Shown here: piece after piece, positions 1-62,403 of the stretch | Layout: each line of letters starts with the position of its first letter | How positions within the stretch are numbered: position 1 is the stretch's first letter | Assembly: GCA_023663085.1 (NCBI GenBank) | Contig: JAMPIB010000013.1 | Span: forward strand, 1-62,403 | Length of the DNA: 62,403 bases | Direction: 5' to 3' | DNA from: Ruminococcus sp. | GTDB lineage: Bacteria > Bacillota > Clostridia > Lachnospirales > Lachnospiraceae | The notes under the pieces: generated by a model | Database searches by the model: none | The model's input: the letters and a program-made list of their open reading frames with translations, nothing else | Told to the model about the DNA's origin: nothing | Translations under genes and position numbers: made by a program

Positions 1-16
1 TTTATAGTCAAAAAAT

Positions 17-69
17 GCCGTAAATATGCGGCTTACGGCGTTTCGCAAACGCCTATTATACTGTATAAT
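17..69 (+). promoter_or_regulatory. Hairpins and putative promoter before the toxin-like pair
   Basis: A stem-loop with arms GCCGTAA/TTACGGC lies at 17-39. A second one, GGCGTTT/AAACGCC, lies at about 37-53 and overlaps the first, so the two are mutually exclusive. A TATAAT -10 box follows at 64-69 without a convincing -35 element. The window edge cuts off the upstream context, so the first hairpin could also end an upstream gene. The promoter assignment is an inference from the -10 box and its distance to the gene at 93. Confidence 0.35.
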
Positions 70-92
70 AAGAAGGGAGGAGCAGAGAGGGT

Positions 93-314
93 ATGAAGAG
101 GGAAGATTATATTTCTGATGAATTGGTAGTCAAACGTGTAAATGAGGCGGTAAGAATTGAGTTGGAGAAGAAGAAGGCATTGGATATTCCAGCATTTATA
201 TATGACAGGGAAACACAGGTTATATATCAACAGAATGGTGATGGCTCCAGAGTAGAGGTAGGAAAAAGAATGAGAAAGGAGCGTTACAGTGAGCGAGTTG
301 CTAAAAAAACCTGA
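93..314 (+). CDS. Small charged protein preceding a zeta-toxin-like kinase (possible antitoxin)
   Basis: This is a 73-residue, lysine- and arginine-rich soluble protein with a good ribosome binding site (AAGGGAGGAG) about 12 bases before ATG. I recognise no domain. The last 26 bases overlap the downstream zeta-toxin-like gene, so translation of the two is probably coupled. Small genes placed directly before a zeta-type kinase often encode the neutralising partner, but epsilon-type antitoxins have a recognisable three-helix fold and I cannot show that here. Antitoxin function is therefore an inference from position. It could equally be a small DNA-binding or accessory protein. Confidence 0.6.
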   Translation: MKREDYISDELVVKRVNEAVRIELEKKKALDIPAFIYDRETQVIYQQNGDGSRVEVGKRMRKERYSERVAKKT

Positions 315-882
315 AATTATTGTTTTTGCCGGCCCGAATGGTTCTGGAAAAAGTACTATTACTGAATTGCTGAAGCCGCCAGTGGATTATATTAATGCCG
401 ATGAAATTAAGAAAAATCTTAAATGCTCTGACTTAGAGGCTGCACAATTAGCGGAAAAACAGCGGGAAGAGCATATAAAGCATGGGGATGAGTTCTGTTT
501 TGAAACAGTTTTGTCAACAGAGCGCAATCTGAAATTATTGGAAAAGGCGAAGAAAAAGGGTTATTTTATACGTTGCTATTATGTTCTTACAGCTGACCCA
601 ATGATCAATGTCTGGCGTGTGAAATCACGAGTAGAGTCAGGTGGGCATGATGTGCCGGAGGATAAAATTATTAAAAGATATGATAAAGCACTTGCGTTGA
701 TAAAGGATTTGGTTAAAATTTGTGACGTGTGTCATATATATGATAATTCAGGCAATAAACCATTTCGAATATTTAAGAAGCGGAAAGAACAGGCTTATTT
801 TGACGAATGTGTTGACTGGCAATTTGAAGATATCCAGATATTAACAGATATAAATAATATGGAAAATAGAAATTTGAATTGA
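289..882 (+). CDS. Zeta-toxin family P-loop kinase
   Basis: The 197-residue protein has a clear Walker A motif, GPNGSGKST, at residues 15-23, followed by an Asn-Ala-Asp-Glu segment near residue 36 and a Phe-Glu-Thr-Val segment near residue 70. This arrangement is typical of zeta-toxin and related small-molecule kinases. Known zeta toxins phosphorylate UDP-N-acetylglucosamine, blocking peptidoglycan synthesis; whether this member does so is not visible in the sequence. The start is GTG at 289, supported by GAAAGGA nine bases upstream and by the overlap with the preceding small gene. Length fits the compact chromosomal versions (about 190-200 residues). A plain ATPase or nucleotide kinase role is the alternative. 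Confidence 0.8.
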   Translation: MSELLKKPEIIVFAGPNGSGKSTITELLKPPVDYINADEIKKNLKCSDLEAAQLAEKQREEHIKHGDEFCFETVLSTERNLKLLEKAKKKGYFIRCYYVLTADPMINVWRVKSRVESGGHDVPEDKIIKRYDKALALIKDLVKICDVCHIYDNSGNKPFRIFKKRKEQAYFDECVDWQFEDIQILTDINNMENRNLN

Positions 883-932
883 ACAAAATGTCATGACACA
901 TTGAATCGCTGGCGAGGATATAGGGACAGACT

Positions 933-2708
933 ATGACTGGAAATACAAATGCTAAAGCTGATGCAGATAATAAAATGCTGCTCCTTTTGATAACCGTTGA
1001 AAGTTTTTTTACAACATGGGCTTTTATGAAAGCAGGCAGAATGGAACCGGGGAATATCCTGACAGGGGCCATCTTTATCCTTTCAATCTTTTTGTACCGG
1101 CATATCAGCATCCGGCTTTCCGTAAAATCTTTTGTTTATGCGCCGGTTGTCAGAAAAACAGCGCTGTTTCTGTCTTTTTTATTTACTCTGTTTTATATGT
1201 CTGTGGATTATCCTCATTATATTGAAACGCTGACGAACAGATTTTATCAGACGATTATCCTGCTTTCGGTTTTTATCGGCTTTTTAGTATGCTTTTATAA
1301 AATATTGTTATTACTGTTTTCTTACAGCGGTGATAAAGAAGTTTTAAAGACGCTTCTTTATAAAGCGGAAGATACACAGGGAATCAGACGTCTTCCCTTC
1401 TATTGCTTTCTGGGCTGCCTGCTCTGCTGGCTGCCTTATTTCCTGTATCAGTATCCGGGGATCATGACGCCTGACAGCATCAATCAGTTTGAACAGGTGC
1501 TTGGTCTGATCCCTTACAGCAATCATCATCCTTTTGTGCATACGATGCTGTTCAAACTGCTTTATCAGATTGGACTGCTGTTTACAGATGATATGGTCAT
1601 TGCAACGTCTTTTTATACCTTTTTCCAGATGTGTTTTCTGGCGTTCAGTATCTTTTATTTTCTGAGAACTTTGCAGGGATTTCGTATTAAGGATGGTATC
1701 CTCATCGCTATTGCCCTGTTTTATGCACTGGTGCCGTACCATGCGGTATTTTCTGTTACTTTATGGAAAGATATACCGTTTGCGGCGGCAGTCCTTTTGT
1801 TTGGCTGCGCCATGCTGCGTATGTCGCAGCGGATCACACCGGCTGTTCTGACAGTCTTTATCTGTTCCGGTATTATGATATGCCTGTTCCGTTCCAATGG
1901 TTGGTATGGTTTTTGGTTCTGCCTGCCGTTTTTGCTTTTCTTTTACCGCAGATATGCCAAAAAAGTATATCCGGCGCTCGGCGTTATTCTTTTAACGGCT
2001 GTTTTGGTGAAGTATCCGCTCATGAATACTTTAGGGGTCACACAGCCGGATCTGATCGAGTCTCTTTCGATTCCGACCCAGCAAATAGCGGCTGTTATTT
2101 GTAATGACAGGGAACTGACAGAGGATCAGCTTGCACTGGTGGAAAATGTGGTCGATCTGACTTATATCAAAAACTTGTACAATCCGACATATGCAGATAA
2201 TATGAAGGAACTGGTACGTGCCGGGAATCAGGCGTATTTATCCGCGCACAAAGGTGACTTTTTGAAGCTGTGGTTCCGTTTGGGATGCAGTTATCCGGCG
2301 GATTATCTGGCGGCATATATCCAGCAGACCTATGGCTACTGGTATCCCGATTCTTTTTATCCGGTCGCGGATGGAGAGGGAGTCAGCGCGACTGATCTGG
2401 GCGTGTCACATACGCCACTGATCGGCGGGCCCGTTGTAATAAAAACAAAAGAAATCTCGTTAAAACTGGGTAATATGGTGCCCATTTACAGTCTCTTATG
2501 GAGTATGGGAATCGCTTTCTGGTTCCTTCTATTCTGCATGGGCAATGCCTTTGTCAGACAGGAGCGGGGGAAGTTGATCTACTATCTTCCGGGCTTTGCC
2601 TTGTATCTTACGGTGCTGATCGCAACGCCGGTCGCGACAGATTTCCGGTATGTATACTTTCTGGTATTTTCAATGCCGTTTTATTTAATTACAGCCGTTA
2701 TTCAATAA
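933..2708 (+). CDS. DUF6020-type polytopic membrane protein
   Basis: This 591-residue protein has roughly 11-13 predicted hydrophobic segments. It carries the conserved loop Gly-Ile-Met-Thr-Pro-Asp-Ser near residue 175 and a His-His-Pro-Phe-Val-His motif about 20 residues later. That pattern is familiar from the DUF6020 family of Firmicutes membrane proteins, which resemble GT-C type glycosyltransferases in layout. The acidic residue in the first loop would be the natural catalytic candidate, but the family has no established reaction. Its ribosome binding site is weak. The 3' end overlaps by 11 bases the end of the convergent HTH gene. Function in envelope polysaccharide assembly is inference. 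Confidence 0.75.
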   Translation: MTGNTNAKADADNKMLLLLITVESFFTTWAFMKAGRMEPGNILTGAIFILSIFLYRHISIRLSVKSFVYAPVVRKTALFLSFLFTLFYMSVDYPHYIETLTNRFYQTIILLSVFIGFLVCFYKILLLLFSYSGDKEVLKTLLYKAEDTQGIRRLPFYCFLGCLLCWLPYFLYQYPGIMTPDSINQFEQVLGLIPYSNHHPFVHTMLFKLLYQIGLLFTDDMVIATSFYTFFQMCFLAFSIFYFLRTLQGFRIKDGILIAIALFYALVPYHAVFSVTLWKDIPFAAAVLLFGCAMLRMSQRITPAVLTVFICSGIMICLFRSNGWYGFWFCLPFLLFFYRRYAKKVYPALGVILLTAVLVKYPLMNTLGVTQPDLIESLSIPTQQIAAVICNDRELTEDQLALVENVVDLTYIKNLYNPTYADNMKELVRAGNQAYLSAHKGDFLKLWFRLGCSYPADYLAAYIQQTYGYWYPDSFYPVADGEGVSATDLGVSHTPLIGGPVVIKTKEISLKLGNMVPIYSLLWSMGIAFWFLLFCMGNAFVRQERGKLIYYLPGFALYLTVLIATPVATDFRYVYFLVFSMPFYLITAVIQ

Positions 2709-3126
2709 TCTCATACCCCATCTCATCCAAAAGATCATTTGTTTCCGACACAGGAAGATGTTTGTGCAAAGCATATAAAATAATACAGTCCCGTTCGGCT
2801 TTTGTATATAGTATCGGATATTCGGAAGTGTTCAGGAGTTTCTGCACTTCGTCGATAGAAAGCTGCATGGATAAACACAGAGCCAGAACTTTGTCCCGTG
2901 CCGGATTTTTGCTGGCGCCGGATAAGATTTCATAGGCATATTTGCGATCCAGACCAGAGCGGCGGATAATGTCGCTTTTCTTTAGATGCTTTTCTTTCAG
3001 GATAGCTTGCAGAGAGACATGAAGGGAGCGATTTTCTATAAAATTTTCCGATACTGAGGATATATAACTTGGAAAATCGGATGATTTTTTTAAAAGTTCC
3101 AGTAATTCGCCTGTGCTTTTTTTCAT
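2698..3126 (-). CDS. HTH-domain regulator divergent from a protein kinase
   Basis: The 142-residue protein has a lambda-repressor-like helix-turn-helix around residues 45-85 (Lys-Lys-Ser-Asp-Ile-Ile-Arg-Arg-Ser-Gly followed by a recognition helix). A C-terminal helical region of about 50 residues follows. I chose ATG at 3126 because AAGGAGTG sits about seven bases upstream; an in-frame ATG 33 bases further up has no such site. It is divergent from the Ser/Thr kinase at 3235, leaving 108 bases for both promoters. HTH proteins of this size are often found next to eukaryote-like kinases, so one may act on the other, but no phosphorylation site can be proved from the sequence. It ends inside the last codons of the convergent membrane-protein gene. 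Confidence 0.75.
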   Translation of the reverse strand: MKKSTGELLELLKKSSDFPSYISSVSENFIENRSLHVSLQAILKEKHLKKSDIIRRSGLDRKYAYEILSGASKNPARDKVLALCLSMQLSIDEVQKLLNTSEYPILYTKAERDCIILYALHKHLPVSETNDLLDEMGYEIIE

Positions 3127-3234
3127 TGAAAGACACTCCTTTTGTGCTACAATGGTCATAGGTGATTTCCATGATGTTACCTATATAAGATTATAGAAAC
3201 CGATAGCAAAAGTCAAGCGAAGGCGGAAGGATTT

Positions 3235-4341
3235 ATGAATAACACTCAATATACCATGCAATACCTGGACGAGATTTATGAGAATCTGACTGCATTGGGC
3301 GAGAAAGAACAAAAAGGAGAAAGGGTTTTTACCTTTCTGGCTCGTCATAAAATAACAGGTAAAATTGTTGTTAAGAAATATGTGGATGCGGACAGGATCA
3401 TGGTTTATAAAAAACTAAGTCAGATAGAAGACATCCATCTGGAAAATATATACGAGTATGCGTCTGATGAAAATCGGGGAATTGTTCTTGTGGAGTATAT
3501 CAGTGGAACTTCTTTACAGGAAAAAATCCGGGAAAAAAAGATTTTTTCCGAAGAAGAAGCCTGCGATATCATGATAGAACTGTGCAAGGTAATGCAAAAG
3601 ATACATGCGGCAGGTATCGTACACAGGGATATCAATCCTAATAATATCATGATTTCTGGTGATGGTATCCTAAAGCTGGTCGATTTTGGCATTGCCAGAG
3701 AGAAAAAGGACGAACAGGAAAAAGACACGATGATCTTAGGGACTCCCGGCTATGCGGCGCCAGAGCAGTTTGGTTTTTTACAGACAGATGAACGGACGGA
3801 TATTTATGCGGCAGGGGTATTGTTTAATGAACTCCTTACCGGGTGTCTGCCGGGGAAACGGATCTACGAAGAATATCCGCTGGGAGAGATCATACGGCGC
3901 TGTACAGAAATTGATGTCAGGCAGAGATATCAGAGTGATGAAGAACTTTTAGAAGCTTTATGCGGAAAGCCTGAAATAGTAAAGGATACATACGTCTCTA
4001 AATGGCTTCCGGGATTTCGAACAGGGGTTGTCTGGAAAAATGTGATGGCAGTCGTAGGATATTTTTTTATGATCGCTTATTCGATATCGTCTGTCGGGGA
4101 ATGTATGGTAAGATGGGATACTGCGCTTCTGGAAACCGTGGCCCTTATTCTTTATATCTGGATACCGGTTTTGCTGGCAGCGAATGCGGCTTATTGGAAT
4201 AAAAGGTGGATTCTGGGGAAACTGGACTGGAGAGTTACGCTCATACTAAAAATCCTTCTTTGTATGGCATTTTTTTATAACGGCTTGATGCTGGATAGTT
4301 ATGTCAGGTATGATCTTTTGGGAATGGTAAAAAAATATTAG
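3235..4341 (+). CDS. Eukaryotic-like Ser/Thr protein kinase with C-terminal membrane segments
   Basis: The N-terminal 250 residues form a Hanks-type kinase. The ATP-binding lysine is in Val-Val-Lys-Lys-Tyr near residue 45, the catalytic loop is His-Arg-Asp-Ile-Asn-Pro-Asn-Asn near residue 130, DFG is at about 150 and the Ala-Pro-Glu motif at about 175. The C-terminal 105 residues contain three hydrophobic segments, so the kinase domain is probably cytoplasmic and held at the membrane. It lacks the PASTA repeats of the cell-wall sensing PrkC family, so it is not the housekeeping kinase. A strong terminator follows the gene. Substrate is unknown; the divergent HTH protein is the obvious candidate by position. 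Confidence 0.9.
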   Translation: MNNTQYTMQYLDEIYENLTALGEKEQKGERVFTFLARHKITGKIVVKKYVDADRIMVYKKLSQIEDIHLENIYEYASDENRGIVLVEYISGTSLQEKIREKKIFSEEEACDIMIELCKVMQKIHAAGIVHRDINPNNIMISGDGILKLVDFGIAREKKDEQEKDTMILGTPGYAAPEQFGFLQTDERTDIYAAGVLFNELLTGCLPGKRIYEEYPLGEIIRRCTEIDVRQRYQSDEELLEALCGKPEIVKDTYVSKWLPGFRTGVVWKNVMAVVGYFFMIAYSISSVGECMVRWDTALLETVALILYIWIPVLLAANAAYWNKRWILGKLDWRVTLILKILLCMAFFYNGLMLDSYVRYDLLGMVKKY

Positions 4342-4375
4342 GTTTTGTCTGTTCAGAGCAGACCAAAATTAAAAT

Positions 4376-4409
4376 GGCTTCGTATATAATCAATACGAAG
4401 TCATTTTTT
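4376..4409 (+). terminator. Rho-independent terminator after the protein kinase
   Basis: Arms GGCTTCGTAT and ATACGAAGTC pair with one G-T wobble around a short AT-rich loop and are followed by TTTTTT. An A-rich stretch on the other side lets it work weakly in the reverse direction for the convergent XRE gene, whose stop codon lies inside it. Confidence 0.85.
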
Positions 4410-4730
4410 GGATGAATGATTCAGAATAGACTTGATAACGGACAAAATAATGGATTTTTCATCTTCTGTGGCAGAATTCCATAAAAGAAGCATCTGCTTT
4501 TCGTCTATGGAAGGGGAAGAAGGAAGGAAATCCTGTAATAGGCAATCAACGCTTACATGAAAGCAGTCTGCAAGAAGGATGATCTTTTCTAAAGTAACAG
4601 AGCGTTCTCCTCGTTCGATAAGACCAATGTAAGATGTTGATACATTAATATATTCCGCGGTCTGTTCTTGTGTCAGCCCGGAACGGATACGTTCTTCACG
4701 AAGCCGTTTACCGAGAATTATTCTATCCAT
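4401..4730 (-). CDS. XRE-family transcriptional regulator
   Basis: The protein has 109 residues with a classic Xre/Cro helix-turn-helix at residues 7-62, including Arg-Ser-Gly-Leu-Thr-Gln-Glu-Gln-Thr-Ala and the Ile-Glu-Arg-Gly-Glu-Arg recognition segment. A short helical tail probably allows dimerisation. The start is supported by AGGAGA seven bases upstream of ATG. It is convergent with the kinase gene and divergent from the Ltp-repeat gene, so the 175-base spacer to that gene probably holds its operator. Regulators like this are common in phage and accessory islands, matching the surrounding region. Confidence 0.88.
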   Translation of the reverse strand: MDRIILGKRLREERIRSGLTQEQTAEYINVSTSYIGLIERGERSVTLEKIILLADCFHVSVDCLLQDFLPSSPSIDEKQMLLLWNSATEDEKSIILSVIKSILNHSSKK

Positions 4731-4822
4731 ATGTTCTCCTGTCTACATGTATTTATTATTATTTTAAACATATGTTGAAAAAGTTATAACGAACTATTAG
4801 TATTATGAATAATAACTAACAG

Positions 4823-4851
4823 TTGAAAATAAAGAGGGATTTGGATATAAT
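4823..4851 (+). promoter_or_regulatory. Sigma-A promoter of the Ltp-repeat gene
   Basis: TTGAAA and a perfect TATAAT are separated by 17 bases, ending 54 bases before the start codon at 4906. This is one of the best promoter matches in the window. The AT-rich sequence just upstream could bind the divergent XRE regulator, but I see no perfect palindrome. Confidence 0.75.
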
Positions 4852-4905
4852 AATATGGACGATGGCTGAAAGCAAGTCTTATATAAAAATTTATGGAGGG
4901 TCAGT

Positions 4906-5604
4906 ATGGAAAAAAAGAAAAAAAGAGGCGGTAAAGCAAAATGGATTATCATAGCTGTTGTTGTACTTATTATGATTTCTGCAATGGCGGATGATAAACC
5001 GGCAAAGGAGAGTGGTACGGTTCAGACGTCAGATGTACAAATTAATACATCAAAAGTAGAGGTTGAAAAAGAGGCAGACAAATCCGTTACAGTTAGTACA
5101 GAAGAACAGAGTACACAAGCGGTAGAAAGCAGTACGGTTTCAGAATCAACTGTTGTCGAAAATGATACGGCTTCAACACAGGGACAGCAGAATGCTTTGA
5201 AATCAGCAAAATCTTATTTGGCTTTTACAGCATTTTCTTATGAGGGATTGATCAAGCAGTTAGAATATGAAAAATATTCGCATGAAGAAGCTGTCTATGC
5301 CGCAGATAATTGTGGAGCAGATTGGAAAGAGCAGGCTCTAAAATCAGCAAAATCCTATTTAGACTATTCGGCATTTTCTTATAGCGGTTTAATAAAACAA
5401 TTGGAATATGAAGGATATACGAATGAAGAAGCTTCTTATGCTGTAGATAATTGTGGAGCGGATTGGAAAGAGCAGGCGGCCAAATCAGCAGCATCCTATT
5501 TAGAATACTCGTCTTTTTCCCGGGAAGGGTTAATTGACCAGTTAGAATATGAAGGATTTACGAGTGAAGAGGCTGTTTATGGTGTTTCAGCGAACGGGTA
5601 TTGA
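4906..5604 (+). CDS. Membrane-anchored protein with three Ltp-type repeats
   Basis: This 232-residue protein begins with a lysine-rich tail and a single hydrophobic segment (residues 13-27). A Ser/Thr/Glu-rich linker runs to about residue 96, followed by three tandem repeats of about 47 residues (97-143, 144-190, 191-232). Each repeat contains Ala-Lys-Ser-Ala, Tyr-Leu, Phe-Ser and Leu-Ile-x-Gln-Leu-Glu-Tyr-Glu. These match the Ltp family (host cell surface-exposed lipoprotein repeats), whose founding member, from Streptococcus phage TP-J34, blocks phage DNA injection. Unlike that lipoprotein there is no lipobox cysteine after the hydrophobic segment, so it is held by a transmembrane helix. 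Phage exclusion here is inference. Confidence 0.85.
   Translation: MEKKKKRGGKAKWIIIAVVVLIMISAMADDKPAKESGTVQTSDVQINTSKVEVEKEADKSVTVSTEEQSTQAVESSTVSESTVVENDTASTQGQQNALKSAKSYLAFTAFSYEGLIKQLEYEKYSHEEAVYAADNCGADWKEQALKSAKSYLDYSAFSYSGLIKQLEYEGYTNEEASYAVDNCGADWKEQAAKSAASYLEYSSFSREGLIDQLEYEGFTSEEAVYGVSANGY
5194..5601 (+). repeat. Three tandem 141-bp repeats encoding Ltp domains
   Basis: Units start at 5194, 5335 and 5476; the last is slightly short because the gene ends. The first two units are very close at the DNA level, including a shared stretch around the Asn-Cys-Gly-Ala-Asp-Trp codons, so copy number could change by recombination. Confidence 0.85.
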
Positions 5605-5661
5605 TAAAAGATAAAACGATAGAGATATTTTTATATGTAATTTTAATAATAAAAAAATATA

Positions 5662-5691
5662 TTTACAATTACGTCAAGTCTGTGCTATGAT
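5662..5691 (+). promoter_or_regulatory. Putative promoter of the Rpn-family gene
   Basis: TTTACA and TATGAT are spaced by 18 bases, and a TG dinucleotide lies just before the -10 box (extended -10). The inferred transcript would begin near 5698 and carry a leader of about 180 bases with two hairpins. The 274-base gap from 5605 to 5878 holds only this promoter and that leader. Confidence 0.5.
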
Positions 5692-5799
5692 ATACAAAAG
5701 CATATTTTCTTATAAAACAATTCAAATATTCTATGATATATTCTATAATATGAAGTTTCAGAAAATCCATGCTTTGATCCCAATTAATATTTTATACGG

Positions 5800-5855
5800 G
5801 CAGGAGGATCTGAACGTGTTCTCCTGCAAGGCGTAGACTGTGTTTTAACCACAGT
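5800..5855 (+). promoter_or_regulatory. Two-hairpin leader before the Rpn-family gene
   Basis: The first hairpin pairs GCAGGAG (5800-5806) with CTCCTGC (5821-5827). The arm contains an anti-Shine-Dalgarno-like CTCCT. The second pairs ACTGTG with CACAGT (5837-5855) and is followed by TTTT, resembling a weak terminator. A true ribosome binding site, CAGGAGGA, follows just before the ATG at 5879, and CTCCTG could pair with it instead. Regulation by alternative pairing is inference. Confidence 0.4.
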
Positions 5856-5878
5856 TTTACGATTCAGGAGGACATTAT

Positions 5879-6748
5879 ATGAAGAAAACGTATGCACAAC
5901 GTAATTATAAGGATACATTGTTCCGGATGCTTTTTCGGGAAAAGGAGAATCTGCTGAACTTGTATAATGCGCTTAACCAGACAGCATATACTGATGTGAA
6001 AGATCTTGAAATCACAACGTTGGAAAATGCGGTCTATATGAATTACAAGAACGATATTTCTTTTGTATTTGATTTTGAGTTGATGCTGTATGAGCATCAA
6101 TCTACCGTAAATCCCAATATGCCATTACGGGATTTGTTTTATGTTGCAAAAGTGCTGCAAAGAAGAGTAAAAGACAGCAATTTGTATGGTACAAGACTGG
6201 TTACTATCCCGACACCGCGATTTGTGATTTTTTATAACGGGACAGATTCCAGACCAGAACGGCAGGTTCTTAGACTGTCGGATGCTTTTGAAAAAACAGT
6301 AAAATATCCGGGACTGGAACTTATTGTTACGGTTTATAATATTAACTGGGGGCATAATAAAGAACTGTTGGATGCGTGCCGGATTTTAAAAGAATATGCA
6401 CAGTACGTAGAACAGGTCAGGATTTTTGCCAAAGACAGTCCTTTTTCAGAAGCGGTAGAAAATGCGGTAGACTATTGTATTCAAAATGGTATATTGTCAG
6501 AGTTTTTATCGAGTAATCGTGCGGAGGCGATAGAAGTGAGTATCTTTGAATATAATGAAGAACAGCACTTAAAGAGTGAAAGAGAGCAGGCTTATCAAGA
6601 AGGACAGGAACTTGGACGTAAAGAGGGAGAAAAACGCCTGGGCGAGTTAATGAGTAGCTTACTAAAGGCAGGAAAAAAAGAAGAAATGGAGCGTATTCTT
6701 ACGGACGAGGAATACAGAAACAGACTTTATCTTGAAAATGGGCTTTAA
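5879..6748 (+). CDS. Rpn-family recombination-promoting nuclease / putative transposase
   Basis: The 289-residue protein resembles the Rpn (YhgA-like) PD-(D/E)XK nuclease family. The N-terminus has Tyr-Lys-Asp-Thr-Leu-Phe-Arg-Met-Leu-Phe, and the active-site core has Phe-Asp-Phe-Glu-Leu-Met-Leu-Tyr-Glu-His-Gln near residues 61-71, where Glu-x-Gln replaces the usual Glu-x-Lys. The C-terminus is a charged helical tail rich in Glu, Lys and Arg. Such proteins occur in many near-identical copies in Lachnospiraceae. E. coli RpnA cuts DNA and promotes RecA-independent recombination; phage-defence roles have been proposed for some members. No terminal inverted repeats were seen, so it is not a complete insertion sequence. 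Confidence 0.85.
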   Translation: MKKTYAQRNYKDTLFRMLFREKENLLNLYNALNQTAYTDVKDLEITTLENAVYMNYKNDISFVFDFELMLYEHQSTVNPNMPLRDLFYVAKVLQRRVKDSNLYGTRLVTIPTPRFVIFYNGTDSRPERQVLRLSDAFEKTVKYPGLELIVTVYNINWGHNKELLDACRILKEYAQYVEQVRIFAKDSPFSEAVENAVDYCIQNGILSEFLSSNRAEAIEVSIFEYNEEQHLKSEREQAYQEGQELGRKEGEKRLGELMSSLLKAGKKEEMERILTDEEYRNRLYLENGL

Positions 6749-6801
6749 TATATGGTGGACAGCCCCATTCCCGGACAGTCACCAGAAAGGATTTTAAAAC
6801 T

Positions 6802-7272
6802 ATGATCTACGCATTATTAGCCGTATCCATTTTTCTGCTGGATCTGGTCATTAAGAACCGGGTGGAGAAAGAAGGGACGGAAGGCGAAGAAAAGACAATC
6901 GGCAGAGGGCATCTGCTGCTTAGAAAATATCATAACGAAGGCGCTTTTTTAAATGCGGGTGAGAAAAAAAGAAAACTGGTAGCGCTTGTATCCGTCCTCT
7001 TGACACTGGCGATGACGGTTGTGTTTCTGGCGACTTTCAGTTTCAGGGGAAGTAAATTATTGAAAACCGGACTGGCTTTATTATTGGGCGGCGCCTACAG
7101 CAACAGTTATGACAGACTGCATCGGCATTATGTCGTGGATTATGTGAGCTTTCCGGTCAAAAATAAAGCCATCCGGCGGATTGTTTTCAATATATCCGAT
7201 TTTTGTATTATGATAGGCGCCTTATGTATGGCGCTTGGCAGTTTTTTATGTGATAAGAAGATTATGCCGTAA
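6802..7272 (+). CDS. lspA: Signal peptidase II family protein (LspA-like)
   Basis: This 156-residue protein has four hydrophobic segments and the conserved LspA core. Gly-Gly-Ala-x-x-Asn-x-x-Asp-Arg lies near residue 96-105, Val-Val-Asp-Tyr has the catalytic Asp at about 113, and Phe-Asn-Ile-Ser-Asp has the second catalytic Asp at about 133. LspA removes signal peptides from prolipoproteins at the membrane. The second motif normally reads Phe-Asn-x-Ala-Asp, so Ser for Ala is a small departure. A charged loop (residues 21-33) differs from standard LspA, so this may be a specialised paralogue; the rest of the genome would show whether a second copy exists. It overlaps the convergent carbamate kinase by 11 bases. 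Confidence 0.8.
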   Translation: MIYALLAVSIFLLDLVIKNRVEKEGTEGEEKTIGRGHLLLRKYHNEGAFLNAGEKKRKLVALVSVLLTLAMTVVFLATFSFRGSKLLKTGLALLLGGAYSNSYDRLHRHYVVDYVSFPVKNKAIRRIVFNISDFCIMIGALCMALGSFLCDKKIMP

Positions 7273-8197
7273 TTACGGTTCCGCTTTTTCCTTTGATCGC
7301 ATCGGCAACGTTTTTGATGGAAGTGATCAGTACGCTGCCCTGCGGGTTGGATTCCAGATAGGAAATGGCCGCTTCGATCTTGGGCAGCATAGTGCCTTCT
7401 CCAAATTCTCCTTTGGCAATATCTTCTCTGGCTTCTGCGATCGTAAGGCGTTCGATCGGCGTCTGGTCTTCTTTTTCAAAATTCCGATAGACATAGGGAA
7501 CGCTCGTTAAAATAATCAATTCGTCTACTTGCAGATCACAGGCTAATTTTCCGGCAATCGAGTCTTTTTCAATAACAGCGGATGCGCCTTTTAAAATATG
7601 GTTCTGTTCGATCACGGGAATACCGCCGCCGCCGCAGGCGATAACAACCTGTCCGGCATCTGCGAGCGTGCGGATGGCTTCTATTTCCACAATGTCAATC
7701 GGTTTGGGCGTGGCAACAACACGGCGGAATCCTTTGCCGGGTTCTTCCTGTACGTAATTTCCTTTTTTAATCTCTGTTTCAGCGTCTTCTTTCGACATAT
7801 ATCGGCCGATCACTTTGGTCGGTTCATAAAACGCTTCGTCATACGGGTCAACAGTAACCTGCGTGAGAATTGTGCTGACGGGTTTGGAAATACTGCGTGC
7901 AAGCAGTTCTGCGCGCAACGCATTCTGGATATCGTATCCGACATAACCCTGGCTCATGGCGGAACACACGCACATGGGAGCGGGCGTGTAGTCGATATAA
8001 ACGCGGCGCAGTTCAGTCATGGCTTTATGGATCATGCTGACCTGTGGACCGTTGCTGTGTGTGATGGTAAGCTGATAATCAGCCTCTACCAGATCGGCGA
8101 GCGCTTTAGCGGTTATTTTTACGGCGTCCCATTGTTCCAAAGTGGTATAGCCAAGTGCTTCATGTCCAAGAGATACGACGACTTTCTTTTTGCTCAT
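7262..8197 (-). CDS. arcC: Carbamate kinase-like amino acid kinase (ArcC/YqeA type)
   Basis: The 311-residue protein matches carbamate kinase along its whole length: Thr-His-Ser-Asn-Gly-Pro-Gln-Val near residue 50, Ser-Gln-Gly-Tyr-x-Gly-Tyr, the Gly-Gly-Gly-Gly-Ile-Pro-Val nucleotide loop near residue 205, and a conserved Asp-Lys-Asp-like segment (here Glu-Lys-Asp-Ser). Carbamate kinase makes ATP from carbamoyl phosphate in arginine deiminase or purine fermentation. The N-terminal signature is odd: it reads Leu-Gly-His-Glu-Ala-Leu where classical enzymes have Leu-Gly-Gly-Asn-Ala-Leu. No arcA or arcB is nearby. I chose ATG at 8197 for the GAAGG site upstream. The substrate may therefore not be carbamate. 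Confidence 0.82.
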   Translation of the reverse strand: MSKKKVVVSLGHEALGYTTLEQWDAVKITAKALADLVEADYQLTITHSNGPQVSMIHKAMTELRRVYIDYTPAPMCVCSAMSQGYVGYDIQNALRAELLARSISKPVSTILTQVTVDPYDEAFYEPTKVIGRYMSKEDAETEIKKGNYVQEEPGKGFRRVVATPKPIDIVEIEAIRTLADAGQVVIACGGGGIPVIEQNHILKGASAVIEKDSIAGKLACDLQVDELIILTSVPYVYRNFEKEDQTPIERLTIAEAREDIAKGEFGEGTMLPKIEAAISYLESNPQGSVLITSIKNVADAIKGKSGTVITA

Positions 8198-8225
8198 ACG
8201 AATACCTTCTTTTCTGAAAAATATG

Positions 8226-8257
8226 GTCTCCGGCGAAAAGTTTTGTTGATCGGAGAC
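8226..8257 (-). terminator. Stem-loop between the 60-residue gene and the carbamate kinase gene
   Basis: Arms GTCTCCG and CGGAGAC flank an 18-base loop. On the minus strand the stem is followed after four bases by TTTTT; on the plus strand it is followed directly by a T run. It sits between the short gene and the carbamate kinase gene, so it could reduce read-through between them. Confidence 0.5.
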
Positions 8258-8261
8258 TTTT

Positions 8262-8444
8262 TTATTCTTTAATCCTGTCAATCTCTGTGAGATTTACACC
8301 AGATGCTGTAAGGATAACTTTTAATTCCATATAGCGTATTTTCATTGATTTATATGCTTCAGAATCTTTGTCCACCAGAAGCATGTAGCCCTGTAATCTG
8401 GAAAATTCTTCCACAGATAATTTTAACATTTCGCCTTCTGTCAT
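8262..8444 (-). CDS. 60-residue helical protein of unknown function
   Basis: A strong ribosome binding site (GGGAGGTG) precedes the ATG at 8444, and composition is normal, so the gene is probably real. The product is 60 residues, acidic and helical, with no cysteine, signal peptide or membrane segment, and I recognise no family. It is transcribed toward the carbamate kinase-like gene, with a stem-loop in the 64-base gap between them. It could be an accessory or regulatory peptide for the kinase, but this rests only on adjacency. Confidence 0.6.
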   Translation of the reverse strand: MTEGEMLKLSVEEFSRLQGYMLLVDKDSEAYKSMKIRYMELKVILTASGVNLTEIDRIKE

Positions 8445-8658
8445 GTGCCCACCTCCCGATTATAAAAACTAATTGCTGTGTTTTCAATAGTATAGCATAA
8501 TTGGGCAGGAAAGTCTATCAGCTTTCTGGTACTACATTCTGCATCTCATTGCGCTGATCTCATTGCTTTTTAATTTCTGATAGCTTACAATAATTACATC
8601 AACTGTCCCGCCGCAGGGGGCGGAGCGATAAGAGAAAACAAATCGGGAGGGTGTAAAG

Positions 8659-10389
8659 ATGGAACTGCAGTCACGTAAAGATGTTCCCAAAGAACTTACA
8701 TGGGATCTGTCGTTGATCTATGCAAGCGAAGAAGAAATGTATCAGGATGTGGAGAAGGCGAAACAGTTAAGGACACGTATGGTGGAACAGTATAAAGGCA
8801 GGCTGGACACGCCGCAGAATATCAACGCCTGTCTGGATGAGTTCAGAGAGGTCGTCCGTCTGCTGACACTGACGCGCGATTATTGCAATCTGGCGGTTTC
8901 CGTTGATTATTATGACGCTTATAATCAGGAGCGTGATGATAAAATGGGACGTCTGAGCGCGGAGAGCCTCAGTATGCTCAGTTTTATCGACAGTGAGATC
9001 ATGGAGGCGGAAGATGCGGTGATAGAGCAGGCCATCGCGCAGAGCGAAGAGAACGGAAATTATCTGCGCGATATTTTGAGACAAAAAACTCACAAACTGC
9101 ATCCGGAGACGGAGCGCGCGCTGGCGGCGTTTTCGCAGACATTTGAGGGGCCTTATCAGATCTATAATATGGCCAAACTGGCGGATATGAAATTCGGCAC
9201 TTTTACGGTTGAGGGAAAAGAATATCCGCTCGGTTATTCGTTGTTCGAGGATAATTATGAGTATGAGAAAGATAGTAAGGTGCGCCGCACAGCTTTTGCG
9301 GCCTTCTCGGCAAAGATCCGTGAATATGAAAATGTAACGGCGGCCGCTTACAATACGCTGGTGCAGACGGAGAAGACGATGGCGACGCTGCGGGGATTTG
9401 ATTCCGTAATCGACAGTCTGCTTTTTTCACAGAAAGTAACGCGGGAAATGTATGACAGGCAGATCGATCTGATCATGGAAAAGCTGGCGCCGCATATGCG
9501 CAGGTATGCCCGTCTGTTGCAGAAGATACATCATCTGGATAAAATAACGTTTGCCGATTTAAAGACAGCCATCGATCCTGAATACGATCCGAAGGTGACG
9601 ATTGAAGAGTCCAGAGAATATATTGAAAAGGGACTGGCCATCATGGGCGAGGATTATGTGGATATGATAAAAGAGGCTTACCGTGACCGCTGGGTGGATT
9701 TTGCGCAGAACGCGGGGAAATCCACAGGTGGATTCTGTGCCAGTCCTTATGGGAAAAATTCATATATCCTGCTTTCCTGGCATAACCGGATGGCTGATGT
9801 TTTCACGCTGGCGCATGAACTGGGACATGCCGGGCATTTCAAAGCCTGCAACGCGGCACAGTCTATTTTTGACACCGAGGTTTCCACATATTTTGTAGAA
9901 GCGCCTTCGACGATGAATGAATTGTTAATGGCGCGCTATCTGTTAAAAACGTCTTCCGATGACAGATTCCGCCGCTGGGTGCTCTCGTGTATGATAAGCA
10001 ATACTTATTATCATAATTTCGTCACCCATTTACTGGAGGCCGATTACCAGCGGAAAGTTTACCGTATCGTCGATGAGGGTGGAAGTGTGAACGCGGAAGT
10101 ACTGAATCGCCTTATGAAAGAGACGCTGCAGAATTTCTGGGGCGAGGACGTGGAGATTTCCGATGACGCCGCGCATACATGGATGCGGCAGCCGCATTAT
10201 TATATGGGATTATATTCTTATACCTACAGCGCGGGCCTGACAGTGGCTACGCAGGTATGTAAGAGGATTGAGAAGGAAGGTCAGCCGGCCGTGGAAGACT
10301 GGAAAAAGGTGCTGGCGGCAGGTTCTTCTAAAGATCCGGTAGGACTTGCCGGGCTGGCAGGAATTGATATCACGACAGATTCTCCTTGA
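8659..10389 (+). CDS. pepF: Oligoendopeptidase F, M3 family metallopeptidase
   Basis: This 576-residue cytoplasmic peptidase carries the zinc motif His-Glu-Leu-Gly-His near residues 385-389, with the third zinc ligand Glu expected about 25 residues later (Asp-Thr-Glu-Val-Ser). The N-terminal helical region (Arg-x-Asp-Val-Pro-x-x-Leu-Thr-Trp-Asp-Leu) is characteristic of PepF. PepF cuts oligopeptides of about 7-17 residues. GGGAGGG precedes ATG at a good distance. The 3' end overlaps the convergent LacI-type gene by 20 bases. A second, distinct M3 enzyme lies at 21141, and an Opp importer follows that, so the pair may process imported peptides. Confidence 0.92.
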   Translation: MELQSRKDVPKELTWDLSLIYASEEEMYQDVEKAKQLRTRMVEQYKGRLDTPQNINACLDEFREVVRLLTLTRDYCNLAVSVDYYDAYNQERDDKMGRLSAESLSMLSFIDSEIMEAEDAVIEQAIAQSEENGNYLRDILRQKTHKLHPETERALAAFSQTFEGPYQIYNMAKLADMKFGTFTVEGKEYPLGYSLFEDNYEYEKDSKVRRTAFAAFSAKIREYENVTAAAYNTLVQTEKTMATLRGFDSVIDSLLFSQKVTREMYDRQIDLIMEKLAPHMRRYARLLQKIHHLDKITFADLKTAIDPEYDPKVTIEESREYIEKGLAIMGEDYVDMIKEAYRDRWVDFAQNAGKSTGGFCASPYGKNSYILLSWHNRMADVFTLAHELGHAGHFKACNAAQSIFDTEVSTYFVEAPSTMNELLMARYLLKTSSDDRFRRWVLSCMISNTYYHNFVTHLLEADYQRKVYRIVDEGGSVNAEVLNRLMKETLQNFWGEDVEISDDAAHTWMRQPHYYMGLYSYTYSAGLTVATQVCKRIEKEGQPAVEDWKKVLAAGSSKDPVGLAGLAGIDITTDSP

Positions 10390-11389
10390 TACGGATATCT
10401 AGATCAATATAGTTATATTCCGACTGCGGGGATTCCCCGGTGGTCAGATGGGCAAACAGAATATCAAGGGGTCTGGAACCCTGCAACAGGGGCTGTTGGC
10501 AGATAGTGGCTGCAATCAGCTCCTGTTCTACTAATTTCTTCGTTGTTTCTACCATATCATAAGCGAACATTTTAATATCATACTGTCTGCCGGAGGCCAC
10601 AACGGCGCGGCAGCCTCCGTAAACGCCGCCCGCAACAAAATAGAGCGCATTGATCTCCGGATGTTCTTTGAGCAGTCTGGCTGTCATTTCATAGCTTTCA
10701 AAATCATCATCCTGATTGGTGATGATCCTGGAAATGTGGATATTTTCATACCTGTCAATGACGCTCTGAAAACCGGCGATGCGTTCCGTATGACATAAAA
10801 CATTACGAGAACCGGATATGATGCCGACATACACCTGACCGGTAGTCATAAGGCGCAGAAGTCCTGCCGCGGTCTGTCCGGAACGGTAGTAATTGCTGCC
10901 GACATAGGCGATGCGTCTGGAATTTTCAATATCGGTATTCAAGGTAACGACCGGAATATTCCGCTCATACAGTTCGTTTATTTTACGGCGGATGGCAATA
11001 TCGTTATAAGGAGTGAGGGCGAGTCCGTCTATGCCTTCTTCTAACAATTCATCAATCGCCAGAAGCTGCTCTTCCAGACTGTAATCAGTCTGTCTGGTGA
11101 GGACGGTGCAGTTATAACCCGCCAGTTCTGAGGCTTTTTCGGAAACGCCAAGGAGCACTTCATCAAAGAAGGGATTGCCTGCGCCTAAGAGGACAACGCC
11201 TATTTTCAGCTTGCGTTTCTGGGCAGCAAGAACAATGCCCGCTTTGTTGGGTTTATAATCCAGTGCGTGGGCAATTTCCAGTATTTTCTCTGCTGTTTTC
11301 GGATTGACTGAACCGCGATGGTTGAGGACGCGGTCTACAGTCCCTCTTGATACGCCGGCCAGCGTGGCGATCTCCTTTATGGTTGCCAT
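10370..11389 (-). CDS. LacI-family transcriptional regulator of the xylulokinase cluster
   Basis: The 339-residue protein has a LacI helix-turn-helix at residues 1-50 (Ile-Lys-Glu-Ile-Ala-Thr-Leu-Ala-Gly-Val-Ser-Arg-Gly-Thr-Val-Asp-Arg-Val-Leu-Asn) and a periplasmic-binding-type sugar domain from about 60 to the end. I chose ATG at 11389 because GGGAGA lies just upstream and the HTH begins at once; a longer reading adds 38 residues of non-LacI sequence. It is divergent from xylB across 275 bases, and its promoter contains a palindrome, so autoregulation plus control of the sugar cluster is likely. Thr-Val-Asp-Arg-Val in the recognition helix marks a subgroup that often responds to sugars or sugar alcohols. 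Confidence 0.88.
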   Translation of the reverse strand: MATIKEIATLAGVSRGTVDRVLNHRGSVNPKTAEKILEIAHALDYKPNKAGIVLAAQKRKLKIGVVLLGAGNPFFDEVLLGVSEKASELAGYNCTVLTRQTDYSLEEQLLAIDELLEEGIDGLALTPYNDIAIRRKINELYERNIPVVTLNTDIENSRRIAYVGSNYYRSGQTAAGLLRLMTTGQVYVGIISGSRNVLCHTERIAGFQSVIDRYENIHISRIITNQDDDFESYEMTARLLKEHPEINALYFVAGGVYGGCRAVVASGRQYDIKMFAYDMVETTKKLVEQELIAATICQQPLLQGSRPLDILFAHLTTGESPQSEYNYIDLDIRIKENLS

Positions 11390-11429
11390 AGGCTTCTCCC
11401 TGTAAAAAATGTCGTTATTTATCTTATTA

Positions 11430-11458
11430 AAGTTACCATAACATGGTGCGTAAGTCAA
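11430..11458 (-). promoter_or_regulatory. Promoter of the LacI-type gene with internal palindrome
   Basis: On the minus strand TTGACT and TAACTT are separated by 17 bases. The palindrome ACCAT-AAC-ATGGT (11435-11447) overlaps the -10 box and spacer, a natural place for an autoregulatory operator. LacI-family operators are usually palindromic with a central CG, which this lacks. Confidence 0.5.
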
Positions 11459-11567
11459 ACCAAAAACGGGAACGGGAACAATATCGTGATTTTTACCAAA
11501 CATATATGGCCTGGAAGGGTGTGAAAAGCCGATATTTTGTGTATTTTTCCAAAATTAAAAGAGGGGC

Positions 11568-11596
11568 TTGATTTTCTTTTTTTCAGGGATTATGAT
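11568..11596 (+). promoter_or_regulatory. Promoter of the xylulokinase cluster
   Basis: TTGATT and TATGAT are separated by exactly 17 bases, ending 68 bases before the xylB start at 11665. The strength of the match implies that repression, rather than a weak promoter, sets expression. Confidence 0.7.
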
Positions 11597-11606
11597 AAAA
11601 GAAACG

Positions 11607-11636
11607 TGCCCGTGCACACAGCATCATGCACAGGCA
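11607..11636 (+). promoter_or_regulatory. Inverted repeat just downstream of the xylB promoter
   Basis: Arms TGCCCGTGCA and TGCACAGGCA match in nine of ten positions and are separated by ten bases. The element begins at about +4 of the predicted transcript. It could be a repressor operator or an RNA stem-loop in the leader. Confidence 0.45.
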
Positions 11637-11664
11637 GCGAAAAATCAATTCAGGGAGGTTTGCC

Positions 11665-13134
11665 ATGCTGTATATAGGTGTAGATTTAGGAACATCGGCT
11701 GTCAAGTTACTTTTAATGGATGAAAACGGTAAGATACAGAATATCGTCTCCAAAGAATATCCTTTGTATTTTCCTCATCCGGGCTGGTCAGAGCAGAAAC
11801 CGGAGGACTGGTATGAACAGACGATGGCGGGAATAGAAGAGTTATTACAGGGATTTGATAAAGATAAGGTGGCCGGCATCAGCTTCGGCGGACAGATGCA
11901 CGGACTTGTCATTCTGGATGAGAACGATGAAGTGATCAGACCGGCGATCCTCTGGAACGATGGCCGGACTTTTGAAGAATGCGATTATCTGAATAATGTA
12001 ATAGGCAAAGACAAACTGTCCGAGTATACGGCCAATATTTCCTTTACCGGATTTACGGCGCCCAAGATTTTATGGGTAAAAAATAAAGAACCTGAGAATT
12101 TTGCCAGAATACGCAAGATCATGCTGCCGAAAGATTATATTGCTTATAAACTGACGGGCGTACACTGTACAGACGTTTCAGATGCCTCCGGGATGCTGGT
12201 CTTTGATGTGAAGAACCGCTGCTGGTCGAAAGAGATGTGCGATATCTGCGGTGTAAAAGAAGAACAGCTGGCGAAGATTTATGAAAGTTATGAAACGGTC
12301 GGCACGCTGCTGCCGGAGATTGCTGATAAGCTGGGGGTTCCGGCCTCTGTAAAAGTGGCGGCGGGCGCGGGCGATAATGCGGCGGCGGCAGTAGGAACGG
12401 GTACGGTCGGCGATGGTATGTGCAATATCTCGCTTGGCACCAGCGGGACGATTTTTATCTCCTCTAATAAATTCGGCGTGGATAAATACAATGCGCTGCA
12501 TGCTTTTGCTCATGCGGATGGTCACTATCATCTGATGGGATGTATGTTGAGCGCGGCCTCCTGTAATAAATGGTGGATGGACGAGATCATCGGTACGACG
12601 GATTACGGCGCACAGCAGAAAGAGATTACGAAATTAGGCGAGAATCATGTGTATTTCCTGCCGTATCTCATGGGTGAGCGTTCCCCGCATAACAACCCGA
12701 ACGCCAGAGGTACGTTTATCGGCATGACGATGGACACGACGAGAGCTGATATGACGCAGGCGGTTCTGGAAGGCGTGGCTTTTGCCCTCAGAGATTCTTT
12801 CGAGGTGGCGAAATCTCTTGGCATCAAGATAGACAGAACCAAGATCTGCGGCGGCGGCGCGAAGAGCCCGCTCTGGAAAAAGATGATCGCCAATATCCTC
12901 AATCTGAAAGTGGATGTGATCGAGAGCGAGGAAGGCCCGGCTATGGGCGGCGCCATGCTGGCGGCGGTAGCCTGCGGCGAATATGCAAACGTGGAAGAAG
13001 CGGCGGCTAAGATCGTGAAAGTAGTGGATACGGTAGAGCCCGACCCGGAACTGGTGGCGAAATACGAAGCGCGCTATCAGCAGTTTAAAGAAATCTATCC
13101 GACGTGCAGGGAACTTTTTGATAAAATACTGTGA
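11665..13134 (+). CDS. xylB: Xylulokinase (FGGY family sugar kinase)
   Basis: The 489-residue protein has the two-domain FGGY layout. The N-terminal phosphate loop is Gly-Val-Asp-Leu-Gly-Thr-Ser-Ala-Val-Lys, the xylulokinase signature Gly-Gln-Met-His-Gly-Leu-Val lies near residue 79, Leu-Trp-Asn-Asp-Gly-Arg follows, and the C-terminal Gly-Gly-Gly-Ala-Lys-Ser-Pro-Leu-Trp lies near residue 397. Xylulokinase phosphorylates D-xylulose to feed the pentose phosphate pathway. I chose ATG at 11665 because GGGAGG is seven bases upstream; an ATG 39 bases earlier has none. The usual xylA is absent; an L-fucose-isomerase-like protein follows instead, so the kinase may act on another ketopentose. Confidence 0.88.
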   Translation: MLYIGVDLGTSAVKLLLMDENGKIQNIVSKEYPLYFPHPGWSEQKPEDWYEQTMAGIEELLQGFDKDKVAGISFGGQMHGLVILDENDEVIRPAILWNDGRTFEECDYLNNVIGKDKLSEYTANISFTGFTAPKILWVKNKEPENFARIRKIMLPKDYIAYKLTGVHCTDVSDASGMLVFDVKNRCWSKEMCDICGVKEEQLAKIYESYETVGTLLPEIADKLGVPASVKVAAGAGDNAAAAVGTGTVGDGMCNISLGTSGTIFISSNKFGVDKYNALHAFAHADGHYHLMGCMLSAASCNKWWMDEIIGTTDYGAQQKEITKLGENHVYFLPYLMGERSPHNNPNARGTFIGMTMDTTRADMTQAVLEGVAFALRDSFEVAKSLGIKIDRTKICGGGAKSPLWKKMIANILNLKVDVIESEEGPAMGGAMLAAVACGEYANVEEAAAKIVKVVDTVEPDPELVAKYEARYQQFKEIYPTCRELFDKIL

Positions 13135-13146
13135 TTCCTGTATAAT
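13118..13146 (+). promoter_or_regulatory. Strong promoter inside the end of xylB
   Basis: TTGATA and a perfect TATAAT are separated by 17 bases. The -35 box lies within the last codons of xylB. It would drive the membrane-protein gene starting at 13204 and, by read-through, the DUF4867 and isomerase genes. Confidence 0.7.
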
Positions 13147-13203
13147 AAAAATATGTATTACCGGCGGGCATGCCGCCTCAATACCGCAGTCTGAGAGAAA
13201 GAT

Positions 13204-15538
13204 ATGGTTATTAACATGTTTATACAACGGTTATTACAGAAAAAAGGTTTTATTGCAGTATGTATAGAAGCAATCATACTAGGTGCTTATCTGGTCTGTT
13301 CGATTGTGACATATTCCCCGGTGAATATTACTTTTTCGGCGGAGGATATGGAATTGCAAAATATAGATGGAAGTATAATTCGGGGGGGGGTATTTGGACA
13401 CTTCCTTTGCTGAAGCGAAGGCTGTAGTTACACCTGCATTTCAGTTAAAAAAGGGAATCTATTATTTAGAAGCCTCCTATGCCAGGCATGGTATCGTAAA
13501 AGCAGGGCTAATCTATCATGAAGCGAGAAATGGCAAAGAATTGGTCGATGATGATGAATTTATGCTGGATATGGAGGAGGATACGCTTTCTTATCGCATC
13601 AAGATTCATGATGATTCGCCAATACGCTTTAAACTTCGGCTGACAGGTGATGCGGTAGATGGCGATTACATACAGTTATTGCAGGTAAATATCGTTTCCT
13701 CCAGGCTGACATATATATATTCGTTATTCTGGCTGGCCTTTGTTTTTCTTGTTCTGGATCTGCTGTATCTGGGATATGTTAAATATTATAAACTGTGGGA
13801 ACCGGAACGGAAGATGGTGTTTTTGATCCTTGCTTTTACCGCTTTTTTTATAGGACTGCCATTGTACCGGAATGGTGTACCGCCCGGTTTGGATCTGTCA
13901 TTCCATTTGCAACGGCTGGAAGGGATATATAGGGGACTGCTGTCAGGGCAGTTTCCTGTCAGAATACAGCCGGACTGGCTTGATGGATACGGGTATGCGG
14001 TTTCTGTCTTTTATGGCGATATTTTTATGTATTTTGCAGCTTTACTGAGGATGATCGGTTTTACTTTGCAGGATGCTTATAAATGGTATATAGAAGCTGT
14101 GAACATAGCGACGGTCTTTATTTCCTTTTATGCGTTTCGAAGGATTGCCCGTGATGATGTGTCCGCTATGGTCGGAAGTGTTTTGTATGCCGGCAGTATA
14201 GAACGGTTAATGTTTTTGTATACGGAAACACTGGGTAATTACAGTGCCATGATGTTTTATCCGCTTGTTATCGCCGGATTCTATCTTCTTTTTACAGAAG
14301 ACGAAAAAACGGCGGAATATAAAAGACTGTGGTCGCTTCTGACAATGGGATTTACCGGTCTGCTGATGACGCATATGATCAGTTGCTTAATGGCAGGCGC
14401 TGCGGCGGTTTTAGGCTGCATTGTTATGATCAGAAAAGTGCTGCGAAAAAATACGCTGCGGGAACTTTTTAAGGCGGCTTTTGCGGCAATTTTTTTAAAT
14501 CTGTGGTTTCTGGTTCCGTTTATGCAATATATGCTGCATGAAAAGCTGCGTATCAATACCAGTTTAGGGCAGACCAGGGAAAACAGCGATTATTATTCGT
14601 ATCTGGCAAATTATACGCAAGGTGGAAAAAGCCTGTATAATTTTTTTGTAAATCCGATCAACATCGGATATGCGCTGATCTTTGTATTGTTATTCTATAT
14701 TGTGACAATGCCTGTGCAGAAAAAAGATATCGTAACAAAGCAAAGCAGAGTGATATTCGGATTTACGCTTTTTTGGATATGGGTGTGTACGGATGCGTTT
14801 CCGGTAGTTGGAATGGCTAAGATCAGCTCCTTGGTTTTAAAGTTTTTTGCGACAGTACAGAGTGCGGGTCGTTTTATGGGAATCACAATCGCCTTTGCGG
14901 CATGTTTGAGCGTTTTATTTTTTGCCATGAAGATTTTTGACAGCAGGATCACATGGGTGGCGGCGATTTTACTATGTTGTCTTACTTTATACGAGGATAC
15001 CCGTTATTTTGCGACAGTGACCGCAGATGATATCTATCTGGATGCTGTGGAAATGGAAGGACGGCTGGGTAAAGACGTCTATTCTTACGATGTCGGGAAT
15101 GCAGAATATCTTCCGATGGCAACAGTAACGGAGAATATAACCACAGAAATTGAAAGTGATGAGGGATTACAGCTTGGTGATGTGGAAAGAGAGTATCTGA
15201 CATATGATATATCCGTTACCAATCTGACAAATCAGGAGAAAAACATTTTATTGCCGATCCTGTACTATAGCGGTTATCGGACATATGATGACCAAAGCGG
15301 AGAATCTTTGCAGACATCAGCGGGCGATAACGGGCGTGTGATGGTGACGGTTCCGGCAGACTATAACGGAATATTCCATATGTCCTATTATGAGCCGTGG
15401 TATTGGCGCATAGCTGAAATCGCATCCGTTATAACATTGTTTTTTATTTTATATTACATATTTCACAGAAAGGAGTTTAAAAACGTATGGAAATTAAAAA
15501 GATTACAGATTCCGCATTCCGTAAATACGGACGGATAG
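13204..15538 (+). pseudogene. Large polytopic membrane protein, frameshifted at a G9 tract
   Basis: Two reading frames make one protein. Residues 1-60 are read from ATG at 13204 (one membrane segment, then Ala-Glu-Asp-Met-Glu), and the rest continues one frame over from about 13391 to 15538. Nine G bases at 13382-13390 separate them; eight would give an uninterrupted protein of about 775 residues. As written, translation stops at 13413 after 69 residues. The downstream part has about ten membrane segments and the loop Gly-Leu-Asp-Leu-Ser-Phe-His near residue 160, like the 6-pyruvoyl-tetrahydropterin-synthase-related membrane family (GT-C-like envelope proteins). The tract could be phase-variable or a sequencing error. 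The 3' end overlaps the DUF4867 gene by 52 bases. Confidence 0.75.
13382..13390 (+). repeat. Nine-G homopolymer at the frameshift
   Basis: Nine consecutive G bases follow the codon position of Arg60 in the membrane-protein gene. Loss of one G restores the long frame; gain of two would do the same. Homopolymers of this length slip in replication and are also error-prone in sequencing. Confidence 0.9.
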
Positions 15539-16110
15539 TGCAGGGAATCGACTTTGGCGATCTGGTGGAGGCCATTAAAAAAGAAACGCCCCTGCCGGAA
15601 GGCGTTGCCTATGAACCTTCTATCGCGGCGCTGGAATCGACGAAGGCGGCTAAGGAGTTGCAGAAAAAAACATATGGCGAACTGCCGATCGAAGTAGGTT
15701 ACTGCAATGGACACAATTATAAGCTGAATGCCATCGAGTATCATAGAAGTTCCGAGATCAACGTGGCGGCAACGGATGCAGTTCTGATCGTGGGCATGCA
15801 GCAGGATATCACGGATGATTTTCAGTACGAGACGGCCAAAATGGAGGCGTTTCTGGTTCCTGCAGGAACAGCGGTGGAAATCTATGCGACGACACTCCAC
15901 TACGCACCCTGCAGCGCGGATGACGGCGGCTTTAAAGTGGGTATTGTATTGCCGGCCGGCACGAATTATCCGTTAAAAGAAAAACACGAAGGCTGGGAAG
16001 ATGCGCTGATAACGGCACAGAATAAATGGCTGATCGGACATGCAGAGGGCGGTCTGGATGAAGGCGCGCATATCGGTCTGGTCGGAAAGAATTTAGATAT
16101 CAGAGAGTGA
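15487..16110 (+). CDS. DUF4867 family protein of the pentose cluster
   Basis: The 207-residue soluble protein matches DUF4867, a cupin-like family found beside fucose-isomerase-like genes in Clostridia. Conserved-looking positions include Gly-Tyr-Cys-Asn-Gly-His-Asn-Tyr near residue 75, Glu-Tyr-His-Arg-Ser-Ser-Glu, Pro-Ala-Gly-Thr-Ala-Val-Glu, and Thr-Leu-His-Tyr-Ala-Pro-Cys. The His and Glu residues could bind a metal as in sugar lyases and epimerases. AAAGGAG lies 11 bases before ATG, inside the end of the membrane-protein gene. A role as a sugar mutarotase, epimerase or isomerase partner is inference from its constant neighbourhood. Confidence 0.8.
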   Translation: MEIKKITDSAFRKYGRIVQGIDFGDLVEAIKKETPLPEGVAYEPSIAALESTKAAKELQKKTYGELPIEVGYCNGHNYKLNAIEYHRSSEINVAATDAVLIVGMQQDITDDFQYETAKMEAFLVPAGTAVEIYATTLHYAPCSADDGGFKVGIVLPAGTNYPLKEKHEGWEDALITAQNKWLIGHAEGGLDEGAHIGLVGKNLDIRE

Positions 16111-16167
16111 GTAACAGATTAAAGATTTTGTATATTACCGGTAGACCCGGTTAAAGGAGGATATCAT

Positions 16168-17652
16168 ATGAATAATTTACCCAAAGTAAAGATTGGTATT
16201 GTGGCAGTAAGCCGTGACTGTTTCCCGGCATCTCTGGCGGTCAACAGAAGAAAAGCCCTGGTAGAAGCCTATAATAAGGCATACGATCCGGCGGATATTT
16301 ATGAGTGCCCTGTCTGCATTATCGAAAGCGAGATCGACATGGTAAACGCATTGAACGATGTTAAGGCTAACGGCTGTAACGCTCTTTGCGTATATCTTGG
16401 AAACTTCGGGCCGGAGATTTCCGAGACACTTTTAGCAAAACATTTCGAGGGGCCGAAGATGTTCGTGGCGGCAGCGGAAGAATCCCAGAGCGACTTGATC
16501 CAGGGCCGCGGCGACGCATACTGCGGTATGTTGAATGCCAGCTATAACCTGAAACTTCGTAATGTAAAAGCATATATCCCGGAATATCCGGTTGGGGATG
16601 CGCAGGACTGTGCAGAGATGATTCATGAGTTTATCCCAATCGCGCGTGCAGTAGCGGCTCTTTCCAGCCTTAAGATCATTTCTTTCGGACCGCGTCCGCT
16701 TAACTTCTTAGCTTGTAATGCACCGATCAAACAGCTTTACAATCTGGGCGTTGAGATTGAGGAAAACTCTGAACTTGACTTGTTTGAAGCGTTTAATAAA
16801 CATGAAGGGGATTCCCGTATCCCGGATGTTGTAAAGGATATGGAGGCAGAACTTGGCGCCGGAAATAACAAACCGGAGATCCTGCCGAAACTGGCGCAGT
16901 ACGAATTGACCCTGCTTGACTGGATCGAAGAACATAAAGGTTATAGAGAATATGTAGCGATCGCTGGAAAATGCTGGCCTGCATTCCAGACACAGTTCGG
17001 TTTCGTTCCCTGCTATGTCAACAGCCGTCTGACAGGAAGAGGTATCCCGGTATCCTGCGAAGTTGATATCTACGGATGCCTGAGCGAGTTTATCGGCGAG
17101 GCGGTCAGCGACGATATCGTTACGCTGCTGGATATCAATAACTCTGTACCGAAGGATATGTACAAAGAGTCTATTGAAAATAAATTCAATTACAAATATA
17201 CGGATACGTTCATGGGATTCCACTGTGGAAATACCTGCTCCAAGAAGCTGTCAAAATGCAGTATGGAATATCAGATGATCATGGCGAGAAGCCTTCCGGA
17301 AGAAGTAACACAGGGTACTCTGGAAGGAGATATCGTTCCCGGCGATATTACATTCTATCGTTTGCAGAGCACGGCAGATAATATCCTGCGCGCATATGTG
17401 GCGGAGGGTGAAGTCCTTCCGGTAGCAACCAGATCCTTCGGCGGTATCGGCGTATTCGCTATCCCGGAAATGGGAAGATTCTATCGTCACGTATTGATCG
17501 AGAAGAATTATCCTCATCACGGCGCCGTTGCTTTCGGCCATTACGGAAAAGCATTGTTTGAAGTATTTAAATATATTGGCGTAGAGGTAAGCGAGATTGG
17601 CTATAATCAGCCTAAGAGCCTGCCTTATCCGACGGAGAATCCGTTCGCATAA
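16168..17652 (+). CDS. L-fucose/L-arabinose isomerase-like protein
   Basis: This 494-residue protein has the fold pattern of the fucose isomerase family. The Rossmann-like N-terminal region has Ile-Gly-Ile-Val-Ala-Val-Ser-Arg-Asp-Cys, a middle domain includes Ser-Phe-Gly-Pro-Arg-Pro, and the C-terminal segment has Phe-His-Cys-Gly-Asn-Thr near residue 352 plus Tyr-Pro-His-His-Gly-Ala near residue 451. These candidate metal and substrate histidines and glutamates support an aldose-ketose isomerase. True FucI is about 590 residues, so this is a shorter, divergent subgroup. Placed with xylulokinase and DUF4867 it probably converts a pentose or deoxy sugar to a ketose for XylB; the sugar is unknown. 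A strong terminator follows. Confidence 0.82.
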   Translation: MNNLPKVKIGIVAVSRDCFPASLAVNRRKALVEAYNKAYDPADIYECPVCIIESEIDMVNALNDVKANGCNALCVYLGNFGPEISETLLAKHFEGPKMFVAAAEESQSDLIQGRGDAYCGMLNASYNLKLRNVKAYIPEYPVGDAQDCAEMIHEFIPIARAVAALSSLKIISFGPRPLNFLACNAPIKQLYNLGVEIEENSELDLFEAFNKHEGDSRIPDVVKDMEAELGAGNNKPEILPKLAQYELTLLDWIEEHKGYREYVAIAGKCWPAFQTQFGFVPCYVNSRLTGRGIPVSCEVDIYGCLSEFIGEAVSDDIVTLLDINNSVPKDMYKESIENKFNYKYTDTFMGFHCGNTCSKKLSKCSMEYQMIMARSLPEEVTQGTLEGDIVPGDITFYRLQSTADNILRAYVAEGEVLPVATRSFGGIGVFAIPEMGRFYRHVLIEKNYPHHGAVAFGHYGKALFEVFKYIGVEVSEIGYNQPKSLPYPTENPFA

Positions 17653-17661
17653 TTTCTGGAA

Positions 17662-17694
17662 GAAAAAAGCACCGAATATTCGGTGCTTTTTTCT
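17662..17694 (+). terminator. Bidirectional terminator after the isomerase gene
   Basis: A perfect 18-base palindrome (GCACCGAATATTCGGTGC, 17669-17686) is flanked by AAAAAA on the left and TTTTTT on the right. It therefore ends transcription from both the isomerase gene and the convergent FliD-C-like gene. Confidence 0.92.
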
Positions 17695-17719
17695 TCCTTA
17701 AAACGGTTGTTCTGTTCTC

Positions 17720-18952
17720 TTAGAGTGTTGTGTCCAGCGTAGAGCCAGTGTTGGCTGCGCTATAGCCGCCCTGGCTGGTGTATGTCTGGCTGGTCAGCGA
17801 GCCGCCCTGTGTAGCGTAGCGGTAGATCTGGTTCACTCTGTCCGTCATTTTTTCTGCAAAAGAGTAGGAGCCGGTGAACAGATTCTTTACATTGCTCATA
17901 TCTGCTTCTTTGAACTTATCCTCGTCAAGCGATAATGTCTTATCGGAACCAATGGTAACGCCGATTCTGGAGAATGCGCTCTTGTTACTGCTTACAAGAC
18001 TCGTTAAATAATCCGTCTGTTTGATAACGTTGGAGTTCTCGCTGTTTGCAGATTTTTTGATCAGAGCGTTGTAGTCCGTGATAAAAGCGGAAAACGCATC
18101 ATATACTTCATCCTTATTATCATTGCTTATCGTCATGGCATTCAGCTTTTCCACGGATTTATAAAGCGTGCTTGCCAACGTAGCCGACGCAGAATCCTTC
18201 GCTGTTTTGGAAGTTCCTGCGGTTGAAGAAGTACTGTCTGTCTTGTCGCTGGCAGAAACACTTCCCGTACTGCCGGCGTATTTTGCCTTGGAAGAAGTAA
18301 CAGCCTCGCCCTCGCCCGCAAGACGGTAAATCTTGCTTGCTCTGTCAGCCGCTTTATCCGCGAAAGAATTAACGCCCTGGAATAAAGTGGATATCGTAGG
18401 AACGTTGGTCGCGCCAGTTCTTTCATTTACTTTCTTGAAAGTATCTTCATCAATTGATAAAGTACGATCCGAGTTCATTGTGATGCCAATTTTGGCAAAT
18501 AATTTGTAGTTCTGATAAGTATAGTCGTTCAGAGCATCCGCCTGCGCCTGTACGGAAGAGTTTTTGCTCTTGGAGGCGCTGGTCATCAAAGAATTGTAAT
18601 CCTTGACAAAAGCAGATACGCTGTCGTAAAGTTTGTCGATGTTATCGGCACTGTAATCAAGACTATTCATTTTTGAGGCAGTCTCATAGAATTTTCTGGC
18701 TGCGCTCGCAGATGCTGCATCCTGCGTCTTTTTGGAACTGCTTTTGACAGAATCAGAAGATTCTTCCTCCTCTGCAGCTTTCTGCTTTGCATAGTATGCT
18801 TTCATCATTTTGCCGTAACTGCCGTTCTTGATAGAAGCATAATCGCTCAGCAGAGTAGAAGCGCCTGTGCCGCCCGTAGAGGATGTACCGCCCAATAAGC
18901 TGGAATAAACGTTAGAAAGCCCGGAATCCAATCCGGAAATACCATTACCCAT
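17720..18952 (-). CDS. Secreted-type repeat protein with two FliD-C-like domains
   Basis: The 410-residue protein is rich in Ser, Thr, Ala and Lys, has no cysteine and no signal peptide. It contains two related segments of about 140 residues (roughly 85-225 and 258-392). Each has Phe-Val/Ile-x-Asp-Tyr-Asn-x-Leu followed by Ile-Gly-x-x-x-x-Ser-Asp-x-Thr-Leu-Ser-x-Asp-Glu-Asp-x-Phe-Lys. That pattern is the end of the FliD flagellar cap C-terminal domain, as is the N-terminal Ser/Gly-rich stretch for flagellar export substrates. No other flagellar gene is nearby. AAAGGAG precedes ATG. It may be exported by the flagellar apparatus or act at the surface; this is inference. Confidence 0.75.
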   Translation of the reverse strand: MGNGISGLDSGLSNVYSSLLGGTSSTGGTGASTLLSDYASIKNGSYGKMMKAYYAKQKAAEEEESSDSVKSSSKKTQDAASASAARKFYETASKMNSLDYSADNIDKLYDSVSAFVKDYNSLMTSASKSKNSSVQAQADALNDYTYQNYKLFAKIGITMNSDRTLSIDEDTFKKVNERTGATNVPTISTLFQGVNSFADKAADRASKIYRLAGEGEAVTSSKAKYAGSTGSVSASDKTDSTSSTAGTSKTAKDSASATLASTLYKSVEKLNAMTISNDNKDEVYDAFSAFITDYNALIKKSANSENSNVIKQTDYLTSLVSSNKSAFSRIGVTIGSDKTLSLDEDKFKEADMSNVKNLFTGSYSFAEKMTDRVNQIYRYATQGGSLTSQTYTSQGGYSAANTGSTLDTTL

Positions 18953-19139
18953 AATTGATCACTCCTTTGACATAAAATTTGATCTGGCATCCGTGCCATA
19001 TCCTGTTAGTTATTCTTATGTATATTATTTCGGCATTTCTTTATATTTGTAAAGAGGAAAATTGAAAAAATTTCAAATATTTTCAAAAGTAGCCGCCAAT
19101 GGGCATATACTGTACAAATAATATTGCAGAGGGATTTTC

Positions 19140-20072
19140 ATGAGTGAAAATAAGAAAACCTGGGATGAGAAGATAGGACTGGTACTGAATGAACTGGAAA
19201 ACAGAATCCATAAGGAAAATGCTGAAAACTCCGGAAAGCAGAAACATTGTGGAAATCGTAAAAAAAAATACCAGACGAAAGAGGAGTGGAAAAAAGCTTC
19301 TTTCCGTCAGGATATTATTATGCAGGCGGTCATGTCGTTAGCTTTTCTTCTGGCGACGGTGGCTTTAGTACAGGGGATTTCCAGAGTGGTGCCGGATTCT
19401 GTTACGGTAAGTAATACTGTTGGCGGAAGGGAACTTCCAATCTATTGCGTAGAGACGGAGAAACCGCAGATTGCGCTCAGCTTTGACGCGGCTTGGGGCA
19501 ACGACGACACCGCCAAAATCCTCAAAATATTAAAAGACCACAATGTCAAGGTGACTTTTTTCATGACCGGCGGCTGGGTGGAATCCTATCCGGATGATGT
19601 GAAAGCGATACTGGCGGATGGGCATGACCTCGGCAACCACAGCCAGAATCACAAAAACATGTCGCAGTTATCCGATGGCGAGTGTGAAGAAGAGCTGATG
19701 TCGGTACATAATAAAGTATTGGAACTGACCGGATATGAAATGTTCCTGTTCCGCCCGCCTTACGGAGATTATGACAATGATGTCATAAATGTGGCAAAAA
19801 AATGCGGCTACTATCCGATACAGTGGGATGTGGATTCTCTCGATTGGAAAGACTACGGCGTCGATTCCATTATCAAGACGGTAACGGAACATAAACATCT
19901 CGGAAACGGCAGTATCATTCTCTGCCATAACGGGGCGAAATTTACGGCGGAGGCACTGGATGCCCTGATTACCACTTTGCAGGAAAAAGGGTATGAACTG
20001 GTTCCTATCTCCCAGCTTATCTATAAGGACAATTACCATCTGGATCATGAAGGACGGCAGATTGGAAATTGA
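19140..20072 (+). CDS. Membrane-anchored polysaccharide deacetylase (NodB domain)
   Basis: The 310-residue protein has a charged cytoplasmic N-terminus, one membrane segment at about residues 62-82, and an extracellular NodB domain from about 107. Family motifs are visible: Ser-Phe-Asp-Ala-Ala-Trp-Gly with Asp at about 116, metal-binding His-Ser-Gln-Asn-His at about 167-171, Arg-Pro-Pro-Tyr-Gly at about 205, Trp-Asp-Val-Asp-Ser-Leu-Asp-Trp, and Leu-Cys-His-Asn-Gly near the end. These enzymes remove acetyl or N-acyl groups from cell-wall glycans. The closest described type is PdaB-like. The ribosome binding site (AGAGGGA) is moderate. Confidence 0.9.
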   Translation: MSENKKTWDEKIGLVLNELENRIHKENAENSGKQKHCGNRKKKYQTKEEWKKASFRQDIIMQAVMSLAFLLATVALVQGISRVVPDSVTVSNTVGGRELPIYCVETEKPQIALSFDAAWGNDDTAKILKILKDHNVKVTFFMTGGWVESYPDDVKAILADGHDLGNHSQNHKNMSQLSDGECEEELMSVHNKVLELTGYEMFLFRPPYGDYDNDVINVAKKCGYYPIQWDVDSLDWKDYGVDSIIKTVTEHKHLGNGSIILCHNGAKFTAEALDALITTLQEKGYELVPISQLIYKDNYHLDHEGRQIGN

Positions 20073-20148
20073 GGAAGAGGACATGGCCGGAACATGGTCT
20101 TGTCAAAATGTAAGCGCGGGCTGGCGGGCCTGCGTTTGCATTTCAAAC

Positions 20149-20176
20149 TAAACTTTTCCATCCCATCTGCCGATAT
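20149..20176 (+). promoter_or_regulatory. Sigma-D (motility sigma factor) type promoter
   Basis: TAAA at 20149-20152 and GCCGATAT at 20169-20176 are separated by 16 bases. The Bacillus sigma-D consensus is TAAA, 14-16 bases, GCCGATAT, so both elements match fully. It lies about 70 bases before the start of the coiled-coil gene. A small hairpin (CGGTAAA/TTTACCG, 20189-20206) follows in the leader. The 172-base gap holds nothing else notable. Confidence 0.65.
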
Positions 20177-20244
20177 ATAAATATAAAACGGTAAACGGAT
20201 TTACCGCAGGAACGATCGACAGCAGCATCAAGGAGGATGATGGT

Positions 20245-21099
20245 ATGGGCGTAGGAATGGGATTAAAAGTCAGTATAAGCAATTCTAAGGCGAAAACAAC
20301 CAGTATTGAATTGAGAAACAGGGACGGGAGCAAAGCGGGAACGCTTACGATCTCCAAGCCGACCAACAGGTACGCGAAGAAGAAAAAACTTTCTTATAAT
20401 TTTAAGCGGATCTCTACGAAGATCATGTCCACGAAATCGTCGGGCGTGGCAGGCCGAGTTGTGCGGGAGGCCCGCAGCGAACTTGTGAATCTTTTGTTGA
20501 AGGAAAAGAGCGCGCAGTACGATTCACAGGAAGTAAAGAGCGCGATCAAACATGCGAGGGCCATGGAGCGGATCGCCAAAAAGAAGAAAAAGCATATGGA
20601 AGAAGAGGAACGTGCAAAGCAGACTGGTTCTACGATGATCGAAGATGAACTGGAAACGACCAGGGAACAGGAAACCGAAGAAGAACAGGAGCAGGAAGAA
20701 GTCGAGATGAGCTCGCAACAGCTTGAACAGCTTGCACGTGAATTAGAACAGCTTATGAAAGAATCCGAGCAGGAGATGGAAGAACTGGCGGAAGAACTTG
20801 TCAGCGCCTCCTGGGAGCACATGGATGAAAAAGATGTTGAGAATCTGAAGAAAAAGCACAGAGCGGACGAACTTCGGGAGATCATGGAGGCGGATATGAA
20901 GTATCTGAAAGCTTTGTTTGACAGACTTGCCAAAGAGCAGCAGGCTAATGCCAACGGCAGTTCGTCTCTGGCGGCGGCTTTTGATTCGGCTGATCCGGCC
21001 GGCGGTGTTTCTCTGGAGATCGCGGGCGTTGAGATGCCGGTCGAAGTAGCGGACGTGCCTGTTACGGTAGAGGGCGCGAGTGTGGATGTATCGCTGTAG
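20245..21099 (+). CDS. Coiled-coil protein of unknown function, probable motility regulon
   Basis: The 284-residue protein has a basic N-terminal third (Tyr-Ala-Lys-Lys-Lys-Lys-Leu-Ser-Tyr-Asn-Phe-Lys). Residues about 85-235 form a long, highly charged coiled coil rich in Glu, Gln and Lys, and the C-terminal tail is short and hydrophobic-acidic. It has no signal peptide or membrane segment. GGAGG sits about 12 bases before ATG; an internal Met at residue 5 is an alternative start. The upstream sigma-D-like promoter suggests expression with flagellar or chemotaxis genes, in line with the nearby FliD-C-like gene. I do not recognise the family. Confidence 0.75.
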   Translation: MGVGMGLKVSISNSKAKTTSIELRNRDGSKAGTLTISKPTNRYAKKKKLSYNFKRISTKIMSTKSSGVAGRVVREARSELVNLLLKEKSAQYDSQEVKSAIKHARAMERIAKKKKKHMEEEERAKQTGSTMIEDELETTREQETEEEQEQEEVEMSSQQLEQLARELEQLMKESEQEMEELAEELVSASWEHMDEKDVENLKKKHRADELREIMEADMKYLKALFDRLAKEQQANANGSSSLAAAFDSADPAGGVSLEIAGVEMPVEVADVPVTVEGASVDVSL

Positions 21100-21140
21100 C
21101 GATATAGAATAGATGATAGAAAAGGAGTTTAAAAAGTCAT

Positions 21141-22844
21141 ATGAAATTTTCAGAAATGCCTTATGAACGTCCCGATATCGAGGATGTGAAAAAACAGTTA
21201 CAGGATTTGATCGACCGATTTAAAGCGGCGGCGGATTATCAGGCGGCCAAAGCTGTTTTTCTGGAAAAGGAAAAAGCTGACAAGCATGTCAATACGTTGG
21301 ATACACTGGCGCAGATACGGCATGATATTGACACGCGTGACACATTTTATGATGAGGAGGTAAAGTTCTGGAGCAGCGCTCTGCCGGAATTAAAAGAGTA
21401 TCAGCAGACATGGACGCTTGCCCTGTTAGAGAGTCCGTTCCGTGCGGAGTTTGAAGCGGAATATGGCGATCTGATGTTTAAGAACGAAGAAATGAGTCTG
21501 AAAACCTTCTCGCCGGAGATCATAGGAGAATTGCAGAAAGAAAACGATCTGGTGCAGGAATATAGGAAACTGTTAGCCTCGGCGCAGATCCCGTTTGAAG
21601 ATGGCGTTTATACGCTTTCCCAGTTGACGCCGTTTAAGAGCGATCCGGATGATGCACGGCGTCTGGCGGCCTGGAAAGCCGATGGCAAGTGGTTCAAAGA
21701 CAATCAGCAGGAAATGGATCGTCTGTATGACGAACTTGTTCACCTGCGTGATTCCATGGGGCGTAAATTAGGCTATGACGGTTATACGCAGCTTGGCTAT
21801 TACCGGATGCAGCGTAACTGTTATACGAAAGAAGATGTAGAGAAATTCCGCGCGGCTGTCGTAAAATATCTGGTGCCGGTAGCGGACAGTATCTATCGTG
21901 AGCAGGCGAAGCGGCTGGGTAAAGAATATCCGATGAGTTATGCCGATAACGCGCTGGAATTCCGTTCCGGGAATGCGAGACCGGCCGGGACGCCGGATGA
22001 TATTCTGGCGCAGGGCCGGAAATTCTATGATGAATTGAGCCCGGAGACCAGCGAATTTTTCCGCACGCTTTTAGATGGGCAGCTGCTTGACGTGCTCTCG
22101 ACAGAAGGCAAAGCGGGCGGCGGTTATTGTACGAGCATTCCGGATTATTCGGTGCCTTTTATCTTTGCGAACTTTAACGGTACACAGCACGATGTGGAAG
22201 TCGTTACCCATGAGGCCGGACATGCTTTTGCGGCATGGATGAACCGTGACCGTGTGCCTATGGATTCTGTATGGCCTTCTCTGGAAGCCTGTGAGGTGCA
22301 TTCCATGTCCATGGAATTTTTTGCCTGGAACTGGGCGGAGGGATTTTTCGGAAAAGATACGAGGAAATTTTATTATACCCATCTGGCAGGCGCATTGACC
22401 TTTATTCCTTATGGTACGATGGTCGATCATTTCCAGCATGTCGTATTTGAAAAACCGGACATGACGCCGAGACAGCGCCATGATGTCTGGAAAGAGCTTC
22501 TGGGCGTGTATATGCCGTGGATGCGTCTGGACGGCGACATCCCGTTCTATGCGGAGGGTGAGGGCTGGCAGCGTCAGCATCACATTTATACGAGTCCCTT
22601 CTATTATATTGATTACTGTCTGGCACAGACGGTGGCTTTGCAGTTCTGGGCTAAGATACAGAAAGACCCCAAAGCGGCCTGGGAGTGTTATATGGCCTAT
22701 ACGAAACAGGGCGGCAGCGTTGTATTTACAGAGCTGTTAAAAAATGCCGGACTGGAAAATCCTTTCGAGGAAAGCTGTCTGCGTGACGTATGTGCGACGG
22801 CGAGACAGTGGCTCGATCAGTATGACTTACAGGGACTTGTCTGA
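21141..22844 (+). CDS. M3 family oligoendopeptidase (second copy type)
   Basis: This 567-residue metallopeptidase has the zinc motif His-Glu-Ala-Gly-His near residues 356-360 (Val-Thr-His-Glu-Ala-Gly-His-Ala-Phe), with a downstream Glu in Glu-Ala-Cys-Glu-Val-His as third ligand. Its sequence is clearly different from the PepF at 8659, in particular in the N-terminal half, so it is not a recent duplicate. It belongs to the M3B oligoendopeptidase branch. AAAGGAG precedes ATG by about 12 bases. The next membrane-protein gene begins two bases after its stop, so the two are co-transcribed, and the Opp importer follows. Confidence 0.9.
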   Translation: MKFSEMPYERPDIEDVKKQLQDLIDRFKAAADYQAAKAVFLEKEKADKHVNTLDTLAQIRHDIDTRDTFYDEEVKFWSSALPELKEYQQTWTLALLESPFRAEFEAEYGDLMFKNEEMSLKTFSPEIIGELQKENDLVQEYRKLLASAQIPFEDGVYTLSQLTPFKSDPDDARRLAAWKADGKWFKDNQQEMDRLYDELVHLRDSMGRKLGYDGYTQLGYYRMQRNCYTKEDVEKFRAAVVKYLVPVADSIYREQAKRLGKEYPMSYADNALEFRSGNARPAGTPDDILAQGRKFYDELSPETSEFFRTLLDGQLLDVLSTEGKAGGGYCTSIPDYSVPFIFANFNGTQHDVEVVTHEAGHAFAAWMNRDRVPMDSVWPSLEACEVHSMSMEFFAWNWAEGFFGKDTRKFYYTHLAGALTFIPYGTMVDHFQHVVFEKPDMTPRQRHDVWKELLGVYMPWMRLDGDIPFYAEGEGWQRQHHIYTSPFYYIDYCLAQTVALQFWAKIQKDPKAAWECYMAYTKQGGSVVFTELLKNAGLENPFEESCLRDVCATARQWLDQYDLQGLV

Positions 22845-22846
22845 TC

Positions 22847-23392
22847 ATGGCAGGAGAAAGTAAGCGGGAGAGGCGAGGCTATCTGCGTGATTTTGAAAAA
22901 AAGGCGGATGGCGGTTATGTATATACAGGCCCGACCTGGCGCGCGGAGAATGCAGCCAGGCGGCGGCTTTTAATAAGATTATGGGTGCTGCAGGCAGTTA
23001 TGCTGTCTGCGGCTCTTTTGCCCGGTTTTGTAACAACAGCGGGACTTCTTAATTCTTTTTATGTGATTCTGCCCTATGTACTCTGGGCGCTTTCCGATAT
23101 TTATCTGGCTTATATGCTGGGAAATATGACGTTTGGCGGCAATCCGCTGCGGGATTATGTCTATAAAAGCAGCGTGGCGCGCTATACCCCCTGGGCGATG
23201 GCGGCGCTTGTCGGAGCGGCGCTCACCGCGGCGGGAATGCTTGTTTTTCTCATACGCGGCGGCAGCGGAGAAGGTGTGGCGCTCTGCTTCGTATGCAGCG
23301 CGGTGCAGATTGTTTCATCAGTGCTGATAAATCGCTGCAGGGTAGCGGATATATGGGATAAAGAAAAGATGCCGGAGCGGGAAAATGGTTGA
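22847..23392 (+). CDS. Four-segment membrane protein of unknown function
   Basis: The 181-residue protein has a charged, Arg-rich N-terminus with Tyr-Val-Tyr-Thr-Gly-Pro-Thr-Trp near residue 25. About four membrane segments follow between 45 and 165, then a charged tail. It starts two bases after the M3 peptidase stop and uses an AGGAG-free but closely coupled start, suggesting translational coupling. I do not recognise a domain. Its position between a peptidase and a peptide importer hints at peptide metabolism, without further evidence. Confidence 0.7.
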   Translation: MAGESKRERRGYLRDFEKKADGGYVYTGPTWRAENAARRRLLIRLWVLQAVMLSAALLPGFVTTAGLLNSFYVILPYVLWALSDIYLAYMLGNMTFGGNPLRDYVYKSSVARYTPWAMAALVGAALTAAGMLVFLIRGGSGEGVALCFVCSAVQIVSSVLINRCRVADIWDKEKMPERENG

Positions 23393-23408
23393 AATTGGAC
23401 AGGAAAAG

Positions 23409-23423
23409 CATGGAAAATCCATG
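23409..23423 (+). promoter_or_regulatory. Perfect palindrome upstream of the Opp promoter
   Basis: CATGGA-AAA-TCCATG is a 15-base element with perfect six-base arms, ending 18 bases before the -35 box of the oligopeptide importer. Its position suits an activator or repressor site. The regulator is unknown. Confidence 0.4.
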
Positions 23424-23440
23424 GAATTCGAGATTTTTTA

Positions 23441-23469
23441 TTGACGGGAAACGGAAACGTATGTAAAAT
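23441..23469 (+). promoter_or_regulatory. Promoter of the oligopeptide importer operon
   Basis: TTGACG and TAAAAT are separated by 17 bases. The predicted transcript starts near 23476 and has a leader of about 60 bases before the binding-protein gene. Confidence 0.7.
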
Positions 23470-23536
23470 AAAAACGTATATGTTTCATTATACAGGCAGT
23501 TTTGATGCTGTCAAAATAAAAAAGGGAGGAAAAAAA

Positions 23537-25867
23537 ATGAAAAAATGCAAAAAACTTCTTGCATTGCTGCTGTCTATGACAATGGTATTTTCACTGGCAG
23601 CCTGCGGTTCCAATAATGAAGAACCCGCACCGGCTGATACTCAGGCGACAGAAGAAGATACGAGCAGTGCAGAAACAGAAGACACAACGCAGCCGGAAGA
23701 AGAACCTGTTGAAGAAGCTGCGGCACCCGCCAACGATACGTTGGTCATCAGAGTTGAGAACGGCCTTGAGGGTAAATTCTCTCCGTTCTTTAGTTTAGCG
23801 GCACAGGATACGACGATTGATGAGATGACACTGGTTTATCTTATGGAAGTCGATCGTGTAGGTAATCCGATCCTCAATGGTATCGAAGGAGAGACCCGTT
23901 CTTATAACGGAACAGACTATACTTATAATACAGCATCCAATATCGAGATCACCGAGAATGCGGATGGTACTGTTTACTATGATATCACGATGCGTGATGA
24001 CATTAAGTTCTCCGATGGCACACCGGCGGATATTGATGACGTTATCTTCGGTATGTATGTTTTCTTAGATCCTACATACGATGGTAACTCCACATTATTC
24101 TCTACAGCGATCGAGGGTATTGATGCATACCGCAACGGTGTGGATACGCTTTACAATCTGCTGATCGCAGCAGGCGAAGACAACACGGACTTCACATACT
24201 GGGACGAAGCGGTACAGACAAAGTTCTGGTCGGAAGACCTTCCGGCAGCAGGCGAAGCTTTCGCACAGTCTATCATTGACTACTGTGTAAACAACGGTTA
24301 CGCATCAGCTGACGACCCGGTAGAAGTGGTAACACCCAACTGGGGATTTGAAGTACCGGAAGGCGCAACGGTAGCAGATTTCTTTAATGTTATGTTAGAA
24401 GCATATGAAGGAGATTATGCCACACTTTCCGATACGGAGCAGGCAAGCGCAGGTATCTGGAGTTTCCTGCCGGATGAATATCACGTAGGTGTTGAGACTG
24501 GTGATTCTGCACCGAATGTATCCGGTATCCAGCGTACAGGCGATTACTCCATGCGTATCGTGACGACAGGTATCGACGCAACGATGATCTATCAGTTGGC
24601 GCTGCCTATCTCTCCGATGCACTATTATGGCGATGAGAGCCTCTATGATTATGAGAACAACAGCTTTGGTTTCCCGAAAGGTGATCTGTCTTCCGTTAAG
24701 GCTAAGACAACGACACCTTTAGGTGCAGGCCCTTATATTTTCCAGAATTATGAGAACGGTGTCGTATATCTGGACGCTAACCCGGATTACTTCAAGGGAG
24801 CGCCGCATATCCCGCACCTTAATTTTATAGAAGCTGCCGAAGCGGATGCCGTTACAGGTATCACGGCAGGTACCATGGATGTGACCGATCCGAGTTATTC
24901 CATGGACGTTGCGAAACAGATCGCTGACATCAACGGCACGGAAGATCTGGATGGCCCGGTTCTGACCACCCGTCTGATCGACTACCGCGGATATGGTTAT
25001 ATCGGTCTGGCAGCTAAAAACATTAAAGTTGGAAACGACGAGTCTTCCGAAGAATCACGTAACCTGCGTAAAGCGATCGCTACTGTCATTGCGGCTTACC
25101 GCGATGAAGGCGTGGATTCTTATTATGGTAATACGGCGGCGGTTATCAATTATCCTATCTCCAATACTTCCTGGGCAGCTCCTCAGGTTACGGACGACGG
25201 ATATCAGATCGCTTATTCTACAGATGTAAATGGTGATCCTATTTATACCGACGGTATGTCTACTGATGAAAAATATGCGGCGGCGCTTGAAGCAGCACTT
25301 GGATATTTTGAAGCGGCAGGCTTTACAGTAGAAGACGGTAAAGTAACAGCGGCTCCCGAAGGAGCAAAATTAGAGTATCAGGTAAATATCGGCGGCGGTG
25401 GTGTAGGCGATCATCCTACATTCCTGATCCTGAAAAATGCGGCTGACGCATTTGCTACCATCGGTATTACTTTAACAGTAAACGACCTTTCCAATTCCAG
25501 CGATCTGTATGCTTCTTATCAGACAGGTGTTGCTGAAATGTGGTGTGCGGCATGGCAGGCAGGTACCGATCCGGATATGTATCAGTTATATCACAGCCAG
25601 GGTTCGACCAACTACTACCAGATCGCAGATGATGAACTGGATGAGTTAATTGAGGCAGGACGTCTCTCAACCGACCAGACTTATCGTAAAGGTCTGTATA
25701 AAGCGGCTATGGAAATTATTATGGACTGGGGTGTTGAACTCCCGATCTACCAGCGTTCAGACTGTCTGCTGATCTCTTCCGAGCGTGTCAATGTGGAATC
25801 TTTCCCGACAGATATGACACCTTACTGGGGATGGAGCAGTGAAGTCCAGAATCTGGAAATGAAATAA
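23537..25867 (+). CDS. oppA: Oligopeptide ABC transporter substrate-binding lipoprotein
   Basis: The 776-residue precursor has a lipoprotein signal peptide ending in Leu-Ala-Ala-Cys, with the lipidated Cys at residue 23. An acidic Glu/Thr/Pro-rich linker runs to about residue 60, followed by a family 5 solute-binding domain. Family features include the early Ser-Asp-Gly-Thr-Pro segment near residue 155 and the Trp-x-Ala-x-x-Asp-Pro-Asp segment near residue 680. The protein is longer than the usual 530-600 residues, with extra segments around residues 190-290. I chose ATG at 23537 because GGGAGG lies nine bases upstream and the signal peptide begins there. A terminator separates it from the permease genes. 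Confidence 0.92.
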
Positions 25868-25901
25868 ATAATTGTTTGTTGTTATACGAAGGTGTATGAT
25901 A

Positions 25902-25930
25902 CCCCTGCTCCGTGTTGGGGCAGGGGTTTT
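25902..25930 (+). terminator. Hairpin between the Opp binding protein and permease genes
   Basis: CCCCTGCTCC and GGGGCAGGGG form a strong stem with a short loop, followed by TTTT. Partial termination here would make far more binding protein than permease, as is common in such importers. Confidence 0.85.
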
Positions 25931-26026
25931 CATTAGATGTGGCAGCCATTGCTGACACTTCTATTTAGTAACTAATGTTATATATGGCCGGGCAGGAGTC
26001 CGGGCCGAGGAAAGGAAGGGATTTTT

Positions 26027-27013
26027 GTGCGTAACTACATTATCAAGCGCATTTTGATATCGATCCTGCTCCTCTTCTGTGTGACATTCATCATATATGC
26101 TGTCCTGCGCTGCCTGCCCGCATCGTATGTAGAGACTATGGCGATGCAGTTAGCGGCCGCACCGGGAGCAAAACCGTATGATGAGTGGATCGCGCAGTTG
26201 AATGCGTCTTATGGACTGGATAAGGGTATCGTTGCGGGGTGGCTGACCTGGTTGAAGGATTTTGCAACCGGACATTTTGGGGACAGTTGGAAATTTACTG
26301 TGCCGGTTATCGAGAAATTTAGTGATGTTATCTGGCTTTCTTTTGTTATGGGCGCCATTTCTATGGTTCTGGAGCTGCTGATCGCGATCCCGCTTGGTAT
26401 CATTGCGGCTACCAAACAGTATTCGCGGACGGACTATGCCATTACGGCAGGTGCGCTCATCGGTATTTCCTTACCGCCGTTTTTCTTCGCCACCTTATTG
26501 AAACTGGTCTTTGCGGTGAAATTACAGTGGTTTGACGTAGCGGGGCTGGTCGGACGTACCTATGCGCAGCTTAGTTCCTGGGAACAGTTTCTGGATAAGG
26601 CGCATCATCTGGTACTGCCTATTACGGTGTTAGTAATTACCTCCATAGGTTCGCTGATGCGTTATACAAGAACGAATATGCTGGAAGTTCTGAATGCCGA
26701 TTATATCCGGACGGCAAGGGCTAAGGGCCTTAGCGAGCATAAGGTCATTTATAAACATGCTTTCCGCAATACTTTGATTCCTCTGGTGACGATCATCGGA
26801 GGTTCCCTGCCGGGACTCTTTACAGGCGCGCTCATTACGGAGACGCTCTTTGCTATCCCCGGCATGGGCTATACATCTTATCAGGCCATGGTTATCGGAG
26901 ATATTCCGTTTTCCATGTTCTATATGACATTTATAGCAGTTTTGACTTTGGCAAGTAATCTGATTACCGATATCCTGTATGCGGTGGTAGACCCCCGTGT
27001 ACGCATCGCTTAG
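26027..27013 (+). CDS. oppB: Oligopeptide ABC transporter permease (OppB type)
   Basis: The 328-residue membrane protein has six predicted segments and the BPD-type EAA loop. Near residues 230-250 it reads Tyr-Ile-Arg-Thr-Ala-Arg-Ala-Lys-Gly-Leu-Ser-Glu, followed by His-Ala-Phe-Arg-Asn-Thr-Leu-Ile-Pro, which contacts the ATPase subunits. GTG at 26027 is the start; AAGGAAGG lies nine bases upstream and the typical OppB N-terminus (Asn-Tyr-Ile-Ile-Lys-Arg-Ile-Leu) begins there. It pairs with OppC at 27029. The first extracellular loop is slightly long but in the normal range. Confidence 0.93.
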   Translation: MRNYIIKRILISILLLFCVTFIIYAVLRCLPASYVETMAMQLAAAPGAKPYDEWIAQLNASYGLDKGIVAGWLTWLKDFATGHFGDSWKFTVPVIEKFSDVIWLSFVMGAISMVLELLIAIPLGIIAATKQYSRTDYAITAGALIGISLPPFFFATLLKLVFAVKLQWFDVAGLVGRTYAQLSSWEQFLDKAHHLVLPITVLVITSIGSLMRYTRTNMLEVLNADYIRTARAKGLSEHKVIYKHAFRNTLIPLVTIIGGSLPGLFTGALITETLFAIPGMGYTSYQAMVIGDIPFSMFYMTFIAVLTLASNLITDILYAVVDPRVRIA

Positions 27014-27028
27014 AAAGGAGGAATACGA

Positions 27029-28585
27029 ATGTCTGATACGAAGAATCCAAACGTAGATAGTCATGACAATTCGCAGGAAACGCTGTCTTTAAATGACGAT
27101 CGCCGTGTCAAGACGCTTTCACCGGGCGCGCTTGTCGTGAAGCGTTTTTTCCGTAATCGTCTGGCTGTAGTGGGTCTCATCATGCTGGCAGCAATGTTCC
27201 TGTTTTCCTTTGTGGGCGGTATGATCTCACCCTACGGACAGGATGAGCAGTTCTATACCTATACATATCTGGAAAAAGAATATGTAGGTGTGACACAGAA
27301 TGAAGATTTCCGTTATGTTATCGCGGAGGGGGGAGAATTTGGTTCCGCGGCGCAGGCGCAGTTTCTGATGGCACAGATGACCGGTAAGACAGAGTTTGAA
27401 TATAAAGATGTTGCTTACGAAGTAGAGCAGGGGGGGGATGATTTTTATACGATTTCCTCAAATGGGGAACCCCTGGCTATTGCTTATAAAGATATTGTAA
27501 ACGCTTCTGATGGTATTGACGATCTGCCTTTTGCAGTAAAACGGGCGGCGCTGACTCTATATACCAATGGTGAGACCGGCGCTTTCAGTGTGGACGGAGT
27601 GGATTATGAGTTAGACGATGGCGGCAATATCATACAGGGTGAGGAAGTCCTCGGCTATATCAGTCGTTTCGTCGTACAGTCGAGAGAAAACGGCGTTGTG
27701 ATCTCCAGAGATTTTAAAGAGCGTCTGGAAGAAGAACTGGCCAATGACGTGACGGAGTTTACCTATACGGGAGCCGATGGAGAGGAACACAATTATACAA
27801 TTTCCTACGACGCCTCCGCCAAGGTATGGTCTGTCATGCAGGAAACAGAAACTTATGTATATAACCAGTATTCCCAGCCGTCCCTCGAACATCCGCTGGG
27901 AACGGATACGAACGGTATGGATATGCTCACCCGTCTGATGTATGGCGGCCGCGTATCGCTTATCATCGGCTTTATCGTTGTAATTATCGAGACGCTGCTT
28001 GGCGTTATCATGGGAGGTATCTCCGGTTATTTTGGTAAATGGGTAGACAATCTGATCATGCGTATCGTGGATATTTTCTATTGTATTCCTTCCATGCCGC
28101 TTATCATCATCTTAGGCGCAGCTATGGATGGTATGCGTGTCGATCCGCAGATCCGTATGATGTATCTGATGCTGATCCTTGGTTTCTTAGGCTGGCCGAG
28201 TATCGCGCGTCTTGTCCGTGGACAGATCTTATCTCTTCGCGAGCAGGAGTTCATGACGGCGGCGGAAGCCTGCGGCGTCCGTGTTTCACGGCGTATCTTC
28301 AAGCATCTGATACCGAATGTTATCCCGCAGCTTATCGTTACCTGTACCATGAGTCTTGGTTCGGTCATGCTGACAGAAGCGACCCTCTCTTTCTTAGGAC
28401 TGGGTGTTAAGTTCCCGTTCGCTTCCTGGGGTAATATCATCAATGATGTAAATAACTCTTATGTTTTGACAACTTATTGGTTCATATGGATTCCGGCCGG
28501 TATCTGTCTTCTGATCGCCGTTTTGGGATTTAACTTCGTGGGCGATGGTCTCCGTGATGCCTTTGACCCCAAAATGAAGCGATAG
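27029..28585 (+). CDS. oppC: OppC-type permease with a large extracytoplasmic insertion
   Basis: The 518-residue protein is much longer than usual OppC (about 290-320). Residues 1-70 hold the cytoplasmic tail and first membrane segment. Residues about 72-285 form an acidic, soluble domain, and the normal permease resumes with His-Pro-Leu-Gly-Thr-Asp near 290. The EAA loop (Glu-Ala-Cys-Gly-Val-Arg and His-Leu-Ile-Pro-Asn-Val-Ile-Pro) is intact near 410-430. The insertion sits between segment 1 and 2, on the outer face, so it could contact the binding protein. It contains an eight-G tract at 27430-27437 that is in frame here. It starts 15 bases after oppB. Confidence 0.9.
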   Translation: MSDTKNPNVDSHDNSQETLSLNDDRRVKTLSPGALVVKRFFRNRLAVVGLIMLAAMFLFSFVGGMISPYGQDEQFYTYTYLEKEYVGVTQNEDFRYVIAEGGEFGSAAQAQFLMAQMTGKTEFEYKDVAYEVEQGGDDFYTISSNGEPLAIAYKDIVNASDGIDDLPFAVKRAALTLYTNGETGAFSVDGVDYELDDGGNIIQGEEVLGYISRFVVQSRENGVVISRDFKERLEEELANDVTEFTYTGADGEEHNYTISYDASAKVWSVMQETETYVYNQYSQPSLEHPLGTDTNGMDMLTRLMYGGRVSLIIGFIVVIIETLLGVIMGGISGYFGKWVDNLIMRIVDIFYCIPSMPLIIILGAAMDGMRVDPQIRMMYLMLILGFLGWPSIARLVRGQILSLREQEFMTAAEACGVRVSRRIFKHLIPNVIPQLIVTCTMSLGSVMLTEATLSFLGLGVKFPFASWGNIINDVNNSYVLTTYWFIWIPAGICLLIAVLGFNFVGDGLRDAFDPKMKR

Positions 28586-28603
28586 ATAAGGAGGAGGAAC
28601 ATT

Positions 28604-29755
28604 ATGGCTAAGAATAAACCGGAAGGATATCTTTCCGCAAAAGAATCCCGTCGGATATCCAAAGAGAACCGACGTATCACGAATCAATATGAAAAAGAGC
28701 GTAAACGCAAGAACGTGCCCGAATCAGAGTATCTGACCACGATGCACGATGCGGATAACGCGGTGGAATTTGATAATCTGCATACCTATTTCTTTACCGA
28801 CGCGGGTACGGTCAAATCTGTCGATGGCGTGACTTTTGAAGTGCCGATCGGCAAGACGGTCGGTGTGGTAGGAGAGTCGGGCTGCGGCAAGTCTGTCACC
28901 AGCCTGTCGCTTATGCAGTTGATACAGCGTCCGCAGGGACAGATTGTAGAAGGTGAGATCCGTTTGAATCTCGGCGAAGGAAAGGCCTACAATATCGCTA
29001 AAACGCCGAATGAAAAGATGATGAATCTGCGCGGCGATTATGTTTCCATGATCTTTCAGGAGCCGATGACGAGCTTGAATCCGGTCTTCCGTATCGGGGA
29101 GCAGTTAGAAGAGGTCATCGAACTTCATGACGGAGAGGGAAAAGATAAAGAAGCCATCAAAGCGCGGACGATAGAACTTTTGGAAATGGTAGGGATTGCC
29201 AACAGTGAGGGTGTATACCGCATGTATCCGCATGAACTTTCCGGCGGTATGCGTCAGCGTGTGATGATCGCCATGGCCTTAGCCTGCAATCCGAGAATTA
29301 TCATTGCCGACGAGCCGACGACGGCGCTCGACGTGACCATACAGGCGCAGATCCTTGACTTGCTGCGCAATCTGAAAAATAAAATCAATTCTTCCATTAT
29401 GCTGATCACACATGATCTTGGCGTAATTGCGGAAATGGCCGATTATGTAGTCGTTATGTATGCGGGCCGCGTCGTAGAAAAAGGAACTGTGCGGGATATT
29501 TTCTCTAATCCGTCCCATCCGTATACAATCGGTCTTATGGCCTCCAAACCGGTCGTCGGCAAGCAGGTAGACAGGCTTTATTCCATTCCCGGTAAAGTAC
29601 CGAATCCTGTCAACATGCCGAACTATTGTTACTATAAAGACCGCTGCGAGATGTGTGTGGACGGCTGCAAGGGAGACTATCCAGGCGAAATCAGCCTGTC
29701 TGAGACGCACAAGGTAAGCTGCTATCGCTTCTATGAAGGAAAGGGGGAGAAATAA
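28604..29755 (+). CDS. oppD: Oligopeptide ABC transporter ATP-binding protein (OppD type)
   Basis: This 383-residue ATPase has an extra charged N-terminus of about 45 residues, Walker A Gly-Glu-Ser-Gly-Cys-Gly-Lys-Ser near residue 91, the signature Leu-Ser-Gly-Gly-Met-Arg-Gln-Arg near 210, and Walker B ending Asp-Glu-Pro. The OppD/F C-terminal domain carries a cysteine cluster ([11 protein letters not shown], then Gly-Cys-Lys). Similar clusters in some OppD proteins bind an iron-sulfur centre. It forms the nucleotide-binding pair with OppF, whose ATG follows directly after its stop codon. Confidence 0.93.
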
Positions 29756-30784
29756 ATGTCCGACAATACTAAGATGATAGAAAACGAATTTGAGCCGGTA
29801 ACTTACGATCCCCAGTATATCCTGATGGTCAATGAATTGAAGAAATATTTCCCCATCAAGGGCGGTATGATCTCCAAGACGATAGGCCATGTGAAAGCGG
29901 TAGACGGCGTAACGTTTAATTTAAAACGTGGAACCACCATGGGACTCGTAGGCGAGTCGGGCTGCGGCAAGACGACGACAGGAAGGACTATTTTACGCTT
30001 ATCTGGTGAAAAGACCGGAGGACAGGTGTTATTTAACGGTCAGGAAGTATACGACCTGTCTACGAAAGAAATGCGTTCCATACGGACTAAAATGCAGATC
30101 ATTTTCCAGGATCCGTTTTCCAGCCTTTCACCGAGACTGCCTGTAGGCGAGATCATCGGCGAAGCTGTCCGCGAACACAGTCTGGTGAGCAAAGCGGAAT
30201 TTGACGATTATATCGACCAGGTCATGGATAACTGCGGCCTGCAGCCTTTCCATAAAGACCGTTATCCGCATGAATTTTCCGGCGGACAGAGACAGCGTAT
30301 CTGTATCGCGCGCGCTCTGGCCTTAAATCCTGAGTTCGTAGTATGTGACGAACCGGTCTCTGCACTGGACGTATCCATTCAGGCGCAGATCATCAATCTG
30401 CTCAAAGACTTACAGGATCGTTATAAATTGACGTATCTGTTCATATCTCATGACTTGAGCGTTGTGGAACATATATCAGATACGGTAGGCGTTATGTATC
30501 TTGGCAATCTTGTAGAATACGGTGAGACAACGGATATTTTCAAAAATCCGCTCCATCCTTATACGAAAGCACTTTTTTCCGCAATCCCCATTCCGGACCC
30601 GGATGCGAAAATGGATCGTATCGTGCTCGAAGGAACGATACCTTCTCCGGCCAATCCGCCCAGCGGCTGTAAATTCCATACCCGCTGTGCCAACTGTATG
30701 GCGAAGTGCAAGGAAGAAGCGCCGGTGCAGAAAGAAATAGAACCCGGCCACTATGTTGTCTGCCATTTGTATGATGATGTATGA
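29756..30784 (+). CDS. oppF: Oligopeptide ABC transporter ATP-binding protein (OppF type)
   Basis: The 342-residue partner ATPase has Walker A Gly-Glu-Ser-Gly-Cys-Gly-Lys-Thr near residue 68, signature Phe-Ser-Gly-Gly-Gln-Arg-Gln-Arg near 177, Walker B Val-Cys-Asp-Glu-Pro, and the C-terminal Cys-Lys-Phe-His-Thr-Arg-Cys-Ala-x-Cys cluster typical of OppF. Phe-Pro-Ile-Lys-Gly-Gly near the start is the standard OppF opening. It begins immediately after the oppD stop, and its last four bases (ATGA) overlap the next small gene, so the operon is translationally coupled. Confidence 0.93.
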   Translation: MSDNTKMIENEFEPVTYDPQYILMVNELKKYFPIKGGMISKTIGHVKAVDGVTFNLKRGTTMGLVGESGCGKTTTGRTILRLSGEKTGGQVLFNGQEVYDLSTKEMRSIRTKMQIIFQDPFSSLSPRLPVGEIIGEAVREHSLVSKAEFDDYIDQVMDNCGLQPFHKDRYPHEFSGGQRQRICIARALALNPEFVVCDEPVSALDVSIQAQIINLLKDLQDRYKLTYLFISHDLSVVEHISDTVGVMYLGNLVEYGETTDIFKNPLHPYTKALFSAIPIPDPDAKMDRIVLEGTIPSPANPPSGCKFHTRCANCMAKCKEEAPVQKEIEPGHYVVCHLYDDV

Positions 30785-31068
30785 GCAGGCATGATGATTT
30801 CGAGGACGATGGACGCACCATAGCCGATATGAGCGGGATTGGCCCGGCTCATGCGTCGTGGTTCGGCCGCCGCAGTCCGTCCTCCGGTGAAGAAGAACGT
30901 TCGCAGGAGGAGAATAGAAGAGAGCGTCCTTGGGAAGAATCTCCTTTTACCTGGAAAGAGCGTTTCCGGTATATGGGTGTGGCGCTTGGCGCTGCGCTTT
31001 CCATCGCCCTGGCATTTCTGGCAGGCATAGCGCTTATCATATGGCTTATTACATTGTATGCTAAATAG
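30781..31068 (+). CDS. Small single-segment membrane protein ending the Opp operon
   Basis: The 95-residue protein has a charged cytoplasmic region with Arg- and Glu-rich segments (residues 1-65) and one membrane segment near the C-terminus (about 68-92). Its ATG overlaps the oppF stop codon (ATGA), showing operon membership. I recognise no family. It could be an accessory factor for the importer or a structural membrane peptide. Confidence 0.65.
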   Translation: MSRHDDFEDDGRTIADMSGIGPAHASWFGRRSPSSGEEERSQEENRRERPWEESPFTWKERFRYMGVALGAALSIALAFLAGIALIIWLITLYAK

Positions 31069-31114
31069 ATATTCTTCCAGACAAGCTTGCTTGTCGTGGG
31101 ATTATGAGAGATAT

Positions 31115-31230
31115 ACGGGGAGGCGCAGGCGGTTGTGTCTCCCCGTTTATGCGCAGACCCGTGCAGATGTAACATACCACTAACGTGGCGCACGGGCCGC
31201 GCGGCGAGCAGGGAAAAACTTCCCTGCTCG
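31115..31230 (+). promoter_or_regulatory. Three consecutive GC-rich hairpins before the response regulator
   Basis: Stem-loops are at 31115-31146 (ACGGGGAG/CTCCCCGT), 31158-31196 (CCCGTGC/GCACGGG) and 31205-31230 (an 11-base stem CGAGCAGGGAA/TTCCCTGCTCG with loop AAAC). The first is followed by TTTAT and may end the Opp operon. The last two lie directly upstream of the response-regulator gene and could be leader structures. None has a long T tract. Confidence 0.5.
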
Positions 31231-31257
31231 ATTGTCAGGGGGAGTGGAAAAGGGCGG

Positions 31258-31959
31258 ATGAAGACGATTTTAGTGGTTGACGACGACGTCTATATCGGGG
31301 ATATGGTGGAAGAGATGCTGCATAAAGAGGGGTACGGCGTACTGCGGGCCTATTCGGGTTCGGAGACATTGCTCCTTTTGCAGAAAGAAAAGCCGGATCT
31401 GGTACTGCTCGATCTGATGCTGCCGGGACTTGGCGGAGAAGAAGTGCTCCCGCGGTTAAAAGGCATTCCGGTCATTATCATCAGTGCCAAGATAGACGTG
31501 GAAAATAAGGTAGAGTTACTCCTTGGCGGCGCGGCCGATTATGTGACGAAGCCGTTTGATCTGCAGGAACTTTCGGCGAGGATTGCGGTCCAGTTACGAA
31601 AGGCGGATGCAGAGGGCAGCATGGATGCGGGAAGTGGGACAGGCGCAGAGGAGAAGATGAGGGTGGTCTTTGAGGATATTGCCATGGATATGGCGGCGCA
31701 TAGTGTTTGTATTGGCGGCAACGCTGTGAAGCTGACGCGGACGGAATACGCTATCCTCAAGATTCTTATGCAGAACCCACAGCAGGTCATCCCTAAATCG
31801 GTCATATTGGAGCGTATCAGCGAAGAGACGCCGGACTGTGTGGAGAGTTCTTTAAAAGTGCATATCAGCAATCTGCGCAGAAAACTGCGGGAGGCCGGAG
31901 GAAAAGACTATATCGAGGCAGTCTGGGGAATCGGCTTTAAGATGAAAACGGAAAGCTGA
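31258..31959 (+). CDS. OmpR-family response regulator
   Basis: This 233-residue protein has a receiver domain with acidic pocket Val-Val-Asp-Asp-Asp near residue 8, phosphoacceptor Asp at about 52 (Leu-Leu-Asp-Leu-Met-Leu-Pro-Gly) and Lys in Thr-Lys-Pro-Phe-Asp near 99. A winged-helix DNA-binding domain occupies about 135-232 (Leu-Thr-Arg-Thr-Glu-Tyr-Ala-Ile-Leu). I chose ATG at 31258 because the receiver starts immediately there; a longer reading would translate hairpin sequence. An ABC exporter and a histidine kinase follow, forming a sensing and detoxification module. Confidence 0.92.
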   Translation: MKTILVVDDDVYIGDMVEEMLHKEGYGVLRAYSGSETLLLLQKEKPDLVLLDLMLPGLGGEEVLPRLKGIPVIIISAKIDVENKVELLLGGAADYVTKPFDLQELSARIAVQLRKADAEGSMDAGSGTGAEEKMRVVFEDIAMDMAAHSVCIGGNAVKLTRTEYAILKILMQNPQQVIPKSVILERISEETPDCVESSLKVHISNLRRKLREAGGKDYIEAVWGIGFKMKTES

Positions 31960-31998
31960 CAGAAAGGAAACCGGGAAGAGTTTGAAGGATTATTTTTA

Positions 31999-32034
31999 CG
32001 ATTTCTTAACGATTTCCTTAACCGTTTTCTTAAC
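31999..32034 (+). promoter_or_regulatory. Three tandem 12-bp repeats, probable response-regulator site
   Basis: Three adjoining 12-mers share the core TTAAC: CGATTTCTTAAC, GATTTCCTTAAC and CGTTTTCTTAAC. A -10-like TAAAAT follows at 32045-32050 with no good -35; the third repeat covers the -35 position. OmpR-type regulators often bind such direct repeats, so activation of the exporter operon by the regulator at 31258 is likely. Confidence 0.6.
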
Positions 32035-32135
32035 TTTTATTCGATAAAATAATATTGCCATGCGAGCTAGGGAATCGGCATGGCTGATTTCCACTAGCGA
32101 ACGGAGGACATCATCGAATAAAAGGAGGTTCTAAA

Positions 32136-33065
32136 ATGGACTATGTGTTGACAACGGAGGCTCTTTGCAAGAATTATAAGCATTTCAAGGCATTGAGCGA
32201 TTTCAACATGCACATTCCCAAAGGGGCGATCTATGGATTCGTCGGGAAAAACGGCGCCGGCAAGACGACACTGATACGTCTGATCTGTGGTTTACAGCAG
32301 GCAACATCGGGCACCTATACGCTATACGGCGTAAACAGTTCGCAAAAAGAGATTGCCAGAGCGCGCAGGAGAGTAGGGGCTATCGTAGAAATGCCCTCTG
32401 TTTATCAGGATATGAGCGCGGTAGAGAATCTGAAGGCGCAGTACCGTGTTCTGGGCCTGCCGTCTTTTACGGGCATTCCAGAACTGCTGGAACTGGTCGG
32501 TCTGGAAAATACCGGTCAAAAGAAAGCGAAAAACTTTTCGTTAGGAATGCGCCAGCGGCTAGGAATTGCCATTGCATTGGCCGGAGATCCGGATTTTCTG
32601 GTTCTGGACGAACCGGTAAACGGACTCGATCCGCAGGGCATCATCGAGATACGCGAACTGATACTGAAACTGAACAGACAGCGGCAGATCACAGTGCTGA
32701 TATCCAGTCATATACTGGACGAATTGTCGCGGTTAGCCACGCATTACGGTTTTATTGACCACGGCCATATGGTAAAAGAGATCAGTGCCAAAGAGTTAGA
32801 AGCGGCCTGTAAAAAATGTACCCGTCTGGAAGTTTCCGATGCAAAGAGCCTGGCCCGTGTATTGGATGCTATGGATATAGAATACAGCATTTTATCCGAT
32901 ACCGAAGCGGATGTATATGCGAAAGTCAATCTAAGTGAACTGGTACATGCGCTGGAAAAAGAACATTGCCAACTCTATTCTTCACAGGAGAAGGATGAAA
33001 GCCTGGAAAGCTATTTTATGAATCTGACAGGCGAGGCTTTGCGTGAAGGGAGGGCGGGCGTATGA
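32136..33065 (+). CDS. ABC exporter ATP-binding subunit (bacitracin-type)
   Basis: The 309-residue ATPase has Walker A Gly-Lys-Asn-Gly-Ala-Gly-Lys-Thr-Thr near residue 38, signature Phe-Ser-Leu-Gly-Met-Arg-Gln-Arg near 135, Walker B Leu-Val-Leu-Asp-Glu-Pro-Val-Asn-Gly-Leu-Asp-Pro and the switch His in Ser-Ser-His. A C-terminal domain of about 90 residues is typical of the BcrA/LolD-like peptide and lantibiotic exporters. AAAGGAGG precedes the ATG. Its last four bases overlap the permease start. Confidence 0.9.
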   Translation: MDYVLTTEALCKNYKHFKALSDFNMHIPKGAIYGFVGKNGAGKTTLIRLICGLQQATSGTYTLYGVNSSQKEIARARRRVGAIVEMPSVYQDMSAVENLKAQYRVLGLPSFTGIPELLELVGLENTGQKKAKNFSLGMRQRLGIAIALAGDPDFLVLDEPVNGLDPQGIIEIRELILKLNRQRQITVLISSHILDELSRLATHYGFIDHGHMVKEISAKELEAACKKCTRLEVSDAKSLARVLDAMDIEYSILSDTEADVYAKVNLSELVHALEKEHCQLYSSQEKDESLESYFMNLTGEALREGRAGV

Positions 33066-33901
33066 ACAGGTTACTCGGTGCGAATCTGGCCAGAATGATA
33101 AAGAGCAGGATATTCTGGGTGTTGGAAATCTTTATGTTCGGCTATGGCGTATTTGCCTATGCTTCTATGGCAGTCAATATCAAAAACGGACTGCATGCAG
33201 TCGGAGGGTATCTGCCGTATTTCTTTAATGAGATGCTGGCTATGGGCGGTGTGACGGCGCTCTTTACAGTTTTTTTCCTCGGTACGGAGTACAGTGATGG
33301 CGTAATCAGGAATAAGATTTCTGTCGGACACAGGCGGATAGATATTTATCTGGCTAATGTTATCACCTGTTATATAGCGGCCGTTATTGAATTTGCAACC
33401 TACACATTAACCGCAATAGTCATTGGAGGTCTTCTGATAGGAAGAGAATCGTTTGACGGCTTTAATCAGATGCCCCAGCGTATTGGATGCTGTCTGGTTA
33501 TTTTATTGGCCTATGCAGTAATCTTTTCCCTGCTTAGCATGTTAGACAGCAGCAAAGCGCGGGTAACGGCAGTCAGTCTCGTACTGGTGCTCGTCTTCGT
33601 GATCCTGGTCACGCAGATATACGGCGACCTTGCAGAGCCGGAATTAACAGACAGAATGGTAATGTCTCCAGAGAGCGGAGAACTGGAACTGGAAGAGAAT
33701 ATCCCCAATTCACGCTATATCAGCGGTACGAAGAGAGTAGTTTATGAATGGATAGATTCCTTTCTGCCCGCGGATCAGGTGATGTATGTGATGGAGTGGG
33801 AGACGGAAATGACATGGAAGGCGCCGCTATGTATGCTGGGAGAGAGTGTAGTGTTAATATGTCTTGGGATATATGTTTTTGGGCGCAAGGATATCAAATA
33901 G
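33062..33901 (+). CDS. ABC-2 type permease subunit of the exporter
   Basis: The 279-residue membrane protein has six hydrophobic segments, with a long extracytoplasmic loop between the fifth and sixth (about residues 185-250, acidic, with Pro-Glu-Leu-Thr-Asp). This is the layout of ABC-2 permeases that work with BcrA-type ATPases. Overlap by ATGA with the ATPase gene indicates equal expression. Substrate is unknown; similar modules remove antimicrobial peptides. A 55-base A-rich spacer with repeated AAAAT units lies between it and the kinase gene. Confidence 0.85.
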   Translation: MNRLLGANLARMIKSRIFWVLEIFMFGYGVFAYASMAVNIKNGLHAVGGYLPYFFNEMLAMGGVTALFTVFFLGTEYSDGVIRNKISVGHRRIDIYLANVITCYIAAVIEFATYTLTAIVIGGLLIGRESFDGFNQMPQRIGCCLVILLAYAVIFSLLSMLDSSKARVTAVSLVLVLVFVILVTQIYGDLAEPELTDRMVMSPESGELELEENIPNSRYISGTKRVVYEWIDSFLPADQVMYVMEWETEMTWKAPLCMLGESVVLICLGIYVFGRKDIK

Positions 33902-33956
33902 AATAAAAAATAAAACGAAATGAAATAAAATAAAATGTAATAAGAAAGGTTCGGAT

Positions 33957-34886
33957 ATGAATGCCTGGTCATGGGGATTTATCATAATCTGCATTTTGAC
34001 GGTTGCAGTACTGGCCGGAAAAGTGTATTATATGAAAAAAGCGGCTAGAGAGATCAGAGAAGGATTTGCCGAAAAACTGGCGACAGAGACGAATACGTTA
34101 CTTTCCCTGTCCGGGCATGATAAAGATATGCGCAGGCTGGCGGATACGCTGAATGTGGAACTTCGCAGACTGCGCGGGCAGAGGCACCGCTACTGTCAGG
34201 GTGATCTGGAAGTAAAAGAAGCCATCGCCAATATTTCACATGACCTCAGAACGCCTCTGACGGCAATCTGCGGTTATGTGGAATTGCTGAGAGATCTGCT
34301 GGAGCGGATGGCGGAATATACGCCGGCGGCGGAGATAGAGACCGGCGGACGTTATCTTGCCATCATCGAGAACCGCACAGAGGTATTGAAAAAACTTACG
34401 GAAGAATTGTTCCGTTATTCTATCGTTGTTTCTACTGTCTGGGACGATACGCTGGAAGATGTGGTACTGAATCATGTATTGGAAGAATGTCTTTCCGCAC
34501 ATTATCAGATGTTGAAGGATAATAGCATAACACCGGTTATAGATATGCCGGAAAACGAGGTTAAATGCAGATTAAATAAGTCTGCAACCCTGCGTATTCT
34601 GGAGAATATTGTCGGTAATGCCGTGAAATACAGCGACGGTGATCTGAAGATCCTGTTATCGGAAAACGGTGAAATGTTTTTTTCAAATCATGCGTCCGGG
34701 CTGGATGAGGTGTCGGCTGCCAGATTGTTCGACCGCTTTTATACGGTGGACACGGGAGAAAAGTCTACGGGGCTCGGCCTTTCTATCGCCAGAGCGCTTA
34801 CGGAACGGATGGGCGGGCAGATCACGGCGCGGTATCATGAGGGTATGCTGGATATCCGGCTGGTATTCAAGGAGACGATAAAATGA
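33957..34886 (+). CDS. Sensor histidine kinase of the exporter module
   Basis: The 309-residue protein has a single N-terminal membrane segment (residues 7-25) and no large sensor domain. The HisKA phosphoacceptor is in Asn-Ile-Ser-His-Asp-Leu-Arg-Thr-Pro with His at about 94. The ATPase domain has an N box (Asn-Ile-Val-Gly-Asn-Ala-Val-Lys) near 220 and the G box Thr-Gly-Leu-Gly-Leu-Ser near 268. Absence of a sensor domain suggests that it detects stress through the membrane or the exporter. The response regulator lies upstream of the exporter genes. It overlaps the next gene by four bases. Confidence 0.9.
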   Translation: MNAWSWGFIIICILTVAVLAGKVYYMKKAAREIREGFAEKLATETNTLLSLSGHDKDMRRLADTLNVELRRLRGQRHRYCQGDLEVKEAIANISHDLRTPLTAICGYVELLRDLLERMAEYTPAAEIETGGRYLAIIENRTEVLKKLTEELFRYSIVVSTVWDDTLEDVVLNHVLEECLSAHYQMLKDNSITPVIDMPENEVKCRLNKSATLRILENIVGNAVKYSDGDLKILLSENGEMFFSNHASGLDEVSAARLFDRFYTVDTGEKSTGLGLSIARALTERMGGQITARYHEGMLDIRLVFKETIK

Positions 34887-35458
34887 GTTACTATTTAGTG
34901 GATTATGAAAATGTGAAAAGAGACGGTTTAAATGGGATCAACGAGCTGTCTGCGGAGGATACGGTCTGTATTTTTTACAGTGAAAATGCGGATACCATAA
35001 CATTTGATATGCACCGTAAGATCAACGAATCGCAGGCAAAGATAGTATTTCAGGAAGTAGAGGTCGGCACCAAGAACGCGCTGGATTTTCAACTGGCGAC
35101 TTATTTAGGATATCTGGTCGCTGCGGATAAAAAGCAGGAATACTACATTGTGACCAAAGACAATGGATTTAACATCCTCTGCACCTACTGGAGCAAACAG
35201 GGGATTACAATAACAATGGTTATGGATCTGTCGGGCAGGAATATCAAAAAGGAGCAGGCGGAGCTGGCGGCGGAAGTCGGCAAATTGATAGAGGATGCCG
35301 ATATCGCGGCGACCGTCACCAAATGTATCCTGCAATACAAGACCAAACAGGGTATCAATAACGCCCTGATGAAACAGTATCCGAGCAAGGATAATAAGCA
35401 GGCCAGTGAAATTTATAATGCCATCAAGCCGCTTCTGGTGAATAAAAAGGGAAGATAA
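34883..35458 (+). CDS. PIN-like / NYN-type nuclease domain protein
   Basis: The 191-residue protein begins Tyr-Leu-Val-Asp-Tyr-Glu-Asn-Val, the hallmark N-terminal acidic motif of PIN-like (NYN) domains. It has a second acidic position in Ala-Leu-Asp-Phe-Gln-Leu-Ala-Thr and a third in Thr-Lys-Asp-Asn-Gly-Phe. These residues would bind a metal for RNA cleavage. The C-terminal 60 residues are helical and lysine-rich. Its ATG overlaps the histidine-kinase stop, so it is transcribed with the exporter module. The RNA target is unknown. Confidence 0.78.
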   Translation: MSYYLVDYENVKRDGLNGINELSAEDTVCIFYSENADTITFDMHRKINESQAKIVFQEVEVGTKNALDFQLATYLGYLVAADKKQEYYIVTKDNGFNILCTYWSKQGITITMVMDLSGRNIKKEQAELAAEVGKLIEDADIAATVTKCILQYKTKQGINNALMKQYPSKDNKQASEIYNAIKPLLVNKKGR

Positions 35459-35483
35459 TAAAGAAAATAATAAGGAAAATAAA

Positions 35484-36614
35484 GTGCAGACAAAAGAAAA
35501 AGATTATAATATGACTTTGGGAGTCCTTTCGGGACTGGCGATCATCATGATCGTGGCGGGACATGCGGGATGCGACGTTTTGACAATAGGCGGCCTGTTT
35601 CCCTATTATTCCTTCCATGTACCGCTGTTTATGTTTATCTCCGGCTATTTTTATCGGGAAGAAAATGCGGAAAGACCGCTTGCGTATTGTGTGAAGAAGA
35701 TACGCAGGCTTTTAGTACCATATTTTATCTGGAATGTGATATACGGGATCATTGCGTGGATACTGCGCCTTGCCGGGTTTACAATGGGAGAGGGCATCAG
35801 TATCCGCACGCTTTTCATAGAACCTTTCATCAGCGGATATCAGTTTATCTATAATTATGCGGCCTGGTTTGTGCCGACGTTATTTCTGATAGAGATGATG
35901 AACCTGTTGATGCGGCTTATTTTAAAAAAGCTGCATCTATGTTATGAGTGGCTGATCCTGGCGGGAACGCTGGCCGTGGGCATGGTTGTCGTATGGCTGG
36001 CGGTCGGAGGGCATGTCTGGGGATTTTATAAAATGCCGGGCAGGATTCTATTTTTGTATCCCTGCTTTCAGATGGGACAGTTTTATCATAAAAAGCTGGA
36101 GCGGCACGATACGCTTGGGAATCTGCCTTATTTTGCCATTGTGTTCACGCTACAGCTTCTTTTGACGCTTGGCTGTAACGGGCTGGCTTACAGCAGCGTC
36201 TGGTGTACGGGATTTGCCAACGGGCCGCTTATCCCCTATGTGACAGCCGTGTCAGGAATTGCTTTCTGGCTGCGGATAGCAAAGATCATAACACCGTTAT
36301 GCAGCAGGAATAATTACATATGTTATTTATGTAAAAATACCTATGCCGTGATGACGCATCATGTGCTGGCTTTTATGGGAGTGAAGGCGGTCATTGCGTG
36401 TCTGGCGGCGTATACAACGTGGTGTGCGGATTTTGACAGGGGGCAGTATCTGAGCAATATTGACTATTATTATCTGGTAAAAGGGATGGAGCAGTTTAAA
36501 TTCGTGTATCTGGCCGCGGGGGTGGTACTGCCGCTTGTTCTGCAGTATGGGATAGAGCGCGGGCGGAGGAGTCTGGAGCGGAGTATAGAGCATCTAAGAG
36601 GGAATGGAAGGTAA
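35484..36614 (+). CDS. Acyltransferase family 3 membrane protein
   Basis: This 376-residue protein has about ten membrane segments. The family signature is His near residue 28 in Val-Ala-Gly-His-Ala-Gly, and Val-Pro-Leu-Phe-Met-Phe-Ile-Ser-Gly-Tyr-Phe-Tyr-Arg follows at about residue 46-58. Such enzymes transfer acyl groups to extracellular sugars, for example O-acetylation of wall polymers. The start is GTG at 35484 with AAGGAAAA upstream. A glycosyltransferase lies two genes on, consistent with glycan modification, though the target cannot be seen. Confidence 0.85.
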   Translation: MQTKEKDYNMTLGVLSGLAIIMIVAGHAGCDVLTIGGLFPYYSFHVPLFMFISGYFYREENAERPLAYCVKKIRRLLVPYFIWNVIYGIIAWILRLAGFTMGEGISIRTLFIEPFISGYQFIYNYAAWFVPTLFLIEMMNLLMRLILKKLHLCYEWLILAGTLAVGMVVVWLAVGGHVWGFYKMPGRILFLYPCFQMGQFYHKKLERHDTLGNLPYFAIVFTLQLLLTLGCNGLAYSSVWCTGFANGPLIPYVTAVSGIAFWLRIAKIITPLCSRNNYICYLCKNTYAVMTHHVLAFMGVKAVIACLAAYTTWCADFDRGQYLSNIDYYYLVKGMEQFKFVYLAAGVVLPLVLQYGIERGRRSLERSIEHLRGNGR

Positions 36615-36620
36615 AATTTC

Positions 36621-36971
36621 ATGCAGGAAAAAACACTATTGATCGCAGTCACATTTCTTTTTATCATCGTCATGGCGCTGGTCTGCGCAATGCTCCATAT
36701 CATCCGATATCGTATGGCCAGGCTCTATAACTGGAACGGCAGACGCTACAGTTATCTGGGTTATGTGCCAATCCGCCGGGAGAACGGGGACTTCGCTTTA
36801 TATATCGGCGGACATATGGTGGACTTGTCGCGGACGACGCGCTATCGCATCTGTCCGGGCCGGAGGTTTTGTAAAAAGAACCGTTACCGGAATCTTTTTG
36901 TCTATGCGGATGGAAACAGGGAGCATGTGGTAATTGACAGGGAAGAAATGAAAACAGAGATTCCCTTTTAG
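36621..36971 (+). CDS. Small single-pass membrane protein of unknown function
   Basis: The 116-residue protein has one N-terminal membrane segment (about residues 6-28) followed by a basic, aromatic-rich cytoplasmic or external domain. This domain has Tyr-Asn-Trp-Asn-Gly-Arg-Arg-Tyr and a short beta-rich pattern containing Tyr-Ile-Gly-Gly-His-Met-Val-Asp-Leu. It starts six bases after the acyltransferase stop, so the two are probably co-transcribed. I do not recognise the domain. Confidence 0.65.
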   Translation: MQEKTLLIAVTFLFIIVMALVCAMLHIIRYRMARLYNWNGRRYSYLGYVPIRRENGDFALYIGGHMVDLSRTTRYRICPGRRFCKKNRYRNLFVYADGNREHVVIDREEMKTEIPF

Positions 36972-37024
36972 GGAAAGATTTGGTATACTAAGACGGACGG
37001 CGTAAGGCCGTAACAGGAGAGAGC

Positions 37025-38041
37025 ATGATTACGATAAGTCTTTGTATGATCGTGAAAAATGAAGAGCGGCTGCTTGCCAGATGTCTGGAGAGCGTAGCGG
37101 ATATCATGGATGAAATTATCATTGTGGATACCGGTTCGACGGATAAGACGAAGGAGATCGCGGCGCGCTATACGGATAAAATTTATGATTTCGAGTGGAT
37201 ACAGGATTTTGCCGCGGCGAGGAATTTCGCTTTTTCCAAGGCAAATATGGAATATATCTATTCTGCGGATGCCGATGAGGTGCTGGATGAGGAGAACAGG
37301 CAGGCTTTTCTTGCCCTAAAGGAGACGCTTCTTCCGGAGGTGGATATCGTACAGATGTATTACGCCAATCAGCTTCAATTCGGCACAATTTATAATTATG
37401 ATAAAGAACTGCGTCCGAAGTTGTTTAAGAGACTGCGGACTTTTGTATGGGAAGAGCCGATCCATGAGCAGGTTATTCTGGAACCGGTAATTTATGACAG
37501 TGATGTCGCTATTTTGCATATGCCGGAAAATAATCATAAGGACAGAGATCTGGCTTCTTTTGCGCGCATGACGGCTTCGGGAAAGCGGCTTTCTAAGCGC
37601 CTGCATAATATATATGCCAAAGAACTGTTTGTTTCCGGGGAGGATAAGGATTTTCTGGAGGCGGGCGCCTTCTTTGAAGAATCCTGCCAGGATGTGGAGC
37701 GTTCCATGGATGAGTTGAAAGAGGCGGCCTGTGTAGCGGCCAGAGCGGCGCGGATCAGACAGGATATGGAGAAGTTTTTAAAATATACGTTGAAAGTAGT
37801 GGCCTGCGATGGCTGTGCGGAGATCTGCTGTGAACTGGGGGAGTATTTTCTGGCGCGCGGCGATCTGGACGAAGCAATCGTGTGGTTTTATAATGCCGCG
37901 TATGAAACGGAGTGTATCCTTAATATACATAGTAGTGGGGATATTCCGCTTAAGAGGCTGGCGGAGTGCTACAGGCTGGCCGGTCATGAGAAAGAGGCCG
38001 GAGAGTATGAGAAACTTGCCACAGAGTGGCAGGCACAGTAG
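37025..38041 (+). CDS. Glycosyltransferase family 2 with C-terminal TPR-like helices
   Basis: The 338-residue protein opens with Ile-Ser-Leu-Cys-Met-Ile-Val-Lys-Asn-Glu-Glu, then Val-Asp-Thr-Gly-Ser-Thr-Asp and the catalytic Asp-Ala-Asp-Glu near residue 84, all standard for GT2 enzymes using nucleotide sugars. From about 200 the sequence is helical with TPR-like periodicity (Leu-Gly-Glu-Tyr-Phe-Leu-Ala-Arg-Gly-Asp-Leu-Asp-Glu-Ala). GT2-TPR fusions are often cytoplasmic and modify proteins or surface glycans. AGGAGA precedes ATG. Confidence 0.87.
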   Translation: MITISLCMIVKNEERLLARCLESVADIMDEIIIVDTGSTDKTKEIAARYTDKIYDFEWIQDFAAARNFAFSKANMEYIYSADADEVLDEENRQAFLALKETLLPEVDIVQMYYANQLQFGTIYNYDKELRPKLFKRLRTFVWEEPIHEQVILEPVIYDSDVAILHMPENNHKDRDLASFARMTASGKRLSKRLHNIYAKELFVSGEDKDFLEAGAFFEESCQDVERSMDELKEAACVAARAARIRQDMEKFLKYTLKVVACDGCAEICCELGEYFLARGDLDEAIVWFYNAAYETECILNIHSSGDIPLKRLAECYRLAGHEKEAGEYEKLATEWQAQ

Positions 38042-38131
38042 CGTGGAAAGAGCAAAAACGATAAAGGCCGGCTGAAAGTCGAAGCGGACGAAACATAAAG
38101 ACGTATCAGGAAAGGAAAACACAGACTGATT

Positions 38132-39196
38132 ATGATGAAATGGGAAGATAACGTGAGAAAAGTAGTGCCTTATACGCCCGGCGAGCAGCCGCAGAAAAAG
38201 GGCATTATCAAATTAAATACCAATGAATGTCCGTATCCGCCATCGCCGCTGGTGGAAAAAAAGATGAAGGAGATGGATTCTCAGGATCTGCGGCTATACC
38301 CGGAGTTTCCAGAAAGGTCGCGGCTGATGGAAGAACTTGCCGCTTATTATAACGTCTCGAAAGAACAGATTTTTGTCGGCGTCGGTTCGGATGATGTGTT
38401 ATCGATGGCCTTTTTGACTTTTTTTAAGTCTTCTAAACCCATCCTGTTCCCGGATATCACGTATTCTTTTTATGACGTATGGGCAGAGGTTTACGGGATT
38501 CCTTATCAGACGATACCGCTGGATGAAGATTTTGCCATACGCACGGAGGACTATCTGCAGGATACGGCTTGCGGCGGCATTATTTTTCCCAATCCGAACG
38601 CGCCGACGGGAGTATTAATGGACGCGGCGGAAATTGAGAAGATCGTGGCCGGGAACAGGGACGTCGTGGTCATTGTAGATGAGGCTTATATTGATTTTGG
38701 CGGCGTGAGCGTACTGCCTCTGATACAGCGGTATGATAATCTTCTGGTAGTCCGCACATTTTCCAAATCAAGAGCGATGGCCGGTATGCGTATCGGCTTT
38801 GCGTTAGGAAACGAGAAACTGATCGCTTATTTAAACAGTGTAAAATACTCTGTCAATTCTTATACGATGAACCGTACAGCCCTGGAACTTGGAGCAGAAG
38901 CGGTAAAGGATGATGTATATTTTAAAGATATATGCGGCAAGATCATAGCGACGAGAAAAAGAACGGAAGAGGAACTACATAAACTTGGCTTTATTTTCCC
39001 GAAGCCGTATGGTAATTTTGTCTTTGCGGCACATGAGAAAATAAAAGCAGGTGTTATTTTTGAGGCATTGAAGGAACGCGGCATTTATGTCCGGCATTGG
39101 GATAAGGAGCGGATTGAGAACTATCTGCGGATCACAATTGGCACGGATGCGGAGATGGATGCCTTATTTGCGGCACTTGGAGAAATATTAAATTAA
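38132..39196 (+). CDS. hisC: Histidinol-phosphate aminotransferase-type PLP enzyme
   Basis: The 354-residue protein is a class I/II fold aminotransferase of the HisC group. It has Leu-Asn-Thr-Asn-Glu-Cys-Pro-Tyr-Pro-Pro near residue 30, Pro-Asn-Pro-Asn-Ala-Pro-Thr-Gly near 151, Asp-Glu-Ala-Tyr-Ile-Asp-Phe near 180, and the PLP lysine in Thr-Phe-Ser-Lys-Ser near 212, followed by Ala-Gly-Met-Arg-Ile-Gly. HisC makes histidinol phosphate from imidazole acetol phosphate. It is not next to other his genes, so a broader role with aromatic amino acids is possible. The ribosome binding site (AGGAAAGG) is rather far from ATG; the second Met is equally possible. Confidence 0.85.
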   Translation: MMKWEDNVRKVVPYTPGEQPQKKGIIKLNTNECPYPPSPLVEKKMKEMDSQDLRLYPEFPERSRLMEELAAYYNVSKEQIFVGVGSDDVLSMAFLTFFKSSKPILFPDITYSFYDVWAEVYGIPYQTIPLDEDFAIRTEDYLQDTACGGIIFPNPNAPTGVLMDAAEIEKIVAGNRDVVVIVDEAYIDFGGVSVLPLIQRYDNLLVVRTFSKSRAMAGMRIGFALGNEKLIAYLNSVKYSVNSYTMNRTALELGAEAVKDDVYFKDICGKIIATRKRTEEELHKLGFIFPKPYGNFVFAAHEKIKAGVIFEALKERGIYVRHWDKERIENYLRITIGTDAEMDALFAALGEILN

Positions 39197-39304
39197 GATT
39201 AATTATAGTAAAAAATGATTAAATAGGTAAATAAAACAAAAATGAAACAAAAATGAAAGATGCTGTGAAACGGGACAGCGTTTGGAAAGAATGGAGGATT
39301 CATA

Positions 39305-39805
39305 ATGGATAGTCTGGCAATGTGGTTTGCGAATACATTGGGGAAATATGTTGCCAAAGAGGTTGTTATTTTTATTATTTCCATGATACCTGTTTTGGAA
39401 CTGCGCGGCGGTCTGCTGGTGGCCTTTTTGATAGATGTGCCGATCACCACGGCCATACCGCTTTGTATTATCGGGAATATCATTCCCATTCCCTTTATCT
39501 TGCTGTTTATTAAACAGATTTTTAAGTGGTTGAAAAAAATTAAATTTTTTAGGAAGTTTATTGAAAAACTGGAAAACAGGGCCATGAACAAGAGCGATTC
39601 CATTAAGAAATACGAATTTGTGGGTCTGATGCTGTTTGTCGGTATTCCCCTTCCGGGAACGGGCGCCTGGACAGGGTCGCTGATCGCGGCGCTTTTGGAA
39701 ATTGATTTTAAAAAGGCGATCATAGCGGAATTACTGGGCATTATAATAGCAACTGTTATTATGTCGGTCGGTTCTTATGGACTGCTTGGAGTGCTGCTTT
39801 CATAA
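39305..39805 (+). CDS. Small multi-drug export family protein (COG2426)
   Basis: The 166-residue membrane protein has about four segments and the family motifs Pro-Val-Leu-Glu-Leu-Arg-Gly-Gly near residue 30, Gly-Asn-Ile-Ile-Pro-Ile-Pro-Phe near 57, and Gly-Ile-Pro-Leu-Pro-Gly-Thr-Gly-Ala-Trp-Thr-Gly near 118. The family is named small multi-drug export but its substrate is not established. GGAGG is eight bases before ATG. The 108-base gap upstream is A-rich with a short hairpin (GCTGT/ACAGC). Confidence 0.88.
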   Translation: MDSLAMWFANTLGKYVAKEVVIFIISMIPVLELRGGLLVAFLIDVPITTAIPLCIIGNIIPIPFILLFIKQIFKWLKKIKFFRKFIEKLENRAMNKSDSIKKYEFVGLMLFVGIPLPGTGAWTGSLIAALLEIDFKKAIIAELLGIIIATVIMSVGSYGLLGVLLS

Positions 39806-39884
39806 TGCGTAAGAGCCGGGGCGCGGCCAAAGTTTATGGTCTGCGGATATCAGAGGAGGCATAGTTATCAAAAAGAAAAGGTTT

Positions 39885-42839
39885 TTGGCTGTGGCAGGGG
39901 GGCTTCTGCTTCTGGCGGTTTTGGCGGTCATTTTGACCAGATATCATAAGGGAGACGAAAAGTCTGCGAATCTGGCGTTAAAAAAAGGCGTCAAAGCGAC
40001 CTGTGACAGCATGGAAACAGAGGCGTTATCGGCGGATAAAGCCATTGATGGGGATGATGAGACGCTTTCTTCCCGTTGGTCGAGCGAGAATAACTGGGAA
40101 GATGCGTCCCATTATATAGAACTGGAATTTCCGGAAGAAATTTCAGTTTCTTTTGTTGTCCTAAAATGGGAGCGGACGAATGTGACCTCTTATCGGCTGG
40201 AAGGCTCTCTCGATGGGGAAAACTGGCAGGAACTGGCCGCTTTCGGACAGGCGCCGATGATGAAGCGGCAGGAGATACCGCTTACAGAATCCATAAGCGT
40301 GAGATTCCTGCGGCTGTCTACGGAGGCGGTTTCGCAGACGGAGGAAGACTATTCTAATCTGTACCAGAATGTGTCTTTATATGAATTTGAGGTCTATGCG
40401 GACAAGCCCGCGGCCTATCTGTTAGAAGCGCCGACGGTCGGTATACGAGAAGATAACATGCGATACTTAATTTTGCCAAAGGCGCCGGAAGGATATCAGG
40501 TTACTTTCGCGGGAGCGGATTATGAGCAGGTCATCGGTGCGGATGGGGAAATCTATGATACCATACAGGATAAGGAAGTTACGGTCGGCCTGCGGGTGGA
40601 ACCGGCGGAAGGAGCCGACAGGACAGATGCCGGGTCGGACACCGGGACAGGTGCTGAGGCGGGCGGCGCCGGAGCGGCGCAGGCGGCGGAAAATGTAGAA
40701 GAAGTGTCGTTTACGATCACAGTGCCGGCGGCGGATGGCAGGAAAGCGGCAGAATCAGATGCAACAGACCCGCAGGAGCAAAACCCTGTGCCGCAGGTGA
40801 TTCCCGCTATCGCGGAATGGCGTGGGGGAGAAGGATTTTTTATGGCGGGAACAGATTCCCGCATCGTGGTCGGACAGGAAGGACTGCGGCGCAGCGCGGA
40901 ACTTTTTGCCGGGCGGTATCGGGAGATCATGGGATATGAGCTTCCTGTCATAAGCGGAACTGTAGAGGACGTGCAGGCAGGGGACTTCTTTTTTACTTAT
41001 GCGGACGCAGAAGAAGGCGCAGTCCGCGGGCTGGGGGAAGAAGGATATGTCTGCGATATTACTGACACTTGTGTCATAACCGGCACACATGAGCAGGGCA
41101 TATATTGGGGAACCATTACGGTATTGCAGATATTAAAAAGGCAGGAGGGGGTTCTTCCGCAGGGAACGATACGCGATTATCCGAAGTATCCTGTGCGGGG
41201 ATTCGGTATTGATGTGGCAAGAAAGCCTGTATCGATGGCCATGCTGTATCAGATCATGGAAACGATGTCCTGGTATAAGATGAACGATCTGTGTATTCAT
41301 TTAAATGATAATGTTATTTTAAGTACCAGTGGTCTGACGGAATCGGTAGAGAGCGCAATGAGCGCAGAAAGCGCCTTTCGTCTGCAATCAGATATCATGA
41401 ATGAGAAAGGTGAGATGCTGACGGCGCAGGATTATGCCTATACGGCACAGGAATTTGCTCTTTTTATAGACACGGCGAAAGACTACGGGATACAGGTGGT
41501 GCCGGAAATCGACACGCCTGCGCATTCGCTCTCCATAACGAAACTTTTTCCGGAATATGCTCTGCAGGTGCGCAGCGAAGCGGTAGATCAGATCGATCTG
41601 GGCAAGAAAGACGCCGTGGAACTTGTGAAAGAGATATGGGAAGAGGCTTTTGCCTCTGCATTGGCAGGAGCGGAAGTCGTCAATATCGGCATGGATGAAT
41701 ATTACGGGGATGGCGAGACGTACAGACAGTATATGAACGAGATCATTGATTGGGTAAAAGAAACGGGCGGCGTGGAAACGATGCGCTTATGGGGAAGTCT
41801 GAGCAATATGGATGGCATAACGACGCCTGCGGCGGATGGTCTGCAAATGAATCTCTGGAGTACGATATGGGCCGATCCGATGGAGATGTATGAGCAGGGA
41901 TATTCGCTGATAAACATGCAGAATAATCATCTCTATATCATTCCGGGGGGCGGTTATGACTATCTGGATACACAGGAACTGACCCGGAATTGGGAGGTCA
42001 ATAAGTTCTATGATTATAACCAGTTGGAGATCATACCTTCTTATTCACCGCAGATGCTGGGCGCTTCTTATATGATATGGAACGATATGAGCGGCAGTCT
42101 GGATGTCGGTATCAGTGAGACAGGCCTATTTGAGCGCTTTATGGAGCCGCTTGGCGTTATCAGCTATAAACTGTGGGGGGAATATCCGCAACAGCGTCCA
42201 TACGAAGAATTACAGGTGTTATTCAATGAACTGGGGACTGCGCCGGGTACGAATCCGTATGCCGTGGCGGAGTGGGAAGGCGATTCTTTATGCTATTTTA
42301 TGGAGGAAGAAGAAACGGCATTGGAGGAAAACGTGCTGACTTTACAGGGCGGCGCCGATTATAGGGAGACCGGGTACCGCGGCGGCAATGGCAACGGTTA
42401 CGGGATCGGCGGGACATATACCGTCAGTATGCAGGTTTATAAAAAAAGCGGGAGCGGGCCGGAGAATAACAGTATCAATGGAAACAACAACGTCATGGAA
42501 GAGATTTTGTTTGAGACGGATGGCGCATACGGGCAGACGGCTTTCAAGGCGGTGCAGACAGGGACAGGACAGGTGGGTTTTTCCAGAGAAGGCAGGGATT
42601 ATTCGTTTGACTATTATTTACCGGAAGAAGAATGGGTAACACTGACGGTTCACGGGGAAAAGGACAGTACGAGCCTGTATGTGAACGGAGAACTGGTGGA
42701 TACGCTGGGGAATGGAGAGGCGTTTGAAGAGTACGCGGCTTTTGTTTTCCCACTGGAACGGATTGGTTCTAAGGCGAACGCGTTTTGTGGTATGATAAAA
42801 GAGATAGAGATTTCACAGTCAGATGAACAGAACAATTAA
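39885..42839 (+). CDS. GH20-type beta-N-acetylhexosaminidase with discoidin and LamG-like domains
   Basis: The large extracellular protein (984 residues from the TTG used here) has an N-terminal membrane anchor and an F5/8 type C carbohydrate-binding domain at about 30-165. An Ala/Gly-rich linker, a GH20 beta domain and the GH20 barrel (about 430-790) follow, and then a concanavalin-like domain at about 810-980. In the barrel, Pro-Val-Arg-Gly-Phe-Gly-Ile-Asp-Val, Pro-Glu-Ile-Asp-Thr-Pro-Ala-His and the catalytic Asp604-Glu605 pair (Gly-Met-Asp-Glu) are visible. It would cut N-acetylhexosamine or lacto-N-biose ends from host glycans. The start is unclear: the best ribosome binding site (GGAGGC, 39855-39860) points to ATA, GTT or ATC codons at 39861-39869, and the lysine-rich signal sequence begins there. 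Confidence 0.85.
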   Translation: MAVAGGLLLLAVLAVILTRYHKGDEKSANLALKKGVKATCDSMETEALSADKAIDGDDETLSSRWSSENNWEDASHYIELEFPEEISVSFVVLKWERTNVTSYRLEGSLDGENWQELAAFGQAPMMKRQEIPLTESISVRFLRLSTEAVSQTEEDYSNLYQNVSLYEFEVYADKPAAYLLEAPTVGIREDNMRYLILPKAPEGYQVTFAGADYEQVIGADGEIYDTIQDKEVTVGLRVEPAEGADRTDAGSDTGTGAEAGGAGAAQAAENVEEVSFTITVPAADGRKAAESDATDPQEQNPVPQVIPAIAEWRGGEGFFMAGTDSRIVVGQEGLRRSAELFAGRYREIMGYELPVISGTVEDVQAGDFFFTYADAEEGAVRGLGEEGYVCDITDTCVITGTHEQGIYWGTITVLQILKRQEGVLPQGTIRDYPKYPVRGFGIDVARKPVSMAMLYQIMETMSWYKMNDLCIHLNDNVILSTSGLTESVESAMSAESAFRLQSDIMNEKGEMLTAQDYAYTAQEFALFIDTAKDYGIQVVPEIDTPAHSLSITKLFPEYALQVRSEAVDQIDLGKKDAVELVKEIWEEAFASALAGAEVVNIGMDEYYGDGETYRQYMNEIIDWVKETGGVETMRLWGSLSNMDGITTPAADGLQMNLWSTIWADPMEMYEQGYSLINMQNNHLYIIPGGGYDYLDTQELTRNWEVNKFYDYNQLEIIPSYSPQMLGASYMIWNDMSGSLDVGISETGLFERFMEPLGVISYKLWGEYPQQRPYEELQVLFNELGTAPGTNPYAVAEWEGDSLCYFMEEEETALEENVLTLQGGADYRETGYRGGNGNGYGIGGTYTVSMQVYKKSGSGPENNSINGNNNVMEEILFETDGAYGQTAFKAVQTGTGQVGFSREGRDYSFDYYLPEEEWVTLTVHGEKDSTSLYVNGELVDTLGNGEAFEEYAAFVFPLERIGSKANAFCGMIKEIEISQSDEQNN

Positions 42840-42891
42840 GACAATAGAACTATCAGGATAAATAGCGCTATCAGGATAAACAGGAGGCGGC

Positions 42892-43680
42892 ATGGAGGCA
42901 TATACGGATTTTGCACAGGTTTATGACACGTTTATGGACGAGACGCCCTACGGGGAGTGGTGTGATTTTTTGCTTACGCTGCTGCACCGCTATGAGATTC
43001 GTGAAGAGATCGCAGATGATAACTTGCGGCAGGAAAAAAATTCCATTCTTGATCTGGGGTGCGGGACAGGGACTTTGACGCAGCTGCTGGCGGCGAAAGG
43101 ATACGATATGATAGGCGTGGACAATTCGCCGGAGATGCTGCATATCGCAATGGAGAAAAAAGAGCGTTCGGGTCTGGACATCCTTTATCTGTGTCAGGAT
43201 ATGCGGGAGTTTGAACTTTACGGCACGGTGGGAGCTGTAGTCAGCGTATGCGATTCGCTGAATTATCTGCTTACGGAGGAGGAATTGCTGGCAGTCTTTC
43301 AACTGGTCAGAAATTATCTGTATCCCGGCGGATTGTTCATTTTTGATTTTAATACCGTTTATAAATATGAGACCATCATCGGTGATACGACCATAGCGGA
43401 GAACCGCGAGGATTGCAGTTTTATCTGGGAAAATTATTATCATTCCGGGGATGAGACGAACGAGTATGATCTGACCATTTTTGTGAAAAATGATAAGGAA
43501 AAAGAAAGTTTCCGAAGATTTCAGGAGACGCATTATCAGAGAGGATACAGAGCCGGTCAGATGAAAAAGCTGTTAGAGCGGGCAGGGCTTACACTTCTTA
43601 CACAGATTGACGCGGATACGCATGAGGAAGTGAGGGAGGTAAGCGAGAGGATCTATATGGTGGCGAGGAAAGAGAGATGA
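42892..43680 (+). CDS. Class I SAM-dependent methyltransferase
   Basis: The 262-residue protein has the Rossmann methyltransferase fold. SAM motif I is Ile-Leu-Asp-Leu-Gly-Cys-Gly-Thr-Gly near residue 52, motif II Val-Asp-Asn-Ser near 79, and Cys-Gln-Asp-Met-Arg-Glu near 102. Tyr-Asp-x-Phe-Met at the N-terminus is typical of the YqeM-like group often found beside Hsp33 genes in Clostridia. AGGAGG is six bases before ATG. Its stop overlaps the hslO start. The methyl acceptor is not apparent. Confidence 0.88.
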   Translation: MEAYTDFAQVYDTFMDETPYGEWCDFLLTLLHRYEIREEIADDNLRQEKNSILDLGCGTGTLTQLLAAKGYDMIGVDNSPEMLHIAMEKKERSGLDILYLCQDMREFELYGTVGAVVSVCDSLNYLLTEEELLAVFQLVRNYLYPGGLFIFDFNTVYKYETIIGDTTIAENREDCSFIWENYYHSGDETNEYDLTIFVKNDKEKESFRRFQETHYQRGYRAGQMKKLLERAGLTLLTQIDADTHEEVREVSERIYMVARKER

Positions 43681-44552
43681 GTATGAAAGATTATTTAGTC
43701 AGGGCAACGGCGGCGGAGGCGCAGATACGGGCGTTTGCCATTACGTCGGGAGAACTTGTGGAAGAGGCAAGGCGCAGGCATGATTTAAGTCCAGTGGTGA
43801 CGGCAGCGCTTGGCAGGCTGATGACAGGAGCCTGCATGATGGGAGGTATGTTAAAGGGAGAAACGGACATACTGACATTACAGATAAATGGCGACGGGCC
43901 TGTCGGCGGTCTGACGGTGACTGCGGATTCACAGGGGAATGTGAAAGGATATGCACAGAATCCCTGGGCGATGATGCCGCCAAATGCGCAGGGGAAACTG
44001 GATGTAGGCGGAATTATCGGCAATGGTTATCTGACCGTTATCAAAGATATGGGGTTAAAAGACCCCTATTCTTCGCAGGTGGCTTTACAGACCGGAGAAA
44101 TTGGGGACGACCTGACGTATTACTTTGCGGCCTCGGAGCAGGTACCTTCCTGCGTGGCGCTGGGGGTTCTGATGGAGCGGAATAATACGGTGAAGCAGGC
44201 GGGAGGCTTTATCATCCAGCTGATGCCTTTTGCCAGTGAGGATGTGGTTAAGAAGCTGGAAGAAAAAATCGCCTCCGTGCAGTCTGTGACAAGTCTGCTG
44301 GAAAGAGGCGATACGCCGGAAGAGATATTGGCTTTTCTGCTTGGCGATATGGGGCTTGAGATCACGGAGAAGATGCCGGTGCAGTTTTCCTGCAACTGTA
44401 CGAAGGAGCGGGTGGAAAAGGTGCTCATCAGCCTTGGGAAAAAGGAATTGCAGGAGATGATAGCAGAGGGTAAAGACGTGGAACTGCACTGTCATTTCTG
44501 CAATACGAATTATAGATTCAGTGTAGACGAACTGGAACAGCTGATTCCATAG
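43677..44552 (+). CDS. hslO: Redox-regulated chaperone Hsp33
   Basis: The 291-residue protein matches Hsp33. The N-terminal substrate-binding domain has Met-Lys-Asp-Tyr-Leu-Val-Arg-Ala and Gly-Asp-Gly-Pro-Val-Gly-Gly-Leu. The C-terminal zinc switch has four cysteines as Cys-x-Cys (239, 241) and Cys-x-x-Cys (272, 275). Oxidation of these cysteines releases zinc and activates the holdase under oxidative stress. Length is normal. The start overlaps the methyltransferase stop; a second Met three residues in is an alternative start. Confidence 0.95.
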   Translation: MSMKDYLVRATAAEAQIRAFAITSGELVEEARRRHDLSPVVTAALGRLMTGACMMGGMLKGETDILTLQINGDGPVGGLTVTADSQGNVKGYAQNPWAMMPPNAQGKLDVGGIIGNGYLTVIKDMGLKDPYSSQVALQTGEIGDDLTYYFAASEQVPSCVALGVLMERNNTVKQAGGFIIQLMPFASEDVVKKLEEKIASVQSVTSLLERGDTPEEILAFLLGDMGLEITEKMPVQFSCNCTKERVEKVLISLGKKELQEMIAEGKDVELHCHFCNTNYRFSVDELEQLIP

Positions 44553-44649
44553 AGGGCGCAGCGGGATGGTATTGGATAGGAACAGCAGGATAGAGAAAGA
44601 GATGGTTTTGAACAGAAACGGTCGGATATAAGAAAGGTATGGTTTTGAC

Positions 44650-46560
44650 ATGAAGCATGGATTTGTGAAAGTTGCGGCAGTAACACCAAAGATAAAGGTG
44701 GCGGACCCTGCGTATAATGCCGGGCAGATATGCGCCTGCATGGAAGAAGCGCAGGAGCGGAATGCGAAGATCATTGTTTTCCCGGAACTGTGTCTGACCG
44801 GTTATACATGCGGAGATCTGTTTTTGCAGGAACTTCTGCTGCGGGCGGCCAGGGAGCAGTTACAGACGATTGTTGATGCCACAGAGGGGAACGAGGCGCT
44901 GGTCTTCGTCGGCCTTCCCGTGGAAAAAGACCATCAACTTTATAATGTGGCGGCGGCTCTCCAGAACGGCGAACTGCTGGGCATGATACCCAAGCGCTTT
45001 ATTCCGGCATATGCGGAGTTTTATGAGACGCGTTATTTTACTGCGGGAAATGAAAAGACGGAGAAAATCTTATGGGACGATAAGGAGATACCGTTTGGCA
45101 CGGATTTGTTATTTCAGGCAGATTCCCTGCCGGAAATGACGGTCGGCTGCGAGATCTGTGAGGATATGTGGGCGCCGGAGCCGCCTGCCGTTTCCCATGC
45201 GCTGGCGGGGGCAACGGTCATCGTGAATCTGTCGGCTTCTCATGAGACGATCGGCAAAGACAGTTACCGTAAACTGCTCGTACAGTCCGCCTCTGCAAAA
45301 ATGATCGCCGGATATATCTATGCCTCCGCGGGAGAGGGCGAGTCTACACAGGATCTGGTCTTTGGCGGGCATAATATGATCGCGGAGAACGGTATGGTAC
45401 TGGCTGAGGCCGCGCGCTTTGCCTGCGGGATAACGTATGCGGATCTGGACCTGCACCGTATTACACACGAAAGACGTAGAATGACTACTTTTACAACAGA
45501 TAAAAAGAAAGAATATGAAGTCGTCACGATTCCTATGGATATAGAAGATACTAAGTTAGAACGGACTTTTGAAAAAGAGCCTTTTGTGCCTGCCGAAAAG
45601 AAAGAGCGGGAGAGCAGATGTGAGGAAATTTTATCCATTCAATCATATGGTTTAAAAAAGCGGTATGAACATACCAATTCAAAAACAGCAGTTATTGGTC
45701 TGTCCGGCGGTCTGGATTCCACGCTGGCCCTGCTGGTTACGGTGCGCGCCTTTGATATGCTCGGTTTTGCAAGGAATCATGTCATAGCCGTTACTCTGCC
45801 CTGTTTTGGCACCACGGACAGGACGTATCGGAATGCCTGTAAACTGTCGGAACTGTTGGGAACACAGCTAAGAGAGGTGGATATCAAAGAGGCGGTAAGC
45901 GTCCATTTCCGGGATATCGGGCAGGATATGGAAGATCATGACGTAACGTATGAGAACGGGCAGGCCAGAGAGCGGACGCAGATTTTGATGGATATTGCCA
46001 ACCAGGCGGACGGGCTGGTGATCGGGACGGGGGATATGTCGGAACTGGCGCTTGGCTGGGCGACTTATAACGGCGACCATATGTCCATGTATGGCGTGAA
46101 TGCCGGGGTGCCCAAGACGCTTGTACGGCATCTGGTGAGATATTATGCCGATACCTGCGGCGACGAAGCATTATCACAGGTTTTGACAGATATACTGGAT
46201 ACGCCTGTCAGTCCGGAACTTTTACCGCCGGTAGACGGGGAAATCGCCCAGAAAACGGAAGATCTGGTGGGGCCGTATGAATTGCACGACTTTTTCCTGT
46301 ATTATATGCTGCGCTGCGGTTTCGAGCCGCAGAAGCTATATCGTATCGCCAGAGCTGCTTTTGCGGGCGTATATGCGGATGAGGTAATTTTAAAATGGCT
46401 GAAGATATTTTATCAGCGCTTTTTTGCACAGCAATATAAGCGTTCCTGCCTGCCGGATGGTCCCAAAGTCGGAAGTGTGGCCTTATCTCCGCGAGGCGAC
46501 CTGCGCATGCCTTCCGATGCCTGCGCAGACCTCTGGCTGGAGCAGATCATGGAGATGTAG
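44650..46560 (+). CDS. nadE: Glutamine-dependent NAD+ synthetase
   Basis: The 636-residue enzyme has an N-terminal carbon-nitrogen hydrolase (glutaminase) domain. Glu is in Phe-Pro-Glu-Leu-Cys-Leu-Thr-Gly-Tyr, Lys in Ile-Pro-Lys-Arg-Phe and the catalytic Cys in Val-Gly-Cys-Glu-Ile-Cys-Glu-Asp. A C-terminal synthetase has the ATP loop Ser-Gly-Gly-Leu-Asp-Ser-Thr at about 352-358 and Gly-Thr-Gly-Asp-Met-Ser-Glu-Leu near 458. It amidates deamido-NAD using ammonia from glutamine. AAAGG is upstream of ATG. Two hairpins follow the gene. Confidence 0.95.
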   Translation: MKHGFVKVAAVTPKIKVADPAYNAGQICACMEEAQERNAKIIVFPELCLTGYTCGDLFLQELLLRAAREQLQTIVDATEGNEALVFVGLPVEKDHQLYNVAAALQNGELLGMIPKRFIPAYAEFYETRYFTAGNEKTEKILWDDKEIPFGTDLLFQADSLPEMTVGCEICEDMWAPEPPAVSHALAGATVIVNLSASHETIGKDSYRKLLVQSASAKMIAGYIYASAGEGESTQDLVFGGHNMIAENGMVLAEAARFACGITYADLDLHRITHERRRMTTFTTDKKKEYEVVTIPMDIEDTKLERTFEKEPFVPAEKKERESRCEEILSIQSYGLKKRYEHTNSKTAVIGLSGGLDSTLALLVTVRAFDMLGFARNHVIAVTLPCFGTTDRTYRNACKLSELLGTQLREVDIKEAVSVHFRDIGQDMEDHDVTYENGQARERTQILMDIANQADGLVIGTGDMSELALGWATYNGDHMSMYGVNAGVPKTLVRHLVRYYADTCGDEALSQVLTDILDTPVSPELLPPVDGEIAQKTEDLVGPYELHDFFLYYMLRCGFEPQKLYRIARAAFAGVYADEVILKWLKIFYQRFFAQQYKRSCLPDGPKVGSVALSPRGDLRMPSDACADLWLEQIMEM

Positions 46561-46583
46561 AAGCAAAGTATCAATTATTTCAG

Positions 46584-46604
46584 GGAGAATGCACAGCATT
46601 CTCC
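46584..46604 (+). terminator. First hairpin after nadE
   Basis: GGAGAATGC pairs perfectly with GCATTCTCC around the loop ACA. There is no T tract, so it may stabilise the message end, with the next hairpin terminating transcription. Confidence 0.65.
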
Positions 46605-46605
46605 G

Positions 46606-46632
46606 AATTGTCGCCGTTAGGCGACAATTTAT
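46606..46632 (+). terminator. Second hairpin after nadE
   Basis: AATTGTCGCC and GGCGACAATT form a ten-base stem with loop GTTA, followed by TATTC. It overlaps the end of the convergent gene at 46629 and can act for both strands because of its A/T-rich base. Confidence 0.75.
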
Positions 46633-47126
46633 TCTACAATCGAATCCATATCCACGCTTACATCGACTGCCGTTTCAGCCTCGACTGCTTTTTCAAGCGA
46701 GGCGGTTATGGCGTTGAGTAAGATCATGGAAGTGTATTTGCTGTCTTCGGAATATGTAATGCCATCCAGACTCTGATTGGTGATGATTTGATTCGCAAGG
46801 TCTTCAAACGAGGGCTGGATCAGAGGATACATCGTTGTAACAGCTTCATCCAGATTCACAAGGCGTATGGAATTAATATTCGTTTCGTCAACGGTGACTT
46901 CTATTTCCACAACATTGTCATTTAAGATCAGTGAAGTGGTGTATACACCGGGAATAAACGTACCCGCGGACGACTGCGTCATCGTAGAGACGGCAGTCTT
47001 TTTTTCACCCTTCGGCAGAAACATGATGATCAGCAGGACGATGAAAAGGATACCGAGTACGGCGAAGATACCGGTATATATCAATTCTTTTACATGAAGC
47101 ACAACAATTTTGGTTTTGGAACTCAT
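46629..47126 (-). CDS. Membrane-anchored protein with an FMN-binding-like domain
   Basis: The 165-residue protein has a membrane segment at about residues 15-42, then an external domain starting Gly-Val-Tyr-Thr-Thr-Ser-Leu-Ile-Leu with Val-Glu-Ile-Glu-Val-Thr-Val-Asp-Glu-Thr-Asn-Ile-Asn-Ser-Ile. This alternation resembles FMN-binding domains of Rnf/Nqr and related proteins, where a Thr is flavinylated. A Ser-Gly-Ala-Thr type flavinylation motif is not present, so the assignment is weak. ATG is at 47126 with no strong ribosome binding site. It is convergent with nadE. Confidence 0.6.
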   Translation of the reverse strand: MSSKTKIVVLHVKELIYTGIFAVLGILFIVLLIIMFLPKGEKKTAVSTMTQSSAGTFIPGVYTTSLILNDNVVEIEVTVDETNINSIRLVNLDEAVTTMYPLIQPSFEDLANQIITNQSLDGITYSEDSKYTSMILLNAITASLEKAVEAETAVDVSVDMDSIVE

Positions 47127-47201
47127 AAAATATCCCCATAGAAAATCTTTTTTATTATTTTATGAAGCGGGGGGCGGGATTATGACTGGTGAAAAAACCC
47201 T

Positions 47202-47231
47202 TTGACTTTTCCTGAAAAAATATGATAAACT
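47202..47231 (+). promoter_or_regulatory. Promoter of the DUF2798-like membrane protein
   Basis: TTGACT and TAAACT are separated by 18 bases. The leader is long (about 165 bases). The 274-base gap from 47127 to 47400 contains this promoter and no other gene I can support. Confidence 0.55.
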
Positions 47232-47400
47232 GCCAAAGGTAACAAAAATAAATACATGCAGAACAACATAAACGACACAAGTAGTGCATGGCACGTAAAT
47301 CTGATCACGGTACATATGTTATACCGGCAGGATCAGAAATGCTGCGATAGACTGCCTGTGTCTTTTTTTGCTGTTTTGTCTAAAAAGGGAGGAATTTATT

Positions 47401-47979
47401 ATGCCGAGAAATCAGGCGCAGAGAATGTTTTTTGCTTTTGTGACCGTGCTGATCACGGTTCACGCTTATGTGTTTTACAGTTTGTATGTTATCAACGGCA
47501 GTACGCTGACAGGTTATGCCAGTCTGACGGCAGGCACACAGGTATCTTTTGTTTTGGAGGCGATCCGCATTTTGGGCGGTATTGAAGTATTAGGGACGCG
47601 GATACCGATATGGGGCGTTGTTCTGGCGGAGTTTTGTCTGGCCTATCTGCTGGAGATGATAGTGGGAAGTCCCTGTTCGTTTCAATTGGCCTGCAAATGT
47701 TTTAATCCGAAAGAGACGCATCCAGTCATTTTCGAGTCGGCTATCATATGCGCGACAGTCGGTCTGATGTGCCCGGCCATGAGTTTTCTGGCGGCAATTT
47801 TGTATTATCCCTACAGCGCTATGGAGTTTAAGGTTTTCACCCTTTTAGCCAACTGGTTAAAGTTAGTGTGCTTTAACTTCCCATTTGCGTTCTTTACGCA
47901 GTTGTTCTTTATCCAGCCGCTTGTGCGGACGATATTTAAGATTGTGTTCCGTAAGGATATTGCGGCGAGGAAGGCGTAG
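47401..47979 (+). CDS. DUF2798-like membrane protein
   Basis: The 192-residue protein has four or five membrane segments. It opens Met-Pro-Arg-Asn-Gln-Ala-Gln-Arg-Met-Phe-Phe-Ala, which recalls DUF2798-type proteins (Pro-Arg-x-x-Gln at the N-terminus and paired membrane helices). I chose ATG at 47401 because GGGAGG lies nine bases upstream; an upstream ATG would add 11 residues without such a site. Glutamine synthetase follows after 129 bases that hold a promoter and a hairpin. Function is unknown. Confidence 0.7.
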   Translation: MPRNQAQRMFFAFVTVLITVHAYVFYSLYVINGSTLTGYASLTAGTQVSFVLEAIRILGGIEVLGTRIPIWGVVLAEFCLAYLLEMIVGSPCSFQLACKCFNPKETHPVIFESAIICATVGLMCPAMSFLAAILYYPYSAMEFKVFTLLANWLKLVCFNFPFAFFTQLFFIQPLVRTIFKIVFRKDIAARKA

Positions 47980-47983
47980 GCGG

Positions 47984-48012
47984 TTGACAAACTCCATCAT
48001 AAAGTGTTATTC
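47984..48012 (+). promoter_or_regulatory. Promoter upstream of glnA
   Basis: A perfect TTGACA and a weak TTATTC are separated by 17 bases, with TG nearby. Transcription would start near 48019, directly before a terminator-like hairpin, so transcripts must read through that hairpin to reach glnA. Confidence 0.6.
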
Positions 48013-48023
48013 TGTTACAGAAC

Positions 48024-48059
48024 AAAGGCGTTCTTATGATAACGTAAGAATGCCTTTTT
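48024..48059 (+). terminator. Terminator-like hairpin in the glnA leader
   Basis: AAAGGCGTTCTTA pairs with TAAGAATGCCTTT (one G-T pair) around an eight-base loop, followed by TTTTT in the right arm and tail. It either ends the upstream membrane-protein message or attenuates glnA. The second choice is favoured by the promoter just upstream and by the RNA-binding ANTAR protein encoded after glnA. Confidence 0.8.
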
Positions 48060-48108
48060 GCGTGGGAAACTAGTGTGAAAAATTTTTTTCATAAGCTGAG
48101 AGAAAGGT

Positions 48109-49455
48109 ATGGTCATTAAGATGAGAAAAAATTATACCAAACAGGATATCATTCGGTTGATGCAGGAGGAAGATGTGGAGTTTATCCGCCTGCAGTTTAC
48201 CGATATTTTTGGCAATTTGAAGAATGTGGCGGTCACAGCCAGCCAGCTGGAGCGGGCGCTGGATAATCAGTGCATGTTTGATGGCTCTTCCATAGAGGGT
48301 TTTGCGAGAATCGAAGAATCCGATATGTATCTGCATCCCGATTACAGCACAATGGAAATTTTTCCGTGGAGACCGCAGAACGGCAAGGTGGCCAGATTTA
48401 TCTGCGACGTGCACAGGCCGAACGGAGAACCCTTCGAGGGCGACCCGCGTTATATTTTAAAAAGAGCCATTAAAGAAGCGGCGGACTTAGGCTATATTTT
48501 TGAGGTCGGGCCGGAATGCGAGTTTTTCTTATTTAATACGGATGAAAATGCAATGCCTACGACGAACACACATGAGCAGGCGGGATATTTTGATCTGGGG
48601 CCTGCGGATTTCGGGGAAAATACCAGACGCGATATGGTACTGACGTTAGAAGAAATGGGATTTGTCGTAGAGGCATCGCATCATGAGATATCTCCGGCGC
48701 AGCATGAGATTGATTTCCATTATGATGAGGCATTGGCTACGGCGGATAATATCATGACCTTTAAGCTGGCGGTCAAGACAATCGCCAAAAGGCACGGGCT
48801 GCATGCGACTTTTATGCCTAAGCCGAAATACGGTGTAAATGGTTCCGGGATGCATATCAATATGTCACTGTCCAAAGATGGGAAAAATATTTTTGCGGAT
48901 GAAAACGATAAATTCGGTCTAAGTAAAGAAGCGTATTATTTTATCGGCGGCATCATGAAGCATATGAAAGGCATGACGGCGATCACCAATCCGCTGGTAA
49001 ATTCTTATAAAAGGCTGGTTCCTGGTTTTGAAGCGCCTGTTTATATCGCCTGGAGCGCAACGAGCAGGAGTCCGCTTATCAGGATACCGGCGACCCGCGG
49101 AACAGGAACAAGGATAGAACTTCGCTGTCCCGATCCAGCAGCCAATCCCTATCTGGCGCTGGCTGTCTGCCTGCGGGCGGGGTTGGATGGTATCGTCAAT
49201 CAGATCATGCCGCCGCAGAGCGTGGACTGCAATATTTTCGAGATGAGCGAGGAGCAGAAGAAGGCGAGCGGTATAGAAGAGATACCGGGTACTCTGATCG
49301 AGGCGATTTATGATATGGAAAAAGATGCGTTTATCAAAGACGTGCTTGGCGAGCATACGTATGCGAAATATATCAGTGCCAAAAAAGAAGAGTGGCACCG
49401 CTATCGTTCGCAGGTGACAGAATGGGAGATCCAGGAATATCTGAATAATTTTTAG
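48109..49455 (+). CDS. glnA: Glutamine synthetase type I
   Basis: The 448-residue enzyme matches GSI. It has Phe-Asp-Gly-Ser-Ser-Ile-Glu-Gly-Phe near residue 62, the metal and ATP site Glu-Val-Gly-Pro-Glu-Cys-Glu-Phe-Phe, His-Glu-Ile-Ser-Pro-Ala-Gln-His-Glu-Ile-Asp, Asn-Gly-Ser-Gly-Met-His-Ile-Asn and Arg-Ile-Pro-Ala. It lacks an adenylylation-type Tyr-Asp-Leu-Pro-Pro loop, as expected for the shorter GSI-alpha enzymes of Firmicutes. ATG at 48109 and at 48121 are both possible; AAAGG is very close to the first and at a better distance from the second. An ANTAR regulator follows. Confidence 0.94.
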   Translation: MVIKMRKNYTKQDIIRLMQEEDVEFIRLQFTDIFGNLKNVAVTASQLERALDNQCMFDGSSIEGFARIEESDMYLHPDYSTMEIFPWRPQNGKVARFICDVHRPNGEPFEGDPRYILKRAIKEAADLGYIFEVGPECEFFLFNTDENAMPTTNTHEQAGYFDLGPADFGENTRRDMVLTLEEMGFVVEASHHEISPAQHEIDFHYDEALATADNIMTFKLAVKTIAKRHGLHATFMPKPKYGVNGSGMHINMSLSKDGKNIFADENDKFGLSKEAYYFIGGIMKHMKGMTAITNPLVNSYKRLVPGFEAPVYIAWSATSRSPLIRIPATRGTGTRIELRCPDPAANPYLALAVCLRAGLDGIVNQIMPPQSVDCNIFEMSEEQKKASGIEEIPGTLIEAIYDMEKDAFIKDVLGEHTYAKYISAKKEEWHRYRSQVTEWEIQEYLNNF

Positions 49456-49540
49456 CAGCGCGGCCTGCATATGACAGGATGCTGAACAGACAGCATGAGG
49501 AATAGACTGCATGGGATTTTCGGGGCAAGGAGGTGAGCGT

Positions 49541-50089
49541 GTGGTCAATATTATTGTGGCTCTGCCAAAAATAGAAGAAGCAAAGGGCATACGTTCGCTT
49601 TTAGCCAAAAATGGTTTTGACGCGGTGACAGTCTGTACAACAGGTGCACAGGTATTAAGTCAGATTGATGAATGGAACGATGGCATAGTCATATGCGGTT
49701 ATAAGTTGACAGATATGCTGTATTCCGGACTGTACGAGTGCCTGCCTGCCGGAGTCGATATGCTGCTTCTGGCTTCGCAGGGCGCCATGCGGGACGGTAT
49801 AGATCATGCTATCATCTGTCTGGCGCTGCCGTTAAAAGTCCACGATCTGCTTGGCACGCTGGCCATGATGTCGCAGGCCATCATGCAAAGACGTCGGAAA
49901 GCCAGACAGCAGCCGAAAGCGCGCAGCGAGAAGGAGTTGGCTTTGTTAAAAGAGGCCAAGGAACTTCTCATGGAGCGGAATCATATGAGCGAAGAAGAAG
50001 CGCACCGTTATATCCAGAAATGCAGTATGGACAGCGGTACCGGAATGGTGGAGACGGCGCAGATGGTTCTGGCGGTCATGCGGGAGTAG
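49541..50089 (+). CDS. ANTAR-domain antiterminator with a degenerate receiver
   Basis: The 182-residue protein has a receiver-like N-terminal domain (about 1-115). It lacks the acidic pocket: the usual Asp-Asp is replaced by Leu-Pro-Lys, and the phosphoacceptor strand reads Gly-Ile-Val-Ile-Cys-Gly-Tyr. A C-terminal ANTAR RNA-binding domain (Ala-Arg-Ser-Glu-Lys-Glu-Leu ... Ala-Lys-Glu-Leu-Leu-Met-Glu-Arg) follows. ANTAR proteins bind paired hexaloop RNA and prevent termination. Clostridial glnA genes are often followed by such a regulator (NitR). I chose GTG at 49541 for the AAGGAGG at seven bases; ATG at 49511 would place that site inside the gene. It probably acts on the glnA leader. Confidence 0.87.
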   Translation: MVNIIVALPKIEEAKGIRSLLAKNGFDAVTVCTTGAQVLSQIDEWNDGIVICGYKLTDMLYSGLYECLPAGVDMLLLASQGAMRDGIDHAIICLALPLKVHDLLGTLAMMSQAIMQRRRKARQQPKARSEKELALLKEAKELLMERNHMSEEEAHRYIQKCSMDSGTGMVETAQMVLAVMRE

Positions 50090-50141
50090 TGTTGGACTTA
50101 ATGGCATTTTGCAAGTGTTCATGATAAAAACGATCAACGAT

Positions 50142-50175
50142 GACGGGCGGGACATAAAAGTCCCGTCTTTATTTT
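50142..50175 (+). terminator. Terminator after the ANTAR gene
   Basis: GACGGG and CCCGTC form a stem with an inner GGGAC/GTCCC alternative pairing and are followed by TTTATTTTT. The remaining sequence to 50347 is AT-rich and contains the activator-type promoter region of the next operon, where I see no good -35 box. Confidence 0.75.
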
Positions 50176-50347
50176 TGCAGTATTTTTCAGAAAAAATTTT
50201 CTATTAAAAGGAAAAAAATTATATCTTTTTTCTTTTCAGTAAAAAAAATCTAAAAAATAGTAAAGCAATTCTATTCTAATATGGTGTTATCAAAGTTAAA
50301 ATTATTTCATCATGAAAACAAGAAAACGATTTTTGAAAGGAGAGGCT

Positions 50348-51754
50348 ATGAAAAAGAAATTATTAAAAACCATTGGACTGATGATGTCTGCAGTATTGGT
50401 ATTAGGATGCACAGCCTGTGGAAACTCTGGTGATGCACCTGCTGCGGGGAATGAGGGAACAGCGTCAACGGATAGTTCTGCAAACGAAGCATTGGAAGAG
50501 CAATCTGATGAGGCTTCAAATGATGAAACTTCAAATGGTGAGGCGGAGGAGTCTGCATCTGGTGAGAAAGTAACGATTACTTTATGGTCACAATTTTCAG
50601 ATCCCAATTCTACGGATGGGAACTATGTTGCATTCTATAATGCACTGGAATCTATCAAAACAGATATGCCGAATGTTGAAGTTGTACATGAAGGAACAGA
50701 ATCAGAATCATATAAAGTAAAACTTAAAACAGCAATGGCAGGAAACGAACTGCCGGATGTATTTTTTAACTGGGGTGCCGGAACCATGAAACCTTATGTG
50801 GATGCAGGACTCGTACTTCCTCTGGATGAGTATATGACAGATGATGTGAAAAACAGGATATTAGGCGGTACATTGGATAATTTTATTTTTGACGGTAAAA
50901 CATATGGCTATCCATATAGCGTGGCAGTTGCTTCTTTGTATGTGAATACAGAACTGTTTGAACAGAACAATGTAAAGATTCCCGAAACCTATGACGAACT
51001 GCTTGAAGCGGTAGATGCGTTTAATGCGGTTGGTATTACACCGATTGCTTTGGGAGAAAAGGATTTGTGGCCGGGATTGATGATCTATGGTATACATGCG
51101 ATCAGAATGGCAGGAGCAGAAGCGTTTAATGCGGCGTTAAATGGTACAGGTTCTTTTGATACGCCGGAATTAATAGAAGCAGCAGGAAAAGTACAGGAGC
51201 TTGCAGGTAAAGGTGGTTTTGGAAACAGTGCAATGGGAACTTCAGAAGATGATGCTGTAGCTGCATTTAAACAGGGAAGGGCTGCAATGATGTTTATGGG
51301 AAGTTGGTTAAATGGTGATTGTGAAGCAGATGACGCTGCAGTTAAAGGAAAAATTTCTGTTATCAAATTCCCTGTGATCGAAGGCGGAAAAGGAACGATA
51401 GATGAGTTCCACGGCGGTTCAGGAGAAACTTTCCTCGTAAGCAGCAGTTGTGAACATCCGGCAGAAGCAGCGGCAGTTGCACAGTATATTTGTGAAAAAA
51501 TGTCAAAGGATCAGTATCTTGCCGGTTCAGGAATGCCGGCATGGGAAGCAGATATGGGGGATACCAGTGATCTGAATCGCTTGTCACAGGAGATTGCGAC
51601 ATTGACTGCGGATGCGACAGGATATGTATATTGGTTAGATTCTTTGACCGGCGGCTCGAAAGCGGATACAATTATGAACGAAATTGCCAAGCTGATTGAT
51701 GGATCTGTAACTCCGGAGGATTTCTGTAAAAATCTTCAAGCCATAAACGAGTGA
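50348..51754 (+). CDS. Sugar ABC transporter substrate-binding lipoprotein
   Basis: The 468-residue precursor has a lipoprotein signal peptide with cysteines at Leu-Gly-Cys-Thr-Ala-Cys (lipidation at residue 21 or 24). An acidic Ser/Glu-rich linker follows, then a family 1 solute-binding domain starting Lys-Val-Thr-Ile-Thr-Leu-Trp-Ser-Gln-Phe. Asp-Val-Phe-Phe-Asn-Trp-Gly and Ala-Met-Met-Phe-Met-Gly-Ser-Trp are typical of oligosaccharide-binding proteins. ATG at 50348 follows AAAGGAG; an ATG 36 bases earlier would displace the signal peptide. The GH43 gene downstream suggests xylo-oligosaccharides as ligand. Confidence 0.9.
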   Translation: MKKKLLKTIGLMMSAVLVLGCTACGNSGDAPAAGNEGTASTDSSANEALEEQSDEASNDETSNGEAEESASGEKVTITLWSQFSDPNSTDGNYVAFYNALESIKTDMPNVEVVHEGTESESYKVKLKTAMAGNELPDVFFNWGAGTMKPYVDAGLVLPLDEYMTDDVKNRILGGTLDNFIFDGKTYGYPYSVAVASLYVNTELFEQNNVKIPETYDELLEAVDAFNAVGITPIALGEKDLWPGLMIYGIHAIRMAGAEAFNAALNGTGSFDTPELIEAAGKVQELAGKGGFGNSAMGTSEDDAVAAFKQGRAAMMFMGSWLNGDCEADDAAVKGKISVIKFPVIEGGKGTIDEFHGGSGETFLVSSSCEHPAEAAAVAQYICEKMSKDQYLAGSGMPAWEADMGDTSDLNRLSQEIATLTADATGYVYWLDSLTGGSKADTIMNEIAKLIDGSVTPEDFCKNLQAINE

Positions 51755-51763
51755 TAACAGGCG

Positions 51764-51797
51764 GAGAATCCGGAAAGTTTTTCCGGATTCTCTTATT
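51764..51797 (+). terminator. Hairpin between the sugar-binding protein and permease genes
   Basis: GAGAATCCGGAA and TTCCGGATTCTC form a perfect 12-base stem, followed by TTATTATA. As in the Opp operon it would let the binding-protein message accumulate over the permease message. Confidence 0.8.
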
Positions 51798-51838
51798 ATA
51801 GGATTCAAAATTTTGTATCAACAGGAGGGAGATACATT

Positions 51839-52714
51839 ATGCAGAAGATGCTTGGAAATAAAAAGGCATATTGGGTTTTTGTGATCCCGGCATTAGTGAT
51901 CTATCTGGTCATGGCCTTTGTTCCGATTGCCATGTCCGGTTATTATAGTACAATGCAGTGGGATGGAATTGGAGAAAAAATCTTTATCGGAATAGATAAT
52001 TATTTGAAATTGTTAAAGGATGAAGCGTTTCTTTTGTCAGCACGAAATTCCTTTATTTTAGCAGTAGCTTCTATTGTAGGGCAATTAATACCCGCCTTGT
52101 TTTTTGCGCTGGTATTGGCCAGAAAAGTAAAGGGTGAAAAAGTGTATCGGACTATTTATTTTATTCCAGTACTTCTTTCTACAGTGGTAATTGGGCAACT
52201 ATTTTTAAAAATATATAATCCTGATTATGGTGCATTAAATGCTCTTTTAAAGAGTCTGGGATTGGAAGGGCAGGACTGGCTGGGAGATAAACGATTTGTG
52301 CTCGCGTCTTCTTTCTTTCCTATCGTATGGCAGTATATTGGATATCATATGCTGATTCTTTATACAGGCATAAAAAGTGTACCGGCTGATATTTATGAAG
52401 CGGCACAGATTGATGGGGCAAACGAGAGACAGATGGCGTTCCATGTAACGATCCCTTTGATTAAAAGTACTATGAAAGTAAGCCTGACCTTTGCAGTGAT
52501 CGGTTCACTCAAACTTTTTGATCTGATCTGGGTCTTAACGAAAGGCGGGCCATTACATGCGAGTGAAGTACCGAGTACCTTAATGTATACCTCTATCTTT
52601 TCACGTATGGAATATGGAATAGGAAGTGCTATGGCTATTTTTATTGTATTGGAGTGCCTGTTGTTCTATTTCCTGATTGAAAAATGTTTCAAAGTAGATA
52701 ATATTACTTATTAG
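51839..52714 (+). CDS. Sugar ABC transporter permease (MalF/UgpA type)
   Basis: The 291-residue membrane protein has six segments and a MalF-type EAA loop, Glu-Ala-Ala-Gln-Ile-Asp-Gly-Ala-Asn-Glu-Arg-Gln followed by Thr-Ile-Pro-Leu-Ile, near residue 190. GGAGGGA lies upstream of the ATG. It pairs with the permease at 52726, 11 bases after its stop. No ATPase is encoded here, which is normal because a shared MsmK/MalK-type ATPase is usually encoded elsewhere. Confidence 0.92.
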   Translation: MQKMLGNKKAYWVFVIPALVIYLVMAFVPIAMSGYYSTMQWDGIGEKIFIGIDNYLKLLKDEAFLLSARNSFILAVASIVGQLIPALFFALVLARKVKGEKVYRTIYFIPVLLSTVVIGQLFLKIYNPDYGALNALLKSLGLEGQDWLGDKRFVLASSFFPIVWQYIGYHMLILYTGIKSVPADIYEAAQIDGANERQMAFHVTIPLIKSTMKVSLTFAVIGSLKLFDLIWVLTKGGPLHASEVPSTLMYTSIFSRMEYGIGSAMAIFIVLECLLFYFLIEKCFKVDNITY

Positions 52715-52725
52715 GAGGAGCCAGA

Positions 52726-53556
52726 ATGAAAAAGATAAAACCAATAAAAGTTCTGCTTCATATTATTTTGATAGCATTTGCCGTGGTGCAGATTTATCCC
52801 TTACTTTTTCTTGTTTTCTTTTCCTTGAAAGATAATAACGAAATATACAGCGGTAATGTTATGGGACTGCCCAAACAGTTTCACTGGTCTAATTATCAGA
52901 ATGCGTTATTTAATGCTAACGTAGGACATTATTTATTGAACAGTATTTTTGTGACTGCTGTTGTCATTATCATATCAGATGTTTTAGCGTGTATGGTTTC
53001 TTATGCGATCGCCAGGATGAGAGTAAAAGCTAACCGCTTTGTAAAACCTTTTTTCTCCATTGGCTTGATGATACCGCTTCATGCGGTGCTTCTTCCGGTA
53101 TTTATTATGTTGCGTAATCTGAAAATGCTGGACACCTATCAGGCGATCATTGTTCCTTACATAGCTTTTGCGCTGCCGATGGCGATCTTTTTTATGATCG
53201 GATTTTTTCAGGTGCTCCCATTAGAATTGGAAGAGTCGGCATTTTTGGATGGATGCGGGATATTCAGGACATTTTTTACGATTATCCTGCCGCTTGTCAA
53301 ACCTGCATTGGCGACCATTTCTATTTTTACATTTTTATCAACATGGAATGAAATGATGTTTGCCATTACCTTTATAAATTCTGAAAAATATAGGACTCTG
53401 ACAGTTGGTATCATGCAGATGGTGGGACAGTATACAACAGATTGGGGAACAATGGGTGCTGGGTTGGTAGTAGCAACATTACCGACAGTTATTATCTATC
53501 TGTTATTTAGTAATCAGGTACAGAGTGGTATGGTTGCCGGTGCAGTAAAAGGCTGA
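52726..53556 (+). CDS. Sugar ABC transporter permease (MalG/UgpE type)
   Basis: The 276-residue membrane protein has six segments and the partner EAA loop Glu-Glu-Ser-Ala-Phe-Leu-Asp-Gly-Cys-Gly-Ile-Phe-Arg near residue 168, followed by Ile-Leu-Pro-Leu-Val-Lys-Pro. The C-terminal Gly-Ala-Val-Lys-Gly is a hallmark of this permease family. AGGAGG precedes the ATG. The GH43 gene begins 21 bases after the stop. Confidence 0.92.
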   Translation: MKKIKPIKVLLHIILIAFAVVQIYPLLFLVFFSLKDNNEIYSGNVMGLPKQFHWSNYQNALFNANVGHYLLNSIFVTAVVIIISDVLACMVSYAIARMRVKANRFVKPFFSIGLMIPLHAVLLPVFIMLRNLKMLDTYQAIIVPYIAFALPMAIFFMIGFFQVLPLELEESAFLDGCGIFRTFFTIILPLVKPALATISIFTFLSTWNEMMFAITFINSEKYRTLTVGIMQMVGQYTTDWGTMGAGLVVATLPTVIIYLLFSNQVQSGMVAGAVKG

Positions 53557-53577
53557 TGTCAGGAAAGGAAGGTATTT

Positions 53578-55218
53578 ATGAAAATTATAAATCCTGTTTT
53601 AAGGGGTTTCCATCCGGATCCCAGTATGATTAGAGTAGGTGATACTTATTATATCGCCTCATCAACTTTTGAATGGTGGCCGGGAGTACGGATACATGAA
53701 TCAAAAGATCTGATGCATTGGAAACTGATCACTTATCCGCTTAATGAGAAGCGTCTTCTGGATATGTGGGGTGAGCCGGATTCTGGGGGTATCTGGGCAC
53801 CCGATCTATCTTATCAGAATGGAAAGTTTTATCTGGTCTATACAGATGTGAAGGTAACGGATGGTGCATACAAAGACTGCATTAATTATCTGACAACGGC
53901 TGAGAACATCATGGGGCCGTGGTCAGACCCGGTTGTCCTTAATACAGCGGGATTTGACGCTTCTTTATTTCATGATGACGACGGAAAGAAGTATCTGGTC
54001 AATCAATATTGGGATCCCAGAAGTTTTCATCATCCTTTTTACGGAATCATGTGTACGGAATATTCGGAAAAAGAGCAGAAACCGGTGGGAGAACCTTGGA
54101 TAATTTATAAGGGAACAGCAGATCGTTTTACGGAGGGGCCTCATTTATATAAAATAAACGGTTACTATTATCTTTTTGTAGCGCAGGGAGGAACCGTCTA
54201 TGCGCATCAGGAACGGGTTGCCAGAAGCGAATCCTTGCATGGCGTTTTTATGACACAGCCGGGAGAGCCTATGCTCACCACATTAGATGCGCCGTTTCAT
54301 CCTATCCAAAAGGCAGGACATGGCTCATTAGTGCAGACAAAAGCGGGAGAATGGTATTTTGCACATTTGATGGGAAGACCGCTCCATCATCATACAGAGT
54401 CTATCGCTGAACAGAGAGGCTGGTGTCCTCTTGGAAGAGAGACCGGTATCCAGAAAGTTATCTGGGATGATGACGGATGGCCTCATATCATGGGAGGACA
54501 TAAGGGAATGGTGGAGGTAGATGCACCTGTGGATGCGACGGTCTGTGAAGGCGAAAAAAATAGTGAAAAAGATGATTTTGATCGGGATAAGCTGAGTCTT
54601 TCATTTCAGACATTAAGAGTGCCGCTGAGCGAGGAAGTTATGTCCCTTTCGGATCGGCCCGGACATTTGAGGTTGTATGGAAAACAATCGCTGGCGTCTA
54701 CGTTTTTACAGGCGCATGTAGCCAGAAGATGGCAGAGTTTTACTTTTGACGCCGAAACGAAGATGTCTTATAGACCGAAAAATATCCAACAGTCTGCAGG
54801 TTTGACTTGTTATTATAATACGAAAAACTGGTCTTGCATACAGGTTACATGGAATGAAAAATACGGCAGGGTTATTGATGTTGTGGCGACAGATCTTGGA
54901 AAGACCTTCAGCGTTTATCAGGAAGAGCCGATTCCGGTTCCGGAGAATGTGGAATATGTTTACCTAAAAGTGCAGGTCAGAGGGATTTTCTATCAGTATT
55001 TCTATTCTTTTGATGGAGAAAAGTGGCAGGAAACATCTTATCGGTTCGATTCCGCCAAATTGTCTGATGAGTATATTAAGGCTGTTTATGATGCCGCATT
55101 TACGGGGGCATTTACAGGAATGGTCAGCGTAGATGGATTAGGAACGGCATTGCCGGCTGATTTTGATTACTTTTCTTATCAGGAGTATGATATGGAAGTT
55201 GATGGCAAATATATATAA
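53578..55218 (+). CDS. xynB: GH43 beta-xylosidase / alpha-L-arabinofuranosidase
   Basis: The 546-residue protein has a five-bladed GH43 domain at about 1-315, with catalytic base Asp14 (Phe-His-Pro-Asp-Pro-Ser), Asp127 (Phe-Asp-Ala-Ser-Leu-Phe) and general acid Glu187 (Phe-Thr-Glu-Gly-Pro-His). A C-terminal beta-sandwich domain (about 335-540) is typical of the GH43_11/12 xylosidases. No signal peptide is present, so it acts in the cytoplasm on imported xylo-oligosaccharides, matching the adjacent importer. GGAAAGGAAGG precedes ATG. Xylose released would feed the xylulokinase cluster at 11.6 kb. Confidence 0.92.
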   Translation: MKIINPVLRGFHPDPSMIRVGDTYYIASSTFEWWPGVRIHESKDLMHWKLITYPLNEKRLLDMWGEPDSGGIWAPDLSYQNGKFYLVYTDVKVTDGAYKDCINYLTTAENIMGPWSDPVVLNTAGFDASLFHDDDGKKYLVNQYWDPRSFHHPFYGIMCTEYSEKEQKPVGEPWIIYKGTADRFTEGPHLYKINGYYYLFVAQGGTVYAHQERVARSESLHGVFMTQPGEPMLTTLDAPFHPIQKAGHGSLVQTKAGEWYFAHLMGRPLHHHTESIAEQRGWCPLGRETGIQKVIWDDDGWPHIMGGHKGMVEVDAPVDATVCEGEKNSEKDDFDRDKLSLSFQTLRVPLSEEVMSLSDRPGHLRLYGKQSLASTFLQAHVARRWQSFTFDAETKMSYRPKNIQQSAGLTCYYNTKNWSCIQVTWNEKYGRVIDVVATDLGKTFSVYQEEPIPVPENVEYVYLKVQVRGIFYQYFYSFDGEKWQETSYRFDSAKLSDEYIKAVYDAAFTGAFTGMVSVDGLGTALPADFDYFSYQEYDMEVDGKYI

Positions 55219-55229
55219 GCGCAAAGTCG

Positions 55230-55260
55230 AAAAGGAACAGCAGTCATGTTGTTCCTTTTC
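55230..55260 (+). terminator. Bidirectional terminator between GH43 and YesN genes
   Basis: AAAAGGAACA and TGTTCCTTTT-type arms (with one wobble) close around GTCA, with A runs before and T runs after the stem. It serves the GH43 gene and the convergent regulator, whose last codons lie within it. Confidence 0.85.
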
Positions 55261-56845
55261 TGTAGTCCCGGATAGATTTCCCAGTATATTTTTTAAAACA
55301 GTTGCTGAAATAATAAGCATCCGGAATACCGACAGCTTCTGCAATCTGATAGGCTTTTAAGTCTGTGGTGTTTAAAAGCGTAATAGCATGTTCCATGCGA
55401 AGGCGGTTCAGGTATTTGGAAAAACTGAATCCCAGTTCTTTTGTAAAGGTTCTGCTTAAGTAGCTGTCGTTCATATGGAATGTTTCAGCTATAGAACCAA
55501 GTGAAAGCGAAGAATCTGTCAGGTGTGCCTGAATATACTGCATGACTTCCCACAGGATGGTCTTGCTTTTATTGGTTCGGTAGGCAGCGATTTCTGATGT
55601 TAGCCGGGTCAAAAAAATATTAGTCTGGTTACGCAAATCTTGGCTGGTAGGTTCCAGCAGGATTTGTAAAAAAGAATTACCGGAATCAGAAAACAGACCA
55701 TCCAGAGGAATACCGATATCATTTGCTACATTGATGGCAGATGACAGTAATGTCATGGATAAAATACGTGCGTGTTCCAGACTGATCATATTTCCCTCTG
55801 AATCTATGAAAAGCGGAAAAAGAAGCTTTTGTACAGAATCAGGAAGACCGGCTTTAATATAAAATTTGATGTCCTCTAGCTCCGCGGGAGAGGAAGACCA
55901 TTCGGAATTTTGTACATGAATATCATTCTGATAGATAATGATCGGCTGGTTTGGCATATATCGACTGAATTTAAGTGATTCCAGAGCCTCTGACCAGGAG
56001 ATTTCCGCTTTGTAAAAATTATCATAGCAGTTACCGATACCAAATAATATTTCGTTTCCCGAAGTCTGATAGATACTGCGCTGGAGTTGTTCACATAAAG
56101 AAACGACCTGTACTTCTGGTGAATAAGTCAAAAGTACCAGATGATGATTGTTGTCAGCAAATATCTCAACATTTTTGGTATCTTTTAAATGATCTTTAAT
56201 AAATTCAAGATTTTTCATATCCTGCAGGAGATGTTCTTCTTCCGTTAAATTACCTGCATGAGAGGAATGCGCTTCTAAAAGGGTGACTTGTATGTACGAA
56301 GGTATTCCATCTGAAAAATAATAAGAAATCTGTTTTTCTGTAGAGGCTGAATGTGTACTGTTCTCACAAAATTCCAGTAAGAAACGTTCTCTTAAAAAAG
56401 AATAATTTTTTTCCAGAATTTTTTTGAGATGGTCAAATTCCAGCCATTGCTGTTTTTCTTTCTCAATCTGTTCCCGAAGTTTTAAAAGTGTTGATACCAG
56501 ATCATTACGGTTGATCGGTTTTAAAAGGAAATGAGAAACTCCCAGACTGATACACTGGTGGGCATAATCAAAGTCTTTAAAAGCAGTCGTAATGACGATT
56601 TTAATATGCGGATATCGTCTGGTCACAATACTGCAAAGTTCCATTCCATCCATATAGGGCATTTTAATATCTGTAAAAAGAATATCTGGGAGTTGCTCCT
56701 CCATGATAGCGAGTGCATCTTGTCCGGAAACCGCTTCAGCAATGATCTCCATATTCAGTTCATTCCAGTTTGTGGCTGTAATGAGCATTTTACGCGCAAG
56801 TTCTTCGTCATCTACAATAATGACTTTATAAATCGAGTTGTTCAT
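55244..56845 (-). CDS. YesN-type response regulator with AraC DNA-binding domain
   Basis: The 533-residue protein has an N-terminal receiver (acidic pair Val-Asp-Asp-Glu-Glu near residue 11, phosphoacceptor Asp in Leu-Phe-Thr-Asp-Ile-Lys-Met-Pro near 57 and Lys in Leu-Lys-Pro-Ile-Asn). A central region of about 270 residues of unknown structure follows. The C-terminal AraC/XylS domain has two helix-turn-helices, ending Tyr-Phe-Ser-Asn-Cys-Phe-Lys-Lys-Tyr-Thr-Gly. It is convergent with the sugar operon and its ATG overlaps the YesM gene end by 20 bases. It should activate the importer and GH43 genes. Confidence 0.92.
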   Translation of the reverse strand: MNNSIYKVIIVDDEELARKMLITATNWNELNMEIIAEAVSGQDALAIMEEQLPDILFTDIKMPYMDGMELCSIVTRRYPHIKIVITTAFKDFDYAHQCISLGVSHFLLKPINRNDLVSTLLKLREQIEKEKQQWLEFDHLKKILEKNYSFLRERFLLEFCENSTHSASTEKQISYYFSDGIPSYIQVTLLEAHSSHAGNLTEEEHLLQDMKNLEFIKDHLKDTKNVEIFADNNHHLVLLTYSPEVQVVSLCEQLQRSIYQTSGNEILFGIGNCYDNFYKAEISWSEALESLKFSRYMPNQPIIIYQNDIHVQNSEWSSSPAELEDIKFYIKAGLPDSVQKLLFPLFIDSEGNMISLEHARILSMTLLSSAINVANDIGIPLDGLFSDSGNSFLQILLEPTSQDLRNQTNIFLTRLTSEIAAYRTNKSKTILWEVMQYIQAHLTDSSLSLGSIAETFHMNDSYLSRTFTKELGFSFSKYLNRLRMEHAITLLNTTDLKAYQIAEAVGIPDAYYFSNCFKKYTGKSIRDYRKGTT

Positions 56846-58607
56846 CCTGTTTCTCCATTTTATTCAGTGGAATTGAAAATATAATTGTGGTTCCCCTGTT
56901 GGGGAGGCTGTTTATGCTGCATATATCCTGTGTTTCATAGAAAATCTGCATTCGCTCGATCGTACCCCGCAAACCAAAGCTTCGGGAAGGGTCGTCGATA
57001 TTGGGTGACCAGATTTTTTCGAGTTCAGCGGGTGTCATGCCAATACCATTATCTGCAACTTCAATAAAGAGGTATTGGGAATCGGTAAAAACAGATATTT
57101 TTATTACACCGGAATCACAGGTGGGGATAATACCATGATACAAAGAGTTCTCCACCAGAGGCTGTAAGATAAGTTTCGGGATCCGATAAGAGAGAACATC
57201 TTCCTGCAGGACATATTCGTCGTTGAAAGCTTCGGGAAAACGTACTTTCTGCAGTTTCAGATAATTTTTAACAATATTGATCTCAGTGGATAAAGTAACA
57301 ACTTTATTTCCTTTGCTCAGACTTTCACGATAATATTCTGATAAGGATATGATCAGGTCGTAAGCTTTTTCATTTTGCTGTGAAGTTACCAGATAGGAGA
57401 TTGCACCTAAACTGTTATAGAGGAAGTGGGGTTTGATCTGCTCCTGCAGGATGTTGAGTTCAGCCTTTCGTAGTCTTTTCTGCTCTTCAACTTTAGAATC
57501 AAGAAGTTGCCGGATCTTATCGATCATATCGTTATAGGTGTTCTGCAGTTGTCCGATCTCATCATAATAGGGAGTTACGTTAGCGTGGTTAAAATCTCCG
57601 GTCTCTGTTTTTTTCATGGCCTTCATCAGCTGGCCCAGCGGAGCGGTGACAAACTGATTCGTGCCCAGAGCGATCAGAATGAAAAAAAGAAAACTGATCA
57701 GAAGAATGATAACGGAAATAAGGATAAAAGTCTTATGCTGGTTTGTCAGATAATTATAGTTAATAGCGGCTATGTAGTTCCAGTCGAGGCTGGAGGTCTG
57801 CAGGTTTAATAATAGATAGCGGTCATGATCACATTGGATGATATTTTCGGTAGACAGAGAGTCTGCATGGATATTTTCAAGCCAGAGATTCAGATCACTA
57901 TTTAGAAAAGGCAGAATGATATCTGTTCCGGAGGATACACAGAAATCAGAATAATTGCTGTCATCTTCACGGGCAAAAGAAAAAAGAGAGTTTACGGAAA
58001 TATTGATAAAAAGATAGCCCAGAGGCTGTGCATCTTCTGTACTATTGATCAGACGTATTAAAGTAATATAATTGTTGTCTTCTTCAAATGTAAAATAGCC
58101 ATCTGCATTGACAGTTAAAATAGGAGCACCTTTTTTACTGTGTAATTCTTCATACCAGGAGGTATTTTCGGGGGAATCTATTTGTATGGAAGGAAGATTA
58201 TACCGGGCGGCACCCTCATATGTTCCGGAGGGCTGCATAACAACGATGGAAGAGACCGACGGCATTGATTCGAGGCTCATATAAAGAAGATTACGGAGCT
58301 GTCTGGATAAGATAGCATATTCAGCATGGTTCGCATTCTGAAGATAGTTCTGTACTTCTGCTGTTCCGAGTAAATAGGTTGAACTCTTAGAAATTACTGA
58401 CAATGAACTGTCTACATTTTGGGAAACTGTTTTCACAGTCTGCGAGGTAAGTGTGGAAATGGTTTTTTGCATTTCACGGGAAAAAAATCCATATAGTATC
58501 AGAAGGTTACAAAAAATGCAGACAAAAATTAAAGCAGTATAAATATACTTTAGTTTTGAGGTTAAAGAAAGGTTAAAAAAAGCCTTTTTTATACGTTGTG
58601 AATACAT
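56826..58607 (-). CDS. YesM-type sensor histidine kinase
   Basis: The 593-residue protein has a membrane segment near residues 20-42 and an extracytoplasmic sensor domain (about 43-295). A second segment follows near 297-320, then a HAMP-like linker, and a His_kinase domain with phosphoacceptor His in Gln-Ile-Lys-Pro-His-Phe-Leu-Tyr-Asn. The ATPase domain has Asp-Asn-Gly-Ile-Gly-Met and Gly-Leu-Arg-Gly-Thr-Ile-Glu-Arg. Such pairs detect extracellular sugars, here probably xylo-oligosaccharides. GGAGG precedes the ATG. It forms a two-gene operon with the YesN regulator. Confidence 0.92.
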   Translation of the reverse strand: MYSQRIKKAFFNLSLTSKLKYIYTALIFVCIFCNLLILYGFFSREMQKTISTLTSQTVKTVSQNVDSSLSVISKSSTYLLGTAEVQNYLQNANHAEYAILSRQLRNLLYMSLESMPSVSSIVVMQPSGTYEGAARYNLPSIQIDSPENTSWYEELHSKKGAPILTVNADGYFTFEEDNNYITLIRLINSTEDAQPLGYLFINISVNSLFSFAREDDSNYSDFCVSSGTDIILPFLNSDLNLWLENIHADSLSTENIIQCDHDRYLLLNLQTSSLDWNYIAAINYNYLTNQHKTFILISVIILLISFLFFILIALGTNQFVTAPLGQLMKAMKKTETGDFNHANVTPYYDEIGQLQNTYNDMIDKIRQLLDSKVEEQKRLRKAELNILQEQIKPHFLYNSLGAISYLVTSQQNEKAYDLIISLSEYYRESLSKGNKVVTLSTEINIVKNYLKLQKVRFPEAFNDEYVLQEDVLSYRIPKLILQPLVENSLYHGIIPTCDSGVIKISVFTDSQYLFIEVADNGIGMTPAELEKIWSPNIDDPSRSFGLRGTIERMQIFYETQDICSINSLPNRGTTIIFSIPLNKMEKQDEQLDL

Positions 58608-58642
58608 GTTTGAACCTCCGGATTGTTTCAGCCTGCATATGT

Positions 58643-58671
58643 ATTATAACAAAAATAAAAAGTGCCTACAA
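58643..58671 (-). promoter_or_regulatory. Promoter of the YesM/YesN operon
   Basis: On the minus strand TTGTAG and a perfect TATAAT are separated by 17 bases. The -10 box ends 36 bases before the kinase start codon, leaving a leader of about 30 bases. Confidence 0.65.
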
Positions 58672-58731
58672 GGGAATTGTAATTTAATCTGAACTTTTTG
58701 AATGTTCGAATGTTTAAATGATAATGAAAAA

Positions 58732-58863
58732 ATGTCAAAAGTGTTCAAGGAGATGTCGTTAAAAAAACTGCTGGCTTCTATGTTGCTTGGACTGCTTGCA
58801 TTTATGATGTTTTTTGGCGGATATCTTGGTTTATATGAAATAAGAAAAGAAATAAGAAAATAA
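58732..58863 (+). CDS. 43-residue membrane peptide (candidate)
   Basis: An open frame from ATG at 58732 to TAA at 58863 encodes 43 residues: a basic start, one hydrophobic segment (about residues 13-34, Leu-Leu-Ala-Ser-Met-Leu-Leu-Gly-Leu-Leu-Ala-Phe-Met-Met), and a charged tail Glu-Ile-Arg-Lys-Glu-Ile-Arg-Lys. No good ribosome binding site precedes the first ATG; a second ATG at 58753 lies right next to AAGGAG. It may be a small membrane peptide or the remains of a longer protein. The rest of the 460-base gap (58608-59067) holds two promoters and two palindromes, described separately. Confidence 0.35.
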   Translation: MSKVFKEMSLKKLLASMLLGLLAFMMFFGGYLGLYEIRKEIRK

Positions 58864-58922
58864 GAAAATTCTCGGATTATTTTCCTACAAGACACTGTAC
58901 TGCAATCATCTAAGGTACCATA

Positions 58923-58952
58923 TTGACAAGTATTAATAGTATGGAGTATACT
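58923..58952 (+). promoter_or_regulatory. Strong promoter of the 59-61.6 kb operon
   Basis: A perfect TTGACA and TATACT are separated by 18 bases. Transcription would start near 58959, directly at the first GTTAG-N6-CTAAC palindrome, as expected for a repressed promoter. Confidence 0.75.
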
Positions 58953-58959
58953 AAAAACA

Positions 58960-58975
58960 GTTAGCGACTACTAAC
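58960..58975 (+). promoter_or_regulatory. Operator-like palindrome, copy 1
   Basis: GTTAG-CGACTA-CTAAC has perfect five-base arms and lies at about +1 to +16 of the predicted transcript. The same arms and spacing recur at 59003-59020 and 61727-61744. The layout suits a TetR-type repressor, but no such gene is in the window. Confidence 0.65.
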
Positions 58976-59002
58976 ACATGTGGTCGTTTTTGCTTGATAC
59001 AA

Positions 59003-59020
59003 AGTTAGTTTATACTAACT
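59003..59020 (+). promoter_or_regulatory. Operator-like palindrome, copy 2
   Basis: AGTTAG-TTTATA-CTAACT has perfect six-base arms, centred 44 bases downstream of copy 1. That is about four helical turns, so the two sites lie on the same face of the DNA. Confidence 0.65.
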
Positions 59021-59067
59021 GCAATTGTAAAATTTTGGAGGCAGTTTCTGCGATCAGAGTATTGTGT

Positions 59068-59355
59068 ATGTTCGGCAGGATAATCATTGAGGGGATTGGG
59101 TTAAGCGTGGTCCTGTTTATCGTGTGCGCCATTGGAATTAAAGACGGCGCCGTGGGGATGGTTCATATGTACCACAAGGATGTACAGGACAGGTGTGTGG
59201 AAATGGGACTGACTACTCATGAGCGTATCAGGAAAAGGGCTAAGACCATGAAACTGTGCGGAATGGTGATATATCTGACCTATGTCCTTATTGCCGTATA
59301 TGCGGTCAATGGCATCCGTGGTTTTCTTATATTAACCGAAAAGATAAGGCGGTAA
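59068..59355 (+). pseudogene. Truncated membrane protein related to the 60206 gene
   Basis: The frame from ATG at 59068 encodes 95 residues with two or three membrane segments. It shares with the protein at 60206 a first membrane segment, Gly-Asp/Lys-x-x-x-Gly, a Tyr-x-Lys-x-x-Gln-Arg-x-x-Glu-Met-Gly-Leu-x-Thr stretch, and an Arg/Lys-rich linker. It stops at 59355, where the homologue continues about 70 residues. One extra T in GGTTTTCTT (near 59320) would open the next frame to about 59444, a hydrophobic C-terminus resembling the homologue's end, but a middle segment would still be missing. GGAGG at 59037 has no start codon at normal distance. Decay is likely. Confidence 0.45.
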
Positions 59356-59444
59356 AATGGATAATGGGAACGGTGGGTTTTGCAGTTTTGTCAGCTGCGG
59401 CTGCGGCGCTTGGCGCTGCTGCTAAAGTAGAGGAAGGAGATACA

Positions 59445-60158
59445 ATGGGAAAAACAAAAAATCATTTTAACAATATCGGTATCAGCAGCGAACTGGATAT
59501 GCCGAGGATACGGCATCTTATGAAAATCGGGCTTGTTGCAGCGGTCATGGTACTGGCCGGGGATATGCTGTTAGGTTATGGGGCGGCGGAGACGGAAGTA
59601 TCCGGTATTCCGGTAACCTTTGCAAGGTATCTGACCGTATCGGATGGAAGAATATTCTGGTCGGCAATTTTAGGGATGATAGGCATCCCGTTGGAGTGCC
59701 TCTGTTATTTTGCGATTTACAGACTGATAGCCTGTAAAAGCGAAAAATATGCGCATACATACCGCGCGGGGATTTTCGGCTGCCTGATATTTGCCGGCTG
59801 CGGAGTCCACGTTCCCTGCTGTGCGGTGGTTTATTTCCTGAAGAAAATGTATGAGTATAGTCCGGATACGGCGCTTGAAATGGCAATGGTATATCTGGCT
59901 TATTTTCTTGTGCCTGCGATGATTCTATTTTTGGTTTTCTTTTTTGTCCTGACGGTAACGCAGATAAGAGCCTTTGCCAAGGGATTGACGCCGTTTCCGA
60001 AATGGACGTGGATATTTTCGGTTCTGTTCGGCCTGCTGGCGGCGGTGATATTAAAGGCTCCGAATCTGCCCCTGACGAATGCGCTTGCAACGGGCTGGAT
60101 CAGCATCGGGAATCTCTGGATGTTTGGCGGATTGCTTTTCATGACAAGAAAGAAATAG
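59445..60158 (+). CDS. DUF6796-like membrane protein
   Basis: The 237-residue protein has six or seven membrane segments. Asp-Met-Pro-Arg-Ile-Arg-His-Leu-Met-Lys-Ile-Gly precedes the first, and Gly-Asp-Met-Leu-Leu-Gly-Tyr-Gly lies near its end, as in DUF6796 proteins. The loop Cys-Gly-Val-His-Val-Pro-Cys-Cys near residue 129 is cysteine-rich. I chose ATG at 59445 because GAAGGAG lies six bases upstream; the same frame stays open for 189 bases before it, through the decayed end of the preceding gene. Function is unknown. Confidence 0.75.
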   Translation: MGKTKNHFNNIGISSELDMPRIRHLMKIGLVAAVMVLAGDMLLGYGAAETEVSGIPVTFARYLTVSDGRIFWSAILGMIGIPLECLCYFAIYRLIACKSEKYAHTYRAGIFGCLIFAGCGVHVPCCAVVYFLKKMYEYSPDTALEMAMVYLAYFLVPAMILFLVFFFVLTVTQIRAFAKGLTPFPKWTWIFSVLFGLLAAVILKAPNLPLTNALATGWISIGNLWMFGGLLFMTRKK

Positions 60159-60205
60159 AAAGGCGGGAATGATGTGACGATCCTTGCCAGGGGGGGTGAG
60201 ATGAT

Positions 60206-60691
60206 ATGCTTTTTGTTTTACAGTTATTCATTTATCTGGTATTTTTCACAGCCTGTATAAAGCTGCTGGTCTTAGGCGACCCGGTGAGAGGGATTTTCTT
60301 TTATCCGAAGCCGATACGGCAGAGGGCTTTTGAAATGGGGCTGGCTACGGAACGGGAAGCAAAAAGGCGCAAAAGGATATTCTTTACCGTGCTTGTTTTG
60401 GGGATTGTGATCCTGCCGGTGGTATTTATCGGATGCTGGAGCGGTATTTCCGACTTTAAGACCGCATTTCTCCATGCGCTGGTTTTTCTTGAGGTAATGA
60501 ACTGGTATGATGGCATCGTAGTGGATGAAATATGGGTGAGATTTGACAGATTCTGGGTAATAAAGGGTATGGAAGATCTGTCCCATGTAAAGAATCTGAA
60601 ATTTGTTTTAACAGAAAGGTTCATAATGACGGTTGTTTATATCCCTGTGGCGGCAATAATTGGAGTGGTCGTTTCTTTTTTGCCAAAGTAA
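60206..60691 (+). CDS. Small membrane protein of unknown function
   Basis: The 161-residue protein has about four membrane segments. Pro-Lys-Pro-Ile-Arg-Gln-Arg-Ala-Phe-Glu-Met-Gly-Leu-Ala-Thr lies in the first cytoplasmic loop, and Asn-Trp-Tyr-Asp-Gly-Ile-Val-Val-Asp-Glu-Ile-Trp-Val near residue 92-104, a likely functional motif. GGGGGGTGAG precedes ATG. It is related to the truncated gene at 59068, so this locus once held two paralogues around the DUF6796-like gene. I do not recognise a characterised family. Confidence 0.75.
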   Translation: MLFVLQLFIYLVFFTACIKLLVLGDPVRGIFFYPKPIRQRAFEMGLATEREAKRRKRIFFTVLVLGIVILPVVFIGCWSGISDFKTAFLHALVFLEVMNWYDGIVVDEIWVRFDRFWVIKGMEDLSHVKNLKFVLTERFIMTVVYIPVAAIIGVVVSFLPK

Positions 60692-60780
60692 AAACACAGT
60701 AATTGGAACTGATAAAGGAGAACTGTGCAAAATGAGACATACGGATTTTAACAGGAAAAATAAGACAGGAGAGTGATAAT

Positions 60781-61572
60781 ATGGATCTGCAATTAGGAGA
60801 TGTCCAGGAAACAGCCTTGATTCCACTTGCAGTCAGGGCGAATGAGACAAAGCGAGGGAATGCGCGCATCCACGATGAAAAAGCGGTGGAGATTATAGAA
60901 ACGCTAAAGGTTGACACAAAGGATATTGATAAGTTCTTTTCTCATGAGGGTGTGGTGGCAAGGACGATCATGTTTGACAGGATGCTGAAAGAGCTGCTGG
61001 AAAAATATCCGGATGCGGTCTGCGTCAATATTGGCTGCGGATTGGATGACCGTTTTTCACGGGTGGATAACGGAAAAGTAAGATGGTTCAATGTAGACCT
61101 TCCGGATTCCATAGAAGTGAGAAAAAAAGTTTTTACAGAGACGGAGCGCGAGCATATGCTGGCCGGGGACATTCTTGAGACAGGCTGGATAAAAGATATT
61201 CCGAAAGCGGAAGTGGTGATCGTGATCGCAGAGGGACTGCTCATGTATTTTTCCAGAGAACAGGTAGGGACGATTCTGCGTAATATCACGGATTCCTTCG
61301 ACAGAGGATTCGTGCTGGCGGAACTGATGCACCCTAAGATGATGAAAGAAAAAGCGCATGATACGGTAAAACGCACCAAGGCGAAGTTTGGATGGGGAAC
61401 TGAAACGGGAAAGGATCTGTTGGAACTTAACCGGAAACTGGAACTGGTAAGGGAGAACAGCTTCTGGGACGAGATGAAGAAATATACACTTGTGGGAAAG
61501 CTGGGGAGCGTGGTAGCTAAAAATTTAAATAACCGGCTTGCCATCTACAGGTGGGGAAGTAATGCGTTATGA
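60781..61572 (+). CDS. LCM-family class I methyltransferase
   Basis: The 263-residue protein resembles leucine carboxyl methyltransferase and TcmP-type enzymes. It has an Arg-Ala-x-Glu-Thr segment near residue 20 (Arg-Ala-Asn-Glu-Thr-Lys-Arg), the SAM motif Val-Asn-Ile-Gly-Cys-Gly-Leu-Asp-Asp-Arg near 82, a Phe-Asn-Val-Asp-Leu-Pro-Asp strand near 101, and Ile-Ala-Glu-Gly-Leu-Leu-Met-Tyr near 149. Bacterial members often methylate small molecules in secondary metabolism. CAGGAGAG precedes ATG. Together with the following ABC exporter it suggests modification and export of a compound; the acceptor is unknown. Confidence 0.87.
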   Translation: MDLQLGDVQETALIPLAVRANETKRGNARIHDEKAVEIIETLKVDTKDIDKFFSHEGVVARTIMFDRMLKELLEKYPDAVCVNIGCGLDDRFSRVDNGKVRWFNVDLPDSIEVRKKVFTETEREHMLAGDILETGWIKDIPKAEVVIVIAEGLLMYFSREQVGTILRNITDSFDRGFVLAELMHPKMMKEKAHDTVKRTKAKFGWGTETGKDLLELNRKLELVRENSFWDEMKKYTLVGKLGSVVAKNLNNRLAIYRWGSNAL

Positions 61573-61714
61573 AGTGCCGTATGAAACTGGCGAAACGAGA
61601 CAGACAAAGGATATGGTTTTTGCTATCCTAAAAAAAGCGGAAATCCGCGCAGATGCCATATCCCACAGGAAAATGGGGATGACGCCGATGGATTGCCGGA
61701 ATCGGCAGCCTTAA
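61562..61714 (+). CDS. 50-residue peptide overlapping the methyltransferase end (candidate)
   Basis: An open frame from ATG at 61562 to TAA at 61714 overlaps the methyltransferase stop by 11 bases and follows AGGTGGGGA, a plausible ribosome binding site. The product is charged, with several Met residues near the end and no membrane segment. I recognise no family. Overlap and site favour a real gene; short length and unknown sequence leave it uncertain. Confidence 0.3.
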   Translation: MRYEVPYETGETRQTKDMVFAILKKAEIRADAISHRKMGMTPMDCRNRQP

Positions 61715-61726
61715 AATAAAAATTCG

Positions 61727-61744
61727 GGTTAGCAAAAACTAACC
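61727..61744 (+). promoter_or_regulatory. Operator-like palindrome, copy 3
   Basis: GGTTAG-CAAAAA-CTAACC has perfect six-base arms and lies 24 bases before the ABC exporter start. Its core matches the two copies near 58.97 kb. There is no clear promoter close to it. Confidence 0.65.
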
Positions 61745-61768
61745 ACGATAAGTAAGGAGGTTCATTTA

Positions 61769-62403
61769 ATGAAGCAAGAAAAAAAGAACGGTGTGGCTGT
61801 CCTGCTGGAATATGCGGGAAACCGCAGGAGTCTGACCTTTTTAGGGTTGGTCCTGTCGGCAGCGTCCATGCTCCTTAGCATGGTTCCCTACATTTGCATC
61901 TGGCTGGCAGTTCGTGATCTGATAGGGGCGGCTCCGGAATGGACACAGGCGCAGGATGTTTCCAGATATGGCTGGATAGCCTTTATGTTCGCCGTAGGCG
62001 GTATTATCCTGTATTTTGCGGGCCTGATGTGTACCCATCTGGCGGCGTTCCGTACAGCTTCTAACATACGAAAACAGGGAGTTGCCCATGTGATGAAGGC
62101 TCCGTTGGGATTTTTTGATGCCAACGCCTCCGGTCTGATCCGCGGGCGGCTGGATGCGGCGGCAGCCGACACCGAAACGCTGCTGGCGCATAATCTGGCT
62201 GACATCGTAGGCACTATTGTATTGTTTTTGTCGATGCTGGTCATGATGTTTCTTTTTGACTGGCGGATGGGGGCGGCATGCCTGCTGGCGGCGGTCATTT
62301 CGATCATCGCCATGTTCTCCATGATGGGAGGCAAAAATGCTAAGATTATGGCGGAATACCAGGCGGCCCAGGACCGCATGACGAAAGCGGGAACGGAATA
62401 TGT
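61769..62403 (+). CDS. ABC exporter, transmembrane domain (partial, runs off the window)
   Basis: The reading frame from ATG at 61769, with AAGGAGG eight bases upstream, stays open to the window end (about 211 residues). It has a cytoplasmic start, membrane segments at about 22-46, 68-88, 143-163 and 167-187, and the coupling-helix region Val-Met-Lys-Ala-Pro-Leu-Gly-Phe-Phe-Asp near residue 108, followed by Gly-Leu-Ile-Arg-Gly-Arg-Leu-Asp. This is the layout of MsbA/IrtA-type ABC exporters, whose ATPase domain would lie beyond the end. Such half transporters usually come in pairs. The palindrome just upstream links it to the 59 kb operon. Confidence 0.85.
   Translation, partial: MKQEKKNGVAVLLEYAGNRRSLTFLGLVLSAASMLLSMVPYICIWLAVRDLIGAAPEWTQAQDVSRYGWIAFMFAVGGIILYFAGLMCTHLAAFRTASNIRKQGVAHVMKAPLGFFDANASGLIRGRLDAAAADTETLLAHNLADIVGTIVLFLSMLVMMFLFDWRMGAACLLAAVISIIAMFSMMGGKNAKIMAEYQAAQDRMTKAGTEY

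Follow-up and report, generated by a model that had tools for sequence, protein, structure and literature searches.

Repressors of the DtxR family, such as IdeR and the manganese sensor MntR, share the domains PF01325 and PF02742. In low-GC Gram-positive bacteria, the reviewed view leaves iron to Fur and DtxR proteins for manganese. Asn at position 8 is described in a review as MntR-type, and Cys as the IdeR-type, iron-favouring ligand. According to passages of two papers (PMC10317159, PMC8464063), the IdeR/DtxR box of Actinobacteria, with half site TTAGGTTAGSCTAACCTAA, overlaps the transcription start where a gene is repressed. One of these papers calls the occurrence of a single-dimer DtxR site in other species uninvestigated (PMC10317159).

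The locus described here lies in a window of 62,403 nucleotides, which is one entire contig of a 3.44-Mb draft genome. Its palindromes, GTTAG-N6-CTAAC, share with the actinobacterial box the TTAG arms at one-dimer spacing, TTAG-N6-CTAA. Unlike that box, the half site stands alone, single or paired about 45 bp apart, its outer G/C is fixed and its inner bases are free. The complete 19-bp box, in which four repeats accommodate two dimers, is absent, as the window sites are single palindromes, and TTAG-N1-CTAA is rare, with 6 matches vs 135 for TTAG-N6-CTAA in 994 kb of methyltransferase loci. The classical two-dimer IdeR box is rejected on these grounds. An argument that Gln43 of the recognition helix had changed together with the lost inner base was dropped because a Q43A variant is reported to bind normally (PMC8464063). 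The motif appears to belong to a genetic switch common to a whole family of anaerobes, and its reader is most likely a DtxR-type repressor that senses a metal, probably iron. To repression of the operon and the exporter by a metal-loaded, probably iron-loaded, DtxR protein through this motif we assign a probability of roughly three in four.

Palindromes at the operon promoter and ahead of the exporter

The three palindromes of the original prediction are confirmed. All are perfect, whereas 0.02 are expected by chance, and none of 100 shuffles contains three or more. The coordinates first given for the second and third (59003-59020 and 61727-61744) are correct and include one extra paired base per side. 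Because palindromes with up to two mismatches occur in the window at chance level (15 vs 17.2 expected), the signal rests on the perfect sites. Genome-wide the motif is not random either, with nine perfect sites spread over three contigs vs two for the reversed-pattern control.

Table 1. Features of the operon and exporter region, with positions in the window.
Feature	Position	Strand	Remark
Operon promoter	58923..58952	+	TTGACA 58923-58928, 18-bp spacer, TATACT 58947-58952; 11/12 consensus letters
Operator 1 (putative), perfect GTTAG-N6-CTAAC	58960..58975	unstranded	at predicted transcription start
Possible RNA hairpin, then T-rich DNA	58963..58988	+	overlaps operator 1; covariation weak
Operator 2 (putative), perfect GTTAG-N6-CTAAC	59004..59019	unstranded	44 bp after operator 1
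orfA, small membrane-like protein, shortened relative of orf3	59068..59355	+	start codon inferred; frame open from 58978
DUF6796 protein	59445..60158	+	PF20599, E 9.5e-64; start inferred
orf3, membrane-like protein outside recognised families	60206..60691	+	orfA is its shortened relative
LCM-type SAM methyltransferase	60781..61572	+	PF04072, E 1.9e-13
Operator 3 (putative), perfect GTTAG-N6-CTAAC	61728..61743	unstranded	25 bp ahead of exporter start
ABC exporter-type half-transporter	61769..62403	+	PF00664; cut by contig end

The strong TTGACA/TATACT promoter stands as claimed, and its position places site 1 at about the predicted transcription start. It is kept in five other site-bearing promoters, and paired sites 43-47 bp apart are found in six. 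The placement of the third palindrome just ahead of the exporter is likewise borne out. Within the operon, orfA has no match in Pfam or NCBIfam, orf3 has none in Pfam, NCBIfam or the PDB, and PDB profile searches with DUF6796 and orf3 gave nothing convincing. All four DUF6796 genes of this genome lie in operons preceded by a site. Alpha/beta hydrolases are encoded in the sister operons.

The possible hairpin over site 1 outperforms 196 of 200 shuffles in folding, and a comparison of six sequences reveals two double changes in it. This would fit palindromes that are repeats or RNA structures with no DNA-binding reader. We hold such an origin to be highly improbable, as a gene start reading away from the site lies no more than 400 bp off for 110 of 120 sites, the spacer length is fixed at six although the inner bases vary freely, and site counts track DtxR presence across genomes. 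The hairpin is also rejected as an attenuator: its covariation is weak, being equalled in 23 of 500 shuffles, and the single match of an Rfam search is sub-threshold and located elsewhere.

Recurrence of the motif in relatives

Around 80 related methyltransferase genes, a spacer of six gives 101 matches, no other length between 0 and 15 gives more than two, and GTTAG ranks first of 1024 arms. Across 200 Lachnospiraceae genomes, 186 contain the motif, with 1176 sites vs 360 for the control. A chance origin is rejected from this excess, from the preference for spacer six and from the three window sites.

In relatives, sites are again found ahead of the corresponding genes. They lie within 250 bp upstream of the LCM methyltransferase gene in 25/74 cases and within 6 kb in 44/74, and within 250 bp upstream of the exporter gene in 7/11, with zero for the control arm throughout. 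For the methyltransferase the conservation is thus partial, which counts against the DtxR explanation. These counts skip a methyltransferase and a hydrolase that lie at the edge of a contig and cover greedily called ORFs only, which hides shorter overlapping genes such as the L204 methyltransferase. In agreement with the prediction, the sites are operator-like, positioned at the operon promoter as well as ahead of the exporter gene, far from random and found repeatedly in relatives.

Directly behind 75 sites fetched by pattern, from the 14 of 186 site-bearing genomes with listed positions, we find 8 dtxR-type genes, 12 feo genes and one tetR gene. A second set of 121 first genes comes, unlike the pattern-fetched sites, partly from loci chosen via methyltransferase or TetR relatives. 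Five ORFs below 70 aa and one edge-cut ORF of 1391 aa were dropped, and the remaining 115 contain 7 DtxR, 5 FeoB, 5 FeoA and 4 TetR proteins. As control for this set we took 115 of the 194 ORFs that these loci contain at a distance of over 3 kb from any site. TetR is over-represented in this control, and by its composition it also brings in the dtxR of this genome and a methyltransferase, each as a single member ranking below the 25 families shown. Enolase genes also have sites, which we count against metal reading by DtxR.

Candidate reader of the palindromes

The original prediction favoured a TetR-like repressor encoded beyond 62403, with no regulator gene in the window. The last statement is too wide, because genes for a histidine kinase and an AraC-type response regulator adjoin the operon just upstream on the opposite strand; it stands for TetR_N and PF02742, neither of which has a match there. 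A regulator gene beyond 62403 is not supported: relatives have a second ABC half-transporter gene after the exporter, and the only PF02742 match of this genome is on contig C3.

A TetR protein as reader finds little support in the 75 pattern-fetched sites, with tetR directly behind one of them. The possible binders are the TetR protein of contig C17, encoded divergently from a DUF6796 gene, and those whose genes lie close to the exporter gene in relatives such as L101, L102, L138 and L200; a ligand would then derepress the modification and export set. The promoter of the C17 tetR gene itself carries two sites in the classical layout, both orthologs of this gene with 84-85% identity keep at least one site, and TetR accounts for 4/115 first genes. 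Yet relatives of the C17 protein (E <= 1e-25) occur in 8/200 Lachnospiraceae genomes vs 186/200 for the motif, and the loci read for five distant orthologs (34-37%) contain no site. The genome has 11 TetR_N matches, all on contigs other than the window, and a site is found at one of these 11 loci. On these counts we reject TetR as the general binder, and we consider a TetR reader of the window palindromes unlikely.

The DtxR family follows the motif more closely. In 186 Lachnospiraceae genomes with this type of DtxR the mean is 6.18 sites vs 1.80 for the control, and in the 14 without it 1.86, equal to the control (one-sided p 5e-5, a statistic that ignores kinship among genomes). Other families of the same order behave alike, with 242 sites vs 139 control in 72 genomes with DtxR and 49 vs 85 in 31 without (p 4e-5 for the difference, kinship again ignored). 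The perfect site is absent from 9/186 DtxR-bearing Lachnospiraceae genomes. Upstream of dtxR itself, 19 of 54 regions have a perfect site and the control arm none, for loci that represent best-scoring DtxR matches and not a random draw (54 of 56; two were too short). A smaller test with one mismatch allowed gives 17/29 (29 of 31 loci used). In this genome the C3 dtxR is preceded by a two-mismatch palindrome only.

In the mechanism we propose, a short (~120 aa) DtxR-family metal-dependent repressor, common in Lachnospiraceae, would use GTTAG-N6-CTAAC as its operator. In metal-replete cells the dimer, loaded most likely with ferrous iron, would bind one palindrome, each subunit taking one TTAG arm. 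The bound dimer is expected to keep RNA polymerase from starting the orfA-DUF6796-orf3-methyltransferase operon, where the two sites lie 44 bp apart, and the exporter would be blocked separately at site 3. When metal is short, the repressor would release, and the operon and exporter genes would be switched on as part of the response to metal starvation; the operon may thus serve metal acquisition. Relatives have this operator ahead of feoAB, dtxR and other transport genes. The repressor candidate of this genome is the C3 gene. Because the palindromes are most likely read by a DtxR-type metal sensor, the operon and the exporter are probably part of a little-studied metal-starvation response.

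Metal identity and a possible iron-starvation system

The metal ligands Cys99, Glu102 and His103 are found in 61/61 DtxR sequences, a few genes being fetched twice, and position 8 is Asn in 52/61. With regard to the IdeR-type sulfur ligands (Met10 and Cys102 positions), Cys is present in 61/61 and Met, at position 8, in 1/61. The proteins have the PF01325 and PF02742 domains of the MntR/IdeR regulators; the invariant Cys-Glu-His resembles IdeR, and the length and the best PDB matches resemble MntR. They differ in having, within about 120 aa, no third (SH3-like) domain and in their hybrid ligands, which in most sequences pair Asn at position 8 with the Cys at 99. Iron is a tentative assignment, given that MntR proteins are the nearest relatives of solved structure and that Asn, the MntR-type residue, prevails at position 8.

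Both features would suit an MntR-like repressor sensing manganese and not iron, as would a ZupT-like gene near this genome's dtxR, a match below the model cut-off. Position 99 speaks against it, since MntR has Glu there, and so do the ferrous iron genes feoA and feoB behind sites; manganese sensing is therefore a minor candidate. The sites before feoA/feoB are found in relatives, and the 10.8 kb around this genome's only feoB contain none, even with one mismatch, which counts against the DtxR explanation. This genome has one Fur-family gene, but Fur was set aside as a reader because Fur boxes look different from GTTAG-N6-CTAAC.

A wider proposal, which we put at somewhat below even odds, is that in Lachnospiraceae-type bacteria and related families the short hybrid-ligand DtxR (MntR-like Asn, IdeR-like Cys) would be an iron regulator acting via single-dimer half sites. 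In the same proposal the window operon (DUF6796, orf3, LCM methyltransferase and ABC pair, plus the alpha/beta hydrolases of sister operons) would be a system for iron starvation, so far unrecognised, in which a small molecule that binds metal is modified and transported. If true, an iron-regulating DtxR would run contrary to the reviewed division between Fur and DtxR. The motif would supply many natural examples of a single-dimer DtxR site, provide, for metal control in Lachnospiraceae, an operator open to testing together with a named candidate regulator and a list of genes, and link DUF6796, DUF3793, DUF2325 and the orf3 family to metal starvation. In an open-access collection we found no paper on GTTAG-N6-CTAAC in these bacteria and none with DUF6796, and for DUF3793 a fungus paper only; subscription papers were mostly outside this scope, and prior work may exist.

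For the ABC pair, the siderophore importers YbtPQ and IrtAB offer a comparison. Like the locus proposed here, they have two ABC half-transporters of exporter fold under a metal-type operator. Among half-size PDB chains, YbtP is the best match of an exporter relative with 309 bits, followed by IrtA with 284 and MsbA with 273, and two-domain eukaryotic exporters outscore YbtP in total. NCBIfam, unlike this ranking, favours MsbA-like models, all below cut-off. The named relatives come largely from gut and rumen samples.

Palindromes of the window and of the genome

The GTTAG-N6-CTAAC palindromes are non-random, and sequence comparison makes them candidate operators of a DtxR-type, probably iron-responsive regulator rather than TetR operators. 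The three perfect copies claimed for the window, which is contig C4 in full (62,403 bases), are confirmed. Site 1 begins at about the transcription start predicted from TTGACA-18-TATACT, site 2 follows 44 bp after site 1, and site 3 lies, as proposed, just before the exporter, 25 bp upstream of its start. Six related promoters share TTGAC, TATA.T and both pairs of site arms without change, and the remainder is mostly divergent; loci of relatives contain the same gene kinds, reshuffled, behind a similar promoter–operator module. A hairpin with a T-rich tail overlaps operator 1, and 45 of its 48 pair cells are kept over the six related promoters, with two double changes.

The motif occurs above random frequency genome-wide, with nine perfect sites versus 2 for the control pattern in a 95-contig draft assembly of 3.44 Mb (90.7% complete). 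The four DUF6796 genes detected genome-wide all belong to site-preceded operons. The sole FeoB found has no site in the 10.8 kb read around it, even allowing one mismatch. The spacer was varied from 0 to 15 in GTTAG-Nn-CTAAC over 994 kb surrounding 80 related methyltransferase genes, mostly Lachnospiraceae or other Clostridia-type to judge by record title; the named records nearest to the methyltransferase locus of the window are MAGs, for example Blautia sp. NALB_7961 at 90% identity. A spacer of 6 gives 101 matches and every other length at most 2; GTTAG ranks first of 1024 arms, and 53 of the 80 loci hold a site. Conservation before the same genes, which the original prediction expected, is partial. 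The methyltransferase has a site within 250 bp in 25/74 and up to 6 kb upstream in 44/74, hydrolase AB1 in 1/6 within 250 bp, and window-type DUF6796 in 0/4 within 250 bp.

Positions of sites and associated features (C3, C4, C17 and C19, contigs of this genome; L numbers, fetched loci)
Feature	Contig or locus	Position	Remark
Site 1	C4	58960-58975	window operon promoter (two sites)
Site 2	C4	59004-59019	window operon promoter
Site 3	C4	61728-61743	upstream of ABC exporter
Hairpin	C4	58963-58988	
53-aa ORF	C4	58702-58863	
Histidine kinase and AraC-type response regulator	C4	55244-58607	minus strand, directly upstream of operon
Two alpha/beta hydrolases, then DUF6796 gene	C17		two sites
Divergent pair, DUF6796 // TetR, PEP-synthase-like enzyme, MATE transporter	C17		two sites
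TetR, PEP-synthase-like enzyme, MATE transporter	L012 (C17)	6072-10554	conserved set
HMA-domain protein, 133-aa protein, DUF6796	C17		site upstream
ABC ATPase, FtsX/MacB-type permease	C19		site upstream
Imperfect palindrome before own dtxR	L118 (C3)	9980-10110	TTAG-N1-CTAA core
Enolase behind operator	L102	7868-9217	
Enolase behind operator	L124	16134-17444	
Enolase behind operator	L131	4584-5891	
Enolase behind operator	L154	4534-5835	
DUF3793 behind operator	L105	8033-8602	
DUF2325 behind operator	L156	7243-7524	

TetR or DtxR-type regulator

A TetR-like repressor had been predicted, and the TetR encoded on C17 was at first expected to be the regulator because its own promoter carries two sites and its two orthologs of 84-85% identity retain sites at that place. 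In several relatives, tetR genes are close to the exporter. We abandoned this TetR because the motif is present in 186/200 family genomes and its relatives (E <= 1e-25) in only 8/200, because the loci read for five distant orthologs (34-37%) contain no site, and because feoA, feoB and dtxR-type genes stand behind sites in relatives; in one locus (L098) the site lies between divergent feoAB and dtxR. The distant orthologs keep the PEP-synthase-like neighbour, and an operator at this gene set is found in close relatives only. The C17 PEP-synthase-like enzyme also has a weak, below cut-off likeness to rifamycin phosphotransferase.

The DtxR-type reading agrees with motif counts, which include some incomplete genomes. 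Family genomes with DtxR (186) average 6.18 sites versus 1.80 for the control, whereas the 14 of 200 without it average 1.86, equal to their control (one-sided p 5e-5, kinship ignored). Elsewhere in the order, 242 sites versus 139 control matches are counted in the 72 genomes with DtxR, and 49 versus 85 in the 31 that lack it (p 4e-5 for the difference, kinship ignored). Among these other families, enrichment is strong in three (123 vs 22, 68 vs 16, 34 vs 6), weaker in a fourth (35 vs 19) and absent over control in several others. One family genome, G157, has 43 perfect sites versus 2, well above every other of the 200.

The fetched loci hold 120 distinct sites, and at 110 of them a gene starts within 400 bp, reading away. 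First genes covered by the Pfam scan (115/121) include 7 DtxR, 5 FeoB, 5 FeoA, 4 HMA and 3 PF01497 binding proteins, besides 11 ABC_tran, 10 ABC_membrane, 7 DUF3793, 5 DUF2325, 5 enolase, 4 LCM and 4 TetR. For 115 control ORFs, the 25 families shown share just ABC_tran (2) and TetR (6) with this list; the control set, taken from the same loci at >3 kb from any site, is not neutral, is inflated for TetR and by construction contains this genome's own dtxR and one methyltransferase below those 25 families. DUF3793 and DUF2325, both little-known families, may belong to the metal response. Enolase, confirmed behind the operator at the four tabulated loci, is a glycolytic enzyme and an unexpected member of a metal regulon. 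In a sample chosen by pattern only (75 sites, 14 genomes), the directly preceded gene is feo in 12 cases, dtxR-type in 8, an exporter relative in 7 and tetR in 1; within 3 kb the counts are 21, 14, 13 and 6. Upstream regions of dtxR contain a perfect site in 19/54 (control arm 0), or 25/54 with up to one mismatch (control arm 1). Speaking against the DtxR reading are, in this genome, the site-free FeoB region and the two-mismatch palindrome before dtxR, and, in relatives, the partial conservation and the tetR genes close to the exporter.

Likeness to IdeR and the sensed metal

The DtxR/IdeR box consists of four CCTAA repeats bound by two dimers. Two repeats separated by 4 bp, a half site, are likewise bound by IdeR, as a single dimer and with an apparent KD estimated at 78 nM (PMC10317159; PMC8464063). 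This half site, TTAGG-N4-CCTAA, can be written TTAG-N6-CTAA, which is how the window sites are built. The position of site 1 at the predicted transcription start resembles that in IdeR-repressed genes, where the box overlies the start and/or the -10 (PMC10317159). Upstream of this genome's own dtxR, the best palindrome has two mismatches, and the imperfect palindrome there has a core that resembles the inner half of the classical IdeR box more than it does the N6 site. A ZupT-like gene lies nearby.

The DtxR relatives are short, with MntR as nearest PDB matches. The position of IdeR Cys102 is Cys, followed by Glu and His, in all 61 sequences, and that of Met10 is Asn in 52, Asp in 8 and Met in 1. 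According to the review, sulfur ligands increase iron selectivity, and low-GC Gram-positives control iron through Fur and manganese through DtxR proteins (PMC10317159). Weighing the invariant Cys and the prevalent Asn with these statements on ligands and low-GC usage, we consider iron the likely sensed metal, short of settled.

The window operon and the exporter

The exporter gene is truncated at the contig end, and in relatives a second half-transporter is next. Against PDB, YbtP and then IrtA are the best half-size chains for an exporter relative, and two-domain eukaryotic exporters exceed YbtP in total score; NCBIfam favours MsbA-like models, all below cut-off. Within the operon, orfA is related to orf3, shortened. 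Two relatives (L198, L204) carry a second DtxR-type gene inside the operon after orf3, where the window operon has none, and L202 has a DtxR-type gene in its version of the locus. The L198 and L204 protein may lack the usual way of metal sensing, because two of its ligand positions are occupied by Lys and Asn. Beside the operon, the 53-aa ORF, which matches DUF6796 weakly and below cut-off (E 0.00026), is perhaps a gene remnant.
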